64,000 nucleotides of DNA from Vitreoscilla sp. (GTDB taxonomy: Bacteria; Pseudomonadota; Gammaproteobacteria; Burkholderiales; Burkholderiaceae_C): assembly GCA_018780145.1 (NCBI GenBank), contig JADMKA010000001.1:1-64000 (forward strand), given 5' to 3'. Within the stretch, counting starts at the first letter, position 1. Each line of letters begins with the position of its first letter. The translations under genes and the position numbers were made by a program. The notes below the pieces were generated by a model, which was not told the origin of the DNA, made no database searches, and saw nothing but the letters and a program-made list of their open reading frames with translations. This document shows positions 1 to 64,000 of this stretch, piece after piece.

Positions 1-156
1 AAGATCATGTACGGCAAGAAGGTCAAGGGCATCGAGCGCTCCACCTTCCTGATCGACGCCAGCGGCGTGCTGCGTGCCGAATGGCGTGGCATCAAGGTCG
101 CCGGGCACGTGGACGACGTTCTGAAGGCCGTGAAGGACCTGAAGAAGGCCGCCTGA
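1..156 (+). CDS. bcp: Peroxiredoxin of the Bcp/PrxQ type, C-terminal part
   Basis: Only the last 51 residues lie in the window; the frame is open from base 1 to a TGA at 154-156. The visible part contains a KIMYGKKVKGIERSTFLID segment followed by a short strand and a lysine-rich C-terminal helix. This matches the end of thioredoxin-dependent thiol peroxidases of the Bcp/PrxQ family, which reduce peroxides in the cytoplasm. The peroxidatic cysteine would lie upstream of the window, so catalytic competence cannot be judged. A strong intrinsic terminator follows at 181-207, so the gene is probably the last of its transcript. Confidence 0.85.
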   Translation, partial: KIMYGKKVKGIERSTFLIDASGVLRAEWRGIKVAGHVDDVLKAVKDLKKAA

Positions 157-180
157 GGTCCTCGGCTCCCGCCGATCTCG

Positions 181-207
181 AAAGGCCAGCCCTGTGCTGG
201 CCTTTTT
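181..207 (+). terminator. Intrinsic terminator of bcp
   Basis: A perfect 10-base stem (181-190 with 196-205, AAAGGCCAGC/GCTGGCCTTT) closes a 5-base loop and runs into a run of T (203-207). It lies 24 bases after the bcp stop codon. Confidence 0.9.
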
Positions 208-239
208 CACGCCCGCCCGCGGCCTGCTTTCCCGTGCCG

Positions 240-267
240 CTGACAGACCGATTCAAGTGTGCATAAT
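240..267 (+). promoter_or_regulatory. Sigma-70-like promoter upstream of the phoH-family gene
   Basis: CTGACA (240-245) and CATAAT (262-267) are separated by 16 bases, each box matching the sigma-70 consensus at five of six positions. The predicted start near base 274 leaves an untranslated leader of about 105 bases before the ATG at 379. That leader holds a small hairpin (269-274 with 281-286) and a terminator-like hairpin at 309-337. Confidence 0.6.
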
Positions 268-308
268 GGGCCTCATGCCCGAGGCCACGTTGTCGCGCAT
301 CCCCCACC

Positions 309-337
309 AAGCCGCCCAGACTTCTGTGCGGCTTTTT
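309..337 (+). terminator. Terminator-like hairpin in the leader of the phoH-family gene
   Basis: AAGCCGC (309-315) pairs with GCGGCTT (328-334) around a 12-base loop and is followed by TTTTT (333-337). It lies between the promoter at 240-267 and the start codon at 379. It could therefore end a short RNA of about 65 bases or attenuate the downstream gene. Confidence 0.6.
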
Positions 338-378
338 CGCTTCTGAAGAAGCTCAAACAGGTCGCCCCACCCTGCTCC

Positions 379-2034
379 ATGCCCCTTCCCAAGCCCCCTG
401 CTGCCCGCGCCGCCATCCTCCCTTCCACCGCCTACGAGACCCAGGCCGCGCCGAAATCGGCGCGGCACAGCCCCCAGGCCGGCGCCGCCAGCGCCGATGA
501 CAGCCACTCCGACCTCGCCCTGCGCAAGGACGGCGCCGGCGCCCTGGCCGCCCCGGCGAAAGCCAAGCCCGCCGTCGCGCCAGCGCCGGCGCCCGTTGCA
601 CGCCGGCCCGCTCCGGAGCCCAAGCCCCGCAAGCCGCGCTCCACCGGGCCAGCCAAGCTGTTCGTGCTGGACACCAACGTCCTGATGCACGACCCGATGT
701 CGCTCTACCGCTTCGAAGAGCACGACATCTACCTGCCGATGATCACGCTGGAGGAACTGGACGGCCACAAGAAGGGCATGAGCGAGGTCTCACGCAACGT
801 GCGCCAGGTCAGCCGCGAACTCGATGCGCTGGCCACCGACTCCAAGTTCGACCCGACCGAAGGCATCCTGCTGGCCAAGACGGGCCACCGCGAGGCCGGC
901 GGCAAGCTGTTCTTCCAGACCACGCTGCGCGAGGTGAAACTGCCCTCCGGCCTGCCCCAGGGCAAGGCGGACAACCAGATCCTCGGCGTGGTGCAGTCGC
1001 TGCGCGAGGAGCACCCCGGCCGCGAGGTGGTGCTGGTGTCCAAGGACATCAACATGCGGGTCAAGGCCCGTGCGCTGGGCCTGGCCGCCGAGGACTACTT
1101 CAACGACAAGACACTCGAAGACGGCGACCTGCTCTACACCGGTGTGCTGCCGTTGCCGGCCGATTTCTGGGAGCGCCATGGCAAGACCATGGAAAGCTGG
1201 AGCCAGGGCGGGCACACCTTCTACCGCATCAGCGGCCCGATGGTGCCGGCCTTGATGGTGAACCAGTTCGTCTTCCTGGAGACCCCGGGTGAGGCGCCGC
1301 TGTACGCACGCGTCACCGAGATCACCGGCAAGACCGCCGTGCTGAAGACCCTGCGCGACTACTCGCACGGCAAGAACGCCATCTGGGGCGTCACCGCCCG
1401 CAACCGCGAGCAGAACTTCGCCCTGAACCTGCTGATGGATCCGGAGTGCGATTTCATCACCCTCACCGGCACCGCCGGCACGGGCAAGACATTGATGACC
1501 CTGGCCGCCGGTCTGTCGCAGGTGATGGAAGACCGCCGCTACACCGAGATCATCGTCACCCGGGTCACCGTGCCGGTGGGGGAGGACATCGGCTTCCTGC
1601 CCGGCAATGAGGAAGAGAAGATGGGGCCCTGGATGGGCGCGCTGGACGACAACCTGGAAGTTCTGGCCAAGAGCGACAACTCGGCCGGCGAATGGGGCCG
1701 CGCCGCCACCAATGACCTGGTGCGCAGCAAGATCAAGATCAAGAGCCTGAACTTCATGCGCGGTCGCACGTTCCTGAACAAGTTCGTGCTGATCGACGAG
1801 GCGCAGAACCTGACGCCCAAGCAGATGAAGACCCTGATCACCCGTGCCGGGCCGGGCACCAAGATCGTTTGCCTGGGCAACCTGGCGCAGATCGACACGC
1901 CCTACCTGACCGAGGGCAGTTCGGGGCTGACCTACGTGGTGGACCGCTTCAAGGGCTGGCCGCACTCGGGGCACGTCACCCTGGCGCGTGGTGAGCGCTC
2001 CAGGTTGGCGGACTACGCCTCCGACGTACTCTGA
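379..2034 (+). CDS. PIN-domain/PhoH-type ATPase (PhoH2-like)
   Basis: This 551-residue protein joins an N-terminal PIN ribonuclease domain (FVLDTNVLMHDP near 95-106) to a PhoH-type P-loop ATPase. The Walker A motif GTAGTGKT is at about 364-371 and the Walker B motif FVLIDEAQ at about 469-476. PIN-PhoH fusions (PhoH2 family) are reported as ATP-dependent RNA-unwinding and cleaving enzymes; the precise substrate here is unknown. The first 90 residues are rich in proline and alanine and look unstructured. The frame is open further upstream to 259, but that stretch overlaps the leader hairpins, so the ATG at 379 is preferred. No strong ribosome binding site is visible. Confidence 0.88.
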   Translation: MPLPKPPAARAAILPSTAYETQAAPKSARHSPQAGAASADDSHSDLALRKDGAGALAAPAKAKPAVAPAPAPVARRPAPEPKPRKPRSTGPAKLFVLDTNVLMHDPMSLYRFEEHDIYLPMITLEELDGHKKGMSEVSRNVRQVSRELDALATDSKFDPTEGILLAKTGHREAGGKLFFQTTLREVKLPSGLPQGKADNQILGVVQSLREEHPGREVVLVSKDINMRVKARALGLAAEDYFNDKTLEDGDLLYTGVLPLPADFWERHGKTMESWSQGGHTFYRISGPMVPALMVNQFVFLETPGEAPLYARVTEITGKTAVLKTLRDYSHGKNAIWGVTARNREQNFALNLLMDPECDFITLTGTAGTGKTLMTLAAGLSQVMEDRRYTEIIVTRVTVPVGEDIGFLPGNEEEKMGPWMGALDDNLEVLAKSDNSAGEWGRAATNDLVRSKIKIKSLNFMRGRTFLNKFVLIDEAQNLTPKQMKTLITRAGPGTKIVCLGNLAQIDTPYLTEGSSGLTYVVDRFKGWPHSGHVTLARGERSRLADYASDVL

Positions 2035-2040
2035 TCAGCT

Positions 2041-4023
2041 CTACTTCTTGAGATCGTCGAAGAAGGCCTTGGCGTTGGTGTCACGGCCCAGGAACTCGCG
2101 CACGAGTTGCGCGGGTTCGCGTTGCCCGCCCTGGCTGAGCACGGTGTCGCGATAGCGCTTGCCCACGGCGGCGTTGAGGCGATCGGCAGCGAAGGCGGTG
2201 CGCAAGTCCATCGCCACCACCAGGCTCCACAGGTAGCCGTAGTAGCCTGCCCCATAGCTGCCAGCGACATGGCTGAACCCGGCTGGGAAGCGCGTGCCCG
2301 GCACGTAGCCCATCGGGGTTGCACCTTCCAGCCTCGCCCACAAAGCCATGGGCTCGGGCGCATCGGCCGCATGCAGGGCCAGGTCGAAACTGGCATACAG
2401 GTGCTGGCGCGCCGTGAGGCTGCCCTTGGTGAACTCCTTGGCCGCACGGGCCTTCTCGACCATCTCGTCAGGCACCGGCTTGCAGCTGGGGCAGACCTCC
2501 TGGAACAGCTTGAGCACCTGGCGGTCCAGCACAAAGTCCTCCAGCATCTGCGAAGGCGCTTCGGCGAAGTCATGCTGGACGTTGATGCCCGAGCTCAGGT
2601 TGTAGCGGGTGTTGGACAGGTTGCTGTGCAGCGCATGGCCGAACTCGTGAAGGAGCGTCTCGAGTTCGTCCATGGTCAGGCCCTTGCGGTCGAAGTTGAC
2701 CAACATCACCGCCTGAGGTGTCCGACCTGTCAGCGTGGATCCGCCGCGGTAGGGCCACACGGCGGCGTGGCCGTACTTTCCGTCGCGTGGGTAGAGGTCG
2801 ACGATCAAGCTGGCCAGGGCTTTGCCCGTGGTGGCGTCGGTCACCGCGTAGGCCTGGGCCTCGGGGTGCCACAGCTTGGCCTCGACCCGTTCATAGCGGA
2901 TGCCGAACATCTTCTCGGCCACACGCATCACGAACTGCAGGCTTTCCTGTGGCGGGAAGTACGGCCGGAATGACTCCTCGTCGACGGCAAAGCGCTCCTT
3001 GCGCAGCCGCTCGGTGTAGAACGACAGGTCCCAGCGCTCCAGGCGGGTGCTCTCCACCGGCTGGTTGAGGTGCTTGGCCTTGGCCGCACGCAATTCGACC
3101 AGGTCACGCGCCTCCCCCTCGGTGACCACCGCCTTCACCTCCTCCAGGAAGCGCTGCGTGTTGGCCACGTTCACCGCCATGCGGCGGCGCAACGTGAAAT
3201 CGGCGTAACTGTCGTATCCGAACAGCTTGGCGTACTCGCGGCGCAACCGAGCGATCTCGCCCAGCAGCTTCAGGTTGGCGTCGCCGCCGACGTTCGTCTT
3301 GGCGCGCCACATGCGCTCACGCGTGGCGGGCTTCTCGGCACGCTCCATCACCGGAAAGTAGACCGGGTAGCTCAGCGCCAACAGCACACGGCCCTGCTTG
3401 TCACGCTTGGCGGCTTTCAGCACGCCCTCGGGAACACCGGCGAGTTCGGCCTCGTCGAACGGCAGCAGCGTGTTGTCGTCACGCACGTTCTTGTCGAACC
3501 GTTGGCCCAGCAGGCTGATCCGGTTGGCCAGTTGCTTGGCCTTGGCCCGCTGCGCGGGCGCCAGACCCACGCCCGAATCCTCGAAGGTTTCGAGAATGGA
3601 ACGCAGCGCCGCACGGTCGACATCGTCGGCCGGGGTCGACGCCTTGGCGGCGCGGAACAGCCGTGCATTCTGGGTCATGCCGGTGAAGAAATCCTGCCAG
3701 CGCAGGTCGCAGGCTTCTGCGGCCGTGCGGATCGCCGCATCGGGGTGGGCGTTGCTGATGAAACCCACCGGGCCGTAAGCGTCCTCGATCCAGGCGTTGA
3801 GCGCGTCGTACTCAGCGATCCAGCCGCCCGAGCCAGGACGGCTCTCCAGCGTCGCCACGCGTGCCTTGGCTCCCTTCAACCCGCTGTCGCAGAGCTGCCG
3901 CACCTGGGCCGCAGACTTGAAGTCCGGGAAGGCTGGACCGGGCAGTTCGGCGGCCATCGCCGCCCCAGGAAACACCAGGGCTGCTGCGGCGGCCCAGCGG
4001 ACACAACGAGAAAAGTTCGCCAA
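2041..4023 (-). CDS. Secreted M3-family zinc oligopeptidase
   Basis: The M3 (thimet oligopeptidase-like) metallopeptidase motif HEFGHALH is at about residues 459-466 of 660; the two histidines and the following glutamate helix bind zinc. The enzyme should cleave short peptides. The chosen start is a TTG at 4023 preceded by GGAG six bases away. It gives an ideal signal peptide, beginning MANFSRCVRWAAAAAL and ending near GAAMAAEL, so the protein is probably periplasmic. Upstream ATG starts would add about 43 arginine-rich residues that spoil the signal. Most M3 enzymes are cytoplasmic, so the export signal is notable. Its end lies 6 bases from the convergent phoH-family gene. Confidence 0.9.
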   Translation of the reverse strand: MANFSRCVRWAAAAALVFPGAAMAAELPGPAFPDFKSAAQVRQLCDSGLKGAKARVATLESRPGSGGWIAEYDALNAWIEDAYGPVGFISNAHPDAAIRTAAEACDLRWQDFFTGMTQNARLFRAAKASTPADDVDRAALRSILETFEDSGVGLAPAQRAKAKQLANRISLLGQRFDKNVRDDNTLLPFDEAELAGVPEGVLKAAKRDKQGRVLLALSYPVYFPVMERAEKPATRERMWRAKTNVGGDANLKLLGEIARLRREYAKLFGYDSYADFTLRRRMAVNVANTQRFLEEVKAVVTEGEARDLVELRAAKAKHLNQPVESTRLERWDLSFYTERLRKERFAVDEESFRPYFPPQESLQFVMRVAEKMFGIRYERVEAKLWHPEAQAYAVTDATTGKALASLIVDLYPRDGKYGHAAVWPYRGGSTLTGRTPQAVMLVNFDRKGLTMDELETLLHEFGHALHSNLSNTRYNLSSGINVQHDFAEAPSQMLEDFVLDRQVLKLFQEVCPSCKPVPDEMVEKARAAKEFTKGSLTARQHLYASFDLALHAADAPEPMALWARLEGATPMGYVPGTRFPAGFSHVAGSYGAGYYGYLWSLVVAMDLRTAFAADRLNAAVGKRYRDTVLSQGGQREPAQLVREFLGRDTNAKAFFDDLKK

Positions 4024-4175
4024 TTTGCTCTCCAAGTGGCGCACACCCGCGAAACGGGCCGCTTCGTGGGCGGCCACGCGCCGCTGGGCGGCAAGACGCG
4101 GCATTCTGCCTGCGGGCGCAGGAAAACCCGGCGCACAGGCCTCGGTATTCACCCTGAGGGGCCAGGTCGCAGCTG

Positions 4176-4234
4176 CAAGTGCTTGAAAACACTTGTATTT
4201 TCTCTTGACACCGGGATTGACGGGCGCTTATTCT
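4176..4234 (+). promoter_or_regulatory. Promoter with an upstream inverted repeat, NlpC/P60 gene
   Basis: A consensus -35 TTGACA (4205-4210) and a -10 TATTCT (4229-4234) are 18 bases apart. Only 7 bases separate the -10 box from the GTG start at 4242, so the transcript may be leaderless. Just upstream, CAAGTG (4176-4181) and CACTTG (4190-4195) form an inverted repeat with an 8-base spacer, a possible operator. Confidence 0.6.
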
Positions 4235-4241
4235 GCGCCCC

Positions 4242-4883
4242 GTGCCGAGGCTTACCCCGACCATCCGCGGGCCCCTGAGGGCCCTCCCAGCGTTCCGCTC
4301 CTGCTGGCTGGCTTGCGCCATGGCACTACCGCTTTGCCCGCTGCTGGCTGCACCTGCTGCCGCGGCGCATGACCCGGTGATGCAACTCCTGCAGGATCGC
4401 GGCCTGGTGGCAGCCGACAGCACCGTGCAAGCTGCCGCTTCTGAACCCACGCTGTTGGGCCAGATGCGCGAGACGGCCTCGGAGCTCGTCCTGGGCGCCA
4501 TGAACTTCATCGGCGTACGGTACCGCCGCGGTGGCTCCAGCGCCGAAGAAGGCTTCGACTGCTCGGGCTTCACCCGCCACATCTTTGAAAACAGCATCGG
4601 CCTGGTGTTGCCACGGCGTGCCGACGAGCAGGCACGCGCGCCTGGCCTGTTCAGCGTCGGCAAGGACGAGCTCAAGCCCGGCGATCTGGTGTTCTTCAAC
4701 ACCGTGCGCCGCACGTTCTCGCATGTCGGCATCTATGTCGGCGACGGCAAGTTCATCCATTCGCCTCGCGCCGGGGGGCAGGTGCGTGTCGAGGACATGC
4801 GGGTCGACTACTGGGCCAAGCGCTTCAACGGCGCCCGCCGCGCGCCCCAGGTCGGCGCCGACCTGCCCCGCACGGCACCCTGA
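4242..4883 (+). CDS. Exported NlpC/P60-family peptidoglycan hydrolase
   Basis: This 213-residue protein carries an N-terminal signal peptide (hydrophobic core about 21-40, AAPAAAAHD) and a C-terminal NlpC/P60 cysteine peptidase domain. The catalytic cysteine is C107 in FDCSGF, with H161 in SHVGIYVG and H173 in FIHSP completing the expected triad. Such enzymes cut stem peptides of peptidoglycan in the periplasm. The GTG at 4242 is chosen because it keeps the positively charged start of the signal peptide; an internal ATG at 4320 would leave a short signal. The promoter sits directly in front, so translation may begin on a leaderless mRNA. Confidence 0.88.
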
Positions 4884-4942
4884 CGCCGCCCTCCCCGCAC
4901 GGCGACGCGGGCATCCTCGGCCCCCAAGGGTCCCCGGCAAGG

Positions 4943-4948
4943 CACAAT
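4943..4948 (+). promoter_or_regulatory. Candidate -10 box of moaA
   Basis: CACAAT lies 6 bases before the moaA ATG at 4955, and no ribosome binding site is present. A -35 box is not clear. The spacing fits a leaderless transcript, as at three other genes in the window. Confidence 0.4.
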
Positions 4949-4954
4949 CCCCTC

Positions 4955-6070
4955 ATGGGTGAACGAGTCATTGCACTGACCGATTGGCGCCGCGCAACGC
5001 CCACGTTGCCAGCGACGCGCATTGCCGCCACCGGCCTGCTGGCCGACGCTCTGGGCCGGCCGCTGCACGACCTGCGCATCTCGGTCACCGACCGCTGCAA
5101 CTTCCGCTGCAGCTACTGCATGCCGAAGGAAATCTTCGACACGCGTTACCCGTTCCTGCCACAGAGCTCACTGCTGAGCTTCGAGGAGATCACGCGGCTT
5201 GCGCGCCTGTTCGCAGGCCACGGTGTCCGCAAACTCCGGTTGACAGGCGGCGAGCCGCTGCTGCGCAAGCACCTCGAAGGCCTGGTCGAGATGCTGGCGG
5301 GCCTGCGTGATATCGATGGCCAGCCACTGGACCTCACCCTGACCACCAACGGTTCGCTGCTGGCACGCAAGGCCGCAGCCTTGAAGGCGGCCGGCCTGCG
5401 CCGCGTGACTGTGAGCCTGGATGCGCTGGACGACTCTGTCTTCCAGGCCATGAACGACGTCGGCTTCCCGGTGGCCGACGTGCTGGCCGGTATCGACGCG
5501 GCACTCGACGCCGGCCTGGGGCCGCTGAAGGTCAACATGGTCGTCAAGCGCGGCGTGAACGATGCCGAGATCGTGCCGATGGCCCGCTACATGCGGGATC
5601 GTTATGGCGCCGCGGTGACATTGCGCTTCATCGAGTACATGGACGTCGGCGCCACCAACGGCTGGCGCATGGACGACGTGTTGCCGTCGGCCGACGTGCT
5701 GGCGCGGCTGCGCGCCGAGTGGGCCCTCGAAGCCGCCGAACCCACCACCACCGGCGAAACCGCCGAGCGCTGGCGCTATGCGGACGGCCGCGGCGAGATC
5801 GGCCTCATCTCCAGCGTCACCCAGGCCTTTTGCCGCGACTGCAACCGGGCCCGCTTGTCCACCGAAGGCCAGCTCTTCCTGTGCCTGTTCGGCAGCCAGG
5901 GACATGACCTGCGCTCGCTGCTGCGTGGTGGTGCCGAAGACGCCGACATCGCCTCGGCCATCGCCCACATCTGGGGCCGGCGCGACGACCGCTACTCCGA
6001 GCTGCGCGGCTCCAACGCCGCACCGCGCGACGGCGGGCAGCGGGTGGAGATGCACTACATCGGCGGGTGA
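4955..6070 (+). CDS. moaA: GTP 3',8-cyclase (molybdenum cofactor synthesis)
   Basis: This 371-residue radical SAM enzyme starts molybdopterin synthesis by converting GTP to 3',8-cyclo-GTP in the cytoplasm. The SAM-binding 4Fe-4S cluster motif is C48-x3-C52-x2-C55 (CNFRCSYC). The second, substrate-binding cluster is formed by C293, C296 and about C310. The sequence ends in the expected GG dipeptide (YIGG). The N terminus has about 35 residues before the conserved core, usual for beta-proteobacterial MoaA. No other mo genes are nearby. Its last 16 bases overlap the end of the convergent RND gene. Confidence 0.97.
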
Positions 6071-9000
6071 GTCGTCGCGGCCTCCAGCGCCGCCTCCTTG
6101 ATCTCGCCGGGGACTCGCCGCCGGGCGAACACCGTGTACACCGTCGGGACCACGAAGATGGTCAGCAGCGTGCCCACCGTCATGCCGCCCACGATCACCC
6201 AGCCGATCTGCTGGCGGCTCTCGGCACCCGCCCCGGTGGCCAGGGCCAGCGGCAAGGCACCCAACACCATGGCACCGGTGGTCATCAGGATCGGGCGCAG
6301 TCGCAGCGAGGCCGCCTCCTGCACCGCCTCACGGATCGGCCGCCCCTGCTGCCTCAGCTGGTTCGAGAACTCGACGATCAGGATGCCGTGCTTGGTGATC
6401 AAGCCTACCAGCGTGATCAGCCCGATCTGCGAGTAGACGTTCAGCGTTCCCCCGGTCAGCTGCATGATGCCCAACGCACCCACCATCGACAGCGGCACCG
6501 ACAGCAGGATCACGAAGGGATCGACGAAGCTCTCGAACTGTGCCGACAGCACCAGGAAGATGAACAGCAGGGCCAGCATGAACACCAGCCCGAGCGCACC
6601 GCTGGACGAGCGGAACTCGCGCGACACGCCATTCAACTCGGTGGCATAGCCCGGCTTCAGGACCTTCTTCGCCGTCTCGTCCATGAACTGCAGCGCCTCG
6701 CCCAGCGAGTAGTTGGGCGCCAGGTTGGCGGTGATGGCCAGCGAACGGCGCTGGTTGAAGTGGTTCAGCTCGCGCGGGCTGACCGCCTCTCGCACCTTGA
6801 CCAGCGACGACAACGGCACCATGGTGTCGTTGCGGCCGCGCACGAACAACTTCTCGATGTCCTCGGGCGCGGTGCGGCCGCGGGCCTCGGTCTGCACCAG
6901 CACGTCGTACTGGTCCGCATCGCGCTTGTAGCGGGTCACGGCTCGGCCGCCCAGCATGGTCTCGACCGTGCGCGCCACTTGGTCGACGTTGATGCCCAGA
7001 TCGGCAGCCCGATCGCGGTCCACGTCCATGAAGATCTCGGGCTTGTTCAGTCGCAGGTCAGTGTCCGGCTGCACGAAGCCCGGGTTCTTGGCCATCTCGG
7101 CCAGGAACTGCTGCGACACCTGGGCGAGGTTCGCGTAGCTTTCGTTGGTGACCACCACGAAGTTGATCGGCCGCTCGCGGAAGCCCTGACCCAGGCTGGG
7201 TGGCGTGATTGGGAACGCGGTCACGCCCGGCAGGCCGGCAAAGGCCGGCTGCAGCTCGCGCGCCAGTTGCAGCGTGGTCTTCTTGCGGTCCTCCCAATCC
7301 ACCGTGCGCAAGAAGGAGATGCCCTGCGACACGCTCGGGTTGCCAGCCACCACGAACACCCGGTCGAACTCGGGGTGCTGCATGCCGATGGCCTCGATGG
7401 CGCGCAGGTAGCGCGCGGTGTACTCCAGCGTGGCACCGTCGGGTGCGTTCACCGTGGCGAGGATCACGCCACGGTCCTCCAATGGGGCCAGCTCGCGCTT
7501 GGCGTTGCTGAAGAGCCAGGCGCTGCCAACCGCCGAGCCCAGCATCACCACGGCGATCACCCAGCGGTGGGCCAGCACCCAGCCAAGCGCGCGGCCATAG
7601 ACCGAGGTGGCACCCACCAGCACGCGCTCCATGCCCCGGTCGAAGAAGTTGGGTGCCGGGTTGTGGCGCAGCAGCTTGCTGCACATCATCGGCGTCAGCG
7701 TCAGGGCGACGAAGCCGGAGACCACCACCGCGCCCGCCAGCGTCAGCGCAAACTCGGTGAACAGGCGGCCGGTGCGGCCCGGCGTGAAGGCCAGCGGCGC
7801 GAACACCGCCGCCAGTGTCAGCGTCATCGCCACGACCGCGAAGCCGATCTCGTGGGCCCCGCGGATGGCCGCCTGGAACGGCGTCAATCCCTCCTCGATG
7901 TGCCGGAAGATGTTCTCCAGCACCACGATGGCGTCGTCCACCACCAGGCCGATGGCCAGCACCAGCGCCAGCAGCGACAAGGTGTTGATGGTGAAGCCCG
8001 CGACCGCCATGATGGCAAAGCTGCCGATCAGGCTCACGGGAATGGTCACCAGCGGGATGATCGAGGCGCGCAGCGTGCGCAGGAAGATGAACACCACCAG
8101 CGCCACCAGCACCACCGCTTCGGTGATGGTGCGGAACACCGAGCGGATCGAGCGGTCGATGAAGACCGAGTTGTCGTTGGCCGCCTGCACCTTCACGCTG
8201 GGCGGCAGGTCCTGCTGGATCAGCGGCAACACCGCGCGGACGCCGGCCGACACCTCCAGCGGGTTGGCGGTGGCCTGGCGGATGACGCCGGTGGAGATCG
8301 ACGGCACGCCATTCAGGCGGACCGACGAGCGCTCGCTGGCGGGCGCCTGCTCGATGCGGGCCACGTCGCGCAAGCGCACGGTGTAGCCACTGGCCTGCCT
8401 CAGGGCGACCTGCTCGAACTGTTCGACCGTGTTGAGGTCGGTGCGCGCGGTCACGCTGAACTCGCGCTGCTGGCTCTCGATGCGGCCGGCGGGCACCTCC
8501 AGGTTCTGCCTGCGCAGGGCGTCCTCCACCTCCTGCACGGTCACCCGGTAGGCGGCCAGGCGGTCCGGGTCCAGCCAGATGCGCATCGCGAACTTGCGAT
8601 CGCCGTTGACCTGCACGTCGGCCACACCGGGCACCGTCTGCAGGCGCGGTTTGACGACCCGGTTGATCAGGTCGGTGACCTCCAGCGGGCTCAGCGTCTC
8701 GCTGGTGTAGGCCAACCAGATGGTGGGCGTGGCATCGGCCTCGACCTTGGCGATCACGGGCTCGTCGATGGTGTCCGGCAGCCGGGCGCGCACCCGGGCC
8801 ACCCGATCACGCACATCGGCGGCCGCGTCGTCCGGGTCTTTCTCGAGGCGGAAGCGCACCGTGATCTGGCTCTGCTCGGAGCGCGAGATCGAGGTCAGGA
8901 TGTCGACGCCGTCGATGCCGCTGATGGAGTCCTCCAGCGGCTTGGTGACCTGGGTTTCGATCACCTCCGAGGACGCCCCCACCAGGCGCGTACTGACGGT

Positions 9001-9135
9001 CACCACCGGCTCGTCGATGCGCGGGTACTCGCGCACCTGGAGTTGCTGGAAGGACACCGCGCCGACGAGGATCAGCAGCAGCGACATCACCGTCGCCAGC
9101 ACCGGCCGTCGGATCGTGAGTTCGGAGAACTTCAT
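6055..9135 (-). CDS. RND efflux pump inner-membrane transporter (HAE-1/AcrB family)
   Basis: This protein of 1026 residues has the normal length and the double-repeat architecture of hydrophobic/amphiphilic efflux RND pumps. The N terminus [20 protein letters not shown] forms the first transmembrane helix. The conserved TM4 segment [14 protein letters not shown] carries the two proton-relay aspartates. The pump would use the proton gradient to export drugs or other amphiphiles from the periplasm. GGGAG precedes the ATG at 9135. It lies 13 bases after the adaptor gene in the same operon. No outer-membrane TolC/OprM-like gene follows, so it probably shares one encoded elsewhere. Confidence 0.95.
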
Positions 9136-9148
9136 GGGTGCTCCCGGG

Positions 9149-10348
9149 TCAGGCGCCTGCTGTGCTGGCCGCTGCAGGCTTGCCGCGCGCCGGCCCGGAC
9201 GCCGCCGGCGGTTGGCCGATGTCCACCACCTTGACCACCTGCCCGTCGGTGCGCAGCAGGCGGGCCTGGCCGGCGGTGACCACCTGGTCACCGGCCTTCA
9301 CACCCTCCAGGATCTCGACCTTGCCGTTCATGCGCGCCCCGGTCCGGGCCTCGATCCGGCGCGACACCGGGCCGGTGCCAGCCTCGCCGGGCACCAGCAC
9401 GATCAGGTACTGCTTGCCGCCTTGCGGCACCAGCGCCTCCTCGGGCACCACCAGGGCCCCTTCGCGCGCCGCGAACAGCACCCGCGCCCGGGCGAACATG
9501 CCAGGCCTCAGCAGGCCCTTGTCGTTGGCCAGGCGAGCCCGCACCAGCAGGGCACGCCCGTTCGCGTCGACCTGCGAGTCCAGCGCGTCGACCTGGGCCT
9601 TGAAGGGCACGCCCGGCATGGCATCCAGCGTGACCTCGACAGTCTGCCCCGTGTGCAGGCGGGCGGCGTAGCGCTCGGGCAGGCGGAAATCGACCCACAG
9701 CGTGCTGGTGTCGTCGATCGATACCAGGTCCGCACCGTCCTTCACGTAGTCGCCCACACTCACGGCCCGGATGCCCGCCACCCCGTCGAAGGGGGCGACG
9801 ATGCGCATGCGGCCGGCCTGCGCCTTGGCCAGGGCCACCTGGGCCTCGGCCACCTGCAGGTTGGCGGCGTTCTGGTCGACCACGCTCTGGCTGACGAACC
9901 CCTGCCCCAGCAGCTCACGGCTGCGCGCGAGATTGCTCCGCGCGATCAGCGCCTGGGCTTCGGCCTGTTGAACCTGGGCGACCTGCAGGCTGTCGTCGAG
10001 CTGCACCAGTACCTGGCCCCGGCGGACCGATTTGCCGTCGGCGAAAGTCAGGGTCTTGATGCGGCCGCTGACCTCGGGGCGCAGCATCACCCCCTGGCGC
10101 GGCCGCAGCGTGCCCACGGCCGTCGCGTCGTCCTCGAGCCGCATCGCCGTGACCCTGCCGGCCTCGACCAGTGCCGGCCCGGCGTTGACGCCACCGCCAG
10201 CGGCGCCGGGAGCACGTGACGCCGCTGCGGTGCCCGGCGTCGCCAGCACAGACGCCGCACCCGAGTCACCCTTGCGCTGGACCCACCAAGCCACGCCGCT
10301 GGCCAGCGCCAACCCCACCACCGCCACCGTCACATGCAGCTTGCTCAC
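9149..10348 (-). CDS. RND efflux periplasmic adaptor (membrane fusion protein)
   Basis: This 399-residue protein has one N-terminal membrane anchor (residues 3-22), then the barrel-sandwich/lipoyl and alpha-hairpin regions of HlyD/AcrA adaptors (MLRPEVSGRIKTL; alternating QVQQAEAQALIARS helix), and a C-terminal beta-barrel. It bridges the downstream RND pump to an outer-membrane channel. The start is a GTG at 10348, chosen because it places the hydrophobic anchor directly at the N terminus; the open frame further upstream is arginine-rich. About 60 bases separate it from rnhA upstream, so the pump operon may have its own promoter. No regulator gene is adjacent. Confidence 0.92.
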   Translation of the reverse strand: MSKLHVTVAVVGLALASGVAWWVQRKGDSGAASVLATPGTAAASRAPGAAGGGVNAGPALVEAGRVTAMRLEDDATAVGTLRPRQGVMLRPEVSGRIKTLTFADGKSVRRGQVLVQLDDSLQVAQVQQAEAQALIARSNLARSRELLGQGFVSQSVVDQNAANLQVAEAQVALAKAQAGRMRIVAPFDGVAGIRAVSVGDYVKDGADLVSIDDTSTLWVDFRLPERYAARLHTGQTVEVTLDAMPGVPFKAQVDALDSQVDANGRALLVRARLANDKGLLRPGMFARARVLFAAREGALVVPEEALVPQGGKQYLIVLVPGEAGTGPVSRRIEARTGARMNGKVEILEGVKAGDQVVTAGQARLLRTDGQVVKVVDIGQPPAASGPARGKPAAASTAGA

Positions 10349-10409
10349 GTCGTGTTGTCTCGTTGTCAGTCCGGAACAGGCCGCCACTGTAAGCGGTCGA
10401 ATCAATAGG

Positions 10410-10859
10410 CTAGCGGGAGACCGACGCAACCCCCTTGTTGGCCAGGGCATCTGCGCGCTCGTTGCCGGGGTCGCCCGAATGCCCCTTGACCCAATGCCAG
10501 GACACCTTGTGCTGCTGCACCAGGGCATCCAGGCGCTGCCAAAGCTCGGCGTTCTTCACCGGATGGTTGTCCGCCGTGCGCCAGCCGCGCCGCTTCCAGT
10601 TGTGGATCCAGGTGGTCATGCCATTCTTCACGTAGGCGCTGTCGGTGTAGATGGCCACGGTGCAGGGGCGTTTCAGGGTGGCCAGCGACTCGATCACCGC
10701 CAACAGCTCCATGCGGTTGTTGGTGGTCAACGGGTCTCCACCGAACAACTCCTTCTCGTGGCCTCCGGCGCTCATCCAGGCGCCCCAGCCCCCTGGGCCC
10801 GGGTTGCCCTTGCAGGCACCGTCGGTGTAGATCGTCACGGGGGCATTCGGTTCGGTCAC
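10410..10859 (-). CDS. rnhA: Ribonuclease HI
   Basis: This 149-residue enzyme degrades the RNA strand of RNA-DNA hybrids during replication. All active-site residues are visible: D12 in [15 protein letters not shown]51 in [10 protein letters not shown]73 in [12 protein letters not shown]127 in KGHSGD and D137 in [11 protein letters not shown]. The start is a GTG at 10859 whose bases overlap the TGA of the upstream methyltransferase (GTGA), indicating translational coupling. The methyltransferase-rnhA arrangement facing gloB is common in Burkholderiales. Confidence 0.97.
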
Positions 10860-11698
10860 TGAGAGGGTTCCTGATGGTTCTGGTGAATGTTCTGGTTCAA
10901 CACCGGCGCGGCCTTGGCCGACACCCTTTCGGAGCGTGCGAGGCCCACCAGCCGCATGCCCCGCACGCGCTTGACGGCCACCACGCAGTAGACGGCACCG
11001 AGCACCGGCCACCAGCGTTCACCGACCCGGTCCATCCAGGCAAAGCGGTCCAGCCAGCGCTGCGAGGCGTTGGGGGGGCGCCAACAGCCGAAGCGGCCCG
11101 CCTCGACTTCGAAGTCGAGCAGCCTCAACCAGTCGCGCAGGCGCCAGTAGCCGATGAACTCGCCGGCACGTGGCAGGAACAGGCTGCGCTGCCCGCCGGC
11201 GAGCTTCAGGCGGGCATGTCCGAGCCTTTGCCGCACCCCCCACAGGCTGGCAGGGTTCAGACCGACCACCACCACCCGGCCTTCCGGCCGCAGCACCCGC
11301 GCCACCTCGGCCAGCGCGCGGTGCGGGTCGGTCGCCAGTTCCAGCGTATGGGGCATGACGACCAGGTCCAGGGTCTGGTCGCCGAAGGGCAGGGCCTCGG
11401 GTTCGCAATGAAGGGCTACCGGCAAAGCGCTCGAATCGGGCAGCAGGATCACGTCATCCGGCGGTGGTGGCATGGCGATGGGCTCTGGCGCCACGGCACC
11501 GTCGCTGGCGACCCAGCGGTGAGGCATGCGGTTGGCGCGCAGGGTGTCGACCTCCGGCAGGCCGAGCTGCAAGGCGTGGAAGCCGAACACGTCCGCCACG
11601 GCACGGTCGAGCCGCTCCTGTTCCCAAGCCAGCAGGTACTGCCCTGGCGGGGTCGTCAACCAGACCCCCAACTCTATAATCGACTCGTCTCGCGTCAT
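10856..11698 (-). CDS. SAM-dependent class I methyltransferase (methyltransf_11 type)
   Basis: This 280-residue protein carries a class I methyltransferase core. The post-II region [25 protein letters not shown] and the motif [16 protein letters not shown] are typical of the UbiE/methyltransf_11 group. A glycine-rich SAM-binding loop is not obvious, so the substrate cannot be predicted. Its start codon at 11698 overlaps the oppositely directed gloB start within the sequence CATG. A TTG 33 bases upstream (11731) is an alternative start. The stop overlaps the rnhA GTG. Confidence 0.82.
11675..11680 (+). promoter_or_regulatory. Consensus -10 box for gloB
   Basis: A perfect TATAAT is placed 16 bases before the gloB ATG, giving a predicted leader of about 10 bases. 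No clear -35 box is seen. The box lies inside the first codons of the divergent methyltransferase gene. Confidence 0.55.
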
Positions 11699-12467
11699 GA
11701 ATCTGATCGCCCTACCCGCCTTCACCGACAACTACTTCTGGATGCTGCACGATGGCCGCGAGGCCCTGGTGGTGGATCCGGGTGATTCGGCGCCGGTGGT
11801 CGACGCACTCGATCGCCTCGGGTTGGCGCTCACGGCCATTCTAGTGACCCACCACCATCCCGATCACGTGGGTGGTGTGGCCACGCTGATGGCGCGTTTG
11901 AACGGCCCGGTTCACGGCCCGCGCCGCGAGGCCCTGCCGGTCGCTGTGCAGCCACACGGCCAGGGTGATCACGTCGAATGGAACGGTGTGGCCTTCCAGG
12001 TGCTCGACGTGCCCGGGCACACCGCGGGGCACATCGCCTACTTTGCCGAAGCGGCCCCCGGTGGGCCGCTGCTGTTTTGTGGCGACACGCTGTTCTCCGG
12101 CGGCTGCGGAAGGCTGTTCGAAGGAACGCCAGCACAGATGCACGCCTCGCTGTCGGCGCTGGCTGCCCTGCCCGCGGCGACCCGGGTCTGCTGCGCCCAC
12201 GAGTACACCTTGTCCAACCTGCGATTCGCAGTGGCGGCCGAGCCGCGCAACGCCGAGTTGCAGGCCCACCTGTCCCAGTGCGAAGCCATGCGCCAGCAAG
12301 GGCTGCCCACCCTGCCCTCGACGATCGGTGTCGAGCGCCAGATCAACCCGTTCCTGCGCTGCGACCAGCCGGCCCTGGCCGCTGCGGCGCGTGAACACGG
12401 TGCCACCAGCGACGACCCGGTGTCGGTGTTCGCGGCGCTGCGCCAATGGAAGAACGTCTTTCGATGA
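11697..12467 (+). CDS. gloB: Hydroxyacylglutathione hydrolase (glyoxalase II)
   Basis: This 256-residue metallo-beta-lactamase-fold enzyme hydrolyses S-D-lactoylglutathione to D-lactate and glutathione, the second step of methylglyoxal removal. The binuclear metal motif THHHPDH is at residues 51-57, followed by the PGHTAGHIAY and FCGDTLFSGGCGR metal-ligand regions. The C-terminal substrate-binding domain, with INPFLRCD, is complete. The start ATG at 11697 has no clear ribosome binding site but a consensus -10 box just upstream. The stop TGA overlaps the start of the next gene (ATGA). Confidence 0.96.
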   Translation: MNLIALPAFTDNYFWMLHDGREALVVDPGDSAPVVDALDRLGLALTAILVTHHHPDHVGGVATLMARLNGPVHGPRREALPVAVQPHGQGDHVEWNGVAFQVLDVPGHTAGHIAYFAEAAPGGPLLFCGDTLFSGGCGRLFEGTPAQMHASLSALAALPAATRVCCAHEYTLSNLRFAVAAEPRNAELQAHLSQCEAMRQQGLPTLPSTIGVERQINPFLRCDQPALAAAAREHGATSDDPVSVFAALRQWKNVFR

Positions 12468-14044
12468 TGACCCCTTTTCAAGCCTGGTGTCGCCGGCTGG
12501 CACCCCTGGCGCTGTGCGGTCTCGCCGCTTGCGCCCAGGTGCCCACGGTACCGACAGAGCCCAGCGCGCCGGCCGTGGCCAACGCGACCGTGACCGAGAT
12601 CCCGGTCGTCGCCGCGCCGGCCAACGTGCCGGCAGCCCCGGCGACACCAACCACCGATCCGGAGACCTTCATGGCCCGCCTGGTCGACCCAGTCGCACCG
12701 GACCGGCCGGTCGATCTCTACACCGACAACGCCACCACCGACCTGTGGGCCCGCGTGCGCAGTGGCTTTGCCATGCCCGACCTGGACGGCGATCTCGTGC
12801 GCGGACGCGAGCGTTACTACGCCGAGCGGCCCGACTACGTGCGCCGCATGACCGAGCGCGGCAGCCGCTACCTCTTCCATGTGGTCGAGGAGATCGAGAA
12901 ACGCGGCATGCCCACCGAGCTGGCCCTGCTGCCCTTCATCGAGAGCGCGTTCAACCCGCAGGCGCAATCGGTGGCCAGCGCCTCGGGCATGTGGCAGTTC
13001 ATCCCCTCCACGGGCAAGGACTACGACCTCAAGCAGAACACCTTCCGCGACGACCGGCGTGACGTGCTGGCCTCCACCCGCGCCGCGCTGGACTACCTGG
13101 GTCGGCTCTACAAGCTGTTCGGCGACTGGCATTTGGCGCTGGCGGCCTACAACTGGGGCGAAGGCAGCGTGCAGCGCGCCATCGCACGCAACCAGAAGGC
13201 CGGCCTGCCGACCGACTATGCAAGCCTGCGCATGCCCGACGAGACCCGCCTGTATGTGCCCAAGCTGCAGGCGGTGAAAAACATCGTGGCCAATCCGGAG
13301 GCCTTCGACCTGGCGCTGCCGGACTTGCGCAACCACCCGTACTTCCTCAGTGTGCCGATCGAGCGCGACATCGACGTCAACCTGGCGGTGCGCCTGGCGG
13401 AGGTGTCGATGGAGGAGTTCCGCTACCTGAACCCGCAGATGAACAAGCCGGTGATCCTGGCCGCCGGCACCGAGCAGATCCTGCTGCCCTACGACAACGC
13501 CAACGAGTTCGTGCGCAACCTGCGTGGCCACCATGGCCCGCTGGCCACCTGGACCGCCTGGGTCGCGCCGAAAACGATGCGGCCGTCCGACGTGGCCAAG
13601 CAAGTCGGCATGAGCGAGACGGTGCTGCGCGAGGTGAACCGCATCCCGCCGCGCATGCTGGTGAAGACCGGCTCGGCCCTGCTGGTGCCGCGCAGCCCGA
13701 ACCGCCTCTCCGATGTGTCCGAGCAGGTGGCCGACAACGGCACGCTGTCGCTGGCGCCCGATCTGCCGCCGCTGAAGCGGCTGACGCTGCGCGCCGGCAA
13801 GAAGGGCGAGAGCGTGGCCGCGGTGGCCAGGCGTTACCGCGCGACACCGGCCCAGGTGGCGCAATGGAACAAGGTGGGGGCGTCGGCCCAGTTCAAGCCG
13901 GGCAGCACCATCGTGGTCTACGTGCCGAACAAGCCGACCCGCGTGGCCGCGGCGGCAAAGTCGGGCGCACGCCCGTCGGCCAAGCCTGCAGCGCGCCCGA
14001 CCAACCCGCCGAAGGCCCGGCAGGTGCGCATGGCGCAGAAGTAG
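12464..14044 (+). CDS. mltD: Membrane-bound lytic murein transglycosylase D-like lipoprotein with LysM
   Basis: This 526-residue protein begins with a lipoprotein signal (LCGLAACAQ, lipobox LAAC). A soluble lytic transglycosylase domain follows, with catalytic glutamate E160 in LPFIESAFNPQA and the conserved SASGMWQFIPSTG. A C-terminal LysM-like module (LTLRAGKKGESVAAVARRY) binds glycan chains, and the tail is a basic, alanine-rich linker. It cleaves peptidoglycan glycan strands to 1,6-anhydro products at the outer membrane. The ATG at 12464 overlaps the gloB stop, and a second ATG immediately follows. The gloB-mltD pairing is typical of beta-proteobacteria. Confidence 0.93.
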   Translation: MMTPFQAWCRRLAPLALCGLAACAQVPTVPTEPSAPAVANATVTEIPVVAAPANVPAAPATPTTDPETFMARLVDPVAPDRPVDLYTDNATTDLWARVRSGFAMPDLDGDLVRGRERYYAERPDYVRRMTERGSRYLFHVVEEIEKRGMPTELALLPFIESAFNPQAQSVASASGMWQFIPSTGKDYDLKQNTFRDDRRDVLASTRAALDYLGRLYKLFGDWHLALAAYNWGEGSVQRAIARNQKAGLPTDYASLRMPDETRLYVPKLQAVKNIVANPEAFDLALPDLRNHPYFLSVPIERDIDVNLAVRLAEVSMEEFRYLNPQMNKPVILAAGTEQILLPYDNANEFVRNLRGHHGPLATWTAWVAPKTMRPSDVAKQVGMSETVLREVNRIPPRMLVKTGSALLVPRSPNRLSDVSEQVADNGTLSLAPDLPPLKRLTLRAGKKGESVAAVARRYRATPAQVAQWNKVGASAQFKPGSTIVVYVPNKPTRVAAAAKSGARPSAKPAARPTNPPKARQVRMAQK

Positions 14045-14048
14045 AGCG

Positions 14049-14636
14049 TCAGCGCCGGTCGACCAGCGCGTGGGCGATGGTCGACAGATCGACGTACTCC
14101 AGTTCGCTGCCGGCTGGCACGCCGCGCGCCAGGCGCGTGACCTTCAGGCCGCGGGCGCGCAGGCCTTCGGACAGCACGTGGGCTGTCGCCTCGCCTTCGG
14201 CGGTGAAACTGGTGGCCAGGATCACCTCCTCCAGGCCGTCCTCCTCGCAACGCGCCAGCAGGCTCTCGGCCCCCAGCGCGCTCGCCCCGATACCGTCCAG
14301 TGGGCTGATGCGGCCCATCAGCACGTAGTACAGGCCGCGGTAGCTGCCGGTGCGCTCCAGCGCGGCCTGATCGGCCGGCGTCTCGACCACGCAGAGCTGC
14401 CGAACATCGCGCGCCGGATCCCGGCAGATCGAACAGACCTCGTCGTCGGTGAAGGTGTGGCAGCGCGCGCAGTGGCGCACCGACATCACCGCACCGTCAA
14501 GCGCGCGAGACAGCTGCTGCGCACCGGCACGGTCGTGCTGCAACAGGTGAAAGGCCATGCGCTGCGCCGATTTCACGCCCACCCCGGGCAGCTTGCGCAG
14601 GGCGTCGATCAGGGCCTCGAGGTGGGAGGCGCTCAC
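14049..14636 (-). CDS. recR: Recombination mediator RecR
   Basis: This 195-residue protein helps RecF/RecO load RecA on gapped DNA. The helix-hairpin-helix [20 protein letters not shown] comes first. A four-cysteine zinc finger follows (C56, C59, C68, C71), then a Toprim domain ([16 protein letters not shown]). The Walker-like C-terminal region [25 protein letters not shown] is complete. It ends the dnaX-ybaB-recR operon, 4 bases after ybaB. Confidence 0.97.
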
Positions 14637-14640
14637 GCGC

Positions 14641-14967
14641 TCAGAACGGCAGCTTCATGCCGGGCGGCATGGGCATGCCGGCGGTCAGCTTGCCCATCTT
14701 CTCCTGGCTCACGGCCTCGGCGCGGCGGACAGCGTCGTTGAAGGCGGCAGCCACCAGGTCCTCGAGCATGTCCTTGTCGTCGGCCAGCAGGCTGGGGTCG
14801 ATGGTGACGCGCTTGACGTCGTTCTTGCAGGTCATCACCACCTTGACCAGGCCAGCGCCCGACTGGCCCTCGACCTCGACCAGGGCGAGTTCCTCCTGGG
14901 CCTTGCGCAGGTTGTCCTGCATGGCCTGGGCCTGCTTCATCAGGCCGGCGAGTTGGCCTTTCATCAT
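14641..14967 (-). CDS. ybaB: Nucleoid-associated protein YbaB/EbfC
   Basis: This 108-residue protein forms a dimeric tweezer-like DNA-binding fold. The family hallmarks are the N-terminal [21 protein letters not shown] helix, a [21 protein letters not shown] strand region and a C-terminal [12 protein letters not shown] tail. It sits between dnaX and recR as in most bacteria. AAGGA lies 8 bases before the ATG at 14967; a second in-frame ATG follows directly. Confidence 0.95.
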
Positions 14968-14997
14968 GATGGGAATCCTTTCGAACGGGGGTGGGAG

Positions 14998-16830
14998 TCA
15001 GGCAGGCCGGATCGAACCGGGAACGATGCGCGCGGTTGAAAACTGCGCCAGCATCGCCTGCACCAGGGGGTCTGAATGAATGATCTGCTCGGCCTGGCGC
15101 TGGCGCTCGGCGGCGGCCTCGGCATCGCGGCGTGCCGGTGAATCCTCGGGCACGCCGGCGGAGACTTCCAGCCGCAGTGCCGCGCCGGTGTGCGCCACCA
15201 GGGCCGCTTGCAGCTTGTCAGCCAGCGCCGGCGCACGCAGGGTCTCGCGCTCGACCCGCAGTTGCCAGCGTTCGACGCCGTCGTCGCCAGGGTCTACGCT
15301 GGTGAGCTGGGCCTGCATCGCGAGCTCGCGGACCAGCGCCATGACCGCATTGCCCGCCACCAGCGCCGCGACCAGCTCGCTCCAGCGGTCACCGAGCGGC
15401 GTGCGTGTCACTTCGATGGCCAGAAGCGGTGCCGATGGCGCAGTCGCCGGCGCGGCCAAACTGACCGGCTCGGGCACCGCCACAGCAGCGAAAGCGGGCT
15501 CGTCATCGAACGGCGCCTCGTCCATCCAGGGCGGGGGTTCCTCGGAGACCTTGGCAGCCCCAGCGCGCGTTGCCGGCGCAGGGCGGGCCACCACCGCCGG
15601 CGGCACGGGCGGCACCGGAGCACGGGCGCGCTCGGCCACACGCGCCTGCAGGGCGGCCGAGGGTGCGGAAACCGGTGCCGCAACCGGCAGGCTGGCTGGC
15701 CGTTCGGGCGCCGGGCGCGGTGTGCCGCCACCCTGCGCCGGGAAGGCCAGGAAGCGCAGCAGCACCATCACCAGGCCGGCGTACTCGTCGGGCGCCAGGC
15801 TCAGCTCGGCGCGACCCTGCAGCACCATGCTGTAGAGCAACTGGGTCTCGTCGGCCGCCAGCAACGGCGCCAGCGTGCGGACCATCTCGGTCTCGGGATC
15901 GGCCTGGTCGAGTGCACCCGGCACCGCCTGTTCCACCGCCATCTGCTGCAGCAGGCGGGCCAGCTCCTCCAGCGTGCCGGCGGCCGACAGGCCCTGGTTG
16001 CGCAGGCCCTCGGCCTCGGCCAGCAGGGCCCGCCCGTCGCGCGCCGCCAAGGCCTCCACCAACCGCTGCGCATGCCGGCGGTCCACCGAGCCCAGCATCG
16101 CGCGCACGCCGGACTCCTCCAGCCGGCCGCCACCGTAGGCGATGGCCTGGTCGGTCAGCGACAGCGCATCGCGCATCGAGCCGCGCGCCGCACGCGAGAG
16201 CAAACGCAGCGCGCCGGGCTCCACCGGCACGCTCTCGGCGGCCAACACCGCCTGCAGGTGCTCGGACACGGTCTGCGGCGACATCGGCCGCAGATTGAAC
16301 TGCAGGCAGCGGCTGAGCACCGTGGGCAGCATCTTCTCCGGGTCGGTGGTGGCCAGCACGAACTTCAGGTACTCCGGCGGCTCTTCCAGCGTCTTCAGCA
16401 GCGCGTTGAAGGCATCCTTGGTGAGCTGGTGCGCCTCGTCGATCATGAAGACCTTGAAGCGGCCGACGCTGGGCTTGTACGAGGCTCGCTCGATCAGGTC
16501 GCGTGCCTCGTCGATGCCGCGGTTAGAGGCGGCGTCGAGCTCGGTGTAGTCCATGTAGCGGTCGGCATCGATCTCGCGGCAGGCGGTGCAGACGCCGCAG
16601 GGCTTGGCGGTGATGCCACCCTGCCCGTCCGCCCCGGTGCAGTTCAGGCACTTGGCGAGGATGCGCGAGACCGTGGTCTTGCCGATGCCACGGGTGCCGG
16701 TGAACAGGTAGGCGTGGTGCAGGCGCCCCTGCTCCAGCGCATGCGTCAACGCACGCACCACATGGTCCTGGCCCACCATCTCCTCGAAATTGCGCGAGCG
16801 GTACTTGCGCGCCAGGACGACATAACTCAT
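14998..16830 (-). CDS. dnaX: DNA polymerase III subunits gamma/tau
   Basis: This 610-residue clamp-loader ATPase has Walker A GTRGIGKTT at about 45-53, the zinc-binding cysteine group beginning LNCTGADG and ending CGVCTACREID, and sensor/Walker B FMIDEAHQLT. A proline/alanine-rich linker (about 360-470) leads to the tau C-terminal domain that contacts the polymerase and helicase. The ATG at 16830 starts the conserved MSYVVLARKYRSRNF. The same frame stays open far upstream, but only as an antisense shadow of the neighbouring gene. No obvious slippery run for programmed frameshifting was seen. The -10 box TAGAAT is 7 bases from the start. Confidence 0.96.
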   Translation of the reverse strand: MSYVVLARKYRSRNFEEMVGQDHVVRALTHALEQGRLHHAYLFTGTRGIGKTTVSRILAKCLNCTGADGQGGITAKPCGVCTACREIDADRYMDYTELDAASNRGIDEARDLIERASYKPSVGRFKVFMIDEAHQLTKDAFNALLKTLEEPPEYLKFVLATTDPEKMLPTVLSRCLQFNLRPMSPQTVSEHLQAVLAAESVPVEPGALRLLSRAARGSMRDALSLTDQAIAYGGGRLEESGVRAMLGSVDRRHAQRLVEALAARDGRALLAEAEGLRNQGLSAAGTLEELARLLQQMAVEQAVPGALDQADPETEMVRTLAPLLAADETQLLYSMVLQGRAELSLAPDEYAGLVMVLLRFLAFPAQGGGTPRPAPERPASLPVAAPVSAPSAALQARVAERARAPVPPVPPAVVARPAPATRAGAAKVSEEPPPWMDEAPFDDEPAFAAVAVPEPVSLAAPATAPSAPLLAIEVTRTPLGDRWSELVAALVAGNAVMALVRELAMQAQLTSVDPGDDGVERWQLRVERETLRAPALADKLQAALVAHTGAALRLEVSAGVPEDSPARRDAEAAAERQRQAEQIIHSDPLVQAMLAQFSTARIVPGSIRPA

Positions 16831-16837
16831 GCGGGCC

Positions 16838-16843
16838 ATTCTA
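16838..16843 (-). promoter_or_regulatory. -10 box of the dnaX operon
   Basis: Read on the minus strand, TAGAAT lies 7 bases before the dnaX ATG. The predicted start site coincides with the ATG, and no ribosome binding site is seen, so the dnaX-ybaB-recR mRNA may be leaderless. Confidence 0.5.
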
Positions 16844-16888
16844 CGGGGGGCACCAGCCCGCGGCGGCGGCCTCGCCCAAGGGCTGGCG

Positions 16889-16894
16889 GATAAT
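16889..16894 (+). promoter_or_regulatory. -10 box of the PurM-like gene
   Basis: GATAAT lies 8 bases before the ATG at 16903, with no ribosome binding site between them. It is back to back with the dnaX promoter in a 72-base intergenic region. The spacing again suggests a leaderless transcript. Confidence 0.5.
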
Positions 16895-16902
16895 CCCGCC
16901 CC

Positions 16903-18030
16903 ATGAGTTCCACCGCCTCCAGCACCACCGGCACCACCCTCAGCTACGAGCAGGCCGGCGTCAACTACGACCTGATCGATCCCCTCAAGGTGGCCGCCCA
17001 GCGCGCCGCTGCCGCCACGGCGGGCCACCTGAGCGCCCATGGCTTCACCGAGGTCCAGGCCTCGCGCGGCGAATCCGCCTACGTGGTGGACGTGGGCCCG
17101 TTCTACCTGGCCAGCATCGTCGAGTGCCTGGGCTCCAAGGCCCTGGTGGCCGACGAGATGAAGGCGCTCACCGGCAAGAGCTACTACGCCGGCATCGCCC
17201 AGGACACCATCGCGATGGCGGTGAACGACCTGATCACCGTCGGCGCCACGCCGCTCGTCGTCCAGGCCTACTGGGCCGCGGGGGGCAGCGACTGGTTCGG
17301 CGATGCCCAGCGCGCGCAGGCCCTGGTCGCGGGCTGGAAGCAGGCCTGCGACGTCTGCGGCGTGGCCTGGGGCGGCGGCGAGACGCCCGCCCTGGCCGGC
17401 ATCGTCGAGAGCGGCCGCATCGACCTCGCCGCCTCGTGCACCGGCATCGTCAGCCCCAAGAGCCGGTTGTCGGTGGGCGATGCCCTGGCACCGGGCGATG
17501 CCATCGTGCTGCTGGCCTCCAGTGGCATCCATGCCAATGGCCTGAGCCTGGCGCGCAAGCTGGTCGAGCGCCTGCCGCAGGGCTACCTCACCGAGGTGGC
17601 ACCCGGCCTCAGCTACGGCGAGGCCCTGCTGGCGCCCACCACGCTGTACAGCCCGGTGACCGAGGCCCTGGCCAAGGCCGGCGTGGCCATGCACTACTGC
17701 GCCAACATCACCGGCCATGGATGGCGCAAGCTGCTGCGCCATCCGAGTGCGCTGACCTACCGCATCCACAGCGTGCCGGCCGTGCCGCCGGTGCTGGCGT
17801 TCATCCAGCAGCACACCCACCAGGACGACCGCGAGGCCTACTCCACGTTGAACATGGGCGCCGGTTTTGCGCTGTTCGTGCCAGCGGCAGACGCCGAGCG
17901 CACAGTCGCGATCGCTCGCGCGCATGGCGTAGAGGCGTTGGTCGCGGGCACGGTGGAGGCCGGCCCGAAGCAGGTGCTGATCGAGCCGATCGGCGTCGCC
18001 TTCAGCGACGACGACCTTCAGTTGCGCTGA
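16903..18030 (+). CDS. PurM-like protein (AIR synthase-related paralogue)
   Basis: This 375-residue protein aligns by eye with phosphoribosylformylglycinamidine cyclo-ligase (PurM) throughout. Matching segments are SYEQAGVNYDLIDPLK, the DTIAMAVNDLITVGATPLVVQAY core, GGETPALAGIV, VLLASSGIHANGLSLARKL and ANITGHGWRKLL. True PurM has a GTDGVGTK nucleotide loop. Here the matching place reads ASRGESAYVVDVG, and the HITGGG motif is NITGHGW. It is therefore likely a paralogue with a changed substrate, or a divergent enzyme, rather than the purine biosynthesis enzyme itself. It is divergent from dnaX; its function is uncertain. Confidence 0.8.
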   Translation: MSSTASSTTGTTLSYEQAGVNYDLIDPLKVAAQRAAAATAGHLSAHGFTEVQASRGESAYVVDVGPFYLASIVECLGSKALVADEMKALTGKSYYAGIAQDTIAMAVNDLITVGATPLVVQAYWAAGGSDWFGDAQRAQALVAGWKQACDVCGVAWGGGETPALAGIVESGRIDLAASCTGIVSPKSRLSVGDALAPGDAIVLLASSGIHANGLSLARKLVERLPQGYLTEVAPGLSYGEALLAPTTLYSPVTEALAKAGVAMHYCANITGHGWRKLLRHPSALTYRIHSVPAVPPVLAFIQQHTHQDDREAYSTLNMGAGFALFVPAADAERTVAIARAHGVEALVAGTVEAGPKQVLIEPIGVAFSDDDLQLR

Positions 18031-18034
18031 GCCG

Positions 18035-18289
18035 CTACTTCTTGACGGCCTCCTGCGCCGACTGGTGCTTGCGGTCGTACTCGATGCCCTTCTTGACCTC
18101 GGCAATCGCCTTGTCGACGGCATTGATGGCCTGGGCGCGGTTGCCGCCCTTGTCGCCGGACGCGCTCTTCAGCTGATCCCGGGCCTGCTCCAGGCTGGCC
18201 AGCGCGGCCTCCATGTGAGGCTGGGCCGCGAAGATCGGGGCGGCGGCGAGGGCCAAGGCCAGGGCAGCCAGGGTATGAGCGACTTTCAT
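18035..18289 (-). CDS. Small exported helical protein of unknown function
   Basis: This 84-residue protein starts with a clear signal peptide (MKVAHTLAALALALAAAPIFAAQ). About 60 charged residues follow that should form a helical hairpin (LASLEQARDQLKSASGD and AVDKAIAEVKKGIEYDRK). GGGAG precedes the ATG at 18289. A small periplasmic helical protein is the most that can be said; no named family is recognised. It ends 4 bases from the convergent PurM-like gene. Confidence 0.7.
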   Translation of the reverse strand: MKVAHTLAALALALAAAPIFAAQPHMEAALASLEQARDQLKSASGDKGGNRAQAINAVDKAIAEVKKGIEYDRKHQSAQEAVKK

Positions 18290-18375
18290 GGGTCAATCTC
18301 CCATTGGACAGTGGGGTTGGACAGGCCGGCCACATGCGGCTCGCGCCACGAAGCATAGCCGCAGTGCCACGCCGG

Positions 18376-19281
18376 TCAACGCGCGGCGGCGGCCTCGCGA
18401 CGCAACCAATCGAAAGCGTCGTTGGCGATCGGTGTACGAGGAGTCAGCCGGCTTCGCATCAGCCACAGCCGAGGCCGCGGGCTCGTGGGCACCTGAGGCA
18501 GGTGCACCAGCCGGCCCGCCTGCAGAGCCGCGTCGACCAGCCAGCACGACAGGTAGGCCACGCCAAGACCCTGCTCGACCATGCCCAGCAACACGCCGGC
18601 GTCCTGCACCGTGGCGGCACGGCGCAGCCTGGCCTTCGCCGCCAGCCCGCCCAGCAGGCCGCCCCAGTCGGGCTCACGCTCCAGCAGCAGCAGCGGCGCA
18701 CGTTCGGTCAACTTGGGCCACGGCACGGCAGCCAGCTTGGTGGCCCACACCGGGGCGCAAACGGCCATGGCGTGGTCTTCACCCAGCGGCACGCACTCGA
18801 TGTCCGGGCCGTGCAGCGGCCGGCGCGAGACAATGAGATCCACATCCACCCGGTCGATGGCGCTCATTTCGTGGTCTGGCATCAGCCACACCTCGAGCGA
18901 CGCGTGCAGCTTCTGCAGCTCGGCCATCCGGGGCAGCAACCAGCCCTGGGCCAGATCGGTGGGGCAGGCCAGCAGCAGGGAAGCCTTGCTGCGGTAGGGC
19001 TCGATGCGCTCGAAACCGAGCTTCAGCCGCTGAAGTGTCTCGCGCGCGGTGACCACCAGGAGTTCGCCCGCACCGGTGAGCTTGACCCCATGGCCCTGGC
19101 GCGTGAACAGGCGCTGCGCCACATAGGCCTCGAGCTTCTGCAGGCGCTGGCTGACGGCACTCTGGGTCAGGTTCAGCTCCGCCGCGGCACGCGAGACGCT
19201 GCCCAGCCGGGCAGCCGCCTCGAAGGCCACCAGACCGGCAAACGGGATCTCGCGGGGCGCGGAGGTATCAGAATTTCTCAT
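18376..19281 (-). CDS. LysR-family regulator (GcvA-like subgroup)
   Basis: This 301-residue LysR-type regulator has an N-terminal winged helix-turn-helix (AGLVAFEAAARLGSVSRAAA, then LTQSAVSQRLQKLE) and a C-terminal effector-binding domain. It is divergent from the ureohydrolase gene, with only 82 bases between the start codons, and an inverted repeat at 19315-19349 could be its site. LysR regulators next to guanidino-compound hydrolases (GbuR/GpuR type) activate them with their substrate as effector. By analogy, this one probably controls the neighbouring polyamine genes. The effector is not known. Confidence 0.9.
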   Translation of the reverse strand: MRNSDTSAPREIPFAGLVAFEAAARLGSVSRAAAELNLTQSAVSQRLQKLEAYVAQRLFTRQGHGVKLTGAGELLVVTARETLQRLKLGFERIEPYRSKASLLLACPTDLAQGWLLPRMAELQKLHASLEVWLMPDHEMSAIDRVDVDLIVSRRPLHGPDIECVPLGEDHAMAVCAPVWATKLAAVPWPKLTERAPLLLLEREPDWGGLLGGLAAKARLRRAATVQDAGVLLGMVEQGLGVAYLSCWLVDAALQAGRLVHLPQVPTSPRPRLWLMRSRLTPRTPIANDAFDWLRREAAAAR

Positions 19282-19314
19282 GGCGCGGTGCGGCGGGCTA
19301 ATGGGCAAGCGGCG

Positions 19315-19349
19315 GCGTCTCTGCGAGCATCCTGTCATTGCACAGACGC
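19315..19349. promoter_or_regulatory. Inverted repeat between LysR and ureohydrolase genes
   Basis: GCGTCTCTGC (19315-19324) and GCACAGACGC (19340-19349) are inverted copies with one mismatch, separated by 15 bases. They lie just before the ribosome binding site of the ureohydrolase. This is a candidate LysR operator or leader hairpin. Confidence 0.5.
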
Positions 19350-19363
19350 TCCCGGAGCACCCG

Positions 19364-20317
19364 ATGACCGACGCCGCCCGCCCCACCGATCATGCCATCC
19401 ACCGCACCAGCGACCTGGGCTACCCGCCGGAGAACAACTTCGGCGGCGTGCTGAGCTTCCTGAGGCGCCGCTACACCCGTGACCTGGCGGGCATCGACGT
19501 GGCCGTCACCGGCATCCCGCTGGACGTGGCCACCACCTTCCGGCCCGGCGCGCGCCTCGGGCCACAGGCGATCCGCGCCGCCACGGTGCAGCTCAACGAA
19601 CCGCTGTTCCCCTGGGGCTACGGGCCCTGCGACCACCTGAGCGTGGTGGACTATGGCGACTGCCCGCTGGACCACCACCGCCCGGCCACCCTGGTGCCCA
19701 GCATCACCGCGCATGCGCGCCAGATCATTGCCGGCAACACGACGCTGCTGAGCCTGGGTGGCGACCACTTCATCACCCTGCCGCTGCTTCGCGCCCATGT
19801 GGAGCGCCACGGCCAGCCGCTGGCGCTGATCCACTTCGACGCCCACACCGACACCTGGGCCGACGACGACCCGGCATCGCTGAACCACGGCACCATGTTC
19901 TACAAGGCGGTGAAGGAAGGCCTGATCGACCCGAAGCGCTCGGTGCAGATCGGCATCCGCACCTGGAACGAGGACACGATGGGCCTGACCGTGCTCGGCG
20001 CCGATTCGGTGCACGGCGACGGCACCAAGGCCACGGCCGAGAAGATCCTCAGTGTCGTCGGCAACCACCCCGCCTACCTGACCTTCGACATCGACTGCCT
20101 TGACCCGGCCTTCGCGCCGGGCACCGGCACCCCGGTGCCGGGCGGCCTGAGCAGCGCGCAGGCACTGGACATCCTGCGCCGCCTGGTACCCGCCTGGCTG
20201 GTGGGCCTGGACGTGGTGGAAGTCGCCCCGGCCTACGACCACGCCGAGATCACCGCGCTGGCCGCCGCACACATCGCCACCGAGATGCTGTGCCTGCTCG
20301 CCGCGCAGCGCCGCTGA
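19364..20317 (+). CDS. speB: Ureohydrolase: agmatinase or guanidinobutyrase family
   Basis: This 317-residue arginase-fold enzyme has all the manganese ligands: GGDHF, HFDAHTDTW and the FDIDCLDPAFAPGTGTP block. The conserved E is in the VVEVAPAYDH region. It should remove urea from agmatine to give putrescine. The close relatives guanidinobutyrase and guanidinopropionase cannot be ruled out from sequence alone. CGGAG precedes the ATG at 19364. It is divergent from a LysR gene and 24 bases upstream of a polyamine-binding protein, which supports a role in polyamine or guanidino-compound use. Confidence 0.9.
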   Translation: MTDAARPTDHAIHRTSDLGYPPENNFGGVLSFLRRRYTRDLAGIDVAVTGIPLDVATTFRPGARLGPQAIRAATVQLNEPLFPWGYGPCDHLSVVDYGDCPLDHHRPATLVPSITAHARQIIAGNTTLLSLGGDHFITLPLLRAHVERHGQPLALIHFDAHTDTWADDDPASLNHGTMFYKAVKEGLIDPKRSVQIGIRTWNEDTMGLTVLGADSVHGDGTKATAEKILSVVGNHPAYLTFDIDCLDPAFAPGTGTPVPGGLSSAQALDILRRLVPAWLVGLDVVEVAPAYDHAEITALAAAHIATEMLCLLAAQRR

Positions 20318-20341
20318 ACCACCCACCCGAGGAGTCACACC

Positions 20342-21469
20342 ATGACCCTGAACCGCCTCGTGCCGAGGCGCGCCGCCGCATGCCTGGCCGCCGCCCTCTC
20401 CCTCCTTTCACAGACCGCCCTCCACGCCGCGGAGGAGGAAAAGATCCTCAACCTCTACAACTGGGCCGAATACATCGGTGAGCAGACGGTCGCCAACTTC
20501 GAGAAGGAGACCGGCATCAAGGTCCGCTACGACAACTTCGACTCGAACGAAGTGCTGCTGGCCAAGATGGTGGCCGGCCGCAGCGGCTACGACGTGATCG
20601 TGCCCTCCTCGGACTTCGGCCGCCTGATGATCGACGGCGGCCTGGTGCAGAAGCTCGACCGCAGCCGGCTGACGAACTGGGCCAACCTCCACCCCGCCGT
20701 GATGCAGCTGATGGGCAAGCTGGACCCCGGCAACCAGCACATGGTGCCGTGGCTCGGCAGCACGGTCGCCGTCGGCTACAACCTGGACAAGGTCAAGGCC
20801 GCGCTCGGCGCCGAGCCGCTGCCTGCCAACCCGTTCGACCTCGTCTTCAACCCGGTCTACACGGCCAGGCTGAAGAGTTGTGGCATCTCGATGCTGGACA
20901 GCGCGAGCGACGTGTTTCCCTCCGCGCTGATCTACCTGGGCCGCCCGGCGTACAGCAACAACCTGGCCGACTACACCGCCGCCGCGGCGATGCTGCAGAA
21001 GGTGCGCAGCGACATCGGCCTGTTCAGCTACAACGGCTACATCTCGGACCTGGCCACCGGCAACATCTGCGTGGCGCTGGGTTATGGCGGTGATTTCAAC
21101 AATGCCGCGCAGCGCGCCAGGGCCGGCGGCACCAAGGTCCAGGTGGTGGCCCCGCTGCCACCGCAGGGCGTGCAGTTCGGCTTCGAATCCATGCTGATCC
21201 CGAACGATGCCCCGCACCCCGGCAATGCCCACCGCTGGATCAACTACATCCTGCGCCCCGAGGTGCAGGCGGCGATCACCAACAAGGTGATGTTCACCAG
21301 CCCGAACCTCGCGGCGCGCCAGTTCGTTCGCCCCGACGTGCTGGCCAACCAGGTGGCCTTCCCGCCGGACGACTACCTGGCCACCAAGGTGCAGTTCTAC
21401 GAGGTGCGGCGGCAGGACACGCGGCGCACCATGACGCGGCTGTTCACCAAGCTCAAGTCCGGCATCTGA
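20342..21469 (+). CDS. Periplasmic polyamine-binding protein, PotF/PotD family
   Basis: This 375-residue protein has a signal peptide (cleavage near TALHAAEE). The mature N terminus EEEKILNLYNWAEYIGEQTVANFEKETGI is diagnostic of the spermidine/putrescine binding proteins of ABC importers. Conserved ligand-pocket segments SSDFGRLMIDGGL and WLGSTVAVGYNLDKV are present. GAGGAG is found ahead of the ATG. Permease and ATPase genes are not adjacent, so it must work with a transporter elsewhere. It is probably co-transcribed with the ureohydrolase, linking uptake and metabolism of polyamines or guanidino compounds. Confidence 0.93.
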   Translation: MTLNRLVPRRAAACLAAALSLLSQTALHAAEEEKILNLYNWAEYIGEQTVANFEKETGIKVRYDNFDSNEVLLAKMVAGRSGYDVIVPSSDFGRLMIDGGLVQKLDRSRLTNWANLHPAVMQLMGKLDPGNQHMVPWLGSTVAVGYNLDKVKAALGAEPLPANPFDLVFNPVYTARLKSCGISMLDSASDVFPSALIYLGRPAYSNNLADYTAAAAMLQKVRSDIGLFSYNGYISDLATGNICVALGYGGDFNNAAQRARAGGTKVQVVAPLPPQGVQFGFESMLIPNDAPHPGNAHRWINYILRPEVQAAITNKVMFTSPNLAARQFVRPDVLANQVAFPPDDYLATKVQFYEVRRQDTRRTMTRLFTKLKSGI

Positions 21470-21482
21470 GGTGCGCCTCGCT

Positions 21483-21488
21483 TACAAT
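21483..21488 (+). promoter_or_regulatory. -10 box of the SRP RNA gene
   Basis: TACAAT lies 7 bases before the first paired base of the SRP RNA. A -35 box is not obvious. Confidence 0.6.
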
Positions 21489-21494
21489 CGCTCT

Positions 21495-21590
21495 CGACGG
21501 GCCTCCTCGCATGGAAGCACGGCCAACCGGGTCAGGTGGGGAACCAAGCAGCCCTAACTGTTGTGACCAGTGCCGAGGCAAGGCTCGTCA
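21495..21590 (+). ncRNA. ffs: Signal recognition particle 4.5S RNA
   Basis: The core GGTCAGGT-GGGGAACC-AAGCAGCC (about 21530-21553) is the conserved SRP domain IV with its GGAA tetraloop. The tetraloop is closed here by GG/CC instead of the CC/GG of E. coli, a compensated change. The outer helix is complete: 21496-21504 pairs with 21581-21589 at all nine positions, and 21505-21509 pairs with 21574-21578. The RNA binds Ffh and directs membrane proteins to the Sec machinery. An intrinsic terminator follows at 21612-21643. No protein gene overlaps it. Confidence 0.94.
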
Positions 21591-21611
21591 CCCATTTGCC
21601 ACGAAATACCC

Positions 21612-21643
21612 AGCCGCCAGCGCGCACCGCCTGGCGGCTTTTT
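21612..21643 (+). terminator. Intrinsic terminator of ffs
   Basis: AGCCGCCAG (21612-21620) pairs with CTGGCGGCT (21631-21639) around a 10-base loop and is followed by a T run to 21643. Confidence 0.9.
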
Positions 21644-21773
21644 CGTGGGTCGGGCTGGGAATGGCCGGGGCACCGGCTGCGTATACATGCGCCCGTCGCC
21701 CCTCGTGGCCCGGTATCGCCGGAGAGCGGGCACCCTCCAATGCCCCACGGGGCCCTTCATGCAGGAGTGCACC

Positions 21774-22295
21774 ATGCAACGTATCCCGAAGCTGATGACA
21801 GGTTGGCTCACCGGAACCGCCCTGCTCTGTGCCATGGCACCGAGCTTCGCCCATGACCGCGTCGCGACGGCGCTGGAAGGCTACTCGGAAGTCCCTGCCG
21901 TCGCCTCCGCGGCCACGGGCAGGTTCAAGGCCTCGGTCCACGCCACCAACGGATTCGTCGAGTACGAGATGAGCTACGCCGGCCTGGAGGGCGACGTCCG
22001 CCAGGCCCATATTCACCTCGGCCAACGGCGCGTCAACGGCGGCATCATGGTCTTCCTGTGCCAGACCACCTTCAACCCGGACCCGACCGGCCTGGCGCCC
22101 ACCTGCCCGCAGTCGGGCACCGTGAGTGGCACGCTGACTGCCGCCAACGTCATCGGCCCGACCGGCCAGGGCGTGGACGCCACCGAGTTCGGCGAACTGG
22201 TGGCGGCCATCCGAGCTGGCGTGGCCTATGCCAATGTCCACACCACCAAGTTCCCGGCCGGCGAACTGCGGGGGCAACTGTCCAACAACGAGTGA
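21774..22295 (+). CDS. Secreted CHRD-domain protein
   Basis: This 173-residue protein has a signal peptide (ending near APSFAHD) and one CHRD domain: LEGYSEVPAVASAATGRFKA at the start, then SYAGLEGDVRQAHIHLGQ and the final VHTTKFPAGELRGQL. The CHRD fold was first described in chordin; bacterial members are exported and their function is not known. AGGAG precedes the ATG at 21774. The 180 bases between ffs and this gene hold the ffs terminator and no other recognisable feature. Confidence 0.88.
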   Translation: MQRIPKLMTGWLTGTALLCAMAPSFAHDRVATALEGYSEVPAVASAATGRFKASVHATNGFVEYEMSYAGLEGDVRQAHIHLGQRRVNGGIMVFLCQTTFNPDPTGLAPTCPQSGTVSGTLTAANVIGPTGQGVDATEFGELVAAIRAGVAYANVHTTKFPAGELRGQLSNNE

Positions 22296-22313
22296 AGGCC
22301 CCAGGGGGAGACC

Positions 22314-22535
22314 TCAGCCTTTTCGGTTGCCCATCAACAGCAGCAGCGCGCCGGCCACGATGGCTCCGACGCCTGCCCAGACCGGCACGTTGACGGTCTC
22401 CTTCTCCTTCACCGACAGCACGATCGGCCCCAACTTGGCCTCGTGCGTGTCCTTGGTGTAGCTGAAACTTCCGTACACCAGGCCCAGCACACCGGCCACG
22501 ATGAGAACGATGCCGACCAGCTTGATGGCGTTCAT
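22314..22535 (-). CDS. DUF3185-family small membrane protein
   Basis: This 73-residue protein has two transmembrane helices (about 5-23 and 50-68) around a short loop containing KLGPIVLSVKEKETVNVPVW. That is the pattern of the DUF3185 family, with no assigned function. AGGAGG precedes the ATG at 22535. It is the last gene after the histidine kinase on the minus strand, separated by 46 bases. Confidence 0.8.
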   Translation of the reverse strand: MNAIKLVGIVLIVAGVLGLVYGSFSYTKDTHEAKLGPIVLSVKEKETVNVPVWAGVGAIVAGALLLLMGNRKG

Positions 22536-22581
22536 GAATGCCTCCTATGCGTTGGGGGCATTCTGCGCCTCCGAGGGGGCG

Positions 22582-23859
22582 CTACATGGCCGATGCGTCA
22601 AAGACGGCGGACCGGCCATCGACCGACCGCTGCGCGCCGGCATCGGGAACAGGCAACAACAGGGTGAATGTCGTGCCAACCCCGACGATGCTGCTCACCT
22701 GAATGCTTCCCTTCATCGACGCCATGAGCTCCTTGCAGATCAGCAGCCCGAGGCCGTGGCCCTTCACCTCGGTCTGGTGGGCGCCGAGCCGCTCGAACGG
22801 CCGAAAGAGGCGGCCGATCTGTTCTTCGGTCATGCCCGGGCCGGAATCCTGGATGTCGATCTTCATGCACTCACCCTGAGTCAGCGTCAATCGCACCCAG
22901 CCGCCCTCGCGGTTGTACTTGATTGCATTGCTCAGCAGGTTCACGATCACTTGGCAGATGGCCCGGCGGTCGCCGACAGCCTGCAATGGGGATCGCCCCC
23001 GAAAGGCGACCTTGATCGAGCGCGCCTGAGCCTCGCGCTCGACGATGTGCATGGCATGCCGCGCGACGCTGACGACATCCACCGGGCCATGTCGGGGCGA
23101 TTCGTTCACCGCCCCGGCCCTGCCCAGTTCCATCAGCGCGTCGAGCACATCCACCATGTGCCATCCGGTCTTGGCGATCTGGGCGATCCAGCGTTCCACA
23201 CTCTCCTTGTCGCGGGGTGTGCTGCAGGTCTGTATCAGCTGCGCCAATCCGACAATGGCGTTCAGCGGTGTCCGCAGCTCATGGCCGACCTTGGATACCA
23301 GCACTGACTTTGCCCGGCTGCTGGCCTCCGCCTGCTCCTTGGCACGGCGCAGCGCCTCGTCGCGGCGCCAGAGTTGGGCCTTGGCTTCGACGCTTTGCGT
23401 CACGTCTCGCGCGGACCCTCGATAGCCCCGCAACGAGCCGTCGGGGTTCAGCAGCGCCACCGCACTGCGCGACACGAAACGTGTCTGGCCATGTGCCCGC
23501 TCTGCGGTCACCAGACGAACAACGGGTTCGCCGCTGTCGAGAACGGCATGGAAATCGCGCAACGGCAGTTCGGGTTCGCCCAGCCAGTTGACCACCTGCC
23601 CGGCCGGGATCGGCTCACCGAGGGCCGGCGGCTGGACCCCCACCGCGACCCCATGGACCCAGGTGTAGCGGTGCCGATGATCGGTTTCCCAGATCCAGTC
23701 GCCGGAAGCGCGGGCGACATCCTCCAGCCTTTGCGTGAGAAGCATCGTCTCGCGCATCTGCTTGGGAGTCCAGCCGGTGCCGGCGCCCCATTCCGGAGCA
23801 TCGACACGTGGGGAGTTCATGGCCCGGACCGGATCGTCCTCGTCAACCCTGATACACAT
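22582..23859 (-). CDS. Soluble PAS-domain sensor histidine kinase
   Basis: This 425-residue protein has a PAS-like sensory domain (about 40-155, ending GYRGSARDVTQ), a dimerisation/phosphoacceptor domain with H193 in VGHELRTPLN, and an ATPase domain with the N box NLLSNAIKYN, DSGPGM and GHGLGLLICK. No transmembrane segment is present, so it senses in the cytoplasm. The ATG at 23859 is chosen because AAGGA lies 8 bases before it; upstream ATG 23931 and downstream ATG 23820 are alternatives. It lies 109 bases after tpiA, at the end of the polyol operon. No response regulator is adjacent, so its partner is unknown. Confidence 0.9.
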   Translation of the reverse strand: MCIRVDEDDPVRAMNSPRVDAPEWGAGTGWTPKQMRETMLLTQRLEDVARASGDWIWETDHRHRYTWVHGVAVGVQPPALGEPIPAGQVVNWLGEPELPLRDFHAVLDSGEPVVRLVTAERAHGQTRFVSRSAVALLNPDGSLRGYRGSARDVTQSVEAKAQLWRRDEALRRAKEQAEASSRAKSVLVSKVGHELRTPLNAIVGLAQLIQTCSTPRDKESVERWIAQIAKTGWHMVDVLDALMELGRAGAVNESPRHGPVDVVSVARHAMHIVEREAQARSIKVAFRGRSPLQAVGDRRAICQVIVNLLSNAIKYNREGGWVRLTLTQGECMKIDIQDSGPGMTEEQIGRLFRPFERLGAHQTEVKGHGLGLLICKELMASMKGSIQVSSIVGVGTTFTLLLPVPDAGAQRSVDGRSAVFDASAM

Positions 23860-23968
23860 CGCTGAGTCCTTCGCGAGCGCGGTGGCGCGGGTACCCGCTG
23901 CCAGTGGATATTCCCTCGAAGACGTTGTCATTTGCGAGCCTGATCGCCGCGCCGCCTCGGCCGTGCAA

Positions 23969-24763
23969 TCAGGTCCCGATGGTCTGTGCCGCAGGCGCCG
24001 CCAACCCGGCCGTCTGGCAAAGCTCGGCGGCCTTGCAGATGTCCAGGAAGGCCGTTGGCGCCAGCGATGCCTGTCCGACCAGCACGCCGGACACGTGCCT
24101 GCAGGACATGATGGCTTCCGCATTGCCTGGGCTGACACTGCCGCCGTAGAGGATACGGACAGCCGTGGCCGATGTCCCTGCATGGAACGCCAGGATCTCC
24201 GAGATGCATCGATGGGCGTCATCGATGAGGCCCGGCGGCGCAGGATGGCCACTGCCGATCGCCCACACGGGTTCATAGGCGATGACGATCGATCCAAGAC
24301 CACGCCCCAGTGTCCGCACCAGTTGCAGCAGTTGACGCCTGAGCACCATGGCCGTCTGATTGCCGTCGCGCTCTTCGGCCTTCTCGCCGACACACACGAT
24401 CGGCGTCAAGCCCGCTGCCAGAGCCCGCTGTGCCTTGCCGGCGACGTGGCCGTCCGTGTCGGCATGGCCCGACCGGCGCTCCGAGTGGCCGACGATGACA
24501 TAGCGGGCCCCGAAGTCGCGGATCATCCGGGCAGACACCTCACCGGTAAACGCCCCGTCGGACTCGGCGGAGCAATCCTGCGCGCCCCAGCGCAGCGGCG
24601 AGACGGCGAACGCCCCCTGCGCCACCGCCAGAAGAGGATAAGGCACACACAGCGCAGCGTCGCACGCCGGCCAGTCCCCCTTTGCCAACGCGGCAAACTC
24701 CTTCACCAGGCCTGCCGATCCGTTCATCTTCCAGTTGCCGATCACCAGCTTGGTCGGGCTCAT
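23969..24763 (-). CDS. tpiA: Triosephosphate isomerase, operon-specific copy
   Basis: This 264-residue TIM barrel keeps all catalytic residues: K12 in GNWKMNG, H93 in VGHSERR and E164 in AYEPVWAIG, plus loop 7 YGGSV. It interconverts dihydroxyacetone phosphate and glyceraldehyde 3-phosphate. Loop 6 ends AIGSGH where glycolytic enzymes usually have AIGTGK. The ATG overlaps the stop of the upstream binding-protein gene (ATGA). In Burkholderiales the glycolytic tpiA normally lies next to secG-nuo, so this is probably a second, pathway-specific copy. TIM homologues in erythritol and threitol pathways isomerise erythrulose phosphates, so a C4 substrate is also possible. Confidence 0.9.
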   Translation of the reverse strand: MSPTKLVIGNWKMNGSAGLVKEFAALAKGDWPACDAALCVPYPLLAVAQGAFAVSPLRWGAQDCSAESDGAFTGEVSARMIRDFGARYVIVGHSERRSGHADTDGHVAGKAQRALAAGLTPIVCVGEKAEERDGNQTAMVLRRQLLQLVRTLGRGLGSIVIAYEPVWAIGSGHPAPPGLIDDAHRCISEILAFHAGTSATAVRILYGGSVSPGNAEAIMSCRHVSGVLVGQASLAPTAFLDICKAAELCQTAGLAAPAAQTIGT

Positions 24764-25908
24764 TTGACGAACTTCCCTGCCCGAGTGAAAACGGTGAGAT
24801 CGACCTGCGCCGGAGCACGCCGCGTCCGGCCGTAGAACGCCCCGACAAAACCGCCGAAGTCGCGCGGCGGCAGGCTGTCGAGTGCTTCGGCCACCCTGGC
24901 GGGCGTCAGGTCGCGGGCTCGGCGGAGCGCGTCCACCAGCAGGTTGGCGCCCAGGTAGGCTTCCATGCTGGCGAACGACGGTTCGATCCGGTGTCGCGTG
25001 CAGAACGCCTGGAAGGTGCGCCCGATGACAGTCGCCGAACTCCAGGGAAACGGAACGACCTGGGTGACCGACACACCAGCGGCCTGTGTCCCCAGGAGCT
25101 CCATCAGGGCGTTGCCACCCACCGTCGACAGGGTGTAGAAGAGTCCGTTGAAGTCGGCCCGCCGGGCCGCGTCGACGAAACGGGCGCTGGCCACGTAGTC
25201 CGCACCCAGCAGAATGGCCTCGGGTCGCCCCGCAAGCACGGAGGACACGGCCCCGGGCAGGCTGTAGCGGCTGCCTTCGTGGTCGACGCTGCTGATCGAC
25301 GCCACCTTGTCGCCACGCCCTTCGAAGGAGGCAATCAGGGCATCGCGAAGTTCCCAGCCCTGCGAGTTGTACTCGGACACCAGCGAGACTCTGCGTATCC
25401 CGATCTGGTTCGTGTGCCGCGCGATGTGGTCGATCTCGTCCAGATGGCTCGCGCGCAGGTTGTAGATCCACGGCAGCACGCCCGAGCGCAGTTCCAGCGA
25501 GCCACTGACCGGCGCCACGTACGGCAGGCTCTCTTCGGCCGCGCCCCGCGCACCGGCGCGGTGGGCGCCGGCCCCGACGAAGCCGAACAATGCGACCACC
25601 TGGTGCTGGCTGGCGAGCAGCTTCACGTTGACCGAGGTGCGCTCGGCGCGGTCCTCGTCGTCCAGGGTCACCAGGTCGATGTCGCGCCCACCCACCCCGC
25701 CTTGAGCGTTGACTTCAGCGAATACGGCGAGCGCAGCGTCGCGGTAGGCGATACCCACCCTGGCCAACGGGCCAGTGACCGGTGCAGACTGCCCCAGCCG
25801 GATGGGTGCGATGCCGCCGGCTCGTGTCGGGGCGGCTCGCACCCTGGTCAGGGGTGCCAGCAAGGGGGCAGTTGCCGGGACGCCGAATAGCAACGCTCTG
25901 CGCCGCAT
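24760..25908 (-). CDS. Orphan periplasmic binding protein (peripl_BP_6 / LivK type)
   Basis: This 382-residue protein starts with an arginine-rich signal peptide (MRRRALLFGVPATAPLLAPLTRVRAAP). It carries the two-lobed type I periplasmic-binding fold of branched-chain amino-acid and amide receptors: IRLGQSAPVTGPLARVGIAYRDA, ALFGFVGAGA, ILLGADYVASARFVDAAR and SMEAYLGANLLVDAL. No matching LivHMGF permeases are nearby. It sits between dhaK (7-base gap) and tpiA (overlapping ATGA) in an operon that already has its own ABC binding protein. It may scavenge or sense a related ligand. Confidence 0.88.
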   Translation of the reverse strand: MRRRALLFGVPATAPLLAPLTRVRAAPTRAGGIAPIRLGQSAPVTGPLARVGIAYRDAALAVFAEVNAQGGVGGRDIDLVTLDDEDRAERTSVNVKLLASQHQVVALFGFVGAGAHRAGARGAAEESLPYVAPVSGSLELRSGVLPWIYNLRASHLDEIDHIARHTNQIGIRRVSLVSEYNSQGWELRDALIASFEGRGDKVASISSVDHEGSRYSLPGAVSSVLAGRPEAILLGADYVASARFVDAARRADFNGLFYTLSTVGGNALMELLGTQAAGVSVTQVVPFPWSSATVIGRTFQAFCTRHRIEPSFASMEAYLGANLLVDALRRARDLTPARVAEALDSLPPRDFGGFVGAFYGRTRRAPAQVDLTVFTRAGKFVK

Positions 25909-25915
25909 GGTCAGC

Positions 25916-26899
25916 TCACCAATGCAGCGCCGCCGTGTGCACGGGCGCGTCCCACAGCGACTTCAGTTCGTCGTCCAGCATGGTCACTGTCAGCGATGCA
26001 CCGGCCATCTCGAGTGCCGTGGTGTAGTTGCCCACCAGCGAGCGAATGGGGACCAGGCCCTGAGCGCGCAGGCGCTCGGCGGCGCAGTGATAGAGCAGAT
26101 ACAGCTCCATCTGAGGGGTGCCGCCGAACCCGTTGACATGCAGCAGCACCTCGCGGCCGCGTTCGGGCTTCAGGTCCGACAAAATGGCGCCGAGCAACTC
26201 ATCCACGATCAACCCGGCAGGCTTGATCTTGTCGCGCCTGCGTCCGGGTTCGCCGTGGATCCCGACCCCGATTTCCATTTCGTCGTCGCCGATGTCGAAG
26301 GTCGCACGCCCGGCCGCGGGAACCGTGCAGCTGGTGAATGCCACCCCCATCGACGCGGTGGCCGCGTTCACGCGGTCGCCCAGGGTCTTGCACTCCAGCA
26401 GATTGGCGCCAGCCTCGGCGGCGGCTCCCACCATCTTTTCGACCATCAGGGTGCCGGCGACACCGCGCCGCCCCGTCGTGTGCTTGGAGTTCTCCACCGC
26501 CACATCGTCGTTGACCAGCACCGTGGCGTTCTCCAGGTCCAGCATCTCGCTGGCGATCTGGAAGTTCATCAGATCACCGGCATAGTTCTTGACGATGAAC
26601 AGGATGCCCCGGTCGGCATGGACGGAGGCCGCCGCGGCCAGCATCTGGTCCGGCGTGGGCGAGGTGAACACCTGGCCGGCGCAGGCCGCGTCCAGCATGC
26701 CGCGGCCCACGAAGCCGGCATGCAGTGGCTCGTGCCCGGAGCCGCCGCCCGACAACAGAGCCACCTTCTTGCTGGCGCGCTCCGCACGGGCGACGAAAGT
26801 GGGCTCGAACTCGACCCGCAGCAGCCCGGCATGCGCCTCCACCAGGCCGCCAAGCGACTCCCGCATCACCGAGTCGATGTCGTTGATGAACTTTTTCAT
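25916..26899 (-). CDS. dhaK: Dihydroxyacetone kinase substrate-binding subunit DhaK
   Basis: This 327-residue subunit binds a short ketose through a covalent hemiaminal. The active-site residues are present: H56 in [11 protein letters not shown]109 in VKNYAGD and H215 in GVGIHGEPG. With DhaL it transfers phosphate to dihydroxyacetone, giving dihydroxyacetone phosphate. Its ATG overlaps the dhaL stop (ATGA). No DhaM phosphotransferase subunit is present, so ATP rather than the PTS is the likely donor. Related two-subunit kinases in mycobacteria and rhizobia phosphorylate erythrulose, so C4 ketoses are possible substrates. Confidence 0.94.
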   Translation of the reverse strand: MKKFINDIDSVMRESLGGLVEAHAGLLRVEFEPTFVARAERASKKVALLSGGGSGHEPLHAGFVGRGMLDAACAGQVFTSPTPDQMLAAAASVHADRGILFIVKNYAGDLMNFQIASEMLDLENATVLVNDDVAVENSKHTTGRRGVAGTLMVEKMVGAAAEAGANLLECKTLGDRVNAATASMGVAFTSCTVPAAGRATFDIGDDEMEIGVGIHGEPGRRRDKIKPAGLIVDELLGAILSDLKPERGREVLLHVNGFGGTPQMELYLLYHCAAERLRAQGLVPIRSLVGNYTTALEMAGASLTVTMLDDELKSLWDAPVHTAALHW

Positions 26900-27546
26900 G
26901 CTGCACCTTGCGATTCGGTCGGCTGGAGAACCGTGGCGCAGACGGCGGCAATGGTCACCTCGCAGGTCTTGCAGCCTGGGTCGATGTGCCCCAGCGCGCG
27001 CTCCCCGAGAAAGGACGCTCGCCCCTTGCTCGCGATCATGTCCTTGGTGGCCAGCATGTTGCGGGTCGCCTCCTCGTTCAGCTGAGCGCACAGCGCCGGC
27101 AACGGGGTGTCCTCGTCGACCAGCCGGATCAGCAGGCGCGACACCGGGATCAGCACATCCAGCATCGTCTTCTCGCCCACGTCGGCCTTGCCACGCTGCT
27201 TGATGGCCTCCACACCGCTCGCGAACGCCTCGGCGAATTCGGCCCGGCTGGGCTCCTCCAGGCCTTCGAGGGACTTGCCCATGGCCATGAAGAAGCTCGA
27301 GATCAGCGGCCCCGAGGCCCCGCCGATGGTGCCGAGCAGCTTCATGCCGATCTTGTGCAACGCCAGCCCTGGCGGCATGTCGCGCAGGTCGGGGCTCATC
27401 TGGACCAGCACTTCGCAGCCGCGCCGCACATTGATGAAGTGGTCACCGTCACCAATCGCCCGATCGAGCGACTCAATCTGCGACTCGTTGTCGAGAATGG
27501 CGCGCTGCACGGCGACAAGCGCTTCGATAATCATGGGGGTGTTCAA
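26896..27546 (-). CDS. dhaL: Dihydroxyacetone kinase nucleotide-binding subunit DhaL
   Basis: This 216-residue helical-barrel subunit binds ATP/ADP. The magnesium-binding pattern D28-x4-D33-x-D35 is in LDRAIGDGDHF, and the phosphate-binding region GTIGGASGPL is present. The start is a TTG at 27546 with AAGGAG about 6 bases upstream; the in-frame ATG at 27534 lacks such a site. It is upstream of and overlaps dhaK, and follows the 64-residue protein gene by 44 bases. Within the operon it links the ABC transporter to central metabolism. Confidence 0.93.
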   Translation of the reverse strand: MNTPMIIEALVAVQRAILDNESQIESLDRAIGDGDHFINVRRGCEVLVQMSPDLRDMPPGLALHKIGMKLLGTIGGASGPLISSFFMAMGKSLEGLEEPSRAEFAEAFASGVEAIKQRGKADVGEKTMLDVLIPVSRLLIRLVDEDTPLPALCAQLNEEATRNMLATKDMIASKGRASFLGERALGHIDPGCKTCEVTIAAVCATVLQPTESQGAA

Positions 27547-27590
27547 GGTTTCTCCTTGTCTTGGGGTGGGGTCGCGTCGGAACGGCCGGT

Positions 27591-27785
27591 TCAGTGGATG
27601 GAAACGAGTTGAACGTCGGGCAACCAGAACTCGCGCCCAACGACGGTCCTGGCGTACAGGTAGTTGGCTCGAGCCCGCTCGCTGAGCGCATCGATGTCCA
27701 CGCGCCCGGACTTGTCGCAGGGAAAGACATAGGCGCGGCCCGGATCGAACAGCGCACGGAATCGCAATTGATAGAGGTCGTTCAC
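27591..27785 (-). CDS. 64-residue protein of unknown function in the polyol operon
   Basis: The GTG at 27785 has an excellent AAGGAG 7 bases upstream, strong evidence that this short gene is translated. The product has no signal peptide or membrane segment. It contains FDPGRAYVFPCDKSGRVDID and ends with REFWLPDVQLVSIH, giving a compact alpha/beta look. No family is recognised. It lies between the second ATPase gene and dhaL in a co-directional operon, so a role in the pathway, such as modulating the transporter or kinase, is a guess. Confidence 0.72.
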   Translation of the reverse strand: MNDLYQLRFRALFDPGRAYVFPCDKSGRVDIDALSERARANYLYARTVVGREFWLPDVQLVSIH

Positions 27786-27808
27786 GATCGGTCTCCTTGA
27801 TATGGCGC

Positions 27809-28819
27809 TCAAGCGGCGAGACGTCGCCCGGTCGCGTCGAAGAACATGCAGCGTTCGGGCGGAAAGCTCAGCCGAACTTTGGCGCCGGGTACCAGCCCCT
27901 CATCGAGCATCGTCCGCGCCCGCACCTCGATGCCCATGTGTTCTGCCACCACCAGGTGCTTGACCAGCGAGTACTCGATGACGGAGTAGGACTGCGCCCC
28001 GTCGCCAGCCGCGAGGACGACGTCCTCGGGGCGGATGGCGACATGCGTCGCCCGCGGGTCGGCCCACCCGGCAAACCAGGACGCGGGAAGGATGTTGACC
28101 GCGGGCGAACCCAATCGCTGCGCGACCTCCAGCGTCTGCGGTTGGTCGTAGATCTGCAGCGGGGTTCCGATCTGCTGGATCCGGCCATGCTCCAGGATGG
28201 CGATGCGGTCCGCGAGCGTGGTCGCCTCGACCTGGTCATGGGTGACGTAGACGACAGTCGCGCCGCTGGAGCGCTGCAAGCGCTTGAGTTCGACCCGAAG
28301 CTCCTCTCTCAACCCGGCGTCGAGCGAGGACAGGGGCTCGTCCATCAGGTAGACACGCGGCTCCCGGACCAGCGCGCGCCCGATGGCAACCCGCTGCATT
28401 TCCCCGCCGGACAGGGCGGTGGATTTGCGCTGCAGCTTGCTCTCGATGTGCAACATGGCCGCGACCCGTTCGACGCGGGCACGGATCTCCGCCTCGGCCA
28501 GGCGCCGCATGGGCGCGCGCAAAGGGAACGCCATGTTGTCGAAGACCGTCAGGTGCGGATACAGCGAGTACTGCTGAAACACGAATGCGCAGTCGCGTTG
28601 GGCCGGCGCGTTCGAGGTCACATCCTCGCCATTCATCAATACACGCCCCGCCTCGGGCGCTTCGAGGCCCGCGATGAGTCGCAAGGTCGTGGTCTTGCCG
28701 GCACCACTCGGGCCGAGGAGGACGAAGAACTCACCGTCGACGATGTCGAGCTGCATCGCGTCGACAGCCGTGACGTCGCCGAAGCGCTTGGTGATGCTCT
28801 GAAGGGAAATGCTAGCCAT
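27809..28819 (-). CDS. ABC importer ATPase 2, sugar/polyol (UgpC/MalK-type)
   Basis: This 336-residue ATPase has Walker A GPSGAGKTT, Q-loop FQQYSLYPHL, a canonical signature LSGGE, Walker B YLMDEP and the H-loop THDQ. A C-terminal regulatory TOBE domain includes AIRPEDVVLA. It pairs with the ATPase encoded just upstream, whose stop overlaps its start by 8 bases. Two different ATPases for one importer are characteristic of the rhizobial glycerol transporters (GlpS/GlpT), which supports a polyol substrate. Confidence 0.93.
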   Translation of the reverse strand: MASISLQSITKRFGDVTAVDAMQLDIVDGEFFVLLGPSGAGKTTTLRLIAGLEAPEAGRVLMNGEDVTSNAPAQRDCAFVFQQYSLYPHLTVFDNMAFPLRAPMRRLAEAEIRARVERVAAMLHIESKLQRKSTALSGGEMQRVAIGRALVREPRVYLMDEPLSSLDAGLREELRVELKRLQRSSGATVVYVTHDQVEATTLADRIAILEHGRIQQIGTPLQIYDQPQTLEVAQRLGSPAVNILPASWFAGWADPRATHVAIRPEDVVLAAGDGAQSYSVIEYSLVKHLVVAEHMGIEVRARTMLDEGLVPGAKVRLSFPPERCMFFDATGRRLAA

Positions 28820-29918
28820 GGCGCATGCTCGGTCGGTGGGCTTGGGTGGTGACACTGGGCAGCAAGCGCTCGGATTCGGCATCGAACAGCACAATGCGTT
28901 GCGTGTCGAAGCTCAGCCCGACGCGGTCGCCTTCGGCGGGCCGCACGGTCTTGTCGACCACGGCCTTCAGCACACCGGCCGCGGTCTGCAGCTCGGCGAT
29001 CCAGTGCGATCCGAAGTATTCGACGCGCTCGACGCGGCCCGGCAGCCCGGTTTCAGGCGGCTGCAGGCGCACATGCTCGGGGCGGACACCCAGCAACGCG
29101 CCCGCAGCAGCGGCTGCGGCGGCGGGAATGTCGACGCGCTGCCCATCCACGCGCACCTGGGTGTCGCCGGCTGCCACGCCGCCGTGAACCTGGAGCAGAT
29201 TCATCGGTGGGCGGCCAATGAACTTGGCCACGAAGACGCACGAAGGGAAGTGGTAGATGCCCTGCGGATCGTCGGCCTGCAGGATCTCGCCCTTGTTCAT
29301 GACCACGATGTGGTCGGCCAGCGCCATGGCCTCGTTCTGGTCGTGCGTGACAAACACGGTGGTGGTCTTGAGCCGCTCGTGCAGCTTGCGCAGCTCGACG
29401 CACATCAGCTCGCGGAACTCGGCGTCCAGCGTCCCCAGCGGCTCATCCATCAGGAACGCCTTGGGTTCGCGCACGATGGCACGGCCGAGCGCCACGCGTT
29501 GGCGGTCGCCGCCGGCCAGGCCGCCAACGCGCGAGCCGAGCAGGTGGTCGATGCGCAGGATGCCGGCAACCTCCTTGACGCGCCGGTCGATCTCGGAGCG
29601 AGACACGCCTTCGTTTCGCAACGGGAACTCAAGGTTCTCGCGAACGCCCAGGTGGGGGTACAAGGCGAACAGCTGGAAGACCATGGCGATGTCGCGTTCG
29701 CGCGGCCTCAGGTAGGTCACGTCCTCGCCATCCAATGTGATGGCTCCCGAGGTCGGGAATTCGAGGCCGGCGATCATGCGCAGCGTGGTTGTCTTGCCGC
29801 AGCCCGACGGCCCCAACAGGACCACGAACTTGCCGTCTTCCAGCACGAGCGAGGAGTCGCGCACTGCCGTGAAGTCGGCGAAGCGCTTCTGCAGGTTCTT
29901 GATTCGGATTTCAGCCAT
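28812..29918 (-). CDS. ABC importer ATPase 1, sugar/polyol, with variant signature
   Basis: This 368-residue ATPase has Walker A GPSGCGKT at 36-43, Walker B FLMDEP at 155-160 and H192 in THDQ. The signature motif reads LAGGD (134-138) instead of LSGGQ. This is a departure in the motif that contacts ATP bound to the partner subunit. The partner ATPase keeps LSGGE, so the heterodimer may have unequal ATP sites. A C-terminal TOBE region (LLGVRPEHVRL) is present. It begins 2 bases after the DUF2160 gene. Confidence 0.93.
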   Translation of the reverse strand: MAEIRIKNLQKRFADFTAVRDSSLVLEDGKFVVLLGPSGCGKTTTLRMIAGLEFPTSGAITLDGEDVTYLRPRERDIAMVFQLFALYPHLGVRENLEFPLRNEGVSRSEIDRRVKEVAGILRIDHLLGSRVGGLAGGDRQRVALGRAIVREPKAFLMDEPLGTLDAEFRELMCVELRKLHERLKTTTVFVTHDQNEAMALADHIVVMNKGEILQADDPQGIYHFPSCVFVAKFIGRPPMNLLQVHGGVAAGDTQVRVDGQRVDIPAAAAAAAGALLGVRPEHVRLQPPETGLPGRVERVEYFGSHWIAELQTAAGVLKAVVDKTVRPAEGDRVGLSFDTQRIVLFDAESERLLPSVTTQAHRPSMRHG

Positions 29919-29920
29919 GG

Positions 29921-30115
29921 TCAGTCCTGCGGGAGCTTTCCGGCGATGGAGTAGCCGATCACGCCGGCCAGCAGCACGGTGAAGCCGTAGCTGTAGACGT
30001 CGATCGACCAGGGCTGCATCAGCATCGCCAGGCCGAGACCGATGAGTGCGGTGGTGCCGTGTTCCCACGGCGCGCGGCGCAGCCAGCGTGGCGTGGTGCG
30101 TTGGGGCTGGTTCAT
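29921..30115 (-). CDS. DUF2160 small membrane protein of the polyol transporter
   Basis: This 64-residue protein has two short transmembrane stretches (about 19-34 and 38-58, the latter YSYGFTVLLAGVIGYSIAG) and a conserved RAPWEHGTTA start region. It matches the DUF2160 family found inside glycerol ABC operons of alpha- and beta-proteobacteria, usually as an extra small integral protein. Its ATG overlaps the stop of the upstream permease (ATGA), and it ends 2 bases before the next ATPase. Its exact role is unknown, possibly a permease accessory. Confidence 0.85.
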   Translation of the reverse strand: MNQPQRTTPRWLRRAPWEHGTTALIGLGLAMLMQPWSIDVYSYGFTVLLAGVIGYSIAGKLPQD

Positions 30116-31059
30116 TTGCGGATGGCTCCGAAGGTCACGCCGCGCAGCAGGTGCTTGCGCAACAGCACGGTGAAGAACAGGACCGGCAGCAGGAACAGGG
30201 TGGTGCCGGCCGCCATCGCGGGCCAATCCAGGCCACCTTCACCGATGATGGTGGGAATGAACGGTGGCGATGTCTGTGCCGTTCCGCTGGTGAGCAGCAA
30301 CGCGAAGGCATACTCGTTCCACGCAAAGATCAGGCAGAAGATCGCCGTGGTGGCAATGCCGGTGGCCGCCTGCGGCAGAACCACCTTGACGAAGGCCTGC
30401 CAGCGCGTATACCCGTCGACCATGGCAGCCTCCTCGTACTCGCGCGGTATCTCGTCCATGAACCCCTTGAGCAGCCAGACCGAAAGCGACAGGTTCACCA
30501 CCGTGTAGAGAAGAATCAGGCCGACGTGGGTGTCGTTCAGCCCCACGTTGCGGAACATCAGGTAGATCGGGATGGCCACGGCGATCGGCGGCATCATCCG
30601 TGTCGACAGGATGAAGAACAGCAGGTCGTCCTTGCCAGGTACCCTGAACCGTGAGAAGGCGTAGGCCGCCAACGTGCCCAGCACCACCGACAGCAGTGTC
30701 GAGCCGAAGCCGATCAGCAGCGAGTTGGAGTACCGGTCGATGAATCGCGACGGACCGGCGAGGATCATCTGCTGTTCGCGCACCAGGCCTTCGTACCATG
30801 TCGCGGGAGGCGGGAGCGCCGCCAGTTCCTCGGCACTGACGCGTGACCTCGTGGTGAACAGATTCACGTAGCCGATCAACGACTGTTCTGCCACCACCTT
30901 GGGGGGGTACGCAATCGCGTCCTGCGGTGTGCGAAAGCTGGTCATGAAGATCCAGACCAACGGGATCAGAGACACGATGGCATAGCCGACGACCAGGATG
31001 CCGGCGAACCACTTGGCACGCGCACTCGGCTCCAGAGGGCTGTGGGGATGGTTTTTCAT
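30112..31059 (-). CDS. ABC importer permease 2, sugar/polyol (MalG-type)
   Basis: This 315-residue permease has six predicted membrane helices. The first begins at about residue 17 (WFAGILVVGYAIVSLIPLVWIFMTSF). The cytoplasmic EAA loop is recognisable as PREYEEAAMVDGYTRWQAFVKVVLPQ, where the ATPases dock. It overlaps both neighbours by four bases (ATGA). It forms the channel together with the first permease. Confidence 0.94.
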   Translation of the reverse strand: MKNHPHSPLEPSARAKWFAGILVVGYAIVSLIPLVWIFMTSFRTPQDAIAYPPKVVAEQSLIGYVNLFTTRSRVSAEELAALPPPATWYEGLVREQQMILAGPSRFIDRYSNSLLIGFGSTLLSVVLGTLAAYAFSRFRVPGKDDLLFFILSTRMMPPIAVAIPIYLMFRNVGLNDTHVGLILLYTVVNLSLSVWLLKGFMDEIPREYEEAAMVDGYTRWQAFVKVVLPQAATGIATTAIFCLIFAWNEYAFALLLTSGTAQTSPPFIPTIIGEGGLDWPAMAAGTTLFLLPVLFFTVLLRKHLLRGVTFGAIRK

Positions 31060-31958
31060 CGCTGCTTCACTTTCTCGAGGAAGCGCACCGCCACCAGCGA
31101 CAGGCCGTAGATCGATACGAACATGATGATCGCCAGGGCCGAGGCGTATCCGGTACGCCACTTCTCGAAGGCCTCGCGCTTGAGCTTGATGGAGGACAGC
31201 TCGGTCACCGAACCCGGGCCGCCGTTGGTGAGTTGATCTACCAGGTCGAACATCTTGAAGTTCTCGATCGTGCGGAACAGCAACGCCAGGATGATGAAAG
31301 GCATCACCATCGGCAGCGTGATGCGCCAGAACTTGGTCCAGGCCGACGCACGGTCGATCTCGGCGGCCTCGTACAGATAGGGTGGGATCGAGCGCAACCC
31401 GGCCAGCAGCAGCAGCATCACGTAGGGCGTCCACATCCAGGTGTCGACCAGCACAATGGCCCAGGGCGAAAGCTGCGTGTCGCCGAGCATCGTGAACGCA
31501 CCAGGCCCACCGAAGAAGTTGACGATGTAGTTGAAGATGCCGTACTGCGGTTCGAAGAAGTACTTCCAGAAGGTGCCCACCACTGCGGGCGCCAGCATCA
31601 TCGGCAGCAGAATGGCGGTGCTCCAGAAACTGTGGGAGCGGAACCTCTTGTTGAGCAACAACGCGAGGCCGAAGCCGAGCAGCAGTTGCAGCGTGATCGA
31701 CGAGACCAGGAAGTGCGCGGTCGCGCGCATGTTCTCCCAGATGGCCTCATCGTTGAGAACACGCTGGTAGTTGTCGATGCCCTGCCAGACCACCTCGGCG
31801 CTGGGCCTGTTGGCGCGGTAGTTCGTGAACGACAGGTAGATCGTCCAGAACAACGGAAAGATGTTGAACGCCAGCAGCAGCACGATGGTCGGGCCGACGA
31901 AGAGCCAGGCCAGTGCGCGGTCCGACAGGCCCTGCGGGCCGATGAGCGATTTGGGCAT
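31056..31958 (-). CDS. ABC importer permease 1, sugar/polyol (MalF-type)
   Basis: This 300-residue permease has six membrane helices and an EAA loop (LYEAAEIDRASAWTKFWRITLP). The start MPKSLIGPQGLSDRALAWLF at 31958 is used; the frame is open further upstream, but that part overlaps the intercistronic hairpin at 31981-32004. It follows the binding-protein gene by 83 bases. It completes an importer of the glycerol/sugar-phosphate type with the second permease, two ATPases and the binding protein. Confidence 0.94.
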   Translation of the reverse strand: MPKSLIGPQGLSDRALAWLFVGPTIVLLLAFNIFPLFWTIYLSFTNYRANRPSAEVVWQGIDNYQRVLNDEAIWENMRATAHFLVSSITLQLLLGFGLALLLNKRFRSHSFWSTAILLPMMLAPAVVGTFWKYFFEPQYGIFNYIVNFFGGPGAFTMLGDTQLSPWAIVLVDTWMWTPYVMLLLLAGLRSIPPYLYEAAEIDRASAWTKFWRITLPMVMPFIILALLFRTIENFKMFDLVDQLTNGGPGSVTELSSIKLKREAFEKWRTGYASALAIIMFVSIYGLSLVAVRFLEKVKQR

Positions 31959-31980
31959 GATCTGCTTGGTTGGGTCGATG

Positions 31981-32004
31981 GACCGGAGGGCGAACCCTCC
32001 GGTC
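31981..32004 (-). other. Intercistronic hairpin between binding protein and permease genes
   Basis: GACCGGAGGG (31981-31990) pairs perfectly with CCCTCCGGTC (31995-32004) around a CGAA tetraloop (UUCG in the minus-strand RNA). There is no T run. Such hairpins often protect the upstream binding-protein mRNA and lower downstream expression, as in malE-malF. Confidence 0.75.
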
Positions 32005-32041
32005 CCGGTGTTCGCGCCGTGGGCCGCGAACACGTCTTGCC

Positions 32042-33376
32042 TCACTTGGTCTTGCCGTCTTCCTTGAAGACCTCAGACCAGTCCTTCTCGAGCGCGTCGA
32101 GTGCGGCCTGCGGCGTGCCCTTGCCAGCGACCACGTAGTCGTGGACACGGTTCTGCATCGCCAGCAGCAGCTGCGCGTACGACGGATCAGCCGGGAAGTC
32201 CTTCACCATCTTCATGGAATCCTGGAAGACCTGGGCGTAGGAGGTGCTGGTCGCGAACCCAGGCTGATTCAGGATCGCGTTCAGGCAGGTGAAGCCACCG
32301 CCATCCCACCACTTCTGCTGGATCGCCGGCTGCGCGAACCACTTCATGTACTCCAGCGCCATGTCCTTCTTGTCGGAGTACTTGACGACCGAGATGCCCT
32401 GGCCACCGAGCTGCGCGTGCTGCACGTCACCCTTGGGGATCGCGAAGAAGCCGGTCTTCTCTCCGCCGACCTGCGGGTCCTTGGAGATGCCCGGGAAGAA
32501 GGCGATGAAGTTCATCTGCATCGCCACCTGGCCCGACTTGTAGGAGTCGAGGTTCTCACCCATGTAGGCATTGGAGTGCCCGGGCGGCGTGATGGTGTCG
32601 TACAGGTCCTTGTAGACAGTCAGGCCCTTGACGGCGCCAGCCCCGTTGATGAAGCCCTTCAAGTCGTACGGCTTCTTGGGGTTCATGTAGTCCATGCCGT
32701 AGGCGTACATGGTGTTGGTCACGCCCATCGTGATGCCCTCGGAACCGCGCTCGGTGTAGAGCGCTGCGCCGTAGACCTTCTTGCCGTCGATCACGCGGTT
32801 CTGGAAGAACTGGCCGACCTGCTTGAACTCGTCCCAGGTCTTGGGCGCCGCCAGGTCGCGGCCATACTTCTGCTTGAACTCGGCCTTCAGCTCCGGGCGG
32901 GCGAACCAGTCCTTGCGGTAGGTGAACGCCACCGCGTCACCCATGGCCGGCAGCGCGTAGTAGTTCTTCGTGCCCTTGGGCCAGGTCGAGTAGCCCTCGA
33001 CGGTGGCCGGAGCGAAGTCGCTCATCTTGATGCCGTTCTTGTCGAAGAACTCGTTGAGCTTGACGTAATGCCCCTCGGTTGCCGCGGAACCGATCCACTG
33101 GCTGTCGCCGATCAGCAGATCGCACAACTTGCCTTTGGAGTTCAGCTCGTTGAGCATGCGCTGCGCGAAGTTCGGCCATGGCACGAACTCGTATTTCATG
33201 GCGATGCCGGTCTTGGCGGTGAAATCCTTCGACAGCTCGACCAGCGCGTTGGCGGGATCCCAGGCCGCCCAGCACAGCGTCAGCTGCTTCTGTTGCGCCT
33301 GCGCGCCCCCGCTCATCAGCGCAGCCGTCGCGAACGCGCTCGCGGCGACGGCCAGCTTGCCCTTGTTGAAGCTCAT
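32042..33376 (-). CDS. Periplasmic sugar/polyol-binding protein of the ABC importer
   Basis: This 444-residue protein has a signal peptide (cleavage near GGAQAQQK) and the type II binding fold of the family 1 sugar-binding proteins (LTLCWAAWDPANALVELSKDF, YYALPAMGDAVAFTYRKDWF, VAMQMNFIAFFPG). The tryptophan-rich N terminus and the neighbouring DUF2160 gene match the binding protein of rhizobial glycerol transporters. An AGGAG lies before the ATG at 33376. It is the first gene of the operon; the 317-base region upstream carries AT-rich repeats. The substrate could be glycerol, dihydroxyacetone or a longer polyol. Confidence 0.93.
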   Translation of the reverse strand: MSFNKGKLAVAASAFATAALMSGGAQAQQKQLTLCWAAWDPANALVELSKDFTAKTGIAMKYEFVPWPNFAQRMLNELNSKGKLCDLLIGDSQWIGSAATEGHYVKLNEFFDKNGIKMSDFAPATVEGYSTWPKGTKNYYALPAMGDAVAFTYRKDWFARPELKAEFKQKYGRDLAAPKTWDEFKQVGQFFQNRVIDGKKVYGAALYTERGSEGITMGVTNTMYAYGMDYMNPKKPYDLKGFINGAGAVKGLTVYKDLYDTITPPGHSNAYMGENLDSYKSGQVAMQMNFIAFFPGISKDPQVGGEKTGFFAIPKGDVQHAQLGGQGISVVKYSDKKDMALEYMKWFAQPAIQQKWWDGGGFTCLNAILNQPGFATSTSYAQVFQDSMKMVKDFPADPSYAQLLLAMQNRVHDYVVAGKGTPQAALDALEKDWSEVFKEDGKTK

Positions 33377-33693
33377 CCTCGGTCTCCTGTTCGATATCAA
33401 TCGCGGCCAATCGCCGCGGGCTCTGGACGGGGCACGGCGGTCGTGCCGGCCTCGGTGTGGGGCCGCCGCCACCAGGTGATGGAGCGACCTTGGGGCACAG
33501 TTTAAGCACATCATTTAATAAATCACTCAAGGAAAACCCTAAATCAATCATCCCGCGTCGTTGATGGGAGGACAGCGCTCGATCGGGCCATCGCCCCCCC
33601 CAAGCCGGCCACGAACTGGCCCCTTGGCCGACCGCCCAGATTCGGCGACACTACGATGGATTTATTTCTTTGGGCACTTTGCGGCCCTCAACC
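33377..33693. promoter_or_regulatory. Control region of the divergent polyol operon and LacI gene
   Basis: This 317-base intergenic region has an AT-rich island at 33500-33550 in otherwise GC-rich DNA. The palindrome ATTTA-A-TAAAT is at 33513-33523, flanked by T and A at both ends (33511-33525). Its minus-strand reading TGATTTATTA (33516-33525) recurs before the porin gene at 37809-37818. A second copy, GATTGATTTA, is at 33540-33549 on the minus strand. A weaker GGATTTATTT lies at 33658-33667, 27 bases before the LacI start. These are candidate operators for the LacI protein. No exact promoter could be fixed. Confidence 0.55.
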
Positions 33694-34728
33694 ATGTCCA
33701 ACCCGGCCACCATCACCAAGATCGCCGAGACCGCAGGCGTCAGCACGGCCACGGTGGACCGCGTGCTCAACAACCGCCCTGGCGTGAACCCGGCGACGGT
33801 GCGCAAGGTCCGCGAGGCCATGGCCACGCTCGGCGGGGGCCCGCCGATCCGCGGGCGGCCCCGTTCGACCTCCTCCTACCGCTTCGCCTTCGTCCTGCCG
33901 TCGGCACGGCTGGGCTTCTTTGACCTGGTCGACCGGGTGGTGGCGCAAACCGCCGGCGAATTCCGCCACCAGCACATCACCGAAGTGACGCACCGCCTGC
34001 CGGTGGCCGACGCGAATGCGTTTGCAGCGGAACTCGCCAAGCTGTCCGACCTTGATGGCGTGGCCCTGCTTGCGCCCGACGTGCCGCCTGTGAAACTGGC
34101 GATCAATGAACTCGTCCGTGCCGGTGTGCATGTGGTGACGCTGTTCTCCGACGTGCCTGGGTCGATGCGAGAAACAGCCATCGGCGCCGACAACCGGGCT
34201 GCCGGTCGGACGGCCGGCTTGCTGCTGGGCCGTTCGCTGCCGCGCGACGCTCCGGCACGGTGCGCACTCGTTTCGCCAGCCACGCGCTTCGCTGCCGAGA
34301 TCGACCGGCGTATCGGCTTCCAGCAGGTGCTCGAGGAGCGCTTTCCGAACGCAACACCACTGCGCCTGTTTGAATTGCCGGAGTCCGAGGACGAGGCCTA
34401 CGACTATGCGCGCACGTCCCTGTCCCCCGATGCCACCGGTGGGCGCCTGGCCGGGCTGTACAACGTCGGCCCGTGCAACTTCGGTGTCGCACGGGCGCTC
34501 GCCGAGCACGGCTATGGTCAGGATCTGATCTTTGTCGCCCACGACCTGCTGGAGGTGCACCGGTCGATGCTGCTCTCCGGCACGATCAGTTATCTGCTCC
34601 ACCAGGACGTGCAGTACGCCGTCACCGCCGCCAGCCGAGTCCTGCGGGCGCTGTGTGACGGGGTTCGGGGCGCATTGGCGATCAGCAACCCCCGATTCGA
34701 GATCCTCACGGTCGAAAATCTTGCGTGA
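33694..34728 (+). CDS. LacI-family transcriptional regulator of the polyol cluster
   Basis: This 344-residue regulator has an N-terminal LacI helix-turn-helix (ITKIAETAGVSTATVDRVLNNRPGVNPATVRKV) with a hinge helix, then a periplasmic-binding-like effector domain (FAFVLPSARLGFFDLVDRVVAQ; SGTISYLLHQDVQYAVTAA). The ATG at 33694 is preferred to a TTG 24 bases earlier. It is divergent from the ABC operon and 48 bases upstream of the second dhaK. It most likely represses both until the substrate or a phosphorylated product binds. Glycerol operons of rhizobia usually have a DeoR-type GlpR, so the LacI regulator is a difference. Confidence 0.93.
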   Translation: MSNPATITKIAETAGVSTATVDRVLNNRPGVNPATVRKVREAMATLGGGPPIRGRPRSTSSYRFAFVLPSARLGFFDLVDRVVAQTAGEFRHQHITEVTHRLPVADANAFAAELAKLSDLDGVALLAPDVPPVKLAINELVRAGVHVVTLFSDVPGSMRETAIGADNRAAGRTAGLLLGRSLPRDAPARCALVSPATRFAAEIDRRIGFQQVLEERFPNATPLRLFELPESEDEAYDYARTSLSPDATGGRLAGLYNVGPCNFGVARALAEHGYGQDLIFVAHDLLEVHRSMLLSGTISYLLHQDVQYAVTAASRVLRALCDGVRGALAISNPRFEILTVENLA

Positions 34729-34776
34729 CAGGCTCGCCGCCGCGCACCACAATGGATCAGTGGATGGATCACAGAG

Positions 34777-35760
34777 ATGAAGAAGTTCGTCAACTCGGTC
34801 GACGACCTTGTTAAGGACAGCGTGGCCGGACTGGTCATGGCACACCCGGATCTGCTTGCGCTGAATGAAACCCCGTTGTTCGTTCATCGGATTTCTCCCA
34901 AGCAGGGGCGCGTCGCGCTGATCTCAGGTGGCGGTTCGGGGCACGAGCCCCTCCACACCGGCTATGTCGGCCCGGGCATGCTGGACGCCGCCTGCCCTGG
35001 GCAGATTTTCACCGCCCCCACGCCAGACCAGATCGTTGCCGCGGCGCAGCGGGTGGATACCGGCCACGGGGTGCTGATGGTCGTGAAGAATTATGGCGGC
35101 GACTGCGCGAGCTTCCAGGTCGCCACCGAAATGCTCGAACTCGAGTGCGCCACGGTGCTGGTCGACGACGACGTTGCAGTAGAGCACTCCACCCACTCCA
35201 CGGGCCGCCGCGGCGTGGCAGGCACCCTGGTGGTCGAGAAGATGGTCGGCGCGGCGGCCGAGGCGGGCGCCGACCTGTACGAATGCAAGACCTTGGCCGG
35301 CCGGGTCAACGCGAACACGGCTTCGATGGGCGTTGCGCTGTCCAGCTGCATCGTGCCACAGGCGGATGCTCCGACCTTTGAGATCGCACACTGTGAGATG
35401 GAGGTCGGCGTCGGCATCCACGGCGAGCCCGGTCGCTACCGTCAGGCGATGTTGCCGGCGGACGAGATCGTCGAGCTGCTGCTGGAACCGGTGCTGAAAG
35501 ACCTGGCTCTGGCTGCGGGCCGTTCGGTGCTGCTGCATGTCAACGGCTTTGGCGGCACGCCTCTGATCGAACTTCACCTGCTCAACAGGATCGCCACCCT
35601 CCAGCTCCGCGCCAAGGGCCTGCATGTCAAGCGCTGGCTGGTGGGCAACCACACGACGTCGCTCGAGATGGCTGGCGCCTCCCTGACGCTCACGGCCTTG
35701 GACGACGAACTCACGGCGCTCTGGGACGCGCCGGTGACGACACCGTCACTGCGCTGGTGA
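34777..35760 (+). CDS. Second DhaK paralogue
   Basis: This 327-residue protein equals the operon DhaK in length. It keeps the residues needed for covalent ketose binding: H56 in [11 protein letters not shown]109 in VKNYGGD and H215 in GVGIHGEPG. No second DhaL is present; it would have to use the one at 26896-27546 or act without phosphorylation. In Lactococcus the DhaK paralogue DhaQ is a co-regulator that senses dihydroxyacetone. A sensing role next to the LacI gene is therefore possible, as is a kinase subunit for a second ketose. Its last 15 bases overlap the convergent chemoreceptor gene. Confidence 0.93.
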
Positions 35761-37704
35761 GGCCGCCTCCAACCTGAACTGTGCAATCGCCTGGACCAGC
35801 GTCCCGGCCTGCCCTTTCAGACTGTCGGCCGCCGCTGCGGACTGCTCGACAAGTGCCGCATTCTGCTGGGTCATGTGTTCCAGGTTGGTGACCGCCTGGT
35901 TGATATGCCCGAGACCATCGGATTGCTCCCGGGTGCTGACCGTGATGGTCCCCAGAGTGTCGTTGACGTTGCGTACGCCAGCCAGGATCTCCACCATCCG
36001 GGCGCTCGCTGCGTCGGCCAACTGCGAACCGGCCGCCACCTCGGCCGTGCTGCTGGCGATCAGTTCCTTGATTTCACGTGCCGCGGCGGCGGAGCGCTGC
36101 GCCAGGGCGCGCACCTCCCCCGCGACGACGGCAAAGCCTCGACCACTGTCGCCGGCCCTGGCGGCCTCGACCGCCGCGTTCAAGGCCAGGATGTTGGTCT
36201 GAAAGGCGATGCCGTCGATCACCCCGGTGATTTCGGCGATGCGCTGGCTGCTGTTCGAAATGCTCTCCATCTTCAGCACCACGTCGCGCATGGCGGCACC
36301 ACCACGTTCGGCGGCCTCGGAGGTGCCGCGTGCCAAGCCATCGGCCGTGCGCGTGGCCTCGGCGGCCTGCCGCACGCTCCCGTAAACCTGATTCATCTCT
36401 GCCGTGGTCTGCTGCAGGCGAGCCGCGGTTTCCTCCGTGCGCCGGCTGAGATCCAGGTTGCCGCCGGCAATCTCGGCTGACGCCAGGGAGATGGCATCCG
36501 CCGATGTGCGCACCGCGCCCAGCATCTCGACGAAGCGAAGCCGCAGGCGCTCGACGCAGGCCATCATGCTGCCGATCTCGTCGGCCCGCCCTGTCGACAC
36601 CGGAATCGACAGGTCGCCATCGGCCACCCTGTCGAGCGACTGCGTCAGCATCCGCAGAGGGTCACCCACCCAACGCCGAATCAGCAGGAACAGCCCTGCG
36701 CACAAGGCCAGCGCGGCCACGCCGAACATCGCCAGGAACGGGACCAGCGTGGCCCATTGCTGCTGCATGGCCTCACCGCCGGAGACTTCGCCGACGACGA
36801 TCCATCCGGTGCCCGCGCTGGGGCGGGCCACTGAAAAGCGGTCCGTCGCGGAGGGGCTCAAGACCGGGCCGATGCCGCCCACTTCGATCCCGGGCTTGCT
36901 GCCCTGCAACGCGGCCAGCAACGCGGGTGCAGCGTTGGAAACCTCGGCCAGGGTGCGGCCGCGCAGCGTGGGCGGCAACATCAGCGTCGCCTGCTGTGCG
37001 TCGCCACCGCGAGGGTCCAGGACATACACCCCGCCGCTGTCGAAGAAGCGGATGTCTGCCACCATCTTTTCGAGCGACCGGTCGAAATCGCCCAGGTCGA
37101 ACGCCACGAAGAGCGCGCCCACCACCTGTTCCTGCAGGTCGCGCACCGGCTGCATTCGGGTGATGAACGTGCGCCCATACAGGCTCGCCCGCCCCATGTA
37201 GGCCTTGTTGCCGAGCAGTGCAGCATAGGCCGGGTGGTTGGCATCGACCAGCATTCCCATGGCCCGCTCGCCCTTGTCGTTCTTCAGCGAGGTGCTCGCC
37301 GTCACGAACGCCTTGCCGCGCCGCATCAATACCGCAGCGGCACCGCCGGTGAACTCGGTGAACTTGTCGCAGGGGTTGTGGTACTCGTTCAGGGCAATGC
37401 CGAGTTGCGTGATGCGCCCGCTGGCTTCATCGAGCACGAAGGTCTTGCCGAACTGGTCGCCGAACACCTTGAAGAACCGTTCGACAAGCAACTTGGCAGT
37501 CTGGTCGTAGGCATCCATGGCCTGAGCGACAGCCTCGACCTTGGCGTCAACCCACGAGACCGTGCGCTCCTGTGCGCGCTGGCCAAGCATGACGGTCATG
37601 ACGGCGCAGATCGCGGCCAGGATGGCCAGCAGCAAAGCGCCGCCAATCAAGGTGATCCGGCGCGCGACCGTGCTGGTGGGTGGGTTGATCGGGTTCGGAT
37701 TCAT
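35746..37704 (-). CDS. Methyl-accepting chemotaxis protein with Cache sensor
   Basis: This 652-residue chemoreceptor has a transmembrane helix at about 16-40, a large periplasmic domain to about 310 resembling the Cache_3-Cache_2 fusion, a second helix at about 320-345, a HAMP segment and a cytoplasmic signalling domain. The hairpin tip is [19 protein letters not shown]. The C terminus (RLEAASPAQ) has no CheR-binding pentapeptide. AGGAG lies before the ATG at 37704. Its location between the DhaK/LacI genes and the porin suggests that it steers cells towards the substrate of this cluster. Confidence 0.94.
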
Positions 37705-37805
37705 CGGTGTCTCCTGTTGCGTGACTGCGACACAAGACCCAGTGCCCCGGCCGCCATGACCTCACCTATCGGTCTGATGTTATTTTTCTTTAGTTGATGT
37801 GTCTC

Positions 37806-37836
37806 GATTGATTTATTATGTGGACGCTGCGATAAC
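37806..37836 (+). promoter_or_regulatory. Candidate porin promoter overlapping the shared AT-rich motif
   Basis: TTGATT (37808-37813) and GATAAC (37831-37836) are 17 bases apart, each matching the sigma-70 consensus at four of six positions. The -35 box is embedded in GATTGATTTATTA (37806-37818). This contains exact 10-base matches to both minus-strand motifs in the control region of the polyol operon. Confidence 0.5.
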
Positions 37837-37914
37837 ACATTGACAGGAATGAGTCTCAAGCATCATTCCTTCCGATGGCAGCTGTACGCAACCCAATCAT
37901 TTCGGAGACGTTTG

Positions 37915-38874
37915 ATGAAGAAGCATGTGATGGTGGGACTGGCCGCATGGGCCTGCTCGGCAGGTGCCGTGTGGGCCCAGTCGTCGGTGACGGTCTTTGG
38001 ATTCATCGAGGCCCAGGTGGGCCGGCAGACAGGAGAAGCGGAGAACGCGAAGGTGTTCGACATGGGCGGCAGCCGCCTCGGCTTCAAGGGAACTGAAGAT
38101 CTGGGCGACGGCCTGAAAGCGTCGTTCTACCTGGAGCACCGGTTGAACCCGGACACCGGCACCGTCGGCGGTGGCGACACTTTCTGGAAGGGTGGTTCCT
38201 GGGTCGGCCTGAGCAGCGACACGCTGGGTTCGGTGAAGATCGGCCGCTGGTGGTCACAGGCCTTCCTGAAGTCCCAGTACGCCGCCGACCCGTTCGGCAT
38301 GGGCACCCTCGGCGAGGGCACCTACGGGTCCGTGGGCTGCGGCCCGAACTTCTCCGGCGGCTGCCTGGGTGCGTTCTGGCTCAACAACTCCGTCAGCTAC
38401 GAGAACTCGATCGGCGGCTTCAGCTTCGGCGCCCAGGTGGCCGAGGCGGTGGGCGGCGGCGAGCGCCCGGCCAACCTCGGCCTGAGCTACGCTTCGGGCC
38501 CGCTGTACCTCGGCGCCGGCTACGAAGTTTCGAATGACGGCAGCCAGGATTCCAACTGGGCGTCCGTGGCGGCCAACTACGACTTCGGCGCCGTCAAGCT
38601 GTATGCCGGCTACGGCTGGGGCCAGACCAGCACGAAGGTCAGCCGCGAGAACCTGCTGGTTGGCTTCAGCGCTCCCGTCGGCAAGGGCGCCATCATCGGC
38701 AGCTACGACATGCAGGATCAGGACGACGTCCGGGTCGAGCAGCTGCTGTCGCTGGGCTACAAGTACAACCTGTCGGCTCGGACCAACGTGTTCGCCGTGG
38801 TCGCCAATGACAGCAAGGCGCCGGCCGGAACGAACAAGTCCGGCTACGCGCTCGGCGTCTTCCACAGCTTCTGA
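37915..38874 (+). CDS. Outer-membrane porin of the beta-proteobacterial type
   Basis: This 319-residue protein has a signal peptide (ending AGAVWAQ) and a mature start SSVTVFGFIEAQVGRQ. It shows alternating beta-strand patterns and a C-terminal phenylalanine (ALGVFHSF), as needed for BAM assembly. Conserved blocks GGSRLGFKGTEDLGDGLKA and SVKIGRWWSQ are typical of Gram-negative porin family 4. It probably forms a trimeric 16-strand pore. GGAGA lies before the ATG at 37915. Its promoter region shares a motif with the polyol operon, so it may admit that substrate. Confidence 0.93.
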   Translation: MKKHVMVGLAAWACSAGAVWAQSSVTVFGFIEAQVGRQTGEAENAKVFDMGGSRLGFKGTEDLGDGLKASFYLEHRLNPDTGTVGGGDTFWKGGSWVGLSSDTLGSVKIGRWWSQAFLKSQYAADPFGMGTLGEGTYGSVGCGPNFSGGCLGAFWLNNSVSYENSIGGFSFGAQVAEAVGGGERPANLGLSYASGPLYLGAGYEVSNDGSQDSNWASVAANYDFGAVKLYAGYGWGQTSTKVSRENLLVGFSAPVGKGAIIGSYDMQDQDDVRVEQLLSLGYKYNLSARTNVFAVVANDSKAPAGTNKSGYALGVFHSF

Positions 38875-38883
38875 TTGGGGAGA

Positions 38884-38924
38884 CGGCGCTGCCCCTGATT
38901 GCCTCGGCAGATTGGGCAGCGCCG
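38884..38924 (+). other. Hairpin downstream of the porin gene
   Basis: CGGCGCTGCCC (38884-38894) pairs with GGGCAGCGCCG (38914-38924), an 11-base perfect stem with a 19-base loop. No T run follows. Its GGCGCTGC strand can also pair with the terminator at 38956-38988. Confidence 0.65.
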
Positions 38925-38955
38925 CGCCGGCTTGGCGGAGGGGCCGGGCCGGCTT

Positions 38956-38988
38956 GGCGCTGCACCACCCAGGTTGCAGCGCCCTTTT
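38956..38988 (+). terminator. Terminator between porin and pyruvate kinase genes
   Basis: GGCGCTGCA (38956-38964) pairs with TGCAGCGCC (38975-38983) around a 10-base loop and is followed by CTTTT (38984-38988). It is 43 bases before the pyk ATG, so it may end the porin message or attenuate pyk. Confidence 0.7.
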
Positions 38989-39030
38989 GGGGCCAGGGGC
39001 CTTGCAGTTCCCTTCCCGAGACCGGACACC

Positions 39031-40446
39031 ATGAATCGCCAACGCAAAGCCAAAGTCGTCGCCACGCTGGGGCCGTCGAGTTCCGACCCCGTCACGATCC
39101 GCGCGCTCTTCGACGCCGGCGCCGATGTGTTCCGACTCAACTTCAGCCACGGTACACATGCCCAACACCGTGAGCGCCTGGACATCATCCGCCAGATCGA
39201 GCGCGAGACCCAGCGGCCGATTGCCGTGCTGCTCGACCTGCAGGGCCCGAAGCTGCGCATCGGCGCCCTGTCGACCGGCCCGGTTCCGTTGGCCGCAGGC
39301 AGCGCGTTCCGTCTCGACCTGAACCCGACACCAGGCGACGGGCAGCGCGCGCCATTGCCGCATCCGGAAATCTTCGCGGCGCTCAAGCCAGGCACCGAAT
39401 TGCTCATCGACGACGGCAAGCTCCGGCTTCGCGTCCAGGACTGCGGCCCAGACTTCGCCGAAACCCTGGTCGTTGTCGGTGGAACCCTGTCGGACCGCAA
39501 GGGCGTCAATGTGCCCTCGGTGCTGCTGCCCATCTCGGCCATGACCCCGAAAGACCACGCCGACCTGACGTTCGGGTTGAGCCTGGGGGTCGATTGGGTC
39601 GCGTTGTCATTCGTCCAACGCCCTGAAGATCTGCATCAGGCCAAGGCGATCGTTCAAGGGCGCGCAGCCGTTCTGGCCAAGCTCGAGAAGCCTGCTGCCA
39701 TCGACTCCCTCGACGCGATCATCGAAGCCGCCGACGCCATCATGGTGGCGCGAGGCGACCTGGGTGTCGAAATGCCTGCCGAACAGGTGCCCCGCATCCA
39801 GAAACGCATCGTCCGGGCCTGCCGTGCAGCGGGCAAGCCGGTTGTTGTGGCCACCCAGATGCTGGAGTCGATGATCACATCGCCCATCCCGACCCGCGCC
39901 GAAGCCTCTGACGTGGCCAACGCGGTCTACGATGGCGCCGACGCGGTGATGCTGTCGGCCGAATCAGCGTCCGGCCAGTACCCTCGCCAAGCGGTCACGG
40001 TGATGGACCGCATCATCACCGAAGTCGAGTCGGACCCGAGCTACCGCAGCGGCCTCGATGCTACCCACGCCCCGCCGCGGGCCGCCATTGCGGACGCCAT
40101 CTGCCTCGGCTTGAGGCAGTCTGCCAGCCTGCTGCCGGTGGCGGCCATGGTCACCTACTCGAGATCGGGCACCACGACCTTGCGGGCAGCGCGGGAGCGC
40201 CCGGTCGTGCCTGTCCTCAGCATGACACCCGAGTTGGGCACGGCGCGGCGCCTGGCGCTGGTCTGGGGCGTTCACTCGGTTCACACGGAGGCCACGGTCG
40301 CCGACGTACCCGACATGGTCGCCCAGGCTTGCGCGATGGCCCGCCGCGAAGGCTTCGCCAGGGAGGGAGACATCGTCGCCATCGCTTCTGGCATGCCCTT
40401 CGGCGTGGCCGGCACCACCAACTTCCTGCACCTTTCCAGGGCCTGA
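39031..40446 (+). CDS. pyk: Pyruvate kinase
   Basis: This 471-residue enzyme makes pyruvate and ATP from phosphoenolpyruvate and ADP, the last step of glycolysis. Hallmarks are KVVATLGPSSSDP, the substrate-binding FRLNFSHGTH, LLDLQGPKLRIG, the active-site KLEKPAAIDSLDAIIEAADAIMVARGDLGVEMP and the C-terminal allosteric domain (TYSRSGTTTLRAARERP). Length and order of domains are normal. Its position beside the dihydroxyacetone kinase/TIM cluster fits a route from triose phosphate to pyruvate. No strong ribosome binding site is visible before the ATG. Confidence 0.97.
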   Translation: MNRQRKAKVVATLGPSSSDPVTIRALFDAGADVFRLNFSHGTHAQHRERLDIIRQIERETQRPIAVLLDLQGPKLRIGALSTGPVPLAAGSAFRLDLNPTPGDGQRAPLPHPEIFAALKPGTELLIDDGKLRLRVQDCGPDFAETLVVVGGTLSDRKGVNVPSVLLPISAMTPKDHADLTFGLSLGVDWVALSFVQRPEDLHQAKAIVQGRAAVLAKLEKPAAIDSLDAIIEAADAIMVARGDLGVEMPAEQVPRIQKRIVRACRAAGKPVVVATQMLESMITSPIPTRAEASDVANAVYDGADAVMLSAESASGQYPRQAVTVMDRIITEVESDPSYRSGLDATHAPPRAAIADAICLGLRQSASLLPVAAMVTYSRSGTTTLRAARERPVVPVLSMTPELGTARRLALVWGVHSVHTEATVADVPDMVAQACAMARREGFAREGDIVAIASGMPFGVAGTTNFLHLSRA

Positions 40447-40496
40447 AACCCCGGTTCGATCGTCGGCGGACTCCAAGGTACGACCGCTGTTGGTGC

Positions 40497-40524
40497 TTGT
40501 CTTTGCACGGCAACGGCGTAGGAT
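40497..40524 (+). promoter_or_regulatory. Candidate promoter of the GYD-domain gene
   Basis: TTGTCT (40497-40502) and TAGGAT (40519-40524) are 16 bases apart, each four of six to consensus. The 252 bases between pyk and the GYD gene hold no other recognisable element; the predicted leader would be about 170 bases. Confidence 0.35.
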
Positions 40525-40698
40525 TTGGCGGCTCACTCGTCAGCGGCATCCTTTGGGGTCCGCCTCGGGCGCCACCTGCGCCGACGGCCCCCAGAGCCAG
40601 CCACTGGCGACGGGCCGGACCATGCCTTGGGAGCCCCATGGTTTCGGAAAGAGGCAACTGGTTCGCGCTCCCTCCACGTTCCAAGAAGGAGGGTGATG

Positions 40699-40992
40699 AT
40701 GATCACCTATATCGGCCTGATGAGCTTCACGGAGAAGGGTGTCCAAAGCGTCAAGGAGACCACCAAGCGCGCCGCTGCGGCCAAGGAGATTGGCCAGCGT
40801 TTCGGCGTGAACATGAAGGACATCTACTGGACCATGGGTCAGCACGACATCGTGTGCGTGCTCGAAGCCCAGGACGAAACCTCCCTGGCCGCATTCGACC
40901 TGGCGATCGCCATGCAGGGCAACATCCGCTCGCAATCCTTGCGCGCGTTCTCCGCGGCAGACATGGAGAAGATCCTCGCCAAGCTCCCGTGA
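40699..40992 (+). CDS. GYD-domain protein
   Basis: This 97-residue protein has the ferredoxin-like GYD domain: MITYIGLMSFTEKGVQSVKETTKRA, then FGVNMKDIYWTMGQHDIVCVLEAQDE and a final FSAADMEKILAKLP. Members are widespread small cytoplasmic proteins without an established function; the fold resembles dimeric alpha-beta barrels. AAGGAGG lies 6 bases before the ATG at 40699; the adjacent ATG at 40696 is only 3 bases from it and less likely. It is convergent with the crotonase gene, 17 bases away. Confidence 0.85.
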   Translation: MITYIGLMSFTEKGVQSVKETTKRAAAAKEIGQRFGVNMKDIYWTMGQHDIVCVLEAQDETSLAAFDLAIAMQGNIRSQSLRAFSAADMEKILAKLP

Positions 40993-41009
40993 ACCGGGCC
41001 GCCCGCCGC

Positions 41010-41804
41010 TCAAGCCGATTGCCAGGCGGGCGGGCGCTTCTCGTTGAAGGCTTGCACGCCTTCCAGCGCCGTGTCATCCATCATGTTGCAGGCCATGGTC
41101 TGGCCTGCGTCGATGTACGCCGCATCAATGCCCGCCTCCAGTTGCCGGTAGAACAGCTCCTTGCCGAGCGCCACCGCCACATGCGGCTTGGCCACGATGC
41201 TGGCGCACAGGCGCTCGACCTCGGCGTCCAGCGCGGCTGGATCGTCCGCGACCCGGTTGACCAGGCCGCGGCGGCGGGCCGCCTCGGCGTCGATGAACTC
41301 GCCGGTGACCAGCATCTCGAAGGCCTCCTTGCGGCCCATGTTGCGCGACAGCGCGACGGCCGGCGTCGAGCAGAACAAGCCCAGGTTGATGCCGCTGACG
41401 GCAAAGCGCGCCTGGCGCACCGCCACCGCCAGGTCGCAGCTGGCCACCAGCTGGCAGCCGGCCGCGGTGGCCACGCCCTGGACCTTCGCGATCACCGGGA
41501 TCGGCAAGCGCTGGATTGCCAGCATCACGCCGGCGCACTGGGCGAACAGCTGCTGGTAGTAAGCCAGCGACGGCGCCGCGCGCATCTCTTTCAGGTCGTG
41601 GCCGGCGCAGAAGGCGCGACCGGAGGCGGCGAGCACCAGGACACGGGCTCTGTCATCTCGGGCCACGGCATCCAGCTCGGTCTTCAGGGCCGCCAGCATC
41701 GCCTCGGACAAGGCGTTGAACGCCTGTGGCCGGTTCAGCGTGACGGTGAGCACGCCGCGCGGGTCGGCATGGGTGAGCAGCAGCGGGTCGTCGGCAGTCA
41801 GCAT
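41010..41804 (-). CDS. Crotonase-family protein of the ECHDC3 type
   Basis: This 264-residue protein has the enoyl-CoA hydratase fold with the CoA-binding loop GRAFCAGHDLKEM. The segment SGINLGLFCSTPAVALSRNMGRKEAFEMLVTGE closely follows the vertebrate ECHDC3 group. The two glutamates used by true hydratases are missing, replaced around SGINLG and LFCSTP. It is unlikely to be a standard hydratase and may act on another acyl-CoA. GGGAG precedes the ATG at 41804. It is divergent from the riboswitch-controlled glycine operon and stands alone. Confidence 0.88.
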   Translation of the reverse strand: MLTADDPLLLTHADPRGVLTVTLNRPQAFNALSEAMLAALKTELDAVARDDRARVLVLAASGRAFCAGHDLKEMRAAPSLAYYQQLFAQCAGVMLAIQRLPIPVIAKVQGVATAAGCQLVASCDLAVAVRQARFAVSGINLGLFCSTPAVALSRNMGRKEAFEMLVTGEFIDAEAARRRGLVNRVADDPAALDAEVERLCASIVAKPHVAVALGKELFYRQLEAGIDAAYIDAGQTMACNMMDDTALEGVQAFNEKRPPAWQSA

Positions 41805-41895
41805 GGGTGGTCTCCCTGGGCGTGGCGCTGACTTTACGCCGCTGATCGGCGTTGCCCCGGGGTGGTGCCCTTCCCGGGCCCTCGGGTACACTGCC

Positions 41896-42108
41896 CGTTG
41901 CTCAGGAGAGAGCCCCACCCGGGGCCGCCGAAGGCGCAGAGGGTCACCCCTCGAACGCTCAGGCAAAAGGACTGGCAAGCGGCTCGCGTCGAGATGCGAG
42001 GCGTTCCTCACTGGAGAGAGGCGGGTCTCGAACCCGCCCACCGAAGGGGCAAGCGGTGCCCGGCCACAGCCGGTGCCGTCAATCTCTCAGGTAAAGCGGA
42101 CAGCGAGG
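41896..42108 (+). promoter_or_regulatory. Tandem glycine riboswitch of the gcv operon
   Basis: Two glycine aptamers lie in series. Aptamer I (about 41896-41980) has CAGGAGAG, CCGAAGGCGCA and CTCAGGCAAAAGGACTGG. Aptamer II (about 42006-42108) has CTGGAGAG, CCGAAGGGGCAA and CTCTCAGGTAAAGCGGACAG. The P1 stem of aptamer II pairs CCTCACT (42006-42012) with AGCGAGG (42102-42108). A -10-like TACACT at 41887-41892 would start transcription at the first stem. Glycine binding normally switches the downstream glycine cleavage genes on. Confidence 0.95.
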
Positions 42109-42166
42109 GCAATTTCCAACCGAACCCAAGTTCCCCGGATTGCCCTCGACCGAAGAAAGACAGCCC

Positions 42167-43315
42167 ATGTCCTCTGCCGCCGCCACCGAGCTCCTTCGCA
42201 CTCCGCTGCACGATCTGCATGTCGAACTCGGCGCCCGCATGGTGCCGTTCGCCGGCTACGCGATGCCGGTGCAGTACCCCGCCGGGCTGATGGCCGAGCA
42301 CCGCCAGTGCCGCGAAGCCGCCGCACTGTTCGACGTCTCCCACATGGGCCAGCTGCGCCTGGTCGGCACCGATGCCGCCGCGGCCCTGGAGACCCTGGTG
42401 CCGGTGGATGTGGTCGACCTCGCGCCCGGCAAGCAGCGCTACGCCTTCTTCACCAACGAACAGGGCGGCCTGCTCGACGACCTGATGATCACGCGCCCGG
42501 CCGCCGCCGACCTGGCCGCGTTCGGCGACCTGTTCGTGGTGGTCAACGCCGGGTGCAAGAACGCCGACATCGCCCACCTCCAACAGCACATCGGCTCGCG
42601 CTGCCAGGTTCTGCCGATGCCGGACCGCGCGTTGCTGGCACTGCAGGGGCCGCAAGCCGCCACCGCCCTGGCCCGGCTGAATCCGGGCGTGGGTGCCCTC
42701 ACCTTCATGACCGGCGCGGGCTTCAACCTGGCCGGCGCCGACTGCTTCGTCACCCGGTCCGGCTACACCGGCGAGGATGGCTTCGAGATCTCGGTGCCCG
42801 AGGCGCAGGCTGCAGCCCTGGCCCGCGCGCTGCTGGCCCAACCCGAGGTGAAACCGGCCGGCCTCGGCGCCCGCGACACCTTGCGCCTGGAGGGCGGCAT
42901 GTGTCTGTACGGCCACGACATCGACACCACCACCACGCCGGTCGAGGCCGCGCTGACCTGGGCCATCCAGAAGGTGCGCCGCGCTGGCGGCGCGCGGGCG
43001 GGCGGCTATCCGGGTGCGGCCGTCATCGACGCCCAACTGGCAGGCGGTGCGCCACGCAAGCGGGTCGGCCTGGTCGGCCTGGAACGCGCCCCGGTGCGCG
43101 AGGGCACTCAGCTCGTCGGTGCCGACGGCGCGCCGCTTGGCACCGTCACCAGCGGCACGTTGGGGCCCACGGTGAACCAGCCCGTTGCCATGGCCTACCT
43201 GCCGGCGGCCCACGCCGCGGCGGGCACCGACCTCTTCGCCGAGGTGCGCGGCAAGCGCCTGCCCATGCGGGTGACCGCCATGCCCTTCGCCCCGCACCGT
43301 TACTTCCGCGGCTGA
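42167..43315 (+). CDS. gcvT: Aminomethyltransferase, glycine cleavage T protein
   Basis: This 382-residue protein transfers the methylene group of the H-protein aminomethyl arm to tetrahydrofolate, releasing ammonia. Family features are LHDLHVELGARMVPFAGYAMPVQY, CREAAALFDVSHMGQ, SGYTGEDGFEI and the C-terminal barrel (GTVTSGTLGPTVNQPVAMAYL). The start ATG at 42167 lies 59 bases after the riboswitch. It is the first gene of gcvT-gcvH-gcvP-sdaA. Confidence 0.97.
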   Translation: MSSAAATELLRTPLHDLHVELGARMVPFAGYAMPVQYPAGLMAEHRQCREAAALFDVSHMGQLRLVGTDAAAALETLVPVDVVDLAPGKQRYAFFTNEQGGLLDDLMITRPAAADLAAFGDLFVVVNAGCKNADIAHLQQHIGSRCQVLPMPDRALLALQGPQAATALARLNPGVGALTFMTGAGFNLAGADCFVTRSGYTGEDGFEISVPEAQAAALARALLAQPEVKPAGLGARDTLRLEGGMCLYGHDIDTTTTPVEAALTWAIQKVRRAGGARAGGYPGAAVIDAQLAGGAPRKRVGLVGLERAPVREGTQLVGADGAPLGTVTSGTLGPTVNQPVAMAYLPAAHAAAGTDLFAEVRGKRLPMRVTAMPFAPHRYFRG

Positions 43316-43362
43316 CCGCCGCATCCCTTCCGCCACCCCCTGCAGCCCGAGGAGCCCTGCCC

Positions 43363-43737
43363 ATGACGACCATGTTCACCACCGACCACGAGTGGATCAA
43401 CATCGAGGACCACGAAGCCGCGGTGGTCGGCATCACGCTGCATGCGCAGGACGCGCTCGGCGACGTCGTCTTCGTCGACCTGCCCGAGGTCGGCAAGACC
43501 TACAACAAGGGCGAGATCGCCGGCGTCGTCGAGTCGGTGAAGGCCGCCGCCGACATCTACATGCCGGTGACCGGCGAGGTGGTCGAGGTCAACGAGGAAC
43601 TGCGCGCCAACCCCGCATTGGCCAACACCGACCCGATGGGCAACGGCTGGTTCTTCAAGGTGCATGTCACCAAGATGGGCGAATTCGACCAGCTGATGGA
43701 CCCACCCGCCTACGACGCCCTGCTGAAGACGCTCTGA
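43363..43737 (+). CDS. gcvH: Glycine cleavage H protein
   Basis: This 124-residue lipoyl carrier shuttles the aminomethyl group between P and T proteins. The lipoylated lysine is K60 in [15 protein letters not shown]. The fold begins [20 protein letters not shown] and ends [22 protein letters not shown] lies ahead of the ATG at 43363. It is 47 bases after gcvT and 28 bases before gcvP. Confidence 0.97.
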
Positions 43738-43765
43738 CCCTGTAGCCCTGCCCACCCGCGCCACC

Positions 43766-46666
<2,901 letters not shown>

Positions 46667-46678
46667 AGGGCACCACCC

Positions 46679-48070
46679 ATGGCCGTCTCCGTCTTCGACC
46701 TCTTCAAGATCGGCATCGGCCCGAGCAGCTCGCACACCGTGGGCCCGATGCGGGCCGCACGCCTGTTCGCGCTGCGGCTCGCGCATGAAGGCCATCTGGC
46801 TGCCACGGCCCGGGTGCGCTGCTGGTTGTACGGCTCCCTGGGCGCCACCGGCAAGGGGCACGGCAGCGACAAGGCGGTGATCCTCGGCCTGGCCGGGCAT
46901 GAGCCCGACACGGTGGAGGTGGACGCCGTGCCGGCGCTGATGGAGGCCATCCGCAACCAGCAGCGCCTGGCCCTGCTGGGCGAACGTGAGGTGGTGTTCC
47001 ACGAGGCTGAAGACCTGCTGTTCATGCGCCGCGAGACCCTGCCCTTCCACGCCAACGGCATGCGGCTGGTGGCTTACGACGCCGCCGGTTCCGAGCTGGA
47101 GAGCCGCACCTACTACTCGGTGGGCGGCGGCTTCGTCGTCAGCGACGAGGTGGCCGCGGATGGGTCCAGGCAGAAGGTCATCGCACCCGATGCCACCGTG
47201 CTGCCGCTGCCCTTCCGCAGCGGCAACGAACTGCTGGAGGTCACCACCCGCGAGGGTCTGTCGATCGCCCAGGTCATGCGCGTCAACGAGCGCCATTGGC
47301 GCACCGATGCCGAGATCGACGCCGGGCTGCTGCGCATCTGGCGTGCCATGCAGGACTGCGTGGTGCGCGGCTGCCGCACCGAGGGCGTGCTGCCCGGGGG
47401 CTTCAAGGTGAAGCGCCGTGCCGCCGCGCTGTACCACGCGCTCACCAGCAACCCGGAGGCTGCCCTGCGCGACCCGCTGCAGGTGATGGACTGGGTCAAC
47501 CTCTATGCGCTGGCCGTGAACGAAGAAAACGCCGCCGGCGGCCGCGTGGTGACAGCTCCCACCAATGGCGCTGCCGGCATCGTGCCGGCCGTGCTGCACT
47601 ACTACAGCCGCTTTGTTTACGGCGCCACCGACACGGGCGTGATGGACTTTCTGCTCACCGCCGCCGCCATTGGCATCCTCTACAAGGAGAACGCCAGCAT
47701 CTCCGGTGCGGAGGTCGGTTGCCAGGGTGAGGTGGGCGTGGCCTGCTCGATGGCCGCCGGCGCGCTGGCAGCGGTGATGGGCGGTTCACCGGCCCAGGTG
47801 GAGAACGCCGCCGAGATCGGCATGGAGCATCACCTGGGCCTCACCTGCGACCCCGTGGGTGGCCTGGTGCAAATCCCATGCATCGAGCGCAACGCCATCG
47901 CCTCGGTCAAGGCCATCAACGCCGCCCGCATGGCCTTGCACGGCGACGGTACGCACCATGTCAGCCTGGACAAGGTCATCAAGACCATGCGCGAAACCGG
48001 CGCCGACATGCAGAGCAAGTACAAGGAAACGGCCCGCGGCGGCCTCGCGGTCAATATCGTCGAGTGCTGA
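46679..48070 (+). CDS. sdaA: L-serine ammonia-lyase, single-chain iron-sulfur type
   Basis: This 463-residue enzyme deaminates serine to pyruvate with a 4Fe-4S cluster. The cluster cysteines are C348 ([11 protein letters not shown]), C390 (GLTCDPVGG) and C401 (QIPCIERNA). The N-terminal beta domain ([21 protein letters not shown]) is fused to the alpha domain. GAAGGG precedes the ATG at 46679, 12 bases after gcvP. Placement after gcvTHP makes sense: glycine plus a one-carbon unit gives serine, which this enzyme drains to pyruvate. It is probably under the same glycine riboswitch. Confidence 0.96.
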
Positions 48071-48073
48071 CGT

Positions 48074-48862
48074 TCAACGTGCCAGGCAAGCGCGGATCTC
48101 TGCCAGCAGCACCATGCTGTCGATCGGCCGGCTGAGGTATCGCTTCGCCCCCAGAGCGAGGCCCCGAGTTCGCGACTCGGCGTCCCAGTGGGTGGACGTC
48201 AGAAAGATGAACGGGATCTCGCGCAACGCAGGATCCGACTTCACCAGCGTGATGAAGTCGAAGCCGCTGCCGTGTTGCATACCCACATCGCTGATGATCA
48301 GGTCGGGGCCGTGCGCCCGAGCCAGCTGCAGCGCCACCGCCGGTGTCTCGGCCGTCAACACCTTGTAGCCCAGAGGCTCCAGCAACCCCCGCTTGAGCTC
48401 CAGGTTGAAGGGTTTGTCGTCCAGCGCCAGGATGATGGCCGGGGGCGGGCGACCCGTGTCGTCGTCGCGGGCGGATGCGGCCCGCAACGAGGGCACGGCG
48501 TCGAACAGGCGCGCGACAAACGTCAGCGGCTCGATCGGCTTGGCCATGTAGGCGTCGAAGCCCGCCGCCAGGATGCGGTCGCGGTCGCCCACCATCGCCA
48601 GGGCCGTGACGGCCACCAGCGGAATACCCGCCCAGGGCAAGTGCGCCTTGACCCGACGCGCAAACTCGTAGCCGTCCATCACCGGCATCTGGATGTCGCA
48701 GAGGACGGCCACGACATCGCGCTGGCTGCCGAGGCAGGCCAACGCCACCTCGCCGTTCTCGGCCGCCGTGGTCTGAAAGCCGGAGGCCTCCAGCAGGTAG
48801 GTCATCAGCGCCAGGTTGATCGCGTTGTCGTCGACCACCAGCAGGCACGGCCCGCTGCTCAT
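48074..48862 (-). CDS. Double-receiver response regulator without an output domain
   Basis: This 262-residue protein has two receiver domains. REC1 is complete: acidic pair in [10 protein letters not shown], phosphoacceptor D56 in [12 protein letters not shown] and K108 in YMAKPIE. REC2 has the acidic pair in ALDDKPFN and D192 in [10 protein letters not shown], but the conserved lysine is arginine (R245 in YLSRPID). There is no DNA-binding domain. Its ATG overlaps the stop of the kinase (ATGA), so it is almost certainly the kinase's partner and may pass phosphate on or work by protein contact. It is 3 bases from sdaA, convergent. Confidence 0.9.
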
Positions 48863-50358
48863 CCTGGGCCCTGCCCCTGCAACGTGAGCGAGAAGCGGCT
48901 GCCCTGCCCCAACTGGCTGCTGACTTCGATCCGGCCGCCCAGCAGTTCCGCCAGCTTGCGGCACAGGTAGAGGCCCAGGCCGGTGCCTTCCACCCGGGCA
49001 CGCAAGGCTGGGGTGCCGACTTGGGTAAAGGCCTGGAACAGCTGTGCCTGGTCTTCGGCACTCATGCCGATCCCCGTGTCGGCCACCGTGAGCGTGACCC
49101 GGTCCTGATCCACCTCGCGGTGCTCGCGCAGGCTGATCGACACCCCGCCGCGCTCGGTGAACTTGATCGCGTTGTTGGCCAGGTTGATCAGAATCTGCTG
49201 CAAGGCGCGGCGATCGGCCAGCACCAGCACCGCACGGTCGGGCAAGTCCAGTGTCACGCCGAGGCCCTTCGCACTGGCGCTGGGCCGCAGCGTGGTGGCG
49301 ACCTCGTCGACAAGCACGCCGCAATCGACCGGCACCAACTGCATCTGGACGCTGCCGGAATCGATCTTGGCCAGGTCCAGCAGGTCGTTGATCAACGACA
49401 GCAGGTGCCTGCCGCTGGACTGCACCATGCCGAGTTGGCTCTCCTGGTCGGTTGTCAGCGGGCCGGGCAGGCGCATCAGCAGGATGCCGGTGAATCCGAT
49501 GATGGCATTCAGCGGTGTTCGAAGTTCGTGGCTCATGGTGGCCAGGAAGCGGTCTTTGGCCCGGTTCGCCCGCTCGAGCTCGAGGTTCTTCTCCTCCAGC
49601 ACCCGCTCGACGCGCCGCCGCTCGCTGATGTCGCGGATCGCACTCATGCCCAACGTGCCCACATCGGTGCGCAAGGGGCTCAGGCTGATCTCCACCGGAA
49701 ACTCCTCGCCACCCTTTCGCAAGCCGTAGAGATCCAGGCCGCGGCCCATTGGCCGGGTGTGGGGATGCGACATGTAGCGTTCGCGGTGCAGGCCATGCGT
49801 GGCTCGGTAGCGCTCCGGCAACAGCACGGTCAGAGATGCGCCCACCAGTTCATGGGGTTCGTAGCCGAACATGGCCTCGGCGTGTGCGTTGACGAGCACG
49901 ATGCGGCCGATGTCGTTGACGATCACGATGGCATCGGGCATTGAATCGAGCAGCTCGCGGTAGCGCGATTCGATCAGCTGGGCGTCACGCCGCATCTTGG
50001 GCAGGGTCACGTCGGCCAGGTTGTAGACCTCACCGACAGGCGTTCCGTCCGGTTCAACAAGGGGCCGTGATGCGGCATTGACGTAGAGCAAGGCCCCATC
50101 GGCGCAGCGCGCCACGGCCTCGTACGATTGCGGCCAGCGTTGATGCCCTGCGTCCTTTGCACCCGCTGAGCCACTCGTGCCATCGGCGGGCTGCAACAGC
50201 AAGGCGTCCAAACGCTGCCCGAGAGCCCGCTCCCGCGGGTGGCCGAACATATGCTCGGCGGTACGGTTCCAGAACTTGATCAATCCACCTTCACCCACCA
50301 GGACCACGCCATCGGGGGAGTCCTCCGCAATGCGTTCAAACAGGCTGGTGCTCGCCAT
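48859..50358 (-). CDS. Soluble sensor histidine kinase with two PAS domains
   Basis: This 499-residue kinase has PAS1 (about 1-120, SPDGVVLVGEGGLIKFWNRTAE), PAS2 (about 130-250, DSMPDAIVIVNDIGRIVLVN, ending SAIRDISERRR), a phosphoacceptor helix with H277 in MSHELRTPLN, and the ATPase domain (NLANNAIKFT, DTGIGMS, GTGLGLYLCRKL). There is no membrane segment. The ATG at 50358 opens directly into PAS1. The pair with the double-receiver protein is translationally coupled. It is divergent from an OmpR-type regulator, with 277 bases between the starts. Confidence 0.92.
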   Translation of the reverse strand: MASTSLFERIAEDSPDGVVLVGEGGLIKFWNRTAEHMFGHPRERALGQRLDALLLQPADGTSGSAGAKDAGHQRWPQSYEAVARCADGALLYVNAASRPLVEPDGTPVGEVYNLADVTLPKMRRDAQLIESRYRELLDSMPDAIVIVNDIGRIVLVNAHAEAMFGYEPHELVGASLTVLLPERYRATHGLHRERYMSHPHTRPMGRGLDLYGLRKGGEEFPVEISLSPLRTDVGTLGMSAIRDISERRRVERVLEEKNLELERANRAKDRFLATMSHELRTPLNAIIGFTGILLMRLPGPLTTDQESQLGMVQSSGRHLLSLINDLLDLAKIDSGSVQMQLVPVDCGVLVDEVATTLRPSASAKGLGVTLDLPDRAVLVLADRRALQQILINLANNAIKFTERGGVSISLREHREVDQDRVTLTVADTGIGMSAEDQAQLFQAFTQVGTPALRARVEGTGLGLYLCRKLAELLGGRIEVSSQLGQGSRFSLTLQGQGPG

Positions 50359-50604
50359 CGGGAACCCTGTGATGGCCCCGGAAGCCTTACTGCACCGGTG
50401 GGGCGGTGAATCCATTTTGTGCCAGCCAGACCCTACAAAGCGAGTCTTGACCGACATCAAATCAGGGGGATTGACCGGCGGGCCAGCCACGGGCAGGTGG
50501 ATGGGTGACACTCAATCTCATCTGTGACTGAATGCACTGCAGATTCACGTCATGTCTGAGCGTCGGGGCGTTTCAGGATCCGTCCACAACGCCGGACGGC
50601 GTCC

Positions 50605-50610
50605 TAGAAT
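50605..50610 (+). promoter_or_regulatory. -10 box of the OmpR-type regulator gene
   Basis: TAGAAT is five of six to the consensus and 25 bases before the ATG at 50636. No clear -35 box is seen. The rest of the 277-base divergent region shows no obvious repeat. Confidence 0.45.
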
Positions 50611-50635
50611 CGTTGATACCGTCACCCAGAGCCTC

Positions 50636-51340
50636 ATGCCCGATTCCACCACCCCGTTGCCTGCCTCCATCGCCATCGTCGACGACGACATCGAGTACTC
50701 GGAGTTCCTGGCGCAGCACCTGCGCGACCTGGGTTTGCAGGTTCATCGTTTTGCCGACAGCAACGAGTTGCTCACCGACAAGGCACCCTTCAGCTACGGC
50801 TTCTACCTGGTGGACCTGATGTTGCCGGGCATCGACGGTGTCGAGCTGATCCGCGTTCTGCGGCGCCGCACGCACGCCGGTGTGCTGGTGATCTCGGGCC
50901 GCGTGGCGCAGGACGTGTTCTCGTCGGTGGTCGATGCCGGCGCCGACATGCATCTGGCCAAGCCGGTCAACTTCGACCAGGTGGTGGTGGCCATCCGCGC
51001 CGTGCACCGGCGTGTGGTCGCCACCGAGGCAGGCTCCAAGGAATGGCTGCTGGACCGTCAATCCGGCCAGCTGGTGGCGCCGGACGGCGTGCGCGTGGAC
51101 CTCAGCGATGGCGACCTGGTGGTGATGGAGTGCTTCGTCGAGGCGCAGGGCCAGACCGTCACCCGGGAGGTGCTCTGCCGCCGCCTCGGCCGGCCAGTGA
51201 CCGACGAGCCGGACAACACCCTGAGCGCGACGCTGTACCGCCTGCGACGGCGCATCGAGCGCGCCACGCCGGTGGTGGTGCCCATGCAGTCCCAATCGCG
51301 CGTCGGCTACGTCTTCCGCGCGCCGCTGCGCGAGGCCTGA
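50636..51340 (+). CDS. OmpR/PhoB-family response regulator
   Basis: This 234-residue regulator has a receiver domain (IAIVDDDIEYSEFLAQHL; phosphoacceptor D in YLVDLMLPGIDG; K in HLAKPV) and a C-terminal winged-helix DNA-binding domain (LSDGDLVVMECFVEAQGQ, NTLSATLYRLRRRIE, VGYVFRAPL). The ATG at 50636 is used because the receiver begins about 12 residues later. Its partner may be the divergent PAS kinase, but the kinase already has a coupled receiver protein, so a branched relay is possible. Confidence 0.92.
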   Translation: MPDSTTPLPASIAIVDDDIEYSEFLAQHLRDLGLQVHRFADSNELLTDKAPFSYGFYLVDLMLPGIDGVELIRVLRRRTHAGVLVISGRVAQDVFSSVVDAGADMHLAKPVNFDQVVVAIRAVHRRVVATEAGSKEWLLDRQSGQLVAPDGVRVDLSDGDLVVMECFVEAQGQTVTREVLCRRLGRPVTDEPDNTLSATLYRLRRRIERATPVVVPMQSQSRVGYVFRAPLREA

Positions 51341-51369
51341 GGTCGACATCTGGTGGCAGCGTCGCGCGA

Positions 51370-52836
51370 TCATCCGTGCCAGACGAAGGTCGCCACACTC
51401 TCCCGCGGCAGCGTGTAGTCGAAACTCCGGCCCTTGAATCTCACGCTGAAGCGACGCTGCGCGGTGGTCGAATTCAATGCCACCAGGGCGATCGAGCCGT
51501 CGGTGTTCTGAAACGCCACCGTTTCTATTTCACCTGCGGCGGCTGTTGATTCGATCCGGTGCGCCCCGGGCCGAACGAACTTGCTTGCATGTGCGAAAGC
51601 GTAGTACTCGAGGTTGCGGGTGACTTCACCGGTCCTTGAGTCGATGGTGACCACGCCTCGGCAGTCCCTACAACCGCCCAGGTGCGGGCCGTGGTTCTCG
51701 TCGAGTGCCAGGTTCCACATTTGCACACCGCGCGCCCAACCCCGGGTGGCGCCGATGATCAGATGGCGTACGGTCCACGGCAGACGCTCGGACCAGACCG
51801 GCTTCCACTCGCCGCCCGAGCATTCGGTCAACCAGGTGTCCTTGTCGGGATGTGCCTCGTGTACCACCGTCTGATTGGGCAACAGCGACTCGGATACATA
51901 GCAGTGCCAGCCCACACCGGCCACATAGGGCCGCGCCACCGGGTCGGCTAGAACAGTCATCGGGGCCTGGGGTTCGTCCCAGTTGTGATCCCAGTCGATG
52001 ATCTGGACCTTCATTGCCTTGCGCTCCAGCAGAGGCCCGAGGTGCTGTCCGATCAACACGGCGCGGGCCGCTGAATCGACCCGCATGCCGGGATAGTCCA
52101 CTGGCTCGAAATGTGGCTCGTTCTGCACGGTCAACGCGAAGATCGGCACGCCTTCGGCGGCGTACGCCTCGACATAGCGCACCAGATAGCGTGAAAAGGC
52201 GTCGTAGCGATCCGGCCGCAGCGATCCCTTGATCAAGCTGTCGGTGGTTTTCATCCAGCCCGGCGCGCTCCAGGGCGATGCCATCACCCGGAGCTGGGGG
52301 TTGATGGCCAGCGCCTGCTTGACGACCGGCAGCACCTCGGCACGGTTGGGTTCAATCGAAAAATGCGCCAGGTTCATGTCGCTCTCGCCGGCCGGCCGGT
52401 CATCGAACGAATAGTGGTGACGCGAAAAGTCCGAGGCACCAATCGTCAAGCGCGTGAAGTCGAAACCTATGCCGTTTTCGCCGCGGCCGAAGAGTTCCCG
52501 CAGCAGAGCTTCGCGCTGGGCCGGGCTCATGCGGCGCTGGATCAGCCAGGCCGATGCGTCGGTGATCGACGCACCGAAGCCGGCCATCGTTTGATAGCGC
52601 CGATTCGCGTCGACCTCGATGGTGAACGGCAACGGCCTGGCGCCGCCGAAGGCCAGCCCCGTCTCGCGCGCCAGCAGCCGGGTCTTGTCTCCGGTGGTGG
52701 TCCAGGCCTCGACAGCTGGGCCGCTGCCGGCATCCGCGGGCGTGACCTGAAGCGTGACGCCGGCACCGCATCCGCCAAGCAGTCCAACCAGCGACAGTGA
52801 CGCGGCGACAGCGCGCATTCGATACACCTTGTTCAT
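51370..52836 (-). CDS. Family 30 glycoside hydrolase, lipoprotein
   Basis: This 488-residue lipoprotein (signal MRAVAASLSLVGLLGGC, lipobox LGGC) has a GH30 catalytic domain. The acid/base glutamate is E240 in TVQNEPHFE and the nucleophile E338 in WLTECSGGEW. Other family blocks are YQTMAGFGASITDASAWL and MASPWSAPGWMKTT, with a C-terminal beta-sandwich (VALNSTTAQRRFSVRFKG). GH30 includes glucosylceramidases, beta-1,6-glucanases and xylosidases, so the exact bond is not fixed. GAGG lies before the ATG. It is the last gene of the glycan operon, 29 bases after the GH127-like gene. Confidence 0.93.
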   Translation of the reverse strand: MNKVYRMRAVAASLSLVGLLGGCGAGVTLQVTPADAGSGPAVEAWTTTGDKTRLLARETGLAFGGARPLPFTIEVDANRRYQTMAGFGASITDASAWLIQRRMSPAQREALLRELFGRGENGIGFDFTRLTIGASDFSRHHYSFDDRPAGESDMNLAHFSIEPNRAEVLPVVKQALAINPQLRVMASPWSAPGWMKTTDSLIKGSLRPDRYDAFSRYLVRYVEAYAAEGVPIFALTVQNEPHFEPVDYPGMRVDSAARAVLIGQHLGPLLERKAMKVQIIDWDHNWDEPQAPMTVLADPVARPYVAGVGWHCYVSESLLPNQTVVHEAHPDKDTWLTECSGGEWKPVWSERLPWTVRHLIIGATRGWARGVQMWNLALDENHGPHLGGCRDCRGVVTIDSRTGEVTRNLEYYAFAHASKFVRPGAHRIESTAAAGEIETVAFQNTDGSIALVALNSTTAQRRFSVRFKGRSFDYTLPRESVATFVWHG

Positions 52837-52865
52837 GCAACCTCGAAGTGAAAATGTCTGGCGAA

Positions 52866-55229
52866 TCACCGGGAAAACGCCTGGAGTTCCGAGCACGATG
52901 CGAACGCCTGCCGCGGGTCGTCTCCACTGGCGGGAACGCCGATGACGCGCACGGCCGTGAAACTGATGGGCGCTTCCAGCACCAGGCTGAACTGCGCGTC
53001 CCTGAACCACTGCTCGACGCCCTGCGCACTGGCGGCCGTGGTGGCCGGGTAGCCGTCGAGTTTGCCAACGGTCTCCCACGCCGCTTCGGCATCGCGCCGG
53101 ATCTGCACGCGCGGCTTGCCGGTGCGCGTGTCGAACCATCCACCGTCGTGGAACGACTTGCCGTGCGTGAAGACGAAGCGCCGGGCCGTGACCGGGCGCT
53201 GCAGCGTCACGGCGAACCAGTCCTGGTCGGCAGGCTTCCCAGTGGCGGTGGTCACCAGGCTTTCGAAGTCCTCGTCGATGATGGACCCGTCGCCCGCGCC
53301 CGCGGCGGCAGCGCCGCGCGAGCTGCTCTGTTGGCCATCGACCAGCAAGGACTCGCCAGGCCCGGGCGCGTCGAGGCCTGGTGCCCGCAGCCAGACGCGG
53401 TAGAGCCCGTGATCGGCGCCGGCATCGGCATAGGTGCGGAAGATCGCCGCCTGGACCCGCGCCTGAGGGCGGGCCAGCACCTCGGCGCGGAAGCTGAGCT
53501 GCTGCCCGCTGCGCGGCGCGCCGACGGCCGCCGCGCCGACGAGCGTGAGCAGGTGGGCGCCGGGCAGCGCCGGGTTGTCGTTGTTGTCGCAGGCCAGCAC
53601 GAACGGGCCCCACGACAGCGCGGCACGGCCGGCCAGCGTGTGCTCGCCGGTCTTGACCCGCGAGCCGAGCGTGAAAGCCACCGAGATCACATCGCCGTCC
53701 TTCCAACTGCGGCGCGGCAGCACCGCCCAACCGTCCTGCTCGGTGGCACCGGCCAACGTCAACGGGCGGGCCCAGGCGGGCACCCGCAACTTGACGGCGA
53801 AGGTGGCCGGCCCGGTCAAACGCAGCACCAGGCGGGTCTCGCCACGGTAGGGGAAGCCGCTGTCCTGGATGATCGTCACACGCCGGCCGCCGAGCAGCAG
53901 TGTCGCCTGCGACGGCTCGAAGGTGTTGACGAGCAAGGTGTCGTGGCCCATGGCGTGGTGGCACAGGTAGGCGGCCTGAGGTGCCAACGCGAGGCCGCGT
54001 GGGCCGCTGGAGTGGCAGCAGGTGATGCCCTTGTCGTACTGCTTGCGGCCCTCGAGCGCGGTGTAGTAGCACCAGTCGTCGCCGCGCGGATGCTGTGCCG
54101 CGGTCAGGTGGTTGTAGAGGGAGCGTTCGAGTTCGTCGCCGAAGCGGGCCTGGCCCGTGAGCTGCAGCAGCGCAAGGTTCAACTGGATCCAGGTCGTGGT
54201 GACGCAGGTCTCGCCCACATGCGCGCGCACGTCGCCACGCATGTCGTGGTCGGTCTGGAAGTGCTCCCACTGGCTGGTCGTGCCGGTGACGTAGAGCCGG
54301 TGGTCGACGATGTCCTGCCACGCGATGAGCACGGCATCGACGAGTTGCCGGTCGCCGGTCACGCGGGCCAGTTCGCACAGCCCGACCAGGTTGGACAGCA
54401 TCTCGTAGGCCTTCGCGTTGGCCACCTTGTCGACCCGCTTCTGGGCGAGCAGAGTCTTCACGATGCCCGCGCCCTTGTCCTCATCCCATGACTTCACGAG
54501 GTAGCGCGCGAACGCGAGGTAGCGCGCATCGCCGGTGAGCCGGTAAAGCAGCACGATGGGCTCGAGCACGCTGGTCGCGGCCATGCCCAGGTGCGTGCCG
54601 GCGGCCAGGATGCTGCGCTCGGCGGGGAACGTGCCCAGCAACAGGTCGGCGGACTTGCGGCACACGTGCAGCGCTTGTTCGTTGCCGGTGTACTGGTGGT
54701 AAGTCAGCAGGCCGATCAAGCCGTACTTGTGCGACCACACGTCCCAGTCGGCGCCGTCGTAGAGGCCGAACCGTTGGCCCTGCACATAGGTGCCGAGGTA
54801 GCCATCGGGCTCCTGCGCGGCCATCAACTCGCCGGCCACTCGGTCGAGCTTGGCACGCAGCGCCGGGTCGCCGTTGTTGGCCCACGCCAGCGCAGCGGCA
54901 TGCAGCCACTTGCCCACGTGCTCGCCGATCCACGGGTGGCTGCCGGGCTTGTGCCGAAATCCGGCGAGCAGCGGCTCGGTATCGACGTCGAGCAGCCGCT
55001 TGCCGGCATTCAGCGCGACCCGTCCGCCCAGCCAGCCGCCCAGGCGGACAGCCGACGGCGCCGAGAGTTCCACCGCATCGGCCAAGGCGAGCGGTACCCG
55101 GAGCGGCCGCATCGCCAGGCCACTCGGCGTGGAGCGCGTGACAGCCAGTGCCCTGACCTGCGGCAACCCCAGCGCGGCCATGCCAAGCAGGGCCTGACGG
55201 CGGTTCGCGCGACGGCGTGAGATGGACAT
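52866..55229 (-). CDS. Family 127-like glycoside hydrolase (beta-L-arabinofuranosidase family)
   Basis: This 787-residue protein starts with a Tat-like signal (RRANRRQALLGMAALGLP). It then has the (alpha/alpha)6 barrel of the GH127/DUF1680 group. The catalytic set is visible: E340 and C342 in GETCVTTTW, and C404-C405 in ITCCHSSG, matching the zinc-bound cysteine nucleophile site of the family. About 200 extra residues at the C terminus form a beta-rich region like a discoidin-type carbohydrate-binding module. The substrate may be a beta-L-arabinofuranoside or related sugar. It is 11 bases after the GH2 gene. Confidence 0.88.
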   Translation of the reverse strand: MSISRRRANRRQALLGMAALGLPQVRALAVTRSTPSGLAMRPLRVPLALADAVELSAPSAVRLGGWLGGRVALNAGKRLLDVDTEPLLAGFRHKPGSHPWIGEHVGKWLHAAALAWANNGDPALRAKLDRVAGELMAAQEPDGYLGTYVQGQRFGLYDGADWDVWSHKYGLIGLLTYHQYTGNEQALHVCRKSADLLLGTFPAERSILAAGTHLGMAATSVLEPIVLLYRLTGDARYLAFARYLVKSWDEDKGAGIVKTLLAQKRVDKVANAKAYEMLSNLVGLCELARVTGDRQLVDAVLIAWQDIVDHRLYVTGTTSQWEHFQTDHDMRGDVRAHVGETCVTTTWIQLNLALLQLTGQARFGDELERSLYNHLTAAQHPRGDDWCYYTALEGRKQYDKGITCCHSSGPRGLALAPQAAYLCHHAMGHDTLLVNTFEPSQATLLLGGRRVTIIQDSGFPYRGETRLVLRLTGPATFAVKLRVPAWARPLTLAGATEQDGWAVLPRRSWKDGDVISVAFTLGSRVKTGEHTLAGRAALSWGPFVLACDNNDNPALPGAHLLTLVGAAAVGAPRSGQQLSFRAEVLARPQARVQAAIFRTYADAGADHGLYRVWLRAPGLDAPGPGESLLVDGQQSSSRGAAAAGAGDGSIIDEDFESLVTTATGKPADQDWFAVTLQRPVTARRFVFTHGKSFHDGGWFDTRTGKPRVQIRRDAEAAWETVGKLDGYPATTAASAQGVEQWFRDAQFSLVLEAPISFTAVRVIGVPASGDDPRQAFASCSELQAFSR

Positions 55230-55240
55230 GCTGGGCCTCG

Positions 55241-57073
55241 TTAGTCGTCGCGCGGCTGCACCGTGCGGTAGAAGTTCCGCAGCGTGAAGAAGGCCTTCTT
55301 GCGGATGCCCCGGTTGGAAATCAGGCCCTTGCGGTTCCAGCCATCCTGGATGCCGGGCAGCAGCCGCCGGGGCGAGCGGAAGTCCGCCAGGATCCAGGGG
55401 CTCAGGCCCCGAAGGTTGGGGATCTTCTGCAGCATCTTCAGGTTCTGCTGGTACAGGTATTCCTGGTACTCCTCGGTCCAGCGCTCGTCGCGCTTGCCGT
55501 GCAGGCCCTGCAAGGCATCGCCGCCGAATTCAGAGACGACCACCGGCTTGCCCGAACGGATCTCCCAGCGCGCCTCGGGCGCGTCGTGCAGCGTGCCGCC
55601 GTACCAGCCGCGGTATTGATTGAATGCGACGATGTCGAGTTGCTCGCCGATCGGATCGGATACGACAGACACCTCGTCCTCTGCGTGCGTTTCGAGCGCA
55701 GCGCTCAACAACCGGGTGGCGTCGAGTGCGCGGGTGTGGGCGATCAGGTTGCGCAGGAAAGCGTTGCGCGCATCCGATGGAGGCGTCTCGTTGGCCACCG
55801 ACCAGATGATCACGGAGGCCCGGTTGCGGTCGCGCGTGACCATCTCCGTCAGCTGCTGCCTCGCGCTGGACAACGTCGCCGGATTGCCGAAGGCTATGGT
55901 CCAGTACACCGGCACTTCAGCCCAGATCAGCAAGCCCATGCGATCTGCCATCCGCAGCATGTGCTCGTTGTGCGGATAGTGAGCCAGCCGCACGTAGTTG
56001 CAGCCCAGTTCGCGCGCCCAGTTGAGCGACTGCAGTGCGTCGGCCTCGCTGTGCGCCCGCCGACCGAGCAGCGCGTTCTCCTCGTGGATCGAAATGCCAC
56101 GCAGGAAAATTGGCTTGCCGTTGAGCAGGATGTCAGCGCCGCGCGTCGTGATGGTTCGAAAGCCGATGTCGTCGCGCAGCGTCTGCCGCGCGGTCTTGAC
56201 GACGACCTCGTAGAGCCTGGGCGAGCCGGGCGACCACAGGCGGACAGCCGGCGCATCGAGCTCGAAGCGGGCCAGCCCGTTCCCGTCCACGGCCGAGGCC
56301 TGCTCGACGCCCAGTTCGGGGATCGAGACCGTCACCTTCTCGTTGGTGGCTGCGCCGTCCAGTTGCACGAAACCTGCCAGCGTGTGCGCCGAGCCCGGTT
56401 TGAGCTGAATGGCGTAGTCGCGGATGAAGGCAGCCGGCTCCTCGATCAGCGTGACGTCACGCGTGATGCCGCCGTAGTTCCACCAGTCCGTGCTGATGGT
56501 GGGCACTGCGTCGGCGCGCCGGCTGTTGTCGACCTTGACCACGAGAAAGTTGCCGCGTGGCCTGACGATGCCAGTGACCTCGAAATTGAAGGGGGTGAAG
56601 CCGCCCTCATGCACCCCCAGCTTGGTGCCGTTCAGGTAAACCTCTGCCAACCGGTTGACCGCGCCGAAATGCACGAACAATCGGTTGCCGGTGCTGGCCG
56701 CCACGAAATCGAACGACGTCTTCAGCCACAGCGTGCCTTCGTAGTAAAGCAGCTGGTCGTTTTGCGAGTTCCAGTCACCCGGCACGTTCAGCGTGGGTGA
56801 CGTGTCGAAGTCGTACTCCACCAGTTCCTGCCTGTCTGCCGGATGGTGGTTGCTGAAGAAGGCCGAGGTCGAGGGCTGCGCCTGTTGGTCGTAGGGCTGG
56901 CGCCGGTAGTCGTAGTAGCCCGTCTCGTAGGGATCGACGATGTAATGCCAGGGGCCATTGAGCGACGTGGTCTCGCGGTGGGCGATGTTGGTGAGCAGGC
57001 CCTGCGCACAAGCCCCCAACGGCATGGTCAGCATCGTCGCCAGCACGGCCCATCGAACCACCGCCCTGCACAT
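55241..57073 (-). CDS. Family 2 glycoside hydrolase, probable lipoprotein
   Basis: This 610-residue enzyme has the three GH2 domains: a jelly-roll sugar-binding domain (SLNGPWHYIVDPYETGY), an immunoglobulin-like domain and the TIM barrel with acid/base E429 in SVANETPPS and nucleophile E515 in VVVSEFGGD. Arrangement and length fit beta-glucuronidase or beta-galactosidase-like enzymes. The signal peptide has a lipobox-like LGAC. The ATG at 57073 is chosen; a GTG at 57085 overlapping the GH3 stop (GTGA) is an alternative that would indicate coupling. Confidence 0.9.
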   Translation of the reverse strand: MCRAVVRWAVLATMLTMPLGACAQGLLTNIAHRETTSLNGPWHYIVDPYETGYYDYRRQPYDQQAQPSTSAFFSNHHPADRQELVEYDFDTSPTLNVPGDWNSQNDQLLYYEGTLWLKTSFDFVAASTGNRLFVHFGAVNRLAEVYLNGTKLGVHEGGFTPFNFEVTGIVRPRGNFLVVKVDNSRRADAVPTISTDWWNYGGITRDVTLIEEPAAFIRDYAIQLKPGSAHTLAGFVQLDGAATNEKVTVSIPELGVEQASAVDGNGLARFELDAPAVRLWSPGSPRLYEVVVKTARQTLRDDIGFRTITTRGADILLNGKPIFLRGISIHEENALLGRRAHSEADALQSLNWARELGCNYVRLAHYPHNEHMLRMADRMGLLIWAEVPVYWTIAFGNPATLSSARQQLTEMVTRDRNRASVIIWSVANETPPSDARNAFLRNLIAHTRALDATRLLSAALETHAEDEVSVVSDPIGEQLDIVAFNQYRGWYGGTLHDAPEARWEIRSGKPVVVSEFGGDALQGLHGKRDERWTEEYQEYLYQQNLKMLQKIPNLRGLSPWILADFRSPRRLLPGIQDGWNRKGLISNRGIRKKAFFTLRNFYRTVQPRDD

Positions 57074-57081
57074 CGAGACAC

Positions 57082-59331
57082 TCACTCTGCCAACTCGAAG
57101 CCTGCGCTGAGCCGGATATCCGCCGACGAGGCGCCGATCATCAGGTCGAACTCGCCGGGTTCGGCGGCCCACTGCAGCTTTTCGTTGTAGAAGGACAACT
57201 TCTCGCGGTCGATCAGGAAGCCCACGGCCCGGGTCTGGCCGGGCTCGAGCCGGATCGTGCGGAAGTCCTTCAGTTCCTTGACCGGCCGCACGACCGAACC
57301 GACCCGGTCGCGCAGGTAGAGCTGCACCACTTCGTCGCCGGCCCGTGACCCGCTGTTCGTGACCCTCAACGAGACGGTGATCTTGTCGTTGCCGGCGACA
57401 TGCGCCTTGTCGAGCCTCAGGTCGCTGTAGGCAAAGGTGGTGTAGCTCAGGCCGTGACCGAACGGGTAGCGCGGCGTGGTCTTCTCGTCGAGATAACCCG
57501 AGCTGTACCCGGCCACGCCATCGGCGGGCGCCGGCCGGCCGGTGTTGAAGTGGTTGTAGTAGATCGGGATCTGCCCCTCGCCGCGCGGAAAGCTGATCGG
57601 CAGGCGAGCCGCCGGGTTGTGCTTGCCGAGCAGGACGTCGGCAATCGCGTTGCCGGCCTCGCTGCCAAGCCACCAGGTGTAGGCGATGGCCGGCACGTGC
57701 TCGGCCGTCCAGTTGAAGACCAGTGGGCGGCCGGCATTGATGAGCACGACGACCGGCTTGCCGGTGGCGTGCAACTCGCGGATCAGATCCTCCTGCACGC
57801 CGGGCAGCCCGATGTGGGCGCGGCTCTTGGCTTCACCCGACATCGCGGCGCTTTCGCCCACGCTGACGATGACCAGGTCAGCCTGCCGGGCCACAGCCAC
57901 CGCCTCGGCGAAACCGTCGCGGTTCTGACCCTCGATGTCGCTGCCCCTGGCGTACAGCAAGCGCGTACCGCTGCCCAGCCCGACCTTCAGCCCGTCCCAT
58001 TGCGTGACGATGAACTTCGAATAGTCCACATTGGGCAAGGTCACTGCCCAGCCGCCGTGGTTGTCAGCCACCGCCTTGACCAGCGGTCCGATGAAGGCGA
58101 TGGTCTTCAGGTCACGCGAAAGTGGCAGCAGCTTGCCTTCGTTCTTCAGCAGCACGATGCTCTTCGCCGCCATCGTCCGCGCCGCCTGGCGATGCGCCGG
58201 GTTGTTCAGCGCCGCCCGCTCGCGTGCCGCATCGCTGAAGCGGTAGGGGTCGTCGAACAGGCCGAGTTCGAACTTCTTGCGCAGCACGCGGCGCACCGCG
58301 TCGTCCACCAGTGCCACCGGCACCGCGCCCCCCCGCACCAGCCCGCCCAGGTGGTCGCGGTAGGCGTTGCTCTCCATGTCCATGTCGCCACCAGCGGTGA
58401 TCGCGGCGCGCGCGGCGTCCCTGTTGTCCTTCACGTAGCCATGCTTGACCATCTCGCCGATCGAGCCCCAGTCGGACACGACGAAACCCTTGAAGCCCCA
58501 GGCACCCTTCAGGATGTCGCGTAGCAGGTAGCTGTTGCCACTGGCCGGGATGCCGTTCAGGTCATTGAACGAGTTCATGAAGGTCGCCGCACCTGCGTCC
58601 AGCGCCGCCTTGAACGGCGGCAGATACGTCTCCCACAGCATGCGCTCGCTCATGTCCACCGAGTTGTAGTCACGGCCCGCCTGGGCGGCGCCATAGGCCG
58701 CGAAGTGTTTGGCCGTGGCCATGAGGGCGTCGGTGTCGCCGAGTTGCCGGCCCTGGAAGCCCTTGACGCGGGCGTAGGCGATTTTCGAGGCGAGGTAGGT
58801 GTCCTCGCCGGCACCTTCCATCACGCGGCCCCAGCGCGGGTCGCGCGCGATGTCGACCATGGGCGCGAAGGTCCAGTGGATGCCACTTGCGGCCGCCTCG
58901 GTGGCGGCGATGCGGGCCGAGGCTTCGATCGCCGCCAGATCCCAGCTCGCCGCCTCAGCCAGCGGAATCGGGAAGGTGGTCTGGTAGCCGTGGATCACGT
59001 CCTGCCCGAAAAGCAGCGGAATCTTCAGGCGCGAACGCATCGCCACGTCCTGGTAGGCTCGGGTGCGCTCGGAGCCCAGCACGTTGAGCATCGACCCAAC
59101 CCGCCCGGCCTGGATGGCCTCTTGGTGGTTGCCGCTGAAGGTCACCGGACCGGTGACCTTCCAGTCGCCCGAGTACTGTGTCAGCTGGCCGAGCTTTTCG
59201 TCCAGCGTCATCTGCTGCAACAGGGCTTCGATCCGCTGGTCTACCGGCTGTGCCCGAGCCGATCCACCCAAGCTGGCACCGGCGAGCAGCAGCCCGCCGA
59301 GAACACGAACCGTCAGAGATCGACGCGCCAT
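57082..59331 (-). CDS. bglX: Family 3 beta-glucosidase, periplasmic (BglX-like)
   Basis: This 749-residue enzyme has a signal peptide (ending GSARAQPVD), the GH3 N-terminal barrel with nucleophile D287 in GFVVSDWGSIGE, the alpha/beta sandwich domain (SIVLLKNEGKLLPLS) and a C-terminal fibronectin III-like domain (VSLRVTNSGSRAGDEVVQLYLRD). It removes terminal beta-linked glucose from oligosaccharides. It begins 6 bases after the EEP-fold gene and precedes GH2. Confidence 0.95.
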   Translation of the reverse strand: MARRSLTVRVLGGLLLAGASLGGSARAQPVDQRIEALLQQMTLDEKLGQLTQYSGDWKVTGPVTFSGNHQEAIQAGRVGSMLNVLGSERTRAYQDVAMRSRLKIPLLFGQDVIHGYQTTFPIPLAEAASWDLAAIEASARIAATEAAASGIHWTFAPMVDIARDPRWGRVMEGAGEDTYLASKIAYARVKGFQGRQLGDTDALMATAKHFAAYGAAQAGRDYNSVDMSERMLWETYLPPFKAALDAGAATFMNSFNDLNGIPASGNSYLLRDILKGAWGFKGFVVSDWGSIGEMVKHGYVKDNRDAARAAITAGGDMDMESNAYRDHLGGLVRGGAVPVALVDDAVRRVLRKKFELGLFDDPYRFSDAARERAALNNPAHRQAARTMAAKSIVLLKNEGKLLPLSRDLKTIAFIGPLVKAVADNHGGWAVTLPNVDYSKFIVTQWDGLKVGLGSGTRLLYARGSDIEGQNRDGFAEAVAVARQADLVIVSVGESAAMSGEAKSRAHIGLPGVQEDLIRELHATGKPVVVLINAGRPLVFNWTAEHVPAIAYTWWLGSEAGNAIADVLLGKHNPAARLPISFPRGEGQIPIYYNHFNTGRPAPADGVAGYSSGYLDEKTTPRYPFGHGLSYTTFAYSDLRLDKAHVAGNDKITVSLRVTNSGSRAGDEVVQLYLRDRVGSVVRPVKELKDFRTIRLEPGQTRAVGFLIDREKLSFYNEKLQWAAEPGEFDLMIGASSADIRLSAGFELAE

Positions 59332-59337
59332 GTTCGG

Positions 59338-60198
59338 TCAGTCCAGCGCCAGACGCACGGCCACCGGGTGGTGGTCCGAGGGGTAGCGACCCCCGAGGCT
59401 GTCGCTGAGCACGCCGTACTTCAGGACGCGCCACGGCGCACTGACGAAGACGTAGTCGATGCGCTCGGTCATCGGCGCATCGAGCTTGAAGCCATTGAAG
59501 GTGCCCAGCGGGCCGTAGGGCGGTGTGCGGCTGGCGGTGTAGGCGTCGGTCAATGCCGCCGACAGGGCGTGGATCTGCTCGGTGTCGGGTGTCGAATTGA
59601 AGTCACCCAGGCAGATCACCGGGGCCGTGCCGGCAATCTCCTTGATCTTGCGCAGCATCAGTTTGCCGGACTCGCGCCTGGCCACGGCACCCTGGTGATC
59701 GAAATGCACGTTGAAGACGTAGAAACGCCTGCCGTTGGAACGGTCGGCGAACCTGGCCCAGGTGGCGATGCGGTTGCAGCACGTGGCGTCCCAGCCCTTG
59801 GAAGGCCGGTCCGGCGTCTGACTGAGCCAGAAATCGCCGTGGATCTCAAGCCCGAAGCGACTGGTGCGGTAGAAGATTGCCGCATGCTCGCCGCCGCGCA
59901 GCCCGTCGTCACGGCCCACGCCGACGTGCGCGAACTCGGTCATGGCCGCCAGTTCGTCGATCTGCTCTGGCTGGCCCTCCTGGGTGCCGAACAGATCAAA
60001 CTCGTGGTACCTGATGAGCGCCTTGACGGCCTCCCGGCGATGGGGCCAGGCGTTCGGCCCATCGTCGTCGGTGTTCAAACGCAGGTTGTAGGTGGCGACG
60101 TTGACCATGACCGGCTCGGCGGCGCACAGCAGCCCCGGCGCCAGCGCAGCGCCTGCCAGCAGAGCCGCGACCCAGGCCTTGAAGCGGCTCGCCATCAT
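59338..60198 (-). CDS. Exported endonuclease/exonuclease/phosphatase-fold protein
   Basis: This 286-residue protein has a signal peptide (VAALLAGAALAPGLLCAAEP) and the EEP fold: catalytic NVATYNLRLNTD, DLFGTQEGQ, CLGDFNSTPD and the final SDHHPVAVRL. This superfamily includes DNases, sphingomyelinases and sugar or lipid phosphatases, so the substrate is open. EEP proteins occur beside GH3 and GH30 enzymes in other glycan loci. Its ATG overlaps the halogenase stop (ATGA); a second ATG directly follows. Confidence 0.88.
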   Translation of the reverse strand: MMASRFKAWVAALLAGAALAPGLLCAAEPVMVNVATYNLRLNTDDDGPNAWPHRREAVKALIRYHEFDLFGTQEGQPEQIDELAAMTEFAHVGVGRDDGLRGGEHAAIFYRTSRFGLEIHGDFWLSQTPDRPSKGWDATCCNRIATWARFADRSNGRRFYVFNVHFDHQGAVARRESGKLMLRKIKEIAGTAPVICLGDFNSTPDTEQIHALSAALTDAYTASRTPPYGPLGTFNGFKLDAPMTERIDYVFVSAPWRVLKYGVLSDSLGGRYPSDHHPVAVRLALD

Positions 60199-61706
60199 GC
60201 CCTCGTGGCCGCGCAATGGGCGGCGATGAACTCGGCCTGAGTGGGCATCACGGCCACGCACTTGCGGATCACGCCGGCCACGTTGTCGAGAAAATCGGTC
60301 ACCTCTTCGCGCGGGTGCATGTCGGCGAAGGGGTGGTAACCCCGCGGCTCGATGCGCTGGCCCTGCATGACCTGGAGCCAGCTCAGCTCGGCGAACAGCT
60401 CATTGCCCTCGCGGAACAGGCGCCCGTTGCCGCGGTACAGGTCGATCTTTCGCCGCAGGGTGTCCGGCACCGACATGTGCCGGGTATAGCGCCAGAACGG
60501 CGTGTCCTCGCGCTCGGTGGCGTGGTAGTGCAGGATGATGAAGTCGCGGATGCGTTCGTACTCGAGCTGGGTCTGCGCGTTGTACTCGGCGATGTCGGCG
60601 GCGTCGAACCCGGTGTGCGGGAAGAACAGCGCGATGCGCGAGATCGCCGTCTGGATGAGGTGGATGCTGGTCGACTCCAACGGCTCCAAGAAGCCGCTGG
60701 CCAGGCCGACGGCGACGCAGTTGCGGTTCCAGCACTGCTTGCGCCGGCCGGTCACGTAGCGGATGGTGCGCGGTTCGGCAAGCGGCTGGCCACCGAGGTT
60801 GCCCAGGAGCGTGGACGCCGCTTCGTCCTCGCTCATGAACTGGCTGGAGAACACATGCCCGTTGCCGACCCGATGCTGCAGCGGGATGCGCCATTGCCAG
60901 CCGGCCGTGCGGGCGGTTGACCGGGTCATCGGCAACAGGGGGCCGGCCGACTCGCAGGGCACTGCGATGGCCCGGTCGCACGGCAGCCAGTGACGCCAAT
61001 CCTCGTAGCCGGACTTGAGCACCTGCTCGATCAGCACGCCGCGCGTGCCCGAGCAGTCGATGAAGAAATCGCCCTCGATGCGTTCGCCGCTCTCGAGTAC
61101 CACCGCCTCGATGTGGCCGTCCGGCTCGCGCTGCAGCACTTGGACGATCTTGCCCTCGGTGCGAATGACGCCGCGCTGCTCGCCATACCGGCGCAAATAG
61201 CGTGCATACAGGCTGGCGTCGAAGTGGAAGGCGTAGGCGATCTCGGCCAGCGGCGAGCCGGTCATCTCGGGCCGCGCGCGCATGAACTTGGCCTCCAGAG
61301 GGGCCGCCGTGTTGATCGAAAAGGCGTCCAGTTCAGGTACCTGGCCCTGCCGGCGCATGCGCAGCCAGTAGTGGTGGAACGGCACGCCATGCAGCTCGTG
61401 GCCTATGGTGCCGAAGCCGTGGATGTAGCGGTCGCCCAGCGCACCCCAGTCGACGAACTCGATGCCGAGCTTGAAGCTGCCCTGGGTGGCACGAACGAAC
61501 TCGTCTTCGTCGATGCCCAGGGCGGTGTTGAAACTCTTGATGTGCGGGATCGTTGCCTCGCCGACGCCGATGATGCCGATCTCATCGGATTCGACCAGGC
61601 GAATCTTGTAGTCGGGCGACAGCAGCTTGGAGAACGCTGCGGCGGTCATCCAGCCGGCGGTGCCGCCGCCGACGACAACGATGTTGCGCACAGGTTTTGC
61701 GGTCAT
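60195..61706 (-). CDS. Flavin-dependent tryptophan halogenase-like protein
   Basis: This 503-residue protein matches PrnA/RebH-type halogenases. It has the FAD loop GGGTAGW (13-19), the catalytic lysine K79 in GSFKLGIEF, the WxWxIP motif (AGWQWRIP) that blocks monooxygenation, and the glutamate E344 in LEPLESTSIH that pairs with the lysine. Numbering is close to PrnA (K79, E346). There is no export signal. Relatives are common in glycan loci of Caulobacter, Xanthomonas and relatives, usually beside TonB receptors, without a proven substrate. It is 12 bases upstream of its EEP partner gene's overlap and follows the ATPase gene's reading direction. Confidence 0.93.
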   Translation of the reverse strand: MTAKPVRNIVVVGGGTAGWMTAAAFSKLLSPDYKIRLVESDEIGIIGVGEATIPHIKSFNTALGIDEDEFVRATQGSFKLGIEFVDWGALGDRYIHGFGTIGHELHGVPFHHYWLRMRRQGQVPELDAFSINTAAPLEAKFMRARPEMTGSPLAEIAYAFHFDASLYARYLRRYGEQRGVIRTEGKIVQVLQREPDGHIEAVVLESGERIEGDFFIDCSGTRGVLIEQVLKSGYEDWRHWLPCDRAIAVPCESAGPLLPMTRSTARTAGWQWRIPLQHRVGNGHVFSSQFMSEDEAASTLLGNLGGQPLAEPRTIRYVTGRRKQCWNRNCVAVGLASGFLEPLESTSIHLIQTAISRIALFFPHTGFDAADIAEYNAQTQLEYERIRDFIILHYHATEREDTPFWRYTRHMSVPDTLRRKIDLYRGNGRLFREGNELFAELSWLQVMQGQRIEPRGYHPFADMHPREEVTDFLDNVAGVIRKCVAVMPTQAEFIAAHCAATRA

Positions 61707-61718
61707 GGGTATCCCCCG

Positions 61719-62792
61719 TCAAAGGCGTCGGCCATCGGCCTGGTCAAACAACGACAGCCGTGCGCGATCGAGGTCGAAGCTCAGTTCCTGGCCGGGGCGC
61801 AACTCGGCCCGTTCGTGCAGCACCACGGACATCACGCCGCCGCCCCGGTCCAGCCACACGACCTGGTGGTTGCCCATCGGCTCGACCAGTTGCACCACGC
61901 CGGTCCAGGGCCCGTCGGCGCCCAGGTGGATGCACTCCGGCCGCACGCCCAGCGTGACCGCCGTGCCGGCCGACGGCGATCCGGCGAAGGTGTGGCCGGA
62001 AAGGTCCAGGGTCAACGCCGCCGACGAGAAGGCCAGCCCGTGTTCACCCTGGGCCAAGTTGCCCTCCAGGAAATTCATGCCCGGCGAGCCGAGGAAGCCG
62101 GCGACGAACCGGTTCACCGGCCGATCGTAGACCTCGGCCGGGCTGCCGATCTGTTGAATGCGCCCGCCACGCATGACCACGACTCGGGTCGCCAGGGTCA
62201 TGGCCTCGGCCTGGTCGTGGGTCACGTAGACCATCGTCGAGCCCAGCGTCTGGTGCAGCAGCTTCAGCTCGCGGCGCAGCTCGGTGCGCAGCTTGGCGTC
62301 CAGGTTCGACAGAGGCTCGTCGAGCAGGAACACGCCGGCCTCGCGCACCAGCGCCCGGCCGATTGCCACCCGCTGGCGCTGGCCGCCCGACAGCTGCGCC
62401 GGCTTGCGCTGCAGCAGCGTCTCGAGCTGCAGCATGCGGGCTGCGCGCGTCACGCGGCGCTCCACCTCGTCACGTGGCAGTCCGGCCACCCGCAGACCGA
62501 ACGACATATTGCGTTCCACCGTCATGGTCGGGTAGAGCGCGTAGGACTGGAAGACCATGCCGATGCCGCGCTCCTTCGGGTCGGCATGGGTCATGTCCTG
62601 GCCGCCGATCTCGATCACGCCGTCACTCACGTCGACCAGGCCGGCGATGCTGTGCAAGAGCGTCGACTTGCCGCAACCGGAGGGGCCCAGAAGGACCAGG
62701 AACTCGCCGTCTGCAACCTCCAGGTCGAGCCCGGCGATGACCTCCTGGGCGCCGAAACGGATCGTGAGATCGCGGATGTTCAGGCCTGACAT
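61719..62792 (-). CDS. ABC sugar importer ATPase (MsmK/UgpC type)
   Basis: This 357-residue ATPase has Walker A GPSGCGKST, Q-loop FQSYALYPTM, canonical signature LSGGQ, Walker B FLLDEP and H-loop THDQ, then a TOBE domain (LGVRPECIHLG). It powers the importer whose permeases are encoded directly upstream. AAGGGG lies ahead of the ATG, and it starts 4 bases after the permease stop. The halogenase gene follows after 12 bases, so uptake and glycosidase genes are probably one operon. Confidence 0.94.
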   Translation of the reverse strand: MSGLNIRDLTIRFGAQEVIAGLDLEVADGEFLVLLGPSGCGKSTLLHSIAGLVDVSDGVIEIGGQDMTHADPKERGIGMVFQSYALYPTMTVERNMSFGLRVAGLPRDEVERRVTRAARMLQLETLLQRKPAQLSGGQRQRVAIGRALVREAGVFLLDEPLSNLDAKLRTELRRELKLLHQTLGSTMVYVTHDQAEAMTLATRVVVMRGGRIQQIGSPAEVYDRPVNRFVAGFLGSPGMNFLEGNLAQGEHGLAFSSAALTLDLSGHTFAGSPSAGTAVTLGVRPECIHLGADGPWTGVVQLVEPMGNHQVVWLDRGGGVMSVVLHERAELRPGQELSFDLDRARLSLFDQADGRRL

Positions 62793-62796
62793 GTGT

Positions 62797-63678
62797 TCAC
62801 CCCTTGACCGCGCCGGCCGCAATGCCGCGCACGAACCAGCGGCCGGAAACGAAATAAACGACCAGCGGCACCAGCGAGGTGAGGATGGTGGCCGCCATGT
62901 TGATGTTGTACAGGCGCTCGCCGGTGGTGGTGTTGATCACGTTGTTGAGCTGCACCGTCATCGGCAGGTTGTCGCGGCCGGCGAACACCAGGCCCAGGAT
63001 GTAGTCGTTCCACACCCCTGTGATCTGCATGATCGCGGCGACAACGATGATCGGTGTCGACATCGGCAGCATCAGTTGCAAGAAGATGCGCCAGAAGCCG
63101 CCACCATCGATGCGCGCGGCCTTGAACAGCTCCATCGGGATGGCCGCGTAGTAGTTGCGGAACAGCAGCGTCATCACCGGCATGCTGAACACGACGTGCA
63201 CCGCCACGATGCCCGGCAACGAACTGAACAGGCCGAGCACCGCGAGGATCTTCACCAGCGGGTAGATCATCACCTGCACCGGAACGAAGGCGCCCAGCAT
63301 CAACACGGCGAACAAGGCGTTGGCGCCGCGCGGGCGCCAGAAGCTCAAGGCGTAGCCGTTGATCGCGCCGATCAGGATCGGCAGCACGGTGCTGGGCACG
63401 ACGATGAACACCGAGTTCCAGAAGCCGACCCGCACCCCCTCGCACGACACCCCCGTGCAGACCTCGCTCCACGCCGCGCGCCAGGGCTCCAGGGTGGGCT
63501 GAAGAGGCAGCGCAAACAGATTGCCCAGCCGGATCTCGTCCATCGACTTCAGCGAGGTGACCACCATGATGTACAGCGGCGCCAGGAAGAACAACGCGGC
63601 TGTCAGCAAGAACGCATAGATGCCCAGCCGCGCCAGTTCTGGCGCGAGCGCCCCGCGGCGAGCCGGGCGGCGGATCAT
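62797..63678 (-). CDS. ABC sugar importer permease (MalG type)
   Basis: This 293-residue permease has six membrane helices, starting at about residue 18 (LGIYAFLLTAALFFLAPLYIMVVTS). Its EAA loop is AIPMELFKAARIDGGGFWRIFLQ. The periplasmic loop after helix 1 contains an unusual CTGVSCEG pair of cysteines that could form a disulfide. Its ATG overlaps the stop of the preceding permease (ATGA). Confidence 0.94.
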   Translation of the reverse strand: MIRRPARRGALAPELARLGIYAFLLTAALFFLAPLYIMVVTSLKSMDEIRLGNLFALPLQPTLEPWRAAWSEVCTGVSCEGVRVGFWNSVFIVVPSTVLPILIGAINGYALSFWRPRGANALFAVLMLGAFVPVQVMIYPLVKILAVLGLFSSLPGIVAVHVVFSMPVMTLLFRNYYAAIPMELFKAARIDGGGFWRIFLQLMLPMSTPIIVVAAIMQITGVWNDYILGLVFAGRDNLPMTVQLNNVINTTTGERLYNINMAATILTSLVPLVVYFVSGRWFVRGIAAGAVKG

Positions 63679-64000
63679 CGATGCCCCCCGCCGGCCTTGC
63701 GGCGCGCGTTCGCGTAGAGCAGTGGCGCCACCAGGGCCAGCACGGTCGCCAGCAGCACGATGGAGCCTGCCGAGGCGAGGGCGATGTTGGCCCGGCCGAA
63801 GAGGTGGTCCATGATGAACTTGGCCGGCACGTCGCTGGCGGTGCCGGGTCCGCCCTGGGTCATCGAAACCACCGAGTCGAAGACCTTGACGACACCGGTG
63901 GACAGCAGGATGAACACCGTTGCCACCGTGGCGCCCAGCATTGGCAACACGATGGACAGGTAGACCCGCCAGGCCGGAATGCCATCGATGCGCGTGGCCT
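63675..64000 (-). CDS. ABC sugar importer permease (MalF type), partial
   Basis: Only the last 108 residues or so are in the window; the frame runs past base 64000. It enters in the EAA loop (ATRIDGIPAWRVYLSIVLP) and continues through two or three membrane helices, including SIVLLATVLALVAPLLYANARRK. The binding protein and the rest of this gene must lie beyond the window edge. Confidence 0.92.
   Translation of the reverse strand, partial: ATRIDGIPAWRVYLSIVLPMLGATVATVFILLSTGVVKVFDSVVSMTQGGPGTASDVPAKFIMDHLFGRANIALASAGSIVLLATVLALVAPLLYANARRKAGGGHR

Follow-up and report, generated by a model that had tools for sequence, protein, structure and literature searches.

A group C-type flavin-dependent halogenase within a glycan-utilization gene run headed by a TonB receptor in Vitreoscilla sp.

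The stretch of DNA analysed here, hereafter the window, comprises 64,000 nucleotides of a Vitreoscilla sp. genome and corresponds to positions 1-64000 of C182, a contig of 88,709 bases in an assembly of 5.57 Mb and 280 contigs. Throughout the text, C designates a contig, L a related locus and G a genome, G000 being the genome of the window. A flavin-dependent halogenase gene lies on the minus strand among genes for glycan degradation and sugar transport, in a co-directional run that continues past the window edge:

51370..52866, minus strand: GH30 enzyme (start chosen inside a longer frame)
52866..55229, minus strand: GH127-type enzyme (family match)
55241..57082, minus strand: GH2 enzyme (Pfam-type match; start chosen inside a longer frame)
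57082..59331, minus strand: GH3 beta-glucosidase (BglX model, above its NCBIfam cut-off)
59338..60198, minus strand: EEP-fold protein with a hydrophobic N-terminal stretch (PF03372)
60195..61706, minus strand: flavin-dependent halogenase of the BrvH/Xcc type, 503 aa (PF04820, motifs, nearest solved structures and model)
61719..62822, minus strand: sugar ABC transporter ATPase of the UgpC/MalK type (ORF as listed; the likely start is about 30 bases inside)
62797..63678, minus strand: sugar ABC permease, the second (PF00528)
63675..64000, minus strand, continuing to C182:64571: sugar ABC permease, the first, cut by the window edge
C182:69890-72760, same strand as the halogenase: TonB receptor, heading the co-directional run
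C182:72923-73612 (= L114:10923-11612), divergent, beside the receptor: response regulator

On this strand the order is TonB receptor-GH3-GH1-binding protein-two permeases-ATPase-halogenase-EEP-GH3-GH2-GH127-GH30, the part past the window edge supplying the remainder of the first permease and then a solute-binding protein, the GH1 gene and a GH3 gene of the Exop_C type. The halogenase is tightly packed among these glycan genes, in keeping with an earlier note made from the window that placed it inside a glycan-degrading ABC operon: 12 bases separate the ATPase stop from the halogenase start, and the halogenase stop overlaps the ATG of the EEP gene (ATGA). We infer that the same-strand run forms one operon. 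The neighbours named in that note (ATPase, permeases, EEP, GH3, GH2, GH127 and GH30) were recovered by Pfam, and its remark that no secondary-metabolite genes were in view holds for the annotated stretch of C182 from 51 to 73 kb. Its statement that no TonB receptor was in view is true inside the window and fails beyond it, the apparent lack being due to the window edge, since the contig runs on and its sole Plug match, at 72161, belongs to the receptor that heads the run. The best NCBIfam matches (BglX for one GH3 enzyme and, below that model's cut-off, endo-1,6-beta-glucanase for the GH30 enzyme) suggest that the sugar would be a beta-1,3/1,6-glucan. Among the run's annotated genes we saw no flavin reductase, and reduced flavin must come from elsewhere; the genome holds one PF01613 match, at C205.

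Carbohydrate utilisation loci containing TonB receptors are known as CUT loci. Like those described in PMC1790865, the window locus combines a TonB receptor, an inner-membrane transporter and degradative enzymes, whereas the regulator beside its receptor is a response regulator. Members of the protein cluster to which this response regulator belongs also adjoin the receptor in L036, L039, L041, L049, L056, L061 and L129, with LacI-type regulators instead in other related loci. L037 carries nearly the same run as the window, with two halogenases and without GH127, while L036 resembles it without GH127 and without the transporter genes.

The halogenase frame opens with ATG and encodes its 503 residues without an internal stop, and the product matches Pfam Trp_halogenase (PF04820) at 2.7e-195 and 650 bits (cut-off 21). 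It carries GGGTAG at position 13, K79, WQWRIP at 270 and FLEPLESTS at 339, the latter including E344. In an alignment of 43 sequences (the window enzyme, a second copy on contig C157 and sequences from 41 loci chosen from 79 related ones), K79, E344, W270, W272 and I274 are invariant in 43/43 and P275 nearly so; the structure predicted from this alignment has a mean pLDDT of 93.4. The dinucleotide motif, the catalytic Lys and Glu and WxWxIP are those of variant A flavin-dependent halogenases, and the earlier description of an intact flavin halogenase bearing K79, E344 and WxWxIP was borne out. This is an ordinary family member, and both the identity of the enzyme and the gene order are firm. 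By eye, the protein begins directly at the Rossmann motif with no signal sequence, and its substrate should therefore be met in the cytoplasm; most glycosidases of the run do carry a signal sequence (by eye).

The closest solved chains by sequence are 9luq, 6y1w and 6frl (E 2.4e-154 to 2.6e-144; others 6.7e-94 or weaker), and the same three are closest by fold, with Z 52.3 over 491 residues for 6y1w, 50.7 for 9luq and 50.0 for 6frl, other listed entries reaching at most 47.0. The first by fold, Xcc4156 of Xanthomonas campestris (6y1w), is 49% identical to the window enzyme and has short loops in both substrate regions, with Asn at the second halide-site position where the window enzyme has Ser. 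BrvH (6frl, 46% identity) has an open site, and its first loop differs from that of the window enzyme by about one residue (by eye). The third, a 'tryptophan halogenase' of Pseudoalteromonas sp. L11 (9luq), matches along its full length with 46% identity. Most halogenases have Gly at the end of the motif Fx.Px.Sx.G, whereas BrvH and two Xcc enzymes have Ser (PMC7336383, in excerpt); the FLEPLESTS of the window enzyme likewise places Ser (S347) at the usual Gly, within the Ser/Asn that defines group C. Its ATIPHI and HGFGT compare with ATVPHI and HGFGT tabulated for Xcc-b100-4345 of Xanthomonas campestris (PMC8269204, in excerpt), and both of its substrate-loop regions are short: counted by eye on the alignment, they span about 16 and 11 residues, with region limits taken from excerpts of PMC7336383.

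PrnA, RebH, PyrH and other tryptophan halogenases share with the window enzyme the fold, the catalytic Lys and Glu and WxWxIP, yet they are only 32-36% identical to it, with Z of 47 or less. By eye on the alignment, the long loop that closes over tryptophan in the PrnA/RebH/PyrH class is absent from the window enzyme, and, in further contrast to those enzymes, no biosynthetic genes occur among the annotated genes around it. The earlier label 'PrnA-type' is thus too specific, identity being 36% to PrnA (Z 45.5) versus 49% to Xcc4156. The carrier-dependent class (variant B, CndH/PltA type) is much further off in fold, CndH standing at rank 49 with Z 26.7 against 50-52 for group C; as to the carrier-bound compound that the earlier note offered as another possible substrate, no carrier gene was found among the annotated genes of the locus. 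S347, the short loops and ATIPHI/HGFGT together indicate a group C halogenase, and by family, motifs and predicted fold the window gene is an intact, active-looking one. Given the shortness of both substrate loops, turnover of free tryptophan is not expected. The earlier reading, that a free-tryptophan halogenase belonging to a biosynthetic cluster is probably not what we have here, stands. Excerpts of PMC7336383 and PMC5945002 describe BrvH and Xcc4156, with their open sites, as halogenating indole and not free tryptophan; a preference for bromide is a further trait of group C.

Halogenases of this kind recur beside TonB receptors. The related loci considered here, 79 in number, are the closest relatives only, drawn from the best 80 of 201 confirmed stretches; their genes were predicted with a home-made gene caller, and Pfam was run on cluster representatives and chosen frames, so that neighbour family names rest on one representative per cluster. 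A receptor is present in 68 of the 78 evaluated loci (66, plus L053 and L080, which entered the count after Pfam), L102 standing outside this count because its focal gene was missed by the gene caller, although it does hold a receptor. For loci that we call fully flanked, having 6.5 kb or more on the upstream side and 5 kb or more on the downstream side, the figure is 57/61 (55, plus the same two); in the other four (L050, L058, L063 and L096) no receptor was seen in the clusters and in Pfam matches of chosen frames. In 33 of the 75 loci that have an upstream gene, the first such gene is a same-strand receptor, and the nearest halogenase-receptor gap is 209 bases or less in 32/66. Across nine genomes, a receptor plug domain occurs no more than 12 kb from at least 31 of 35 halogenase matches, where receptor density would predict 4.2 (genome sizes rounded); the 31 is a lower bound since the receptors considered were the best 150 of 185 matches. 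This count covers 35 of 38 halogenase matches, with G010, G033 and G047 outside it, and takes tandem halogenases and a remnant on C162 as separate entries.

In the genome of the window, which has 22 receptor matches in total, the halogenases on C182 and C157 and the C162 remnant (found by protein search) all lie beside receptors. The C157 copy adjoins a receptor, a MalFG-type transporter, an alpha-amylase, GH32 and a glucokinase. The remnant, C-terminal only, occupies C162 (L116) 5005-5229 on the minus strand, where it directly follows a still open TonB receptor frame and a gene resembling amylases. As for the 19 other receptors, a pair on C259 matches the halogenase-linked subfamily well and 17 do so weakly or not at all. 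The C259 pair (L166) has ABC transporter genes nearby and no halogenase nearby. Loss of the halogenase thus seems to be tolerated, with the receptor still open beside the C162 remnant and with the linked-type receptors of C259 lacking a halogenase. A candidate fourth halogenase at C207:28286-28480 (PF04820, 26 bits against a cut-off of 21, profile positions 1-68 only) was set aside, being absent from the protein-search listing and with no tblastn match between L167 and the halogenase representative.

The association with TonB receptors fades as relatives become more distant: no receptor was found near the matches in G033 (34% identity), G047 (39%), G011:C30:78617 (43%) and G005:C24 (48%). At L058:7811-11491 there is an open frame of 1226 aa in which the halogenase is C-terminal and about 730 residues without a Pfam match lie ahead; it may represent a fusion or a chance frame extension.

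The sugars served by these loci appear to differ. Typed from the families of nearby enzymes only, the 79 loci comprise 20 of alpha-glucan type, 16 of GH10/GH9 type, 14 of beta-glucan type, 7 with GH3 only and 22 untyped. The halogenase tree follows locus type, requiring 9 changes where shuffled types gave a mean of 30 and a minimum of 22 (500 shuffles; one halogenase per locus, 67 typed loci, with L128 and L130 dropped from the tree and pair sets as the same DNA as L041 and L042), type being partly confounded with taxonomy. The clade that includes the window enzyme has 21 members (support 99), of which 16 are beta-glucan-type, 5 untyped and none of any other type. Despite the partial confounding, alpha and beta types co-occur within genomes, as on C157 and C182 of the window's genome. 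Such differences between loci speak against the substrate proposed in the earlier note, an aromatic aglycone freed by the operon's glycosidases from a plant glycoside and then halogenated. The halogenase is indeed co-directional with GH3, GH1, GH2, GH127 and GH30 genes. The glycosidases that accompany relatives in alpha-glucan loci nevertheless release no aromatic aglycone, since alpha-glucans carry none; we saw no gene for aromatic degradation in the annotated part of the run; and the halogenase is without the signal sequence that most of the glycosidases have. We therefore consider the aglycone a very unlikely substrate. Enzymes of this kind occur with TonB receptors in loci that serve different sugars, so that a substrate shared across TonB-dependent sugar uptake is more likely than an aglycone belonging to a single glycan.

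One candidate that would be independent of the sugar is a small indole or phenol acting as signal, competitor or nutrient, either produced by the cell or encountered in its habitat, whose bromination or chlorination would be induced by the sugar. In vitro, BrvH and the Xcc enzymes do act on free indole and indole derivatives according to excerpts of PMC7336383 and PMC5945002, and the former assigns no native substrate, as of 2020, to BrvH and three Xanthomonas halogenases. The activity of BrvH on indole is low, however, and its authors doubt that indole is the natural substrate (PMC5945002, in excerpt). A small molecule of this sort also leaves unexplained why separate paralogues are kept per sugar locus and why the tree follows locus type, and on balance it does not seem a likely substrate.

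The substrate might instead be a polypeptide tied to TonB-dependent uptake, with a tryptophan or other aromatic residue modified either in the receptor ahead of its export or in some other protein of the envelope; in certain lineages Cupin_8/JmjC-like, SapC and DUF6445 proteins would take part. The authors of the BrvH and Xcc4156 studies liken the open site to that of MibH, a peptide halogenase, and propose peptides or larger molecules as substrates (PMC5945002 and PMC7336383, in excerpt), and the frequency with which the receptor is the adjacent upstream gene fits the idea, as do Cupin_8 in 15/79 loci, DUF6445 in 18/79 and receptor-halogenase-SapC-Cupin_8-halogenase runs in L118, L144, L145 and L146, all from genomes of the same genus. 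Divergence tells against it: within genomes, halogenase and receptor divergence are uncorrelated (rho -0.09, 17 pairs), and four within-genome pairs of halogenases that are 53-58% alike have neighbouring receptors with a likeness of only 17-18%. The full set of 55 adjacent pairs does correlate weakly (rho 0.28, a value reached in 0 of 999 permutations), perhaps through species relatedness. The window locus yielded no member of the Cupin_8, SapC or DUF6445 clusters. The receptor as direct substrate of the halogenase is thus not supported, and we regard modification of a polypeptide as unlikely, at about the same level as the small molecule.

A subset of the family lacks the catalytic residues. 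By alignment, 20 of the 186 halogenase homologues of 440 aa or more in the related loci are without K79, E344 or both; these occupy 19 of the 33 loci, out of 79, that hold two or more halogenases; they stand in tandem arrays, 17 of the 20 in second place counted from the left. Examples lacking K79 and/or E344 are:

L095:7060-8499, empty paralogue
L089:6971-8422, empty paralogue
L051:5490-6941, empty paralogue

In a FastTree phylogeny of 187 sequences the empty paralogues form one clade (support 99), which implies a single change of state, although long branches could be joining them artificially. Their hosts are sphingomonads, other alphaproteobacteria, an Arenicella and another gammaproteobacterium. 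In two of them the PF04820 match (193 and 226 bits) covers almost the full profile, and one has BrvH as its best match, at 8e-37.

That this full-length subfamily is kept in 19 loci implies that the fold can persist without its catalytic residues, and it lends something to the idea that the window enzyme performs no halogenation in the cell and acts as a flavin oxidase or as a structural or regulatory protein that has kept the fold. The invariance of K79 and E344 throughout the 43 aligned sequences of the window enzyme's own kind makes this very unlikely for the window enzyme itself. The empty paralogues, full-length and retained, look like pseudo-enzymes with a role, and what that role might be is a guess. 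A bolder scheme, which we offer as speculation and judge decidedly improbable, is that proteobacterial TonB-dependent sugar uptake carries its own halogenation system modifying a macromolecule of the uptake apparatus. Each sugar locus would then have its catalytic halogenase, while sphingomonads and some gammaproteobacteria would combine several active copies with an ancient, conserved empty paralogue (often with a Cupin_8 enzyme) as substrate-presenting partner.

The explanation we favour, with a probability of roughly 0.6, is that the window gene encodes an accessory group C halogenase of a TonB-dependent beta-glucan uptake and degradation operon in a burkholderial bacterium, acting on a ring other than that of free tryptophan. 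Going by its family, a general flavin reductase would supply FADH2, which with O2 and a halide would yield hypohalous acid; this would reach K79 and, with the help of E344, halogenate an electron-rich ring. The substrate would more likely be an indole-like ring that lies exposed on a cytoplasmic molecule which is larger or held in another way.

Annotations of 'tryptophan halogenase' in sugar loci of Xanthomonas and Caulobacter are probably in print already, and we do not claim the association with TonB loci as unreported for that reason. The genomic context is recurrent, and among the open-licence literature matches listed we found no description of halogenases as part of TonB or glycan loci. 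The word 'halogenase' is absent from the main texts of PMC1790865, PMC6431674 and PMC11909599, and 'TonB' from those of PMC7336383, PMC8269204, PMC5945002 and PMC3784947, while excerpts of PMC11337851 and PMC12145609 contain both words in unrelated passages.

At least one metagenome study files 'tryptophan 7-halogenase' reads under secondary metabolism (PMC12145609, in excerpt). For enzymes like the one described here, the genomic context tells where and when to seek the substrate: in cells growing on the sugar that the adjacent TonB locus serves, and not in secondary metabolism. The clade of empty paralogues provides a second, testable handle on what such enzymes bind.
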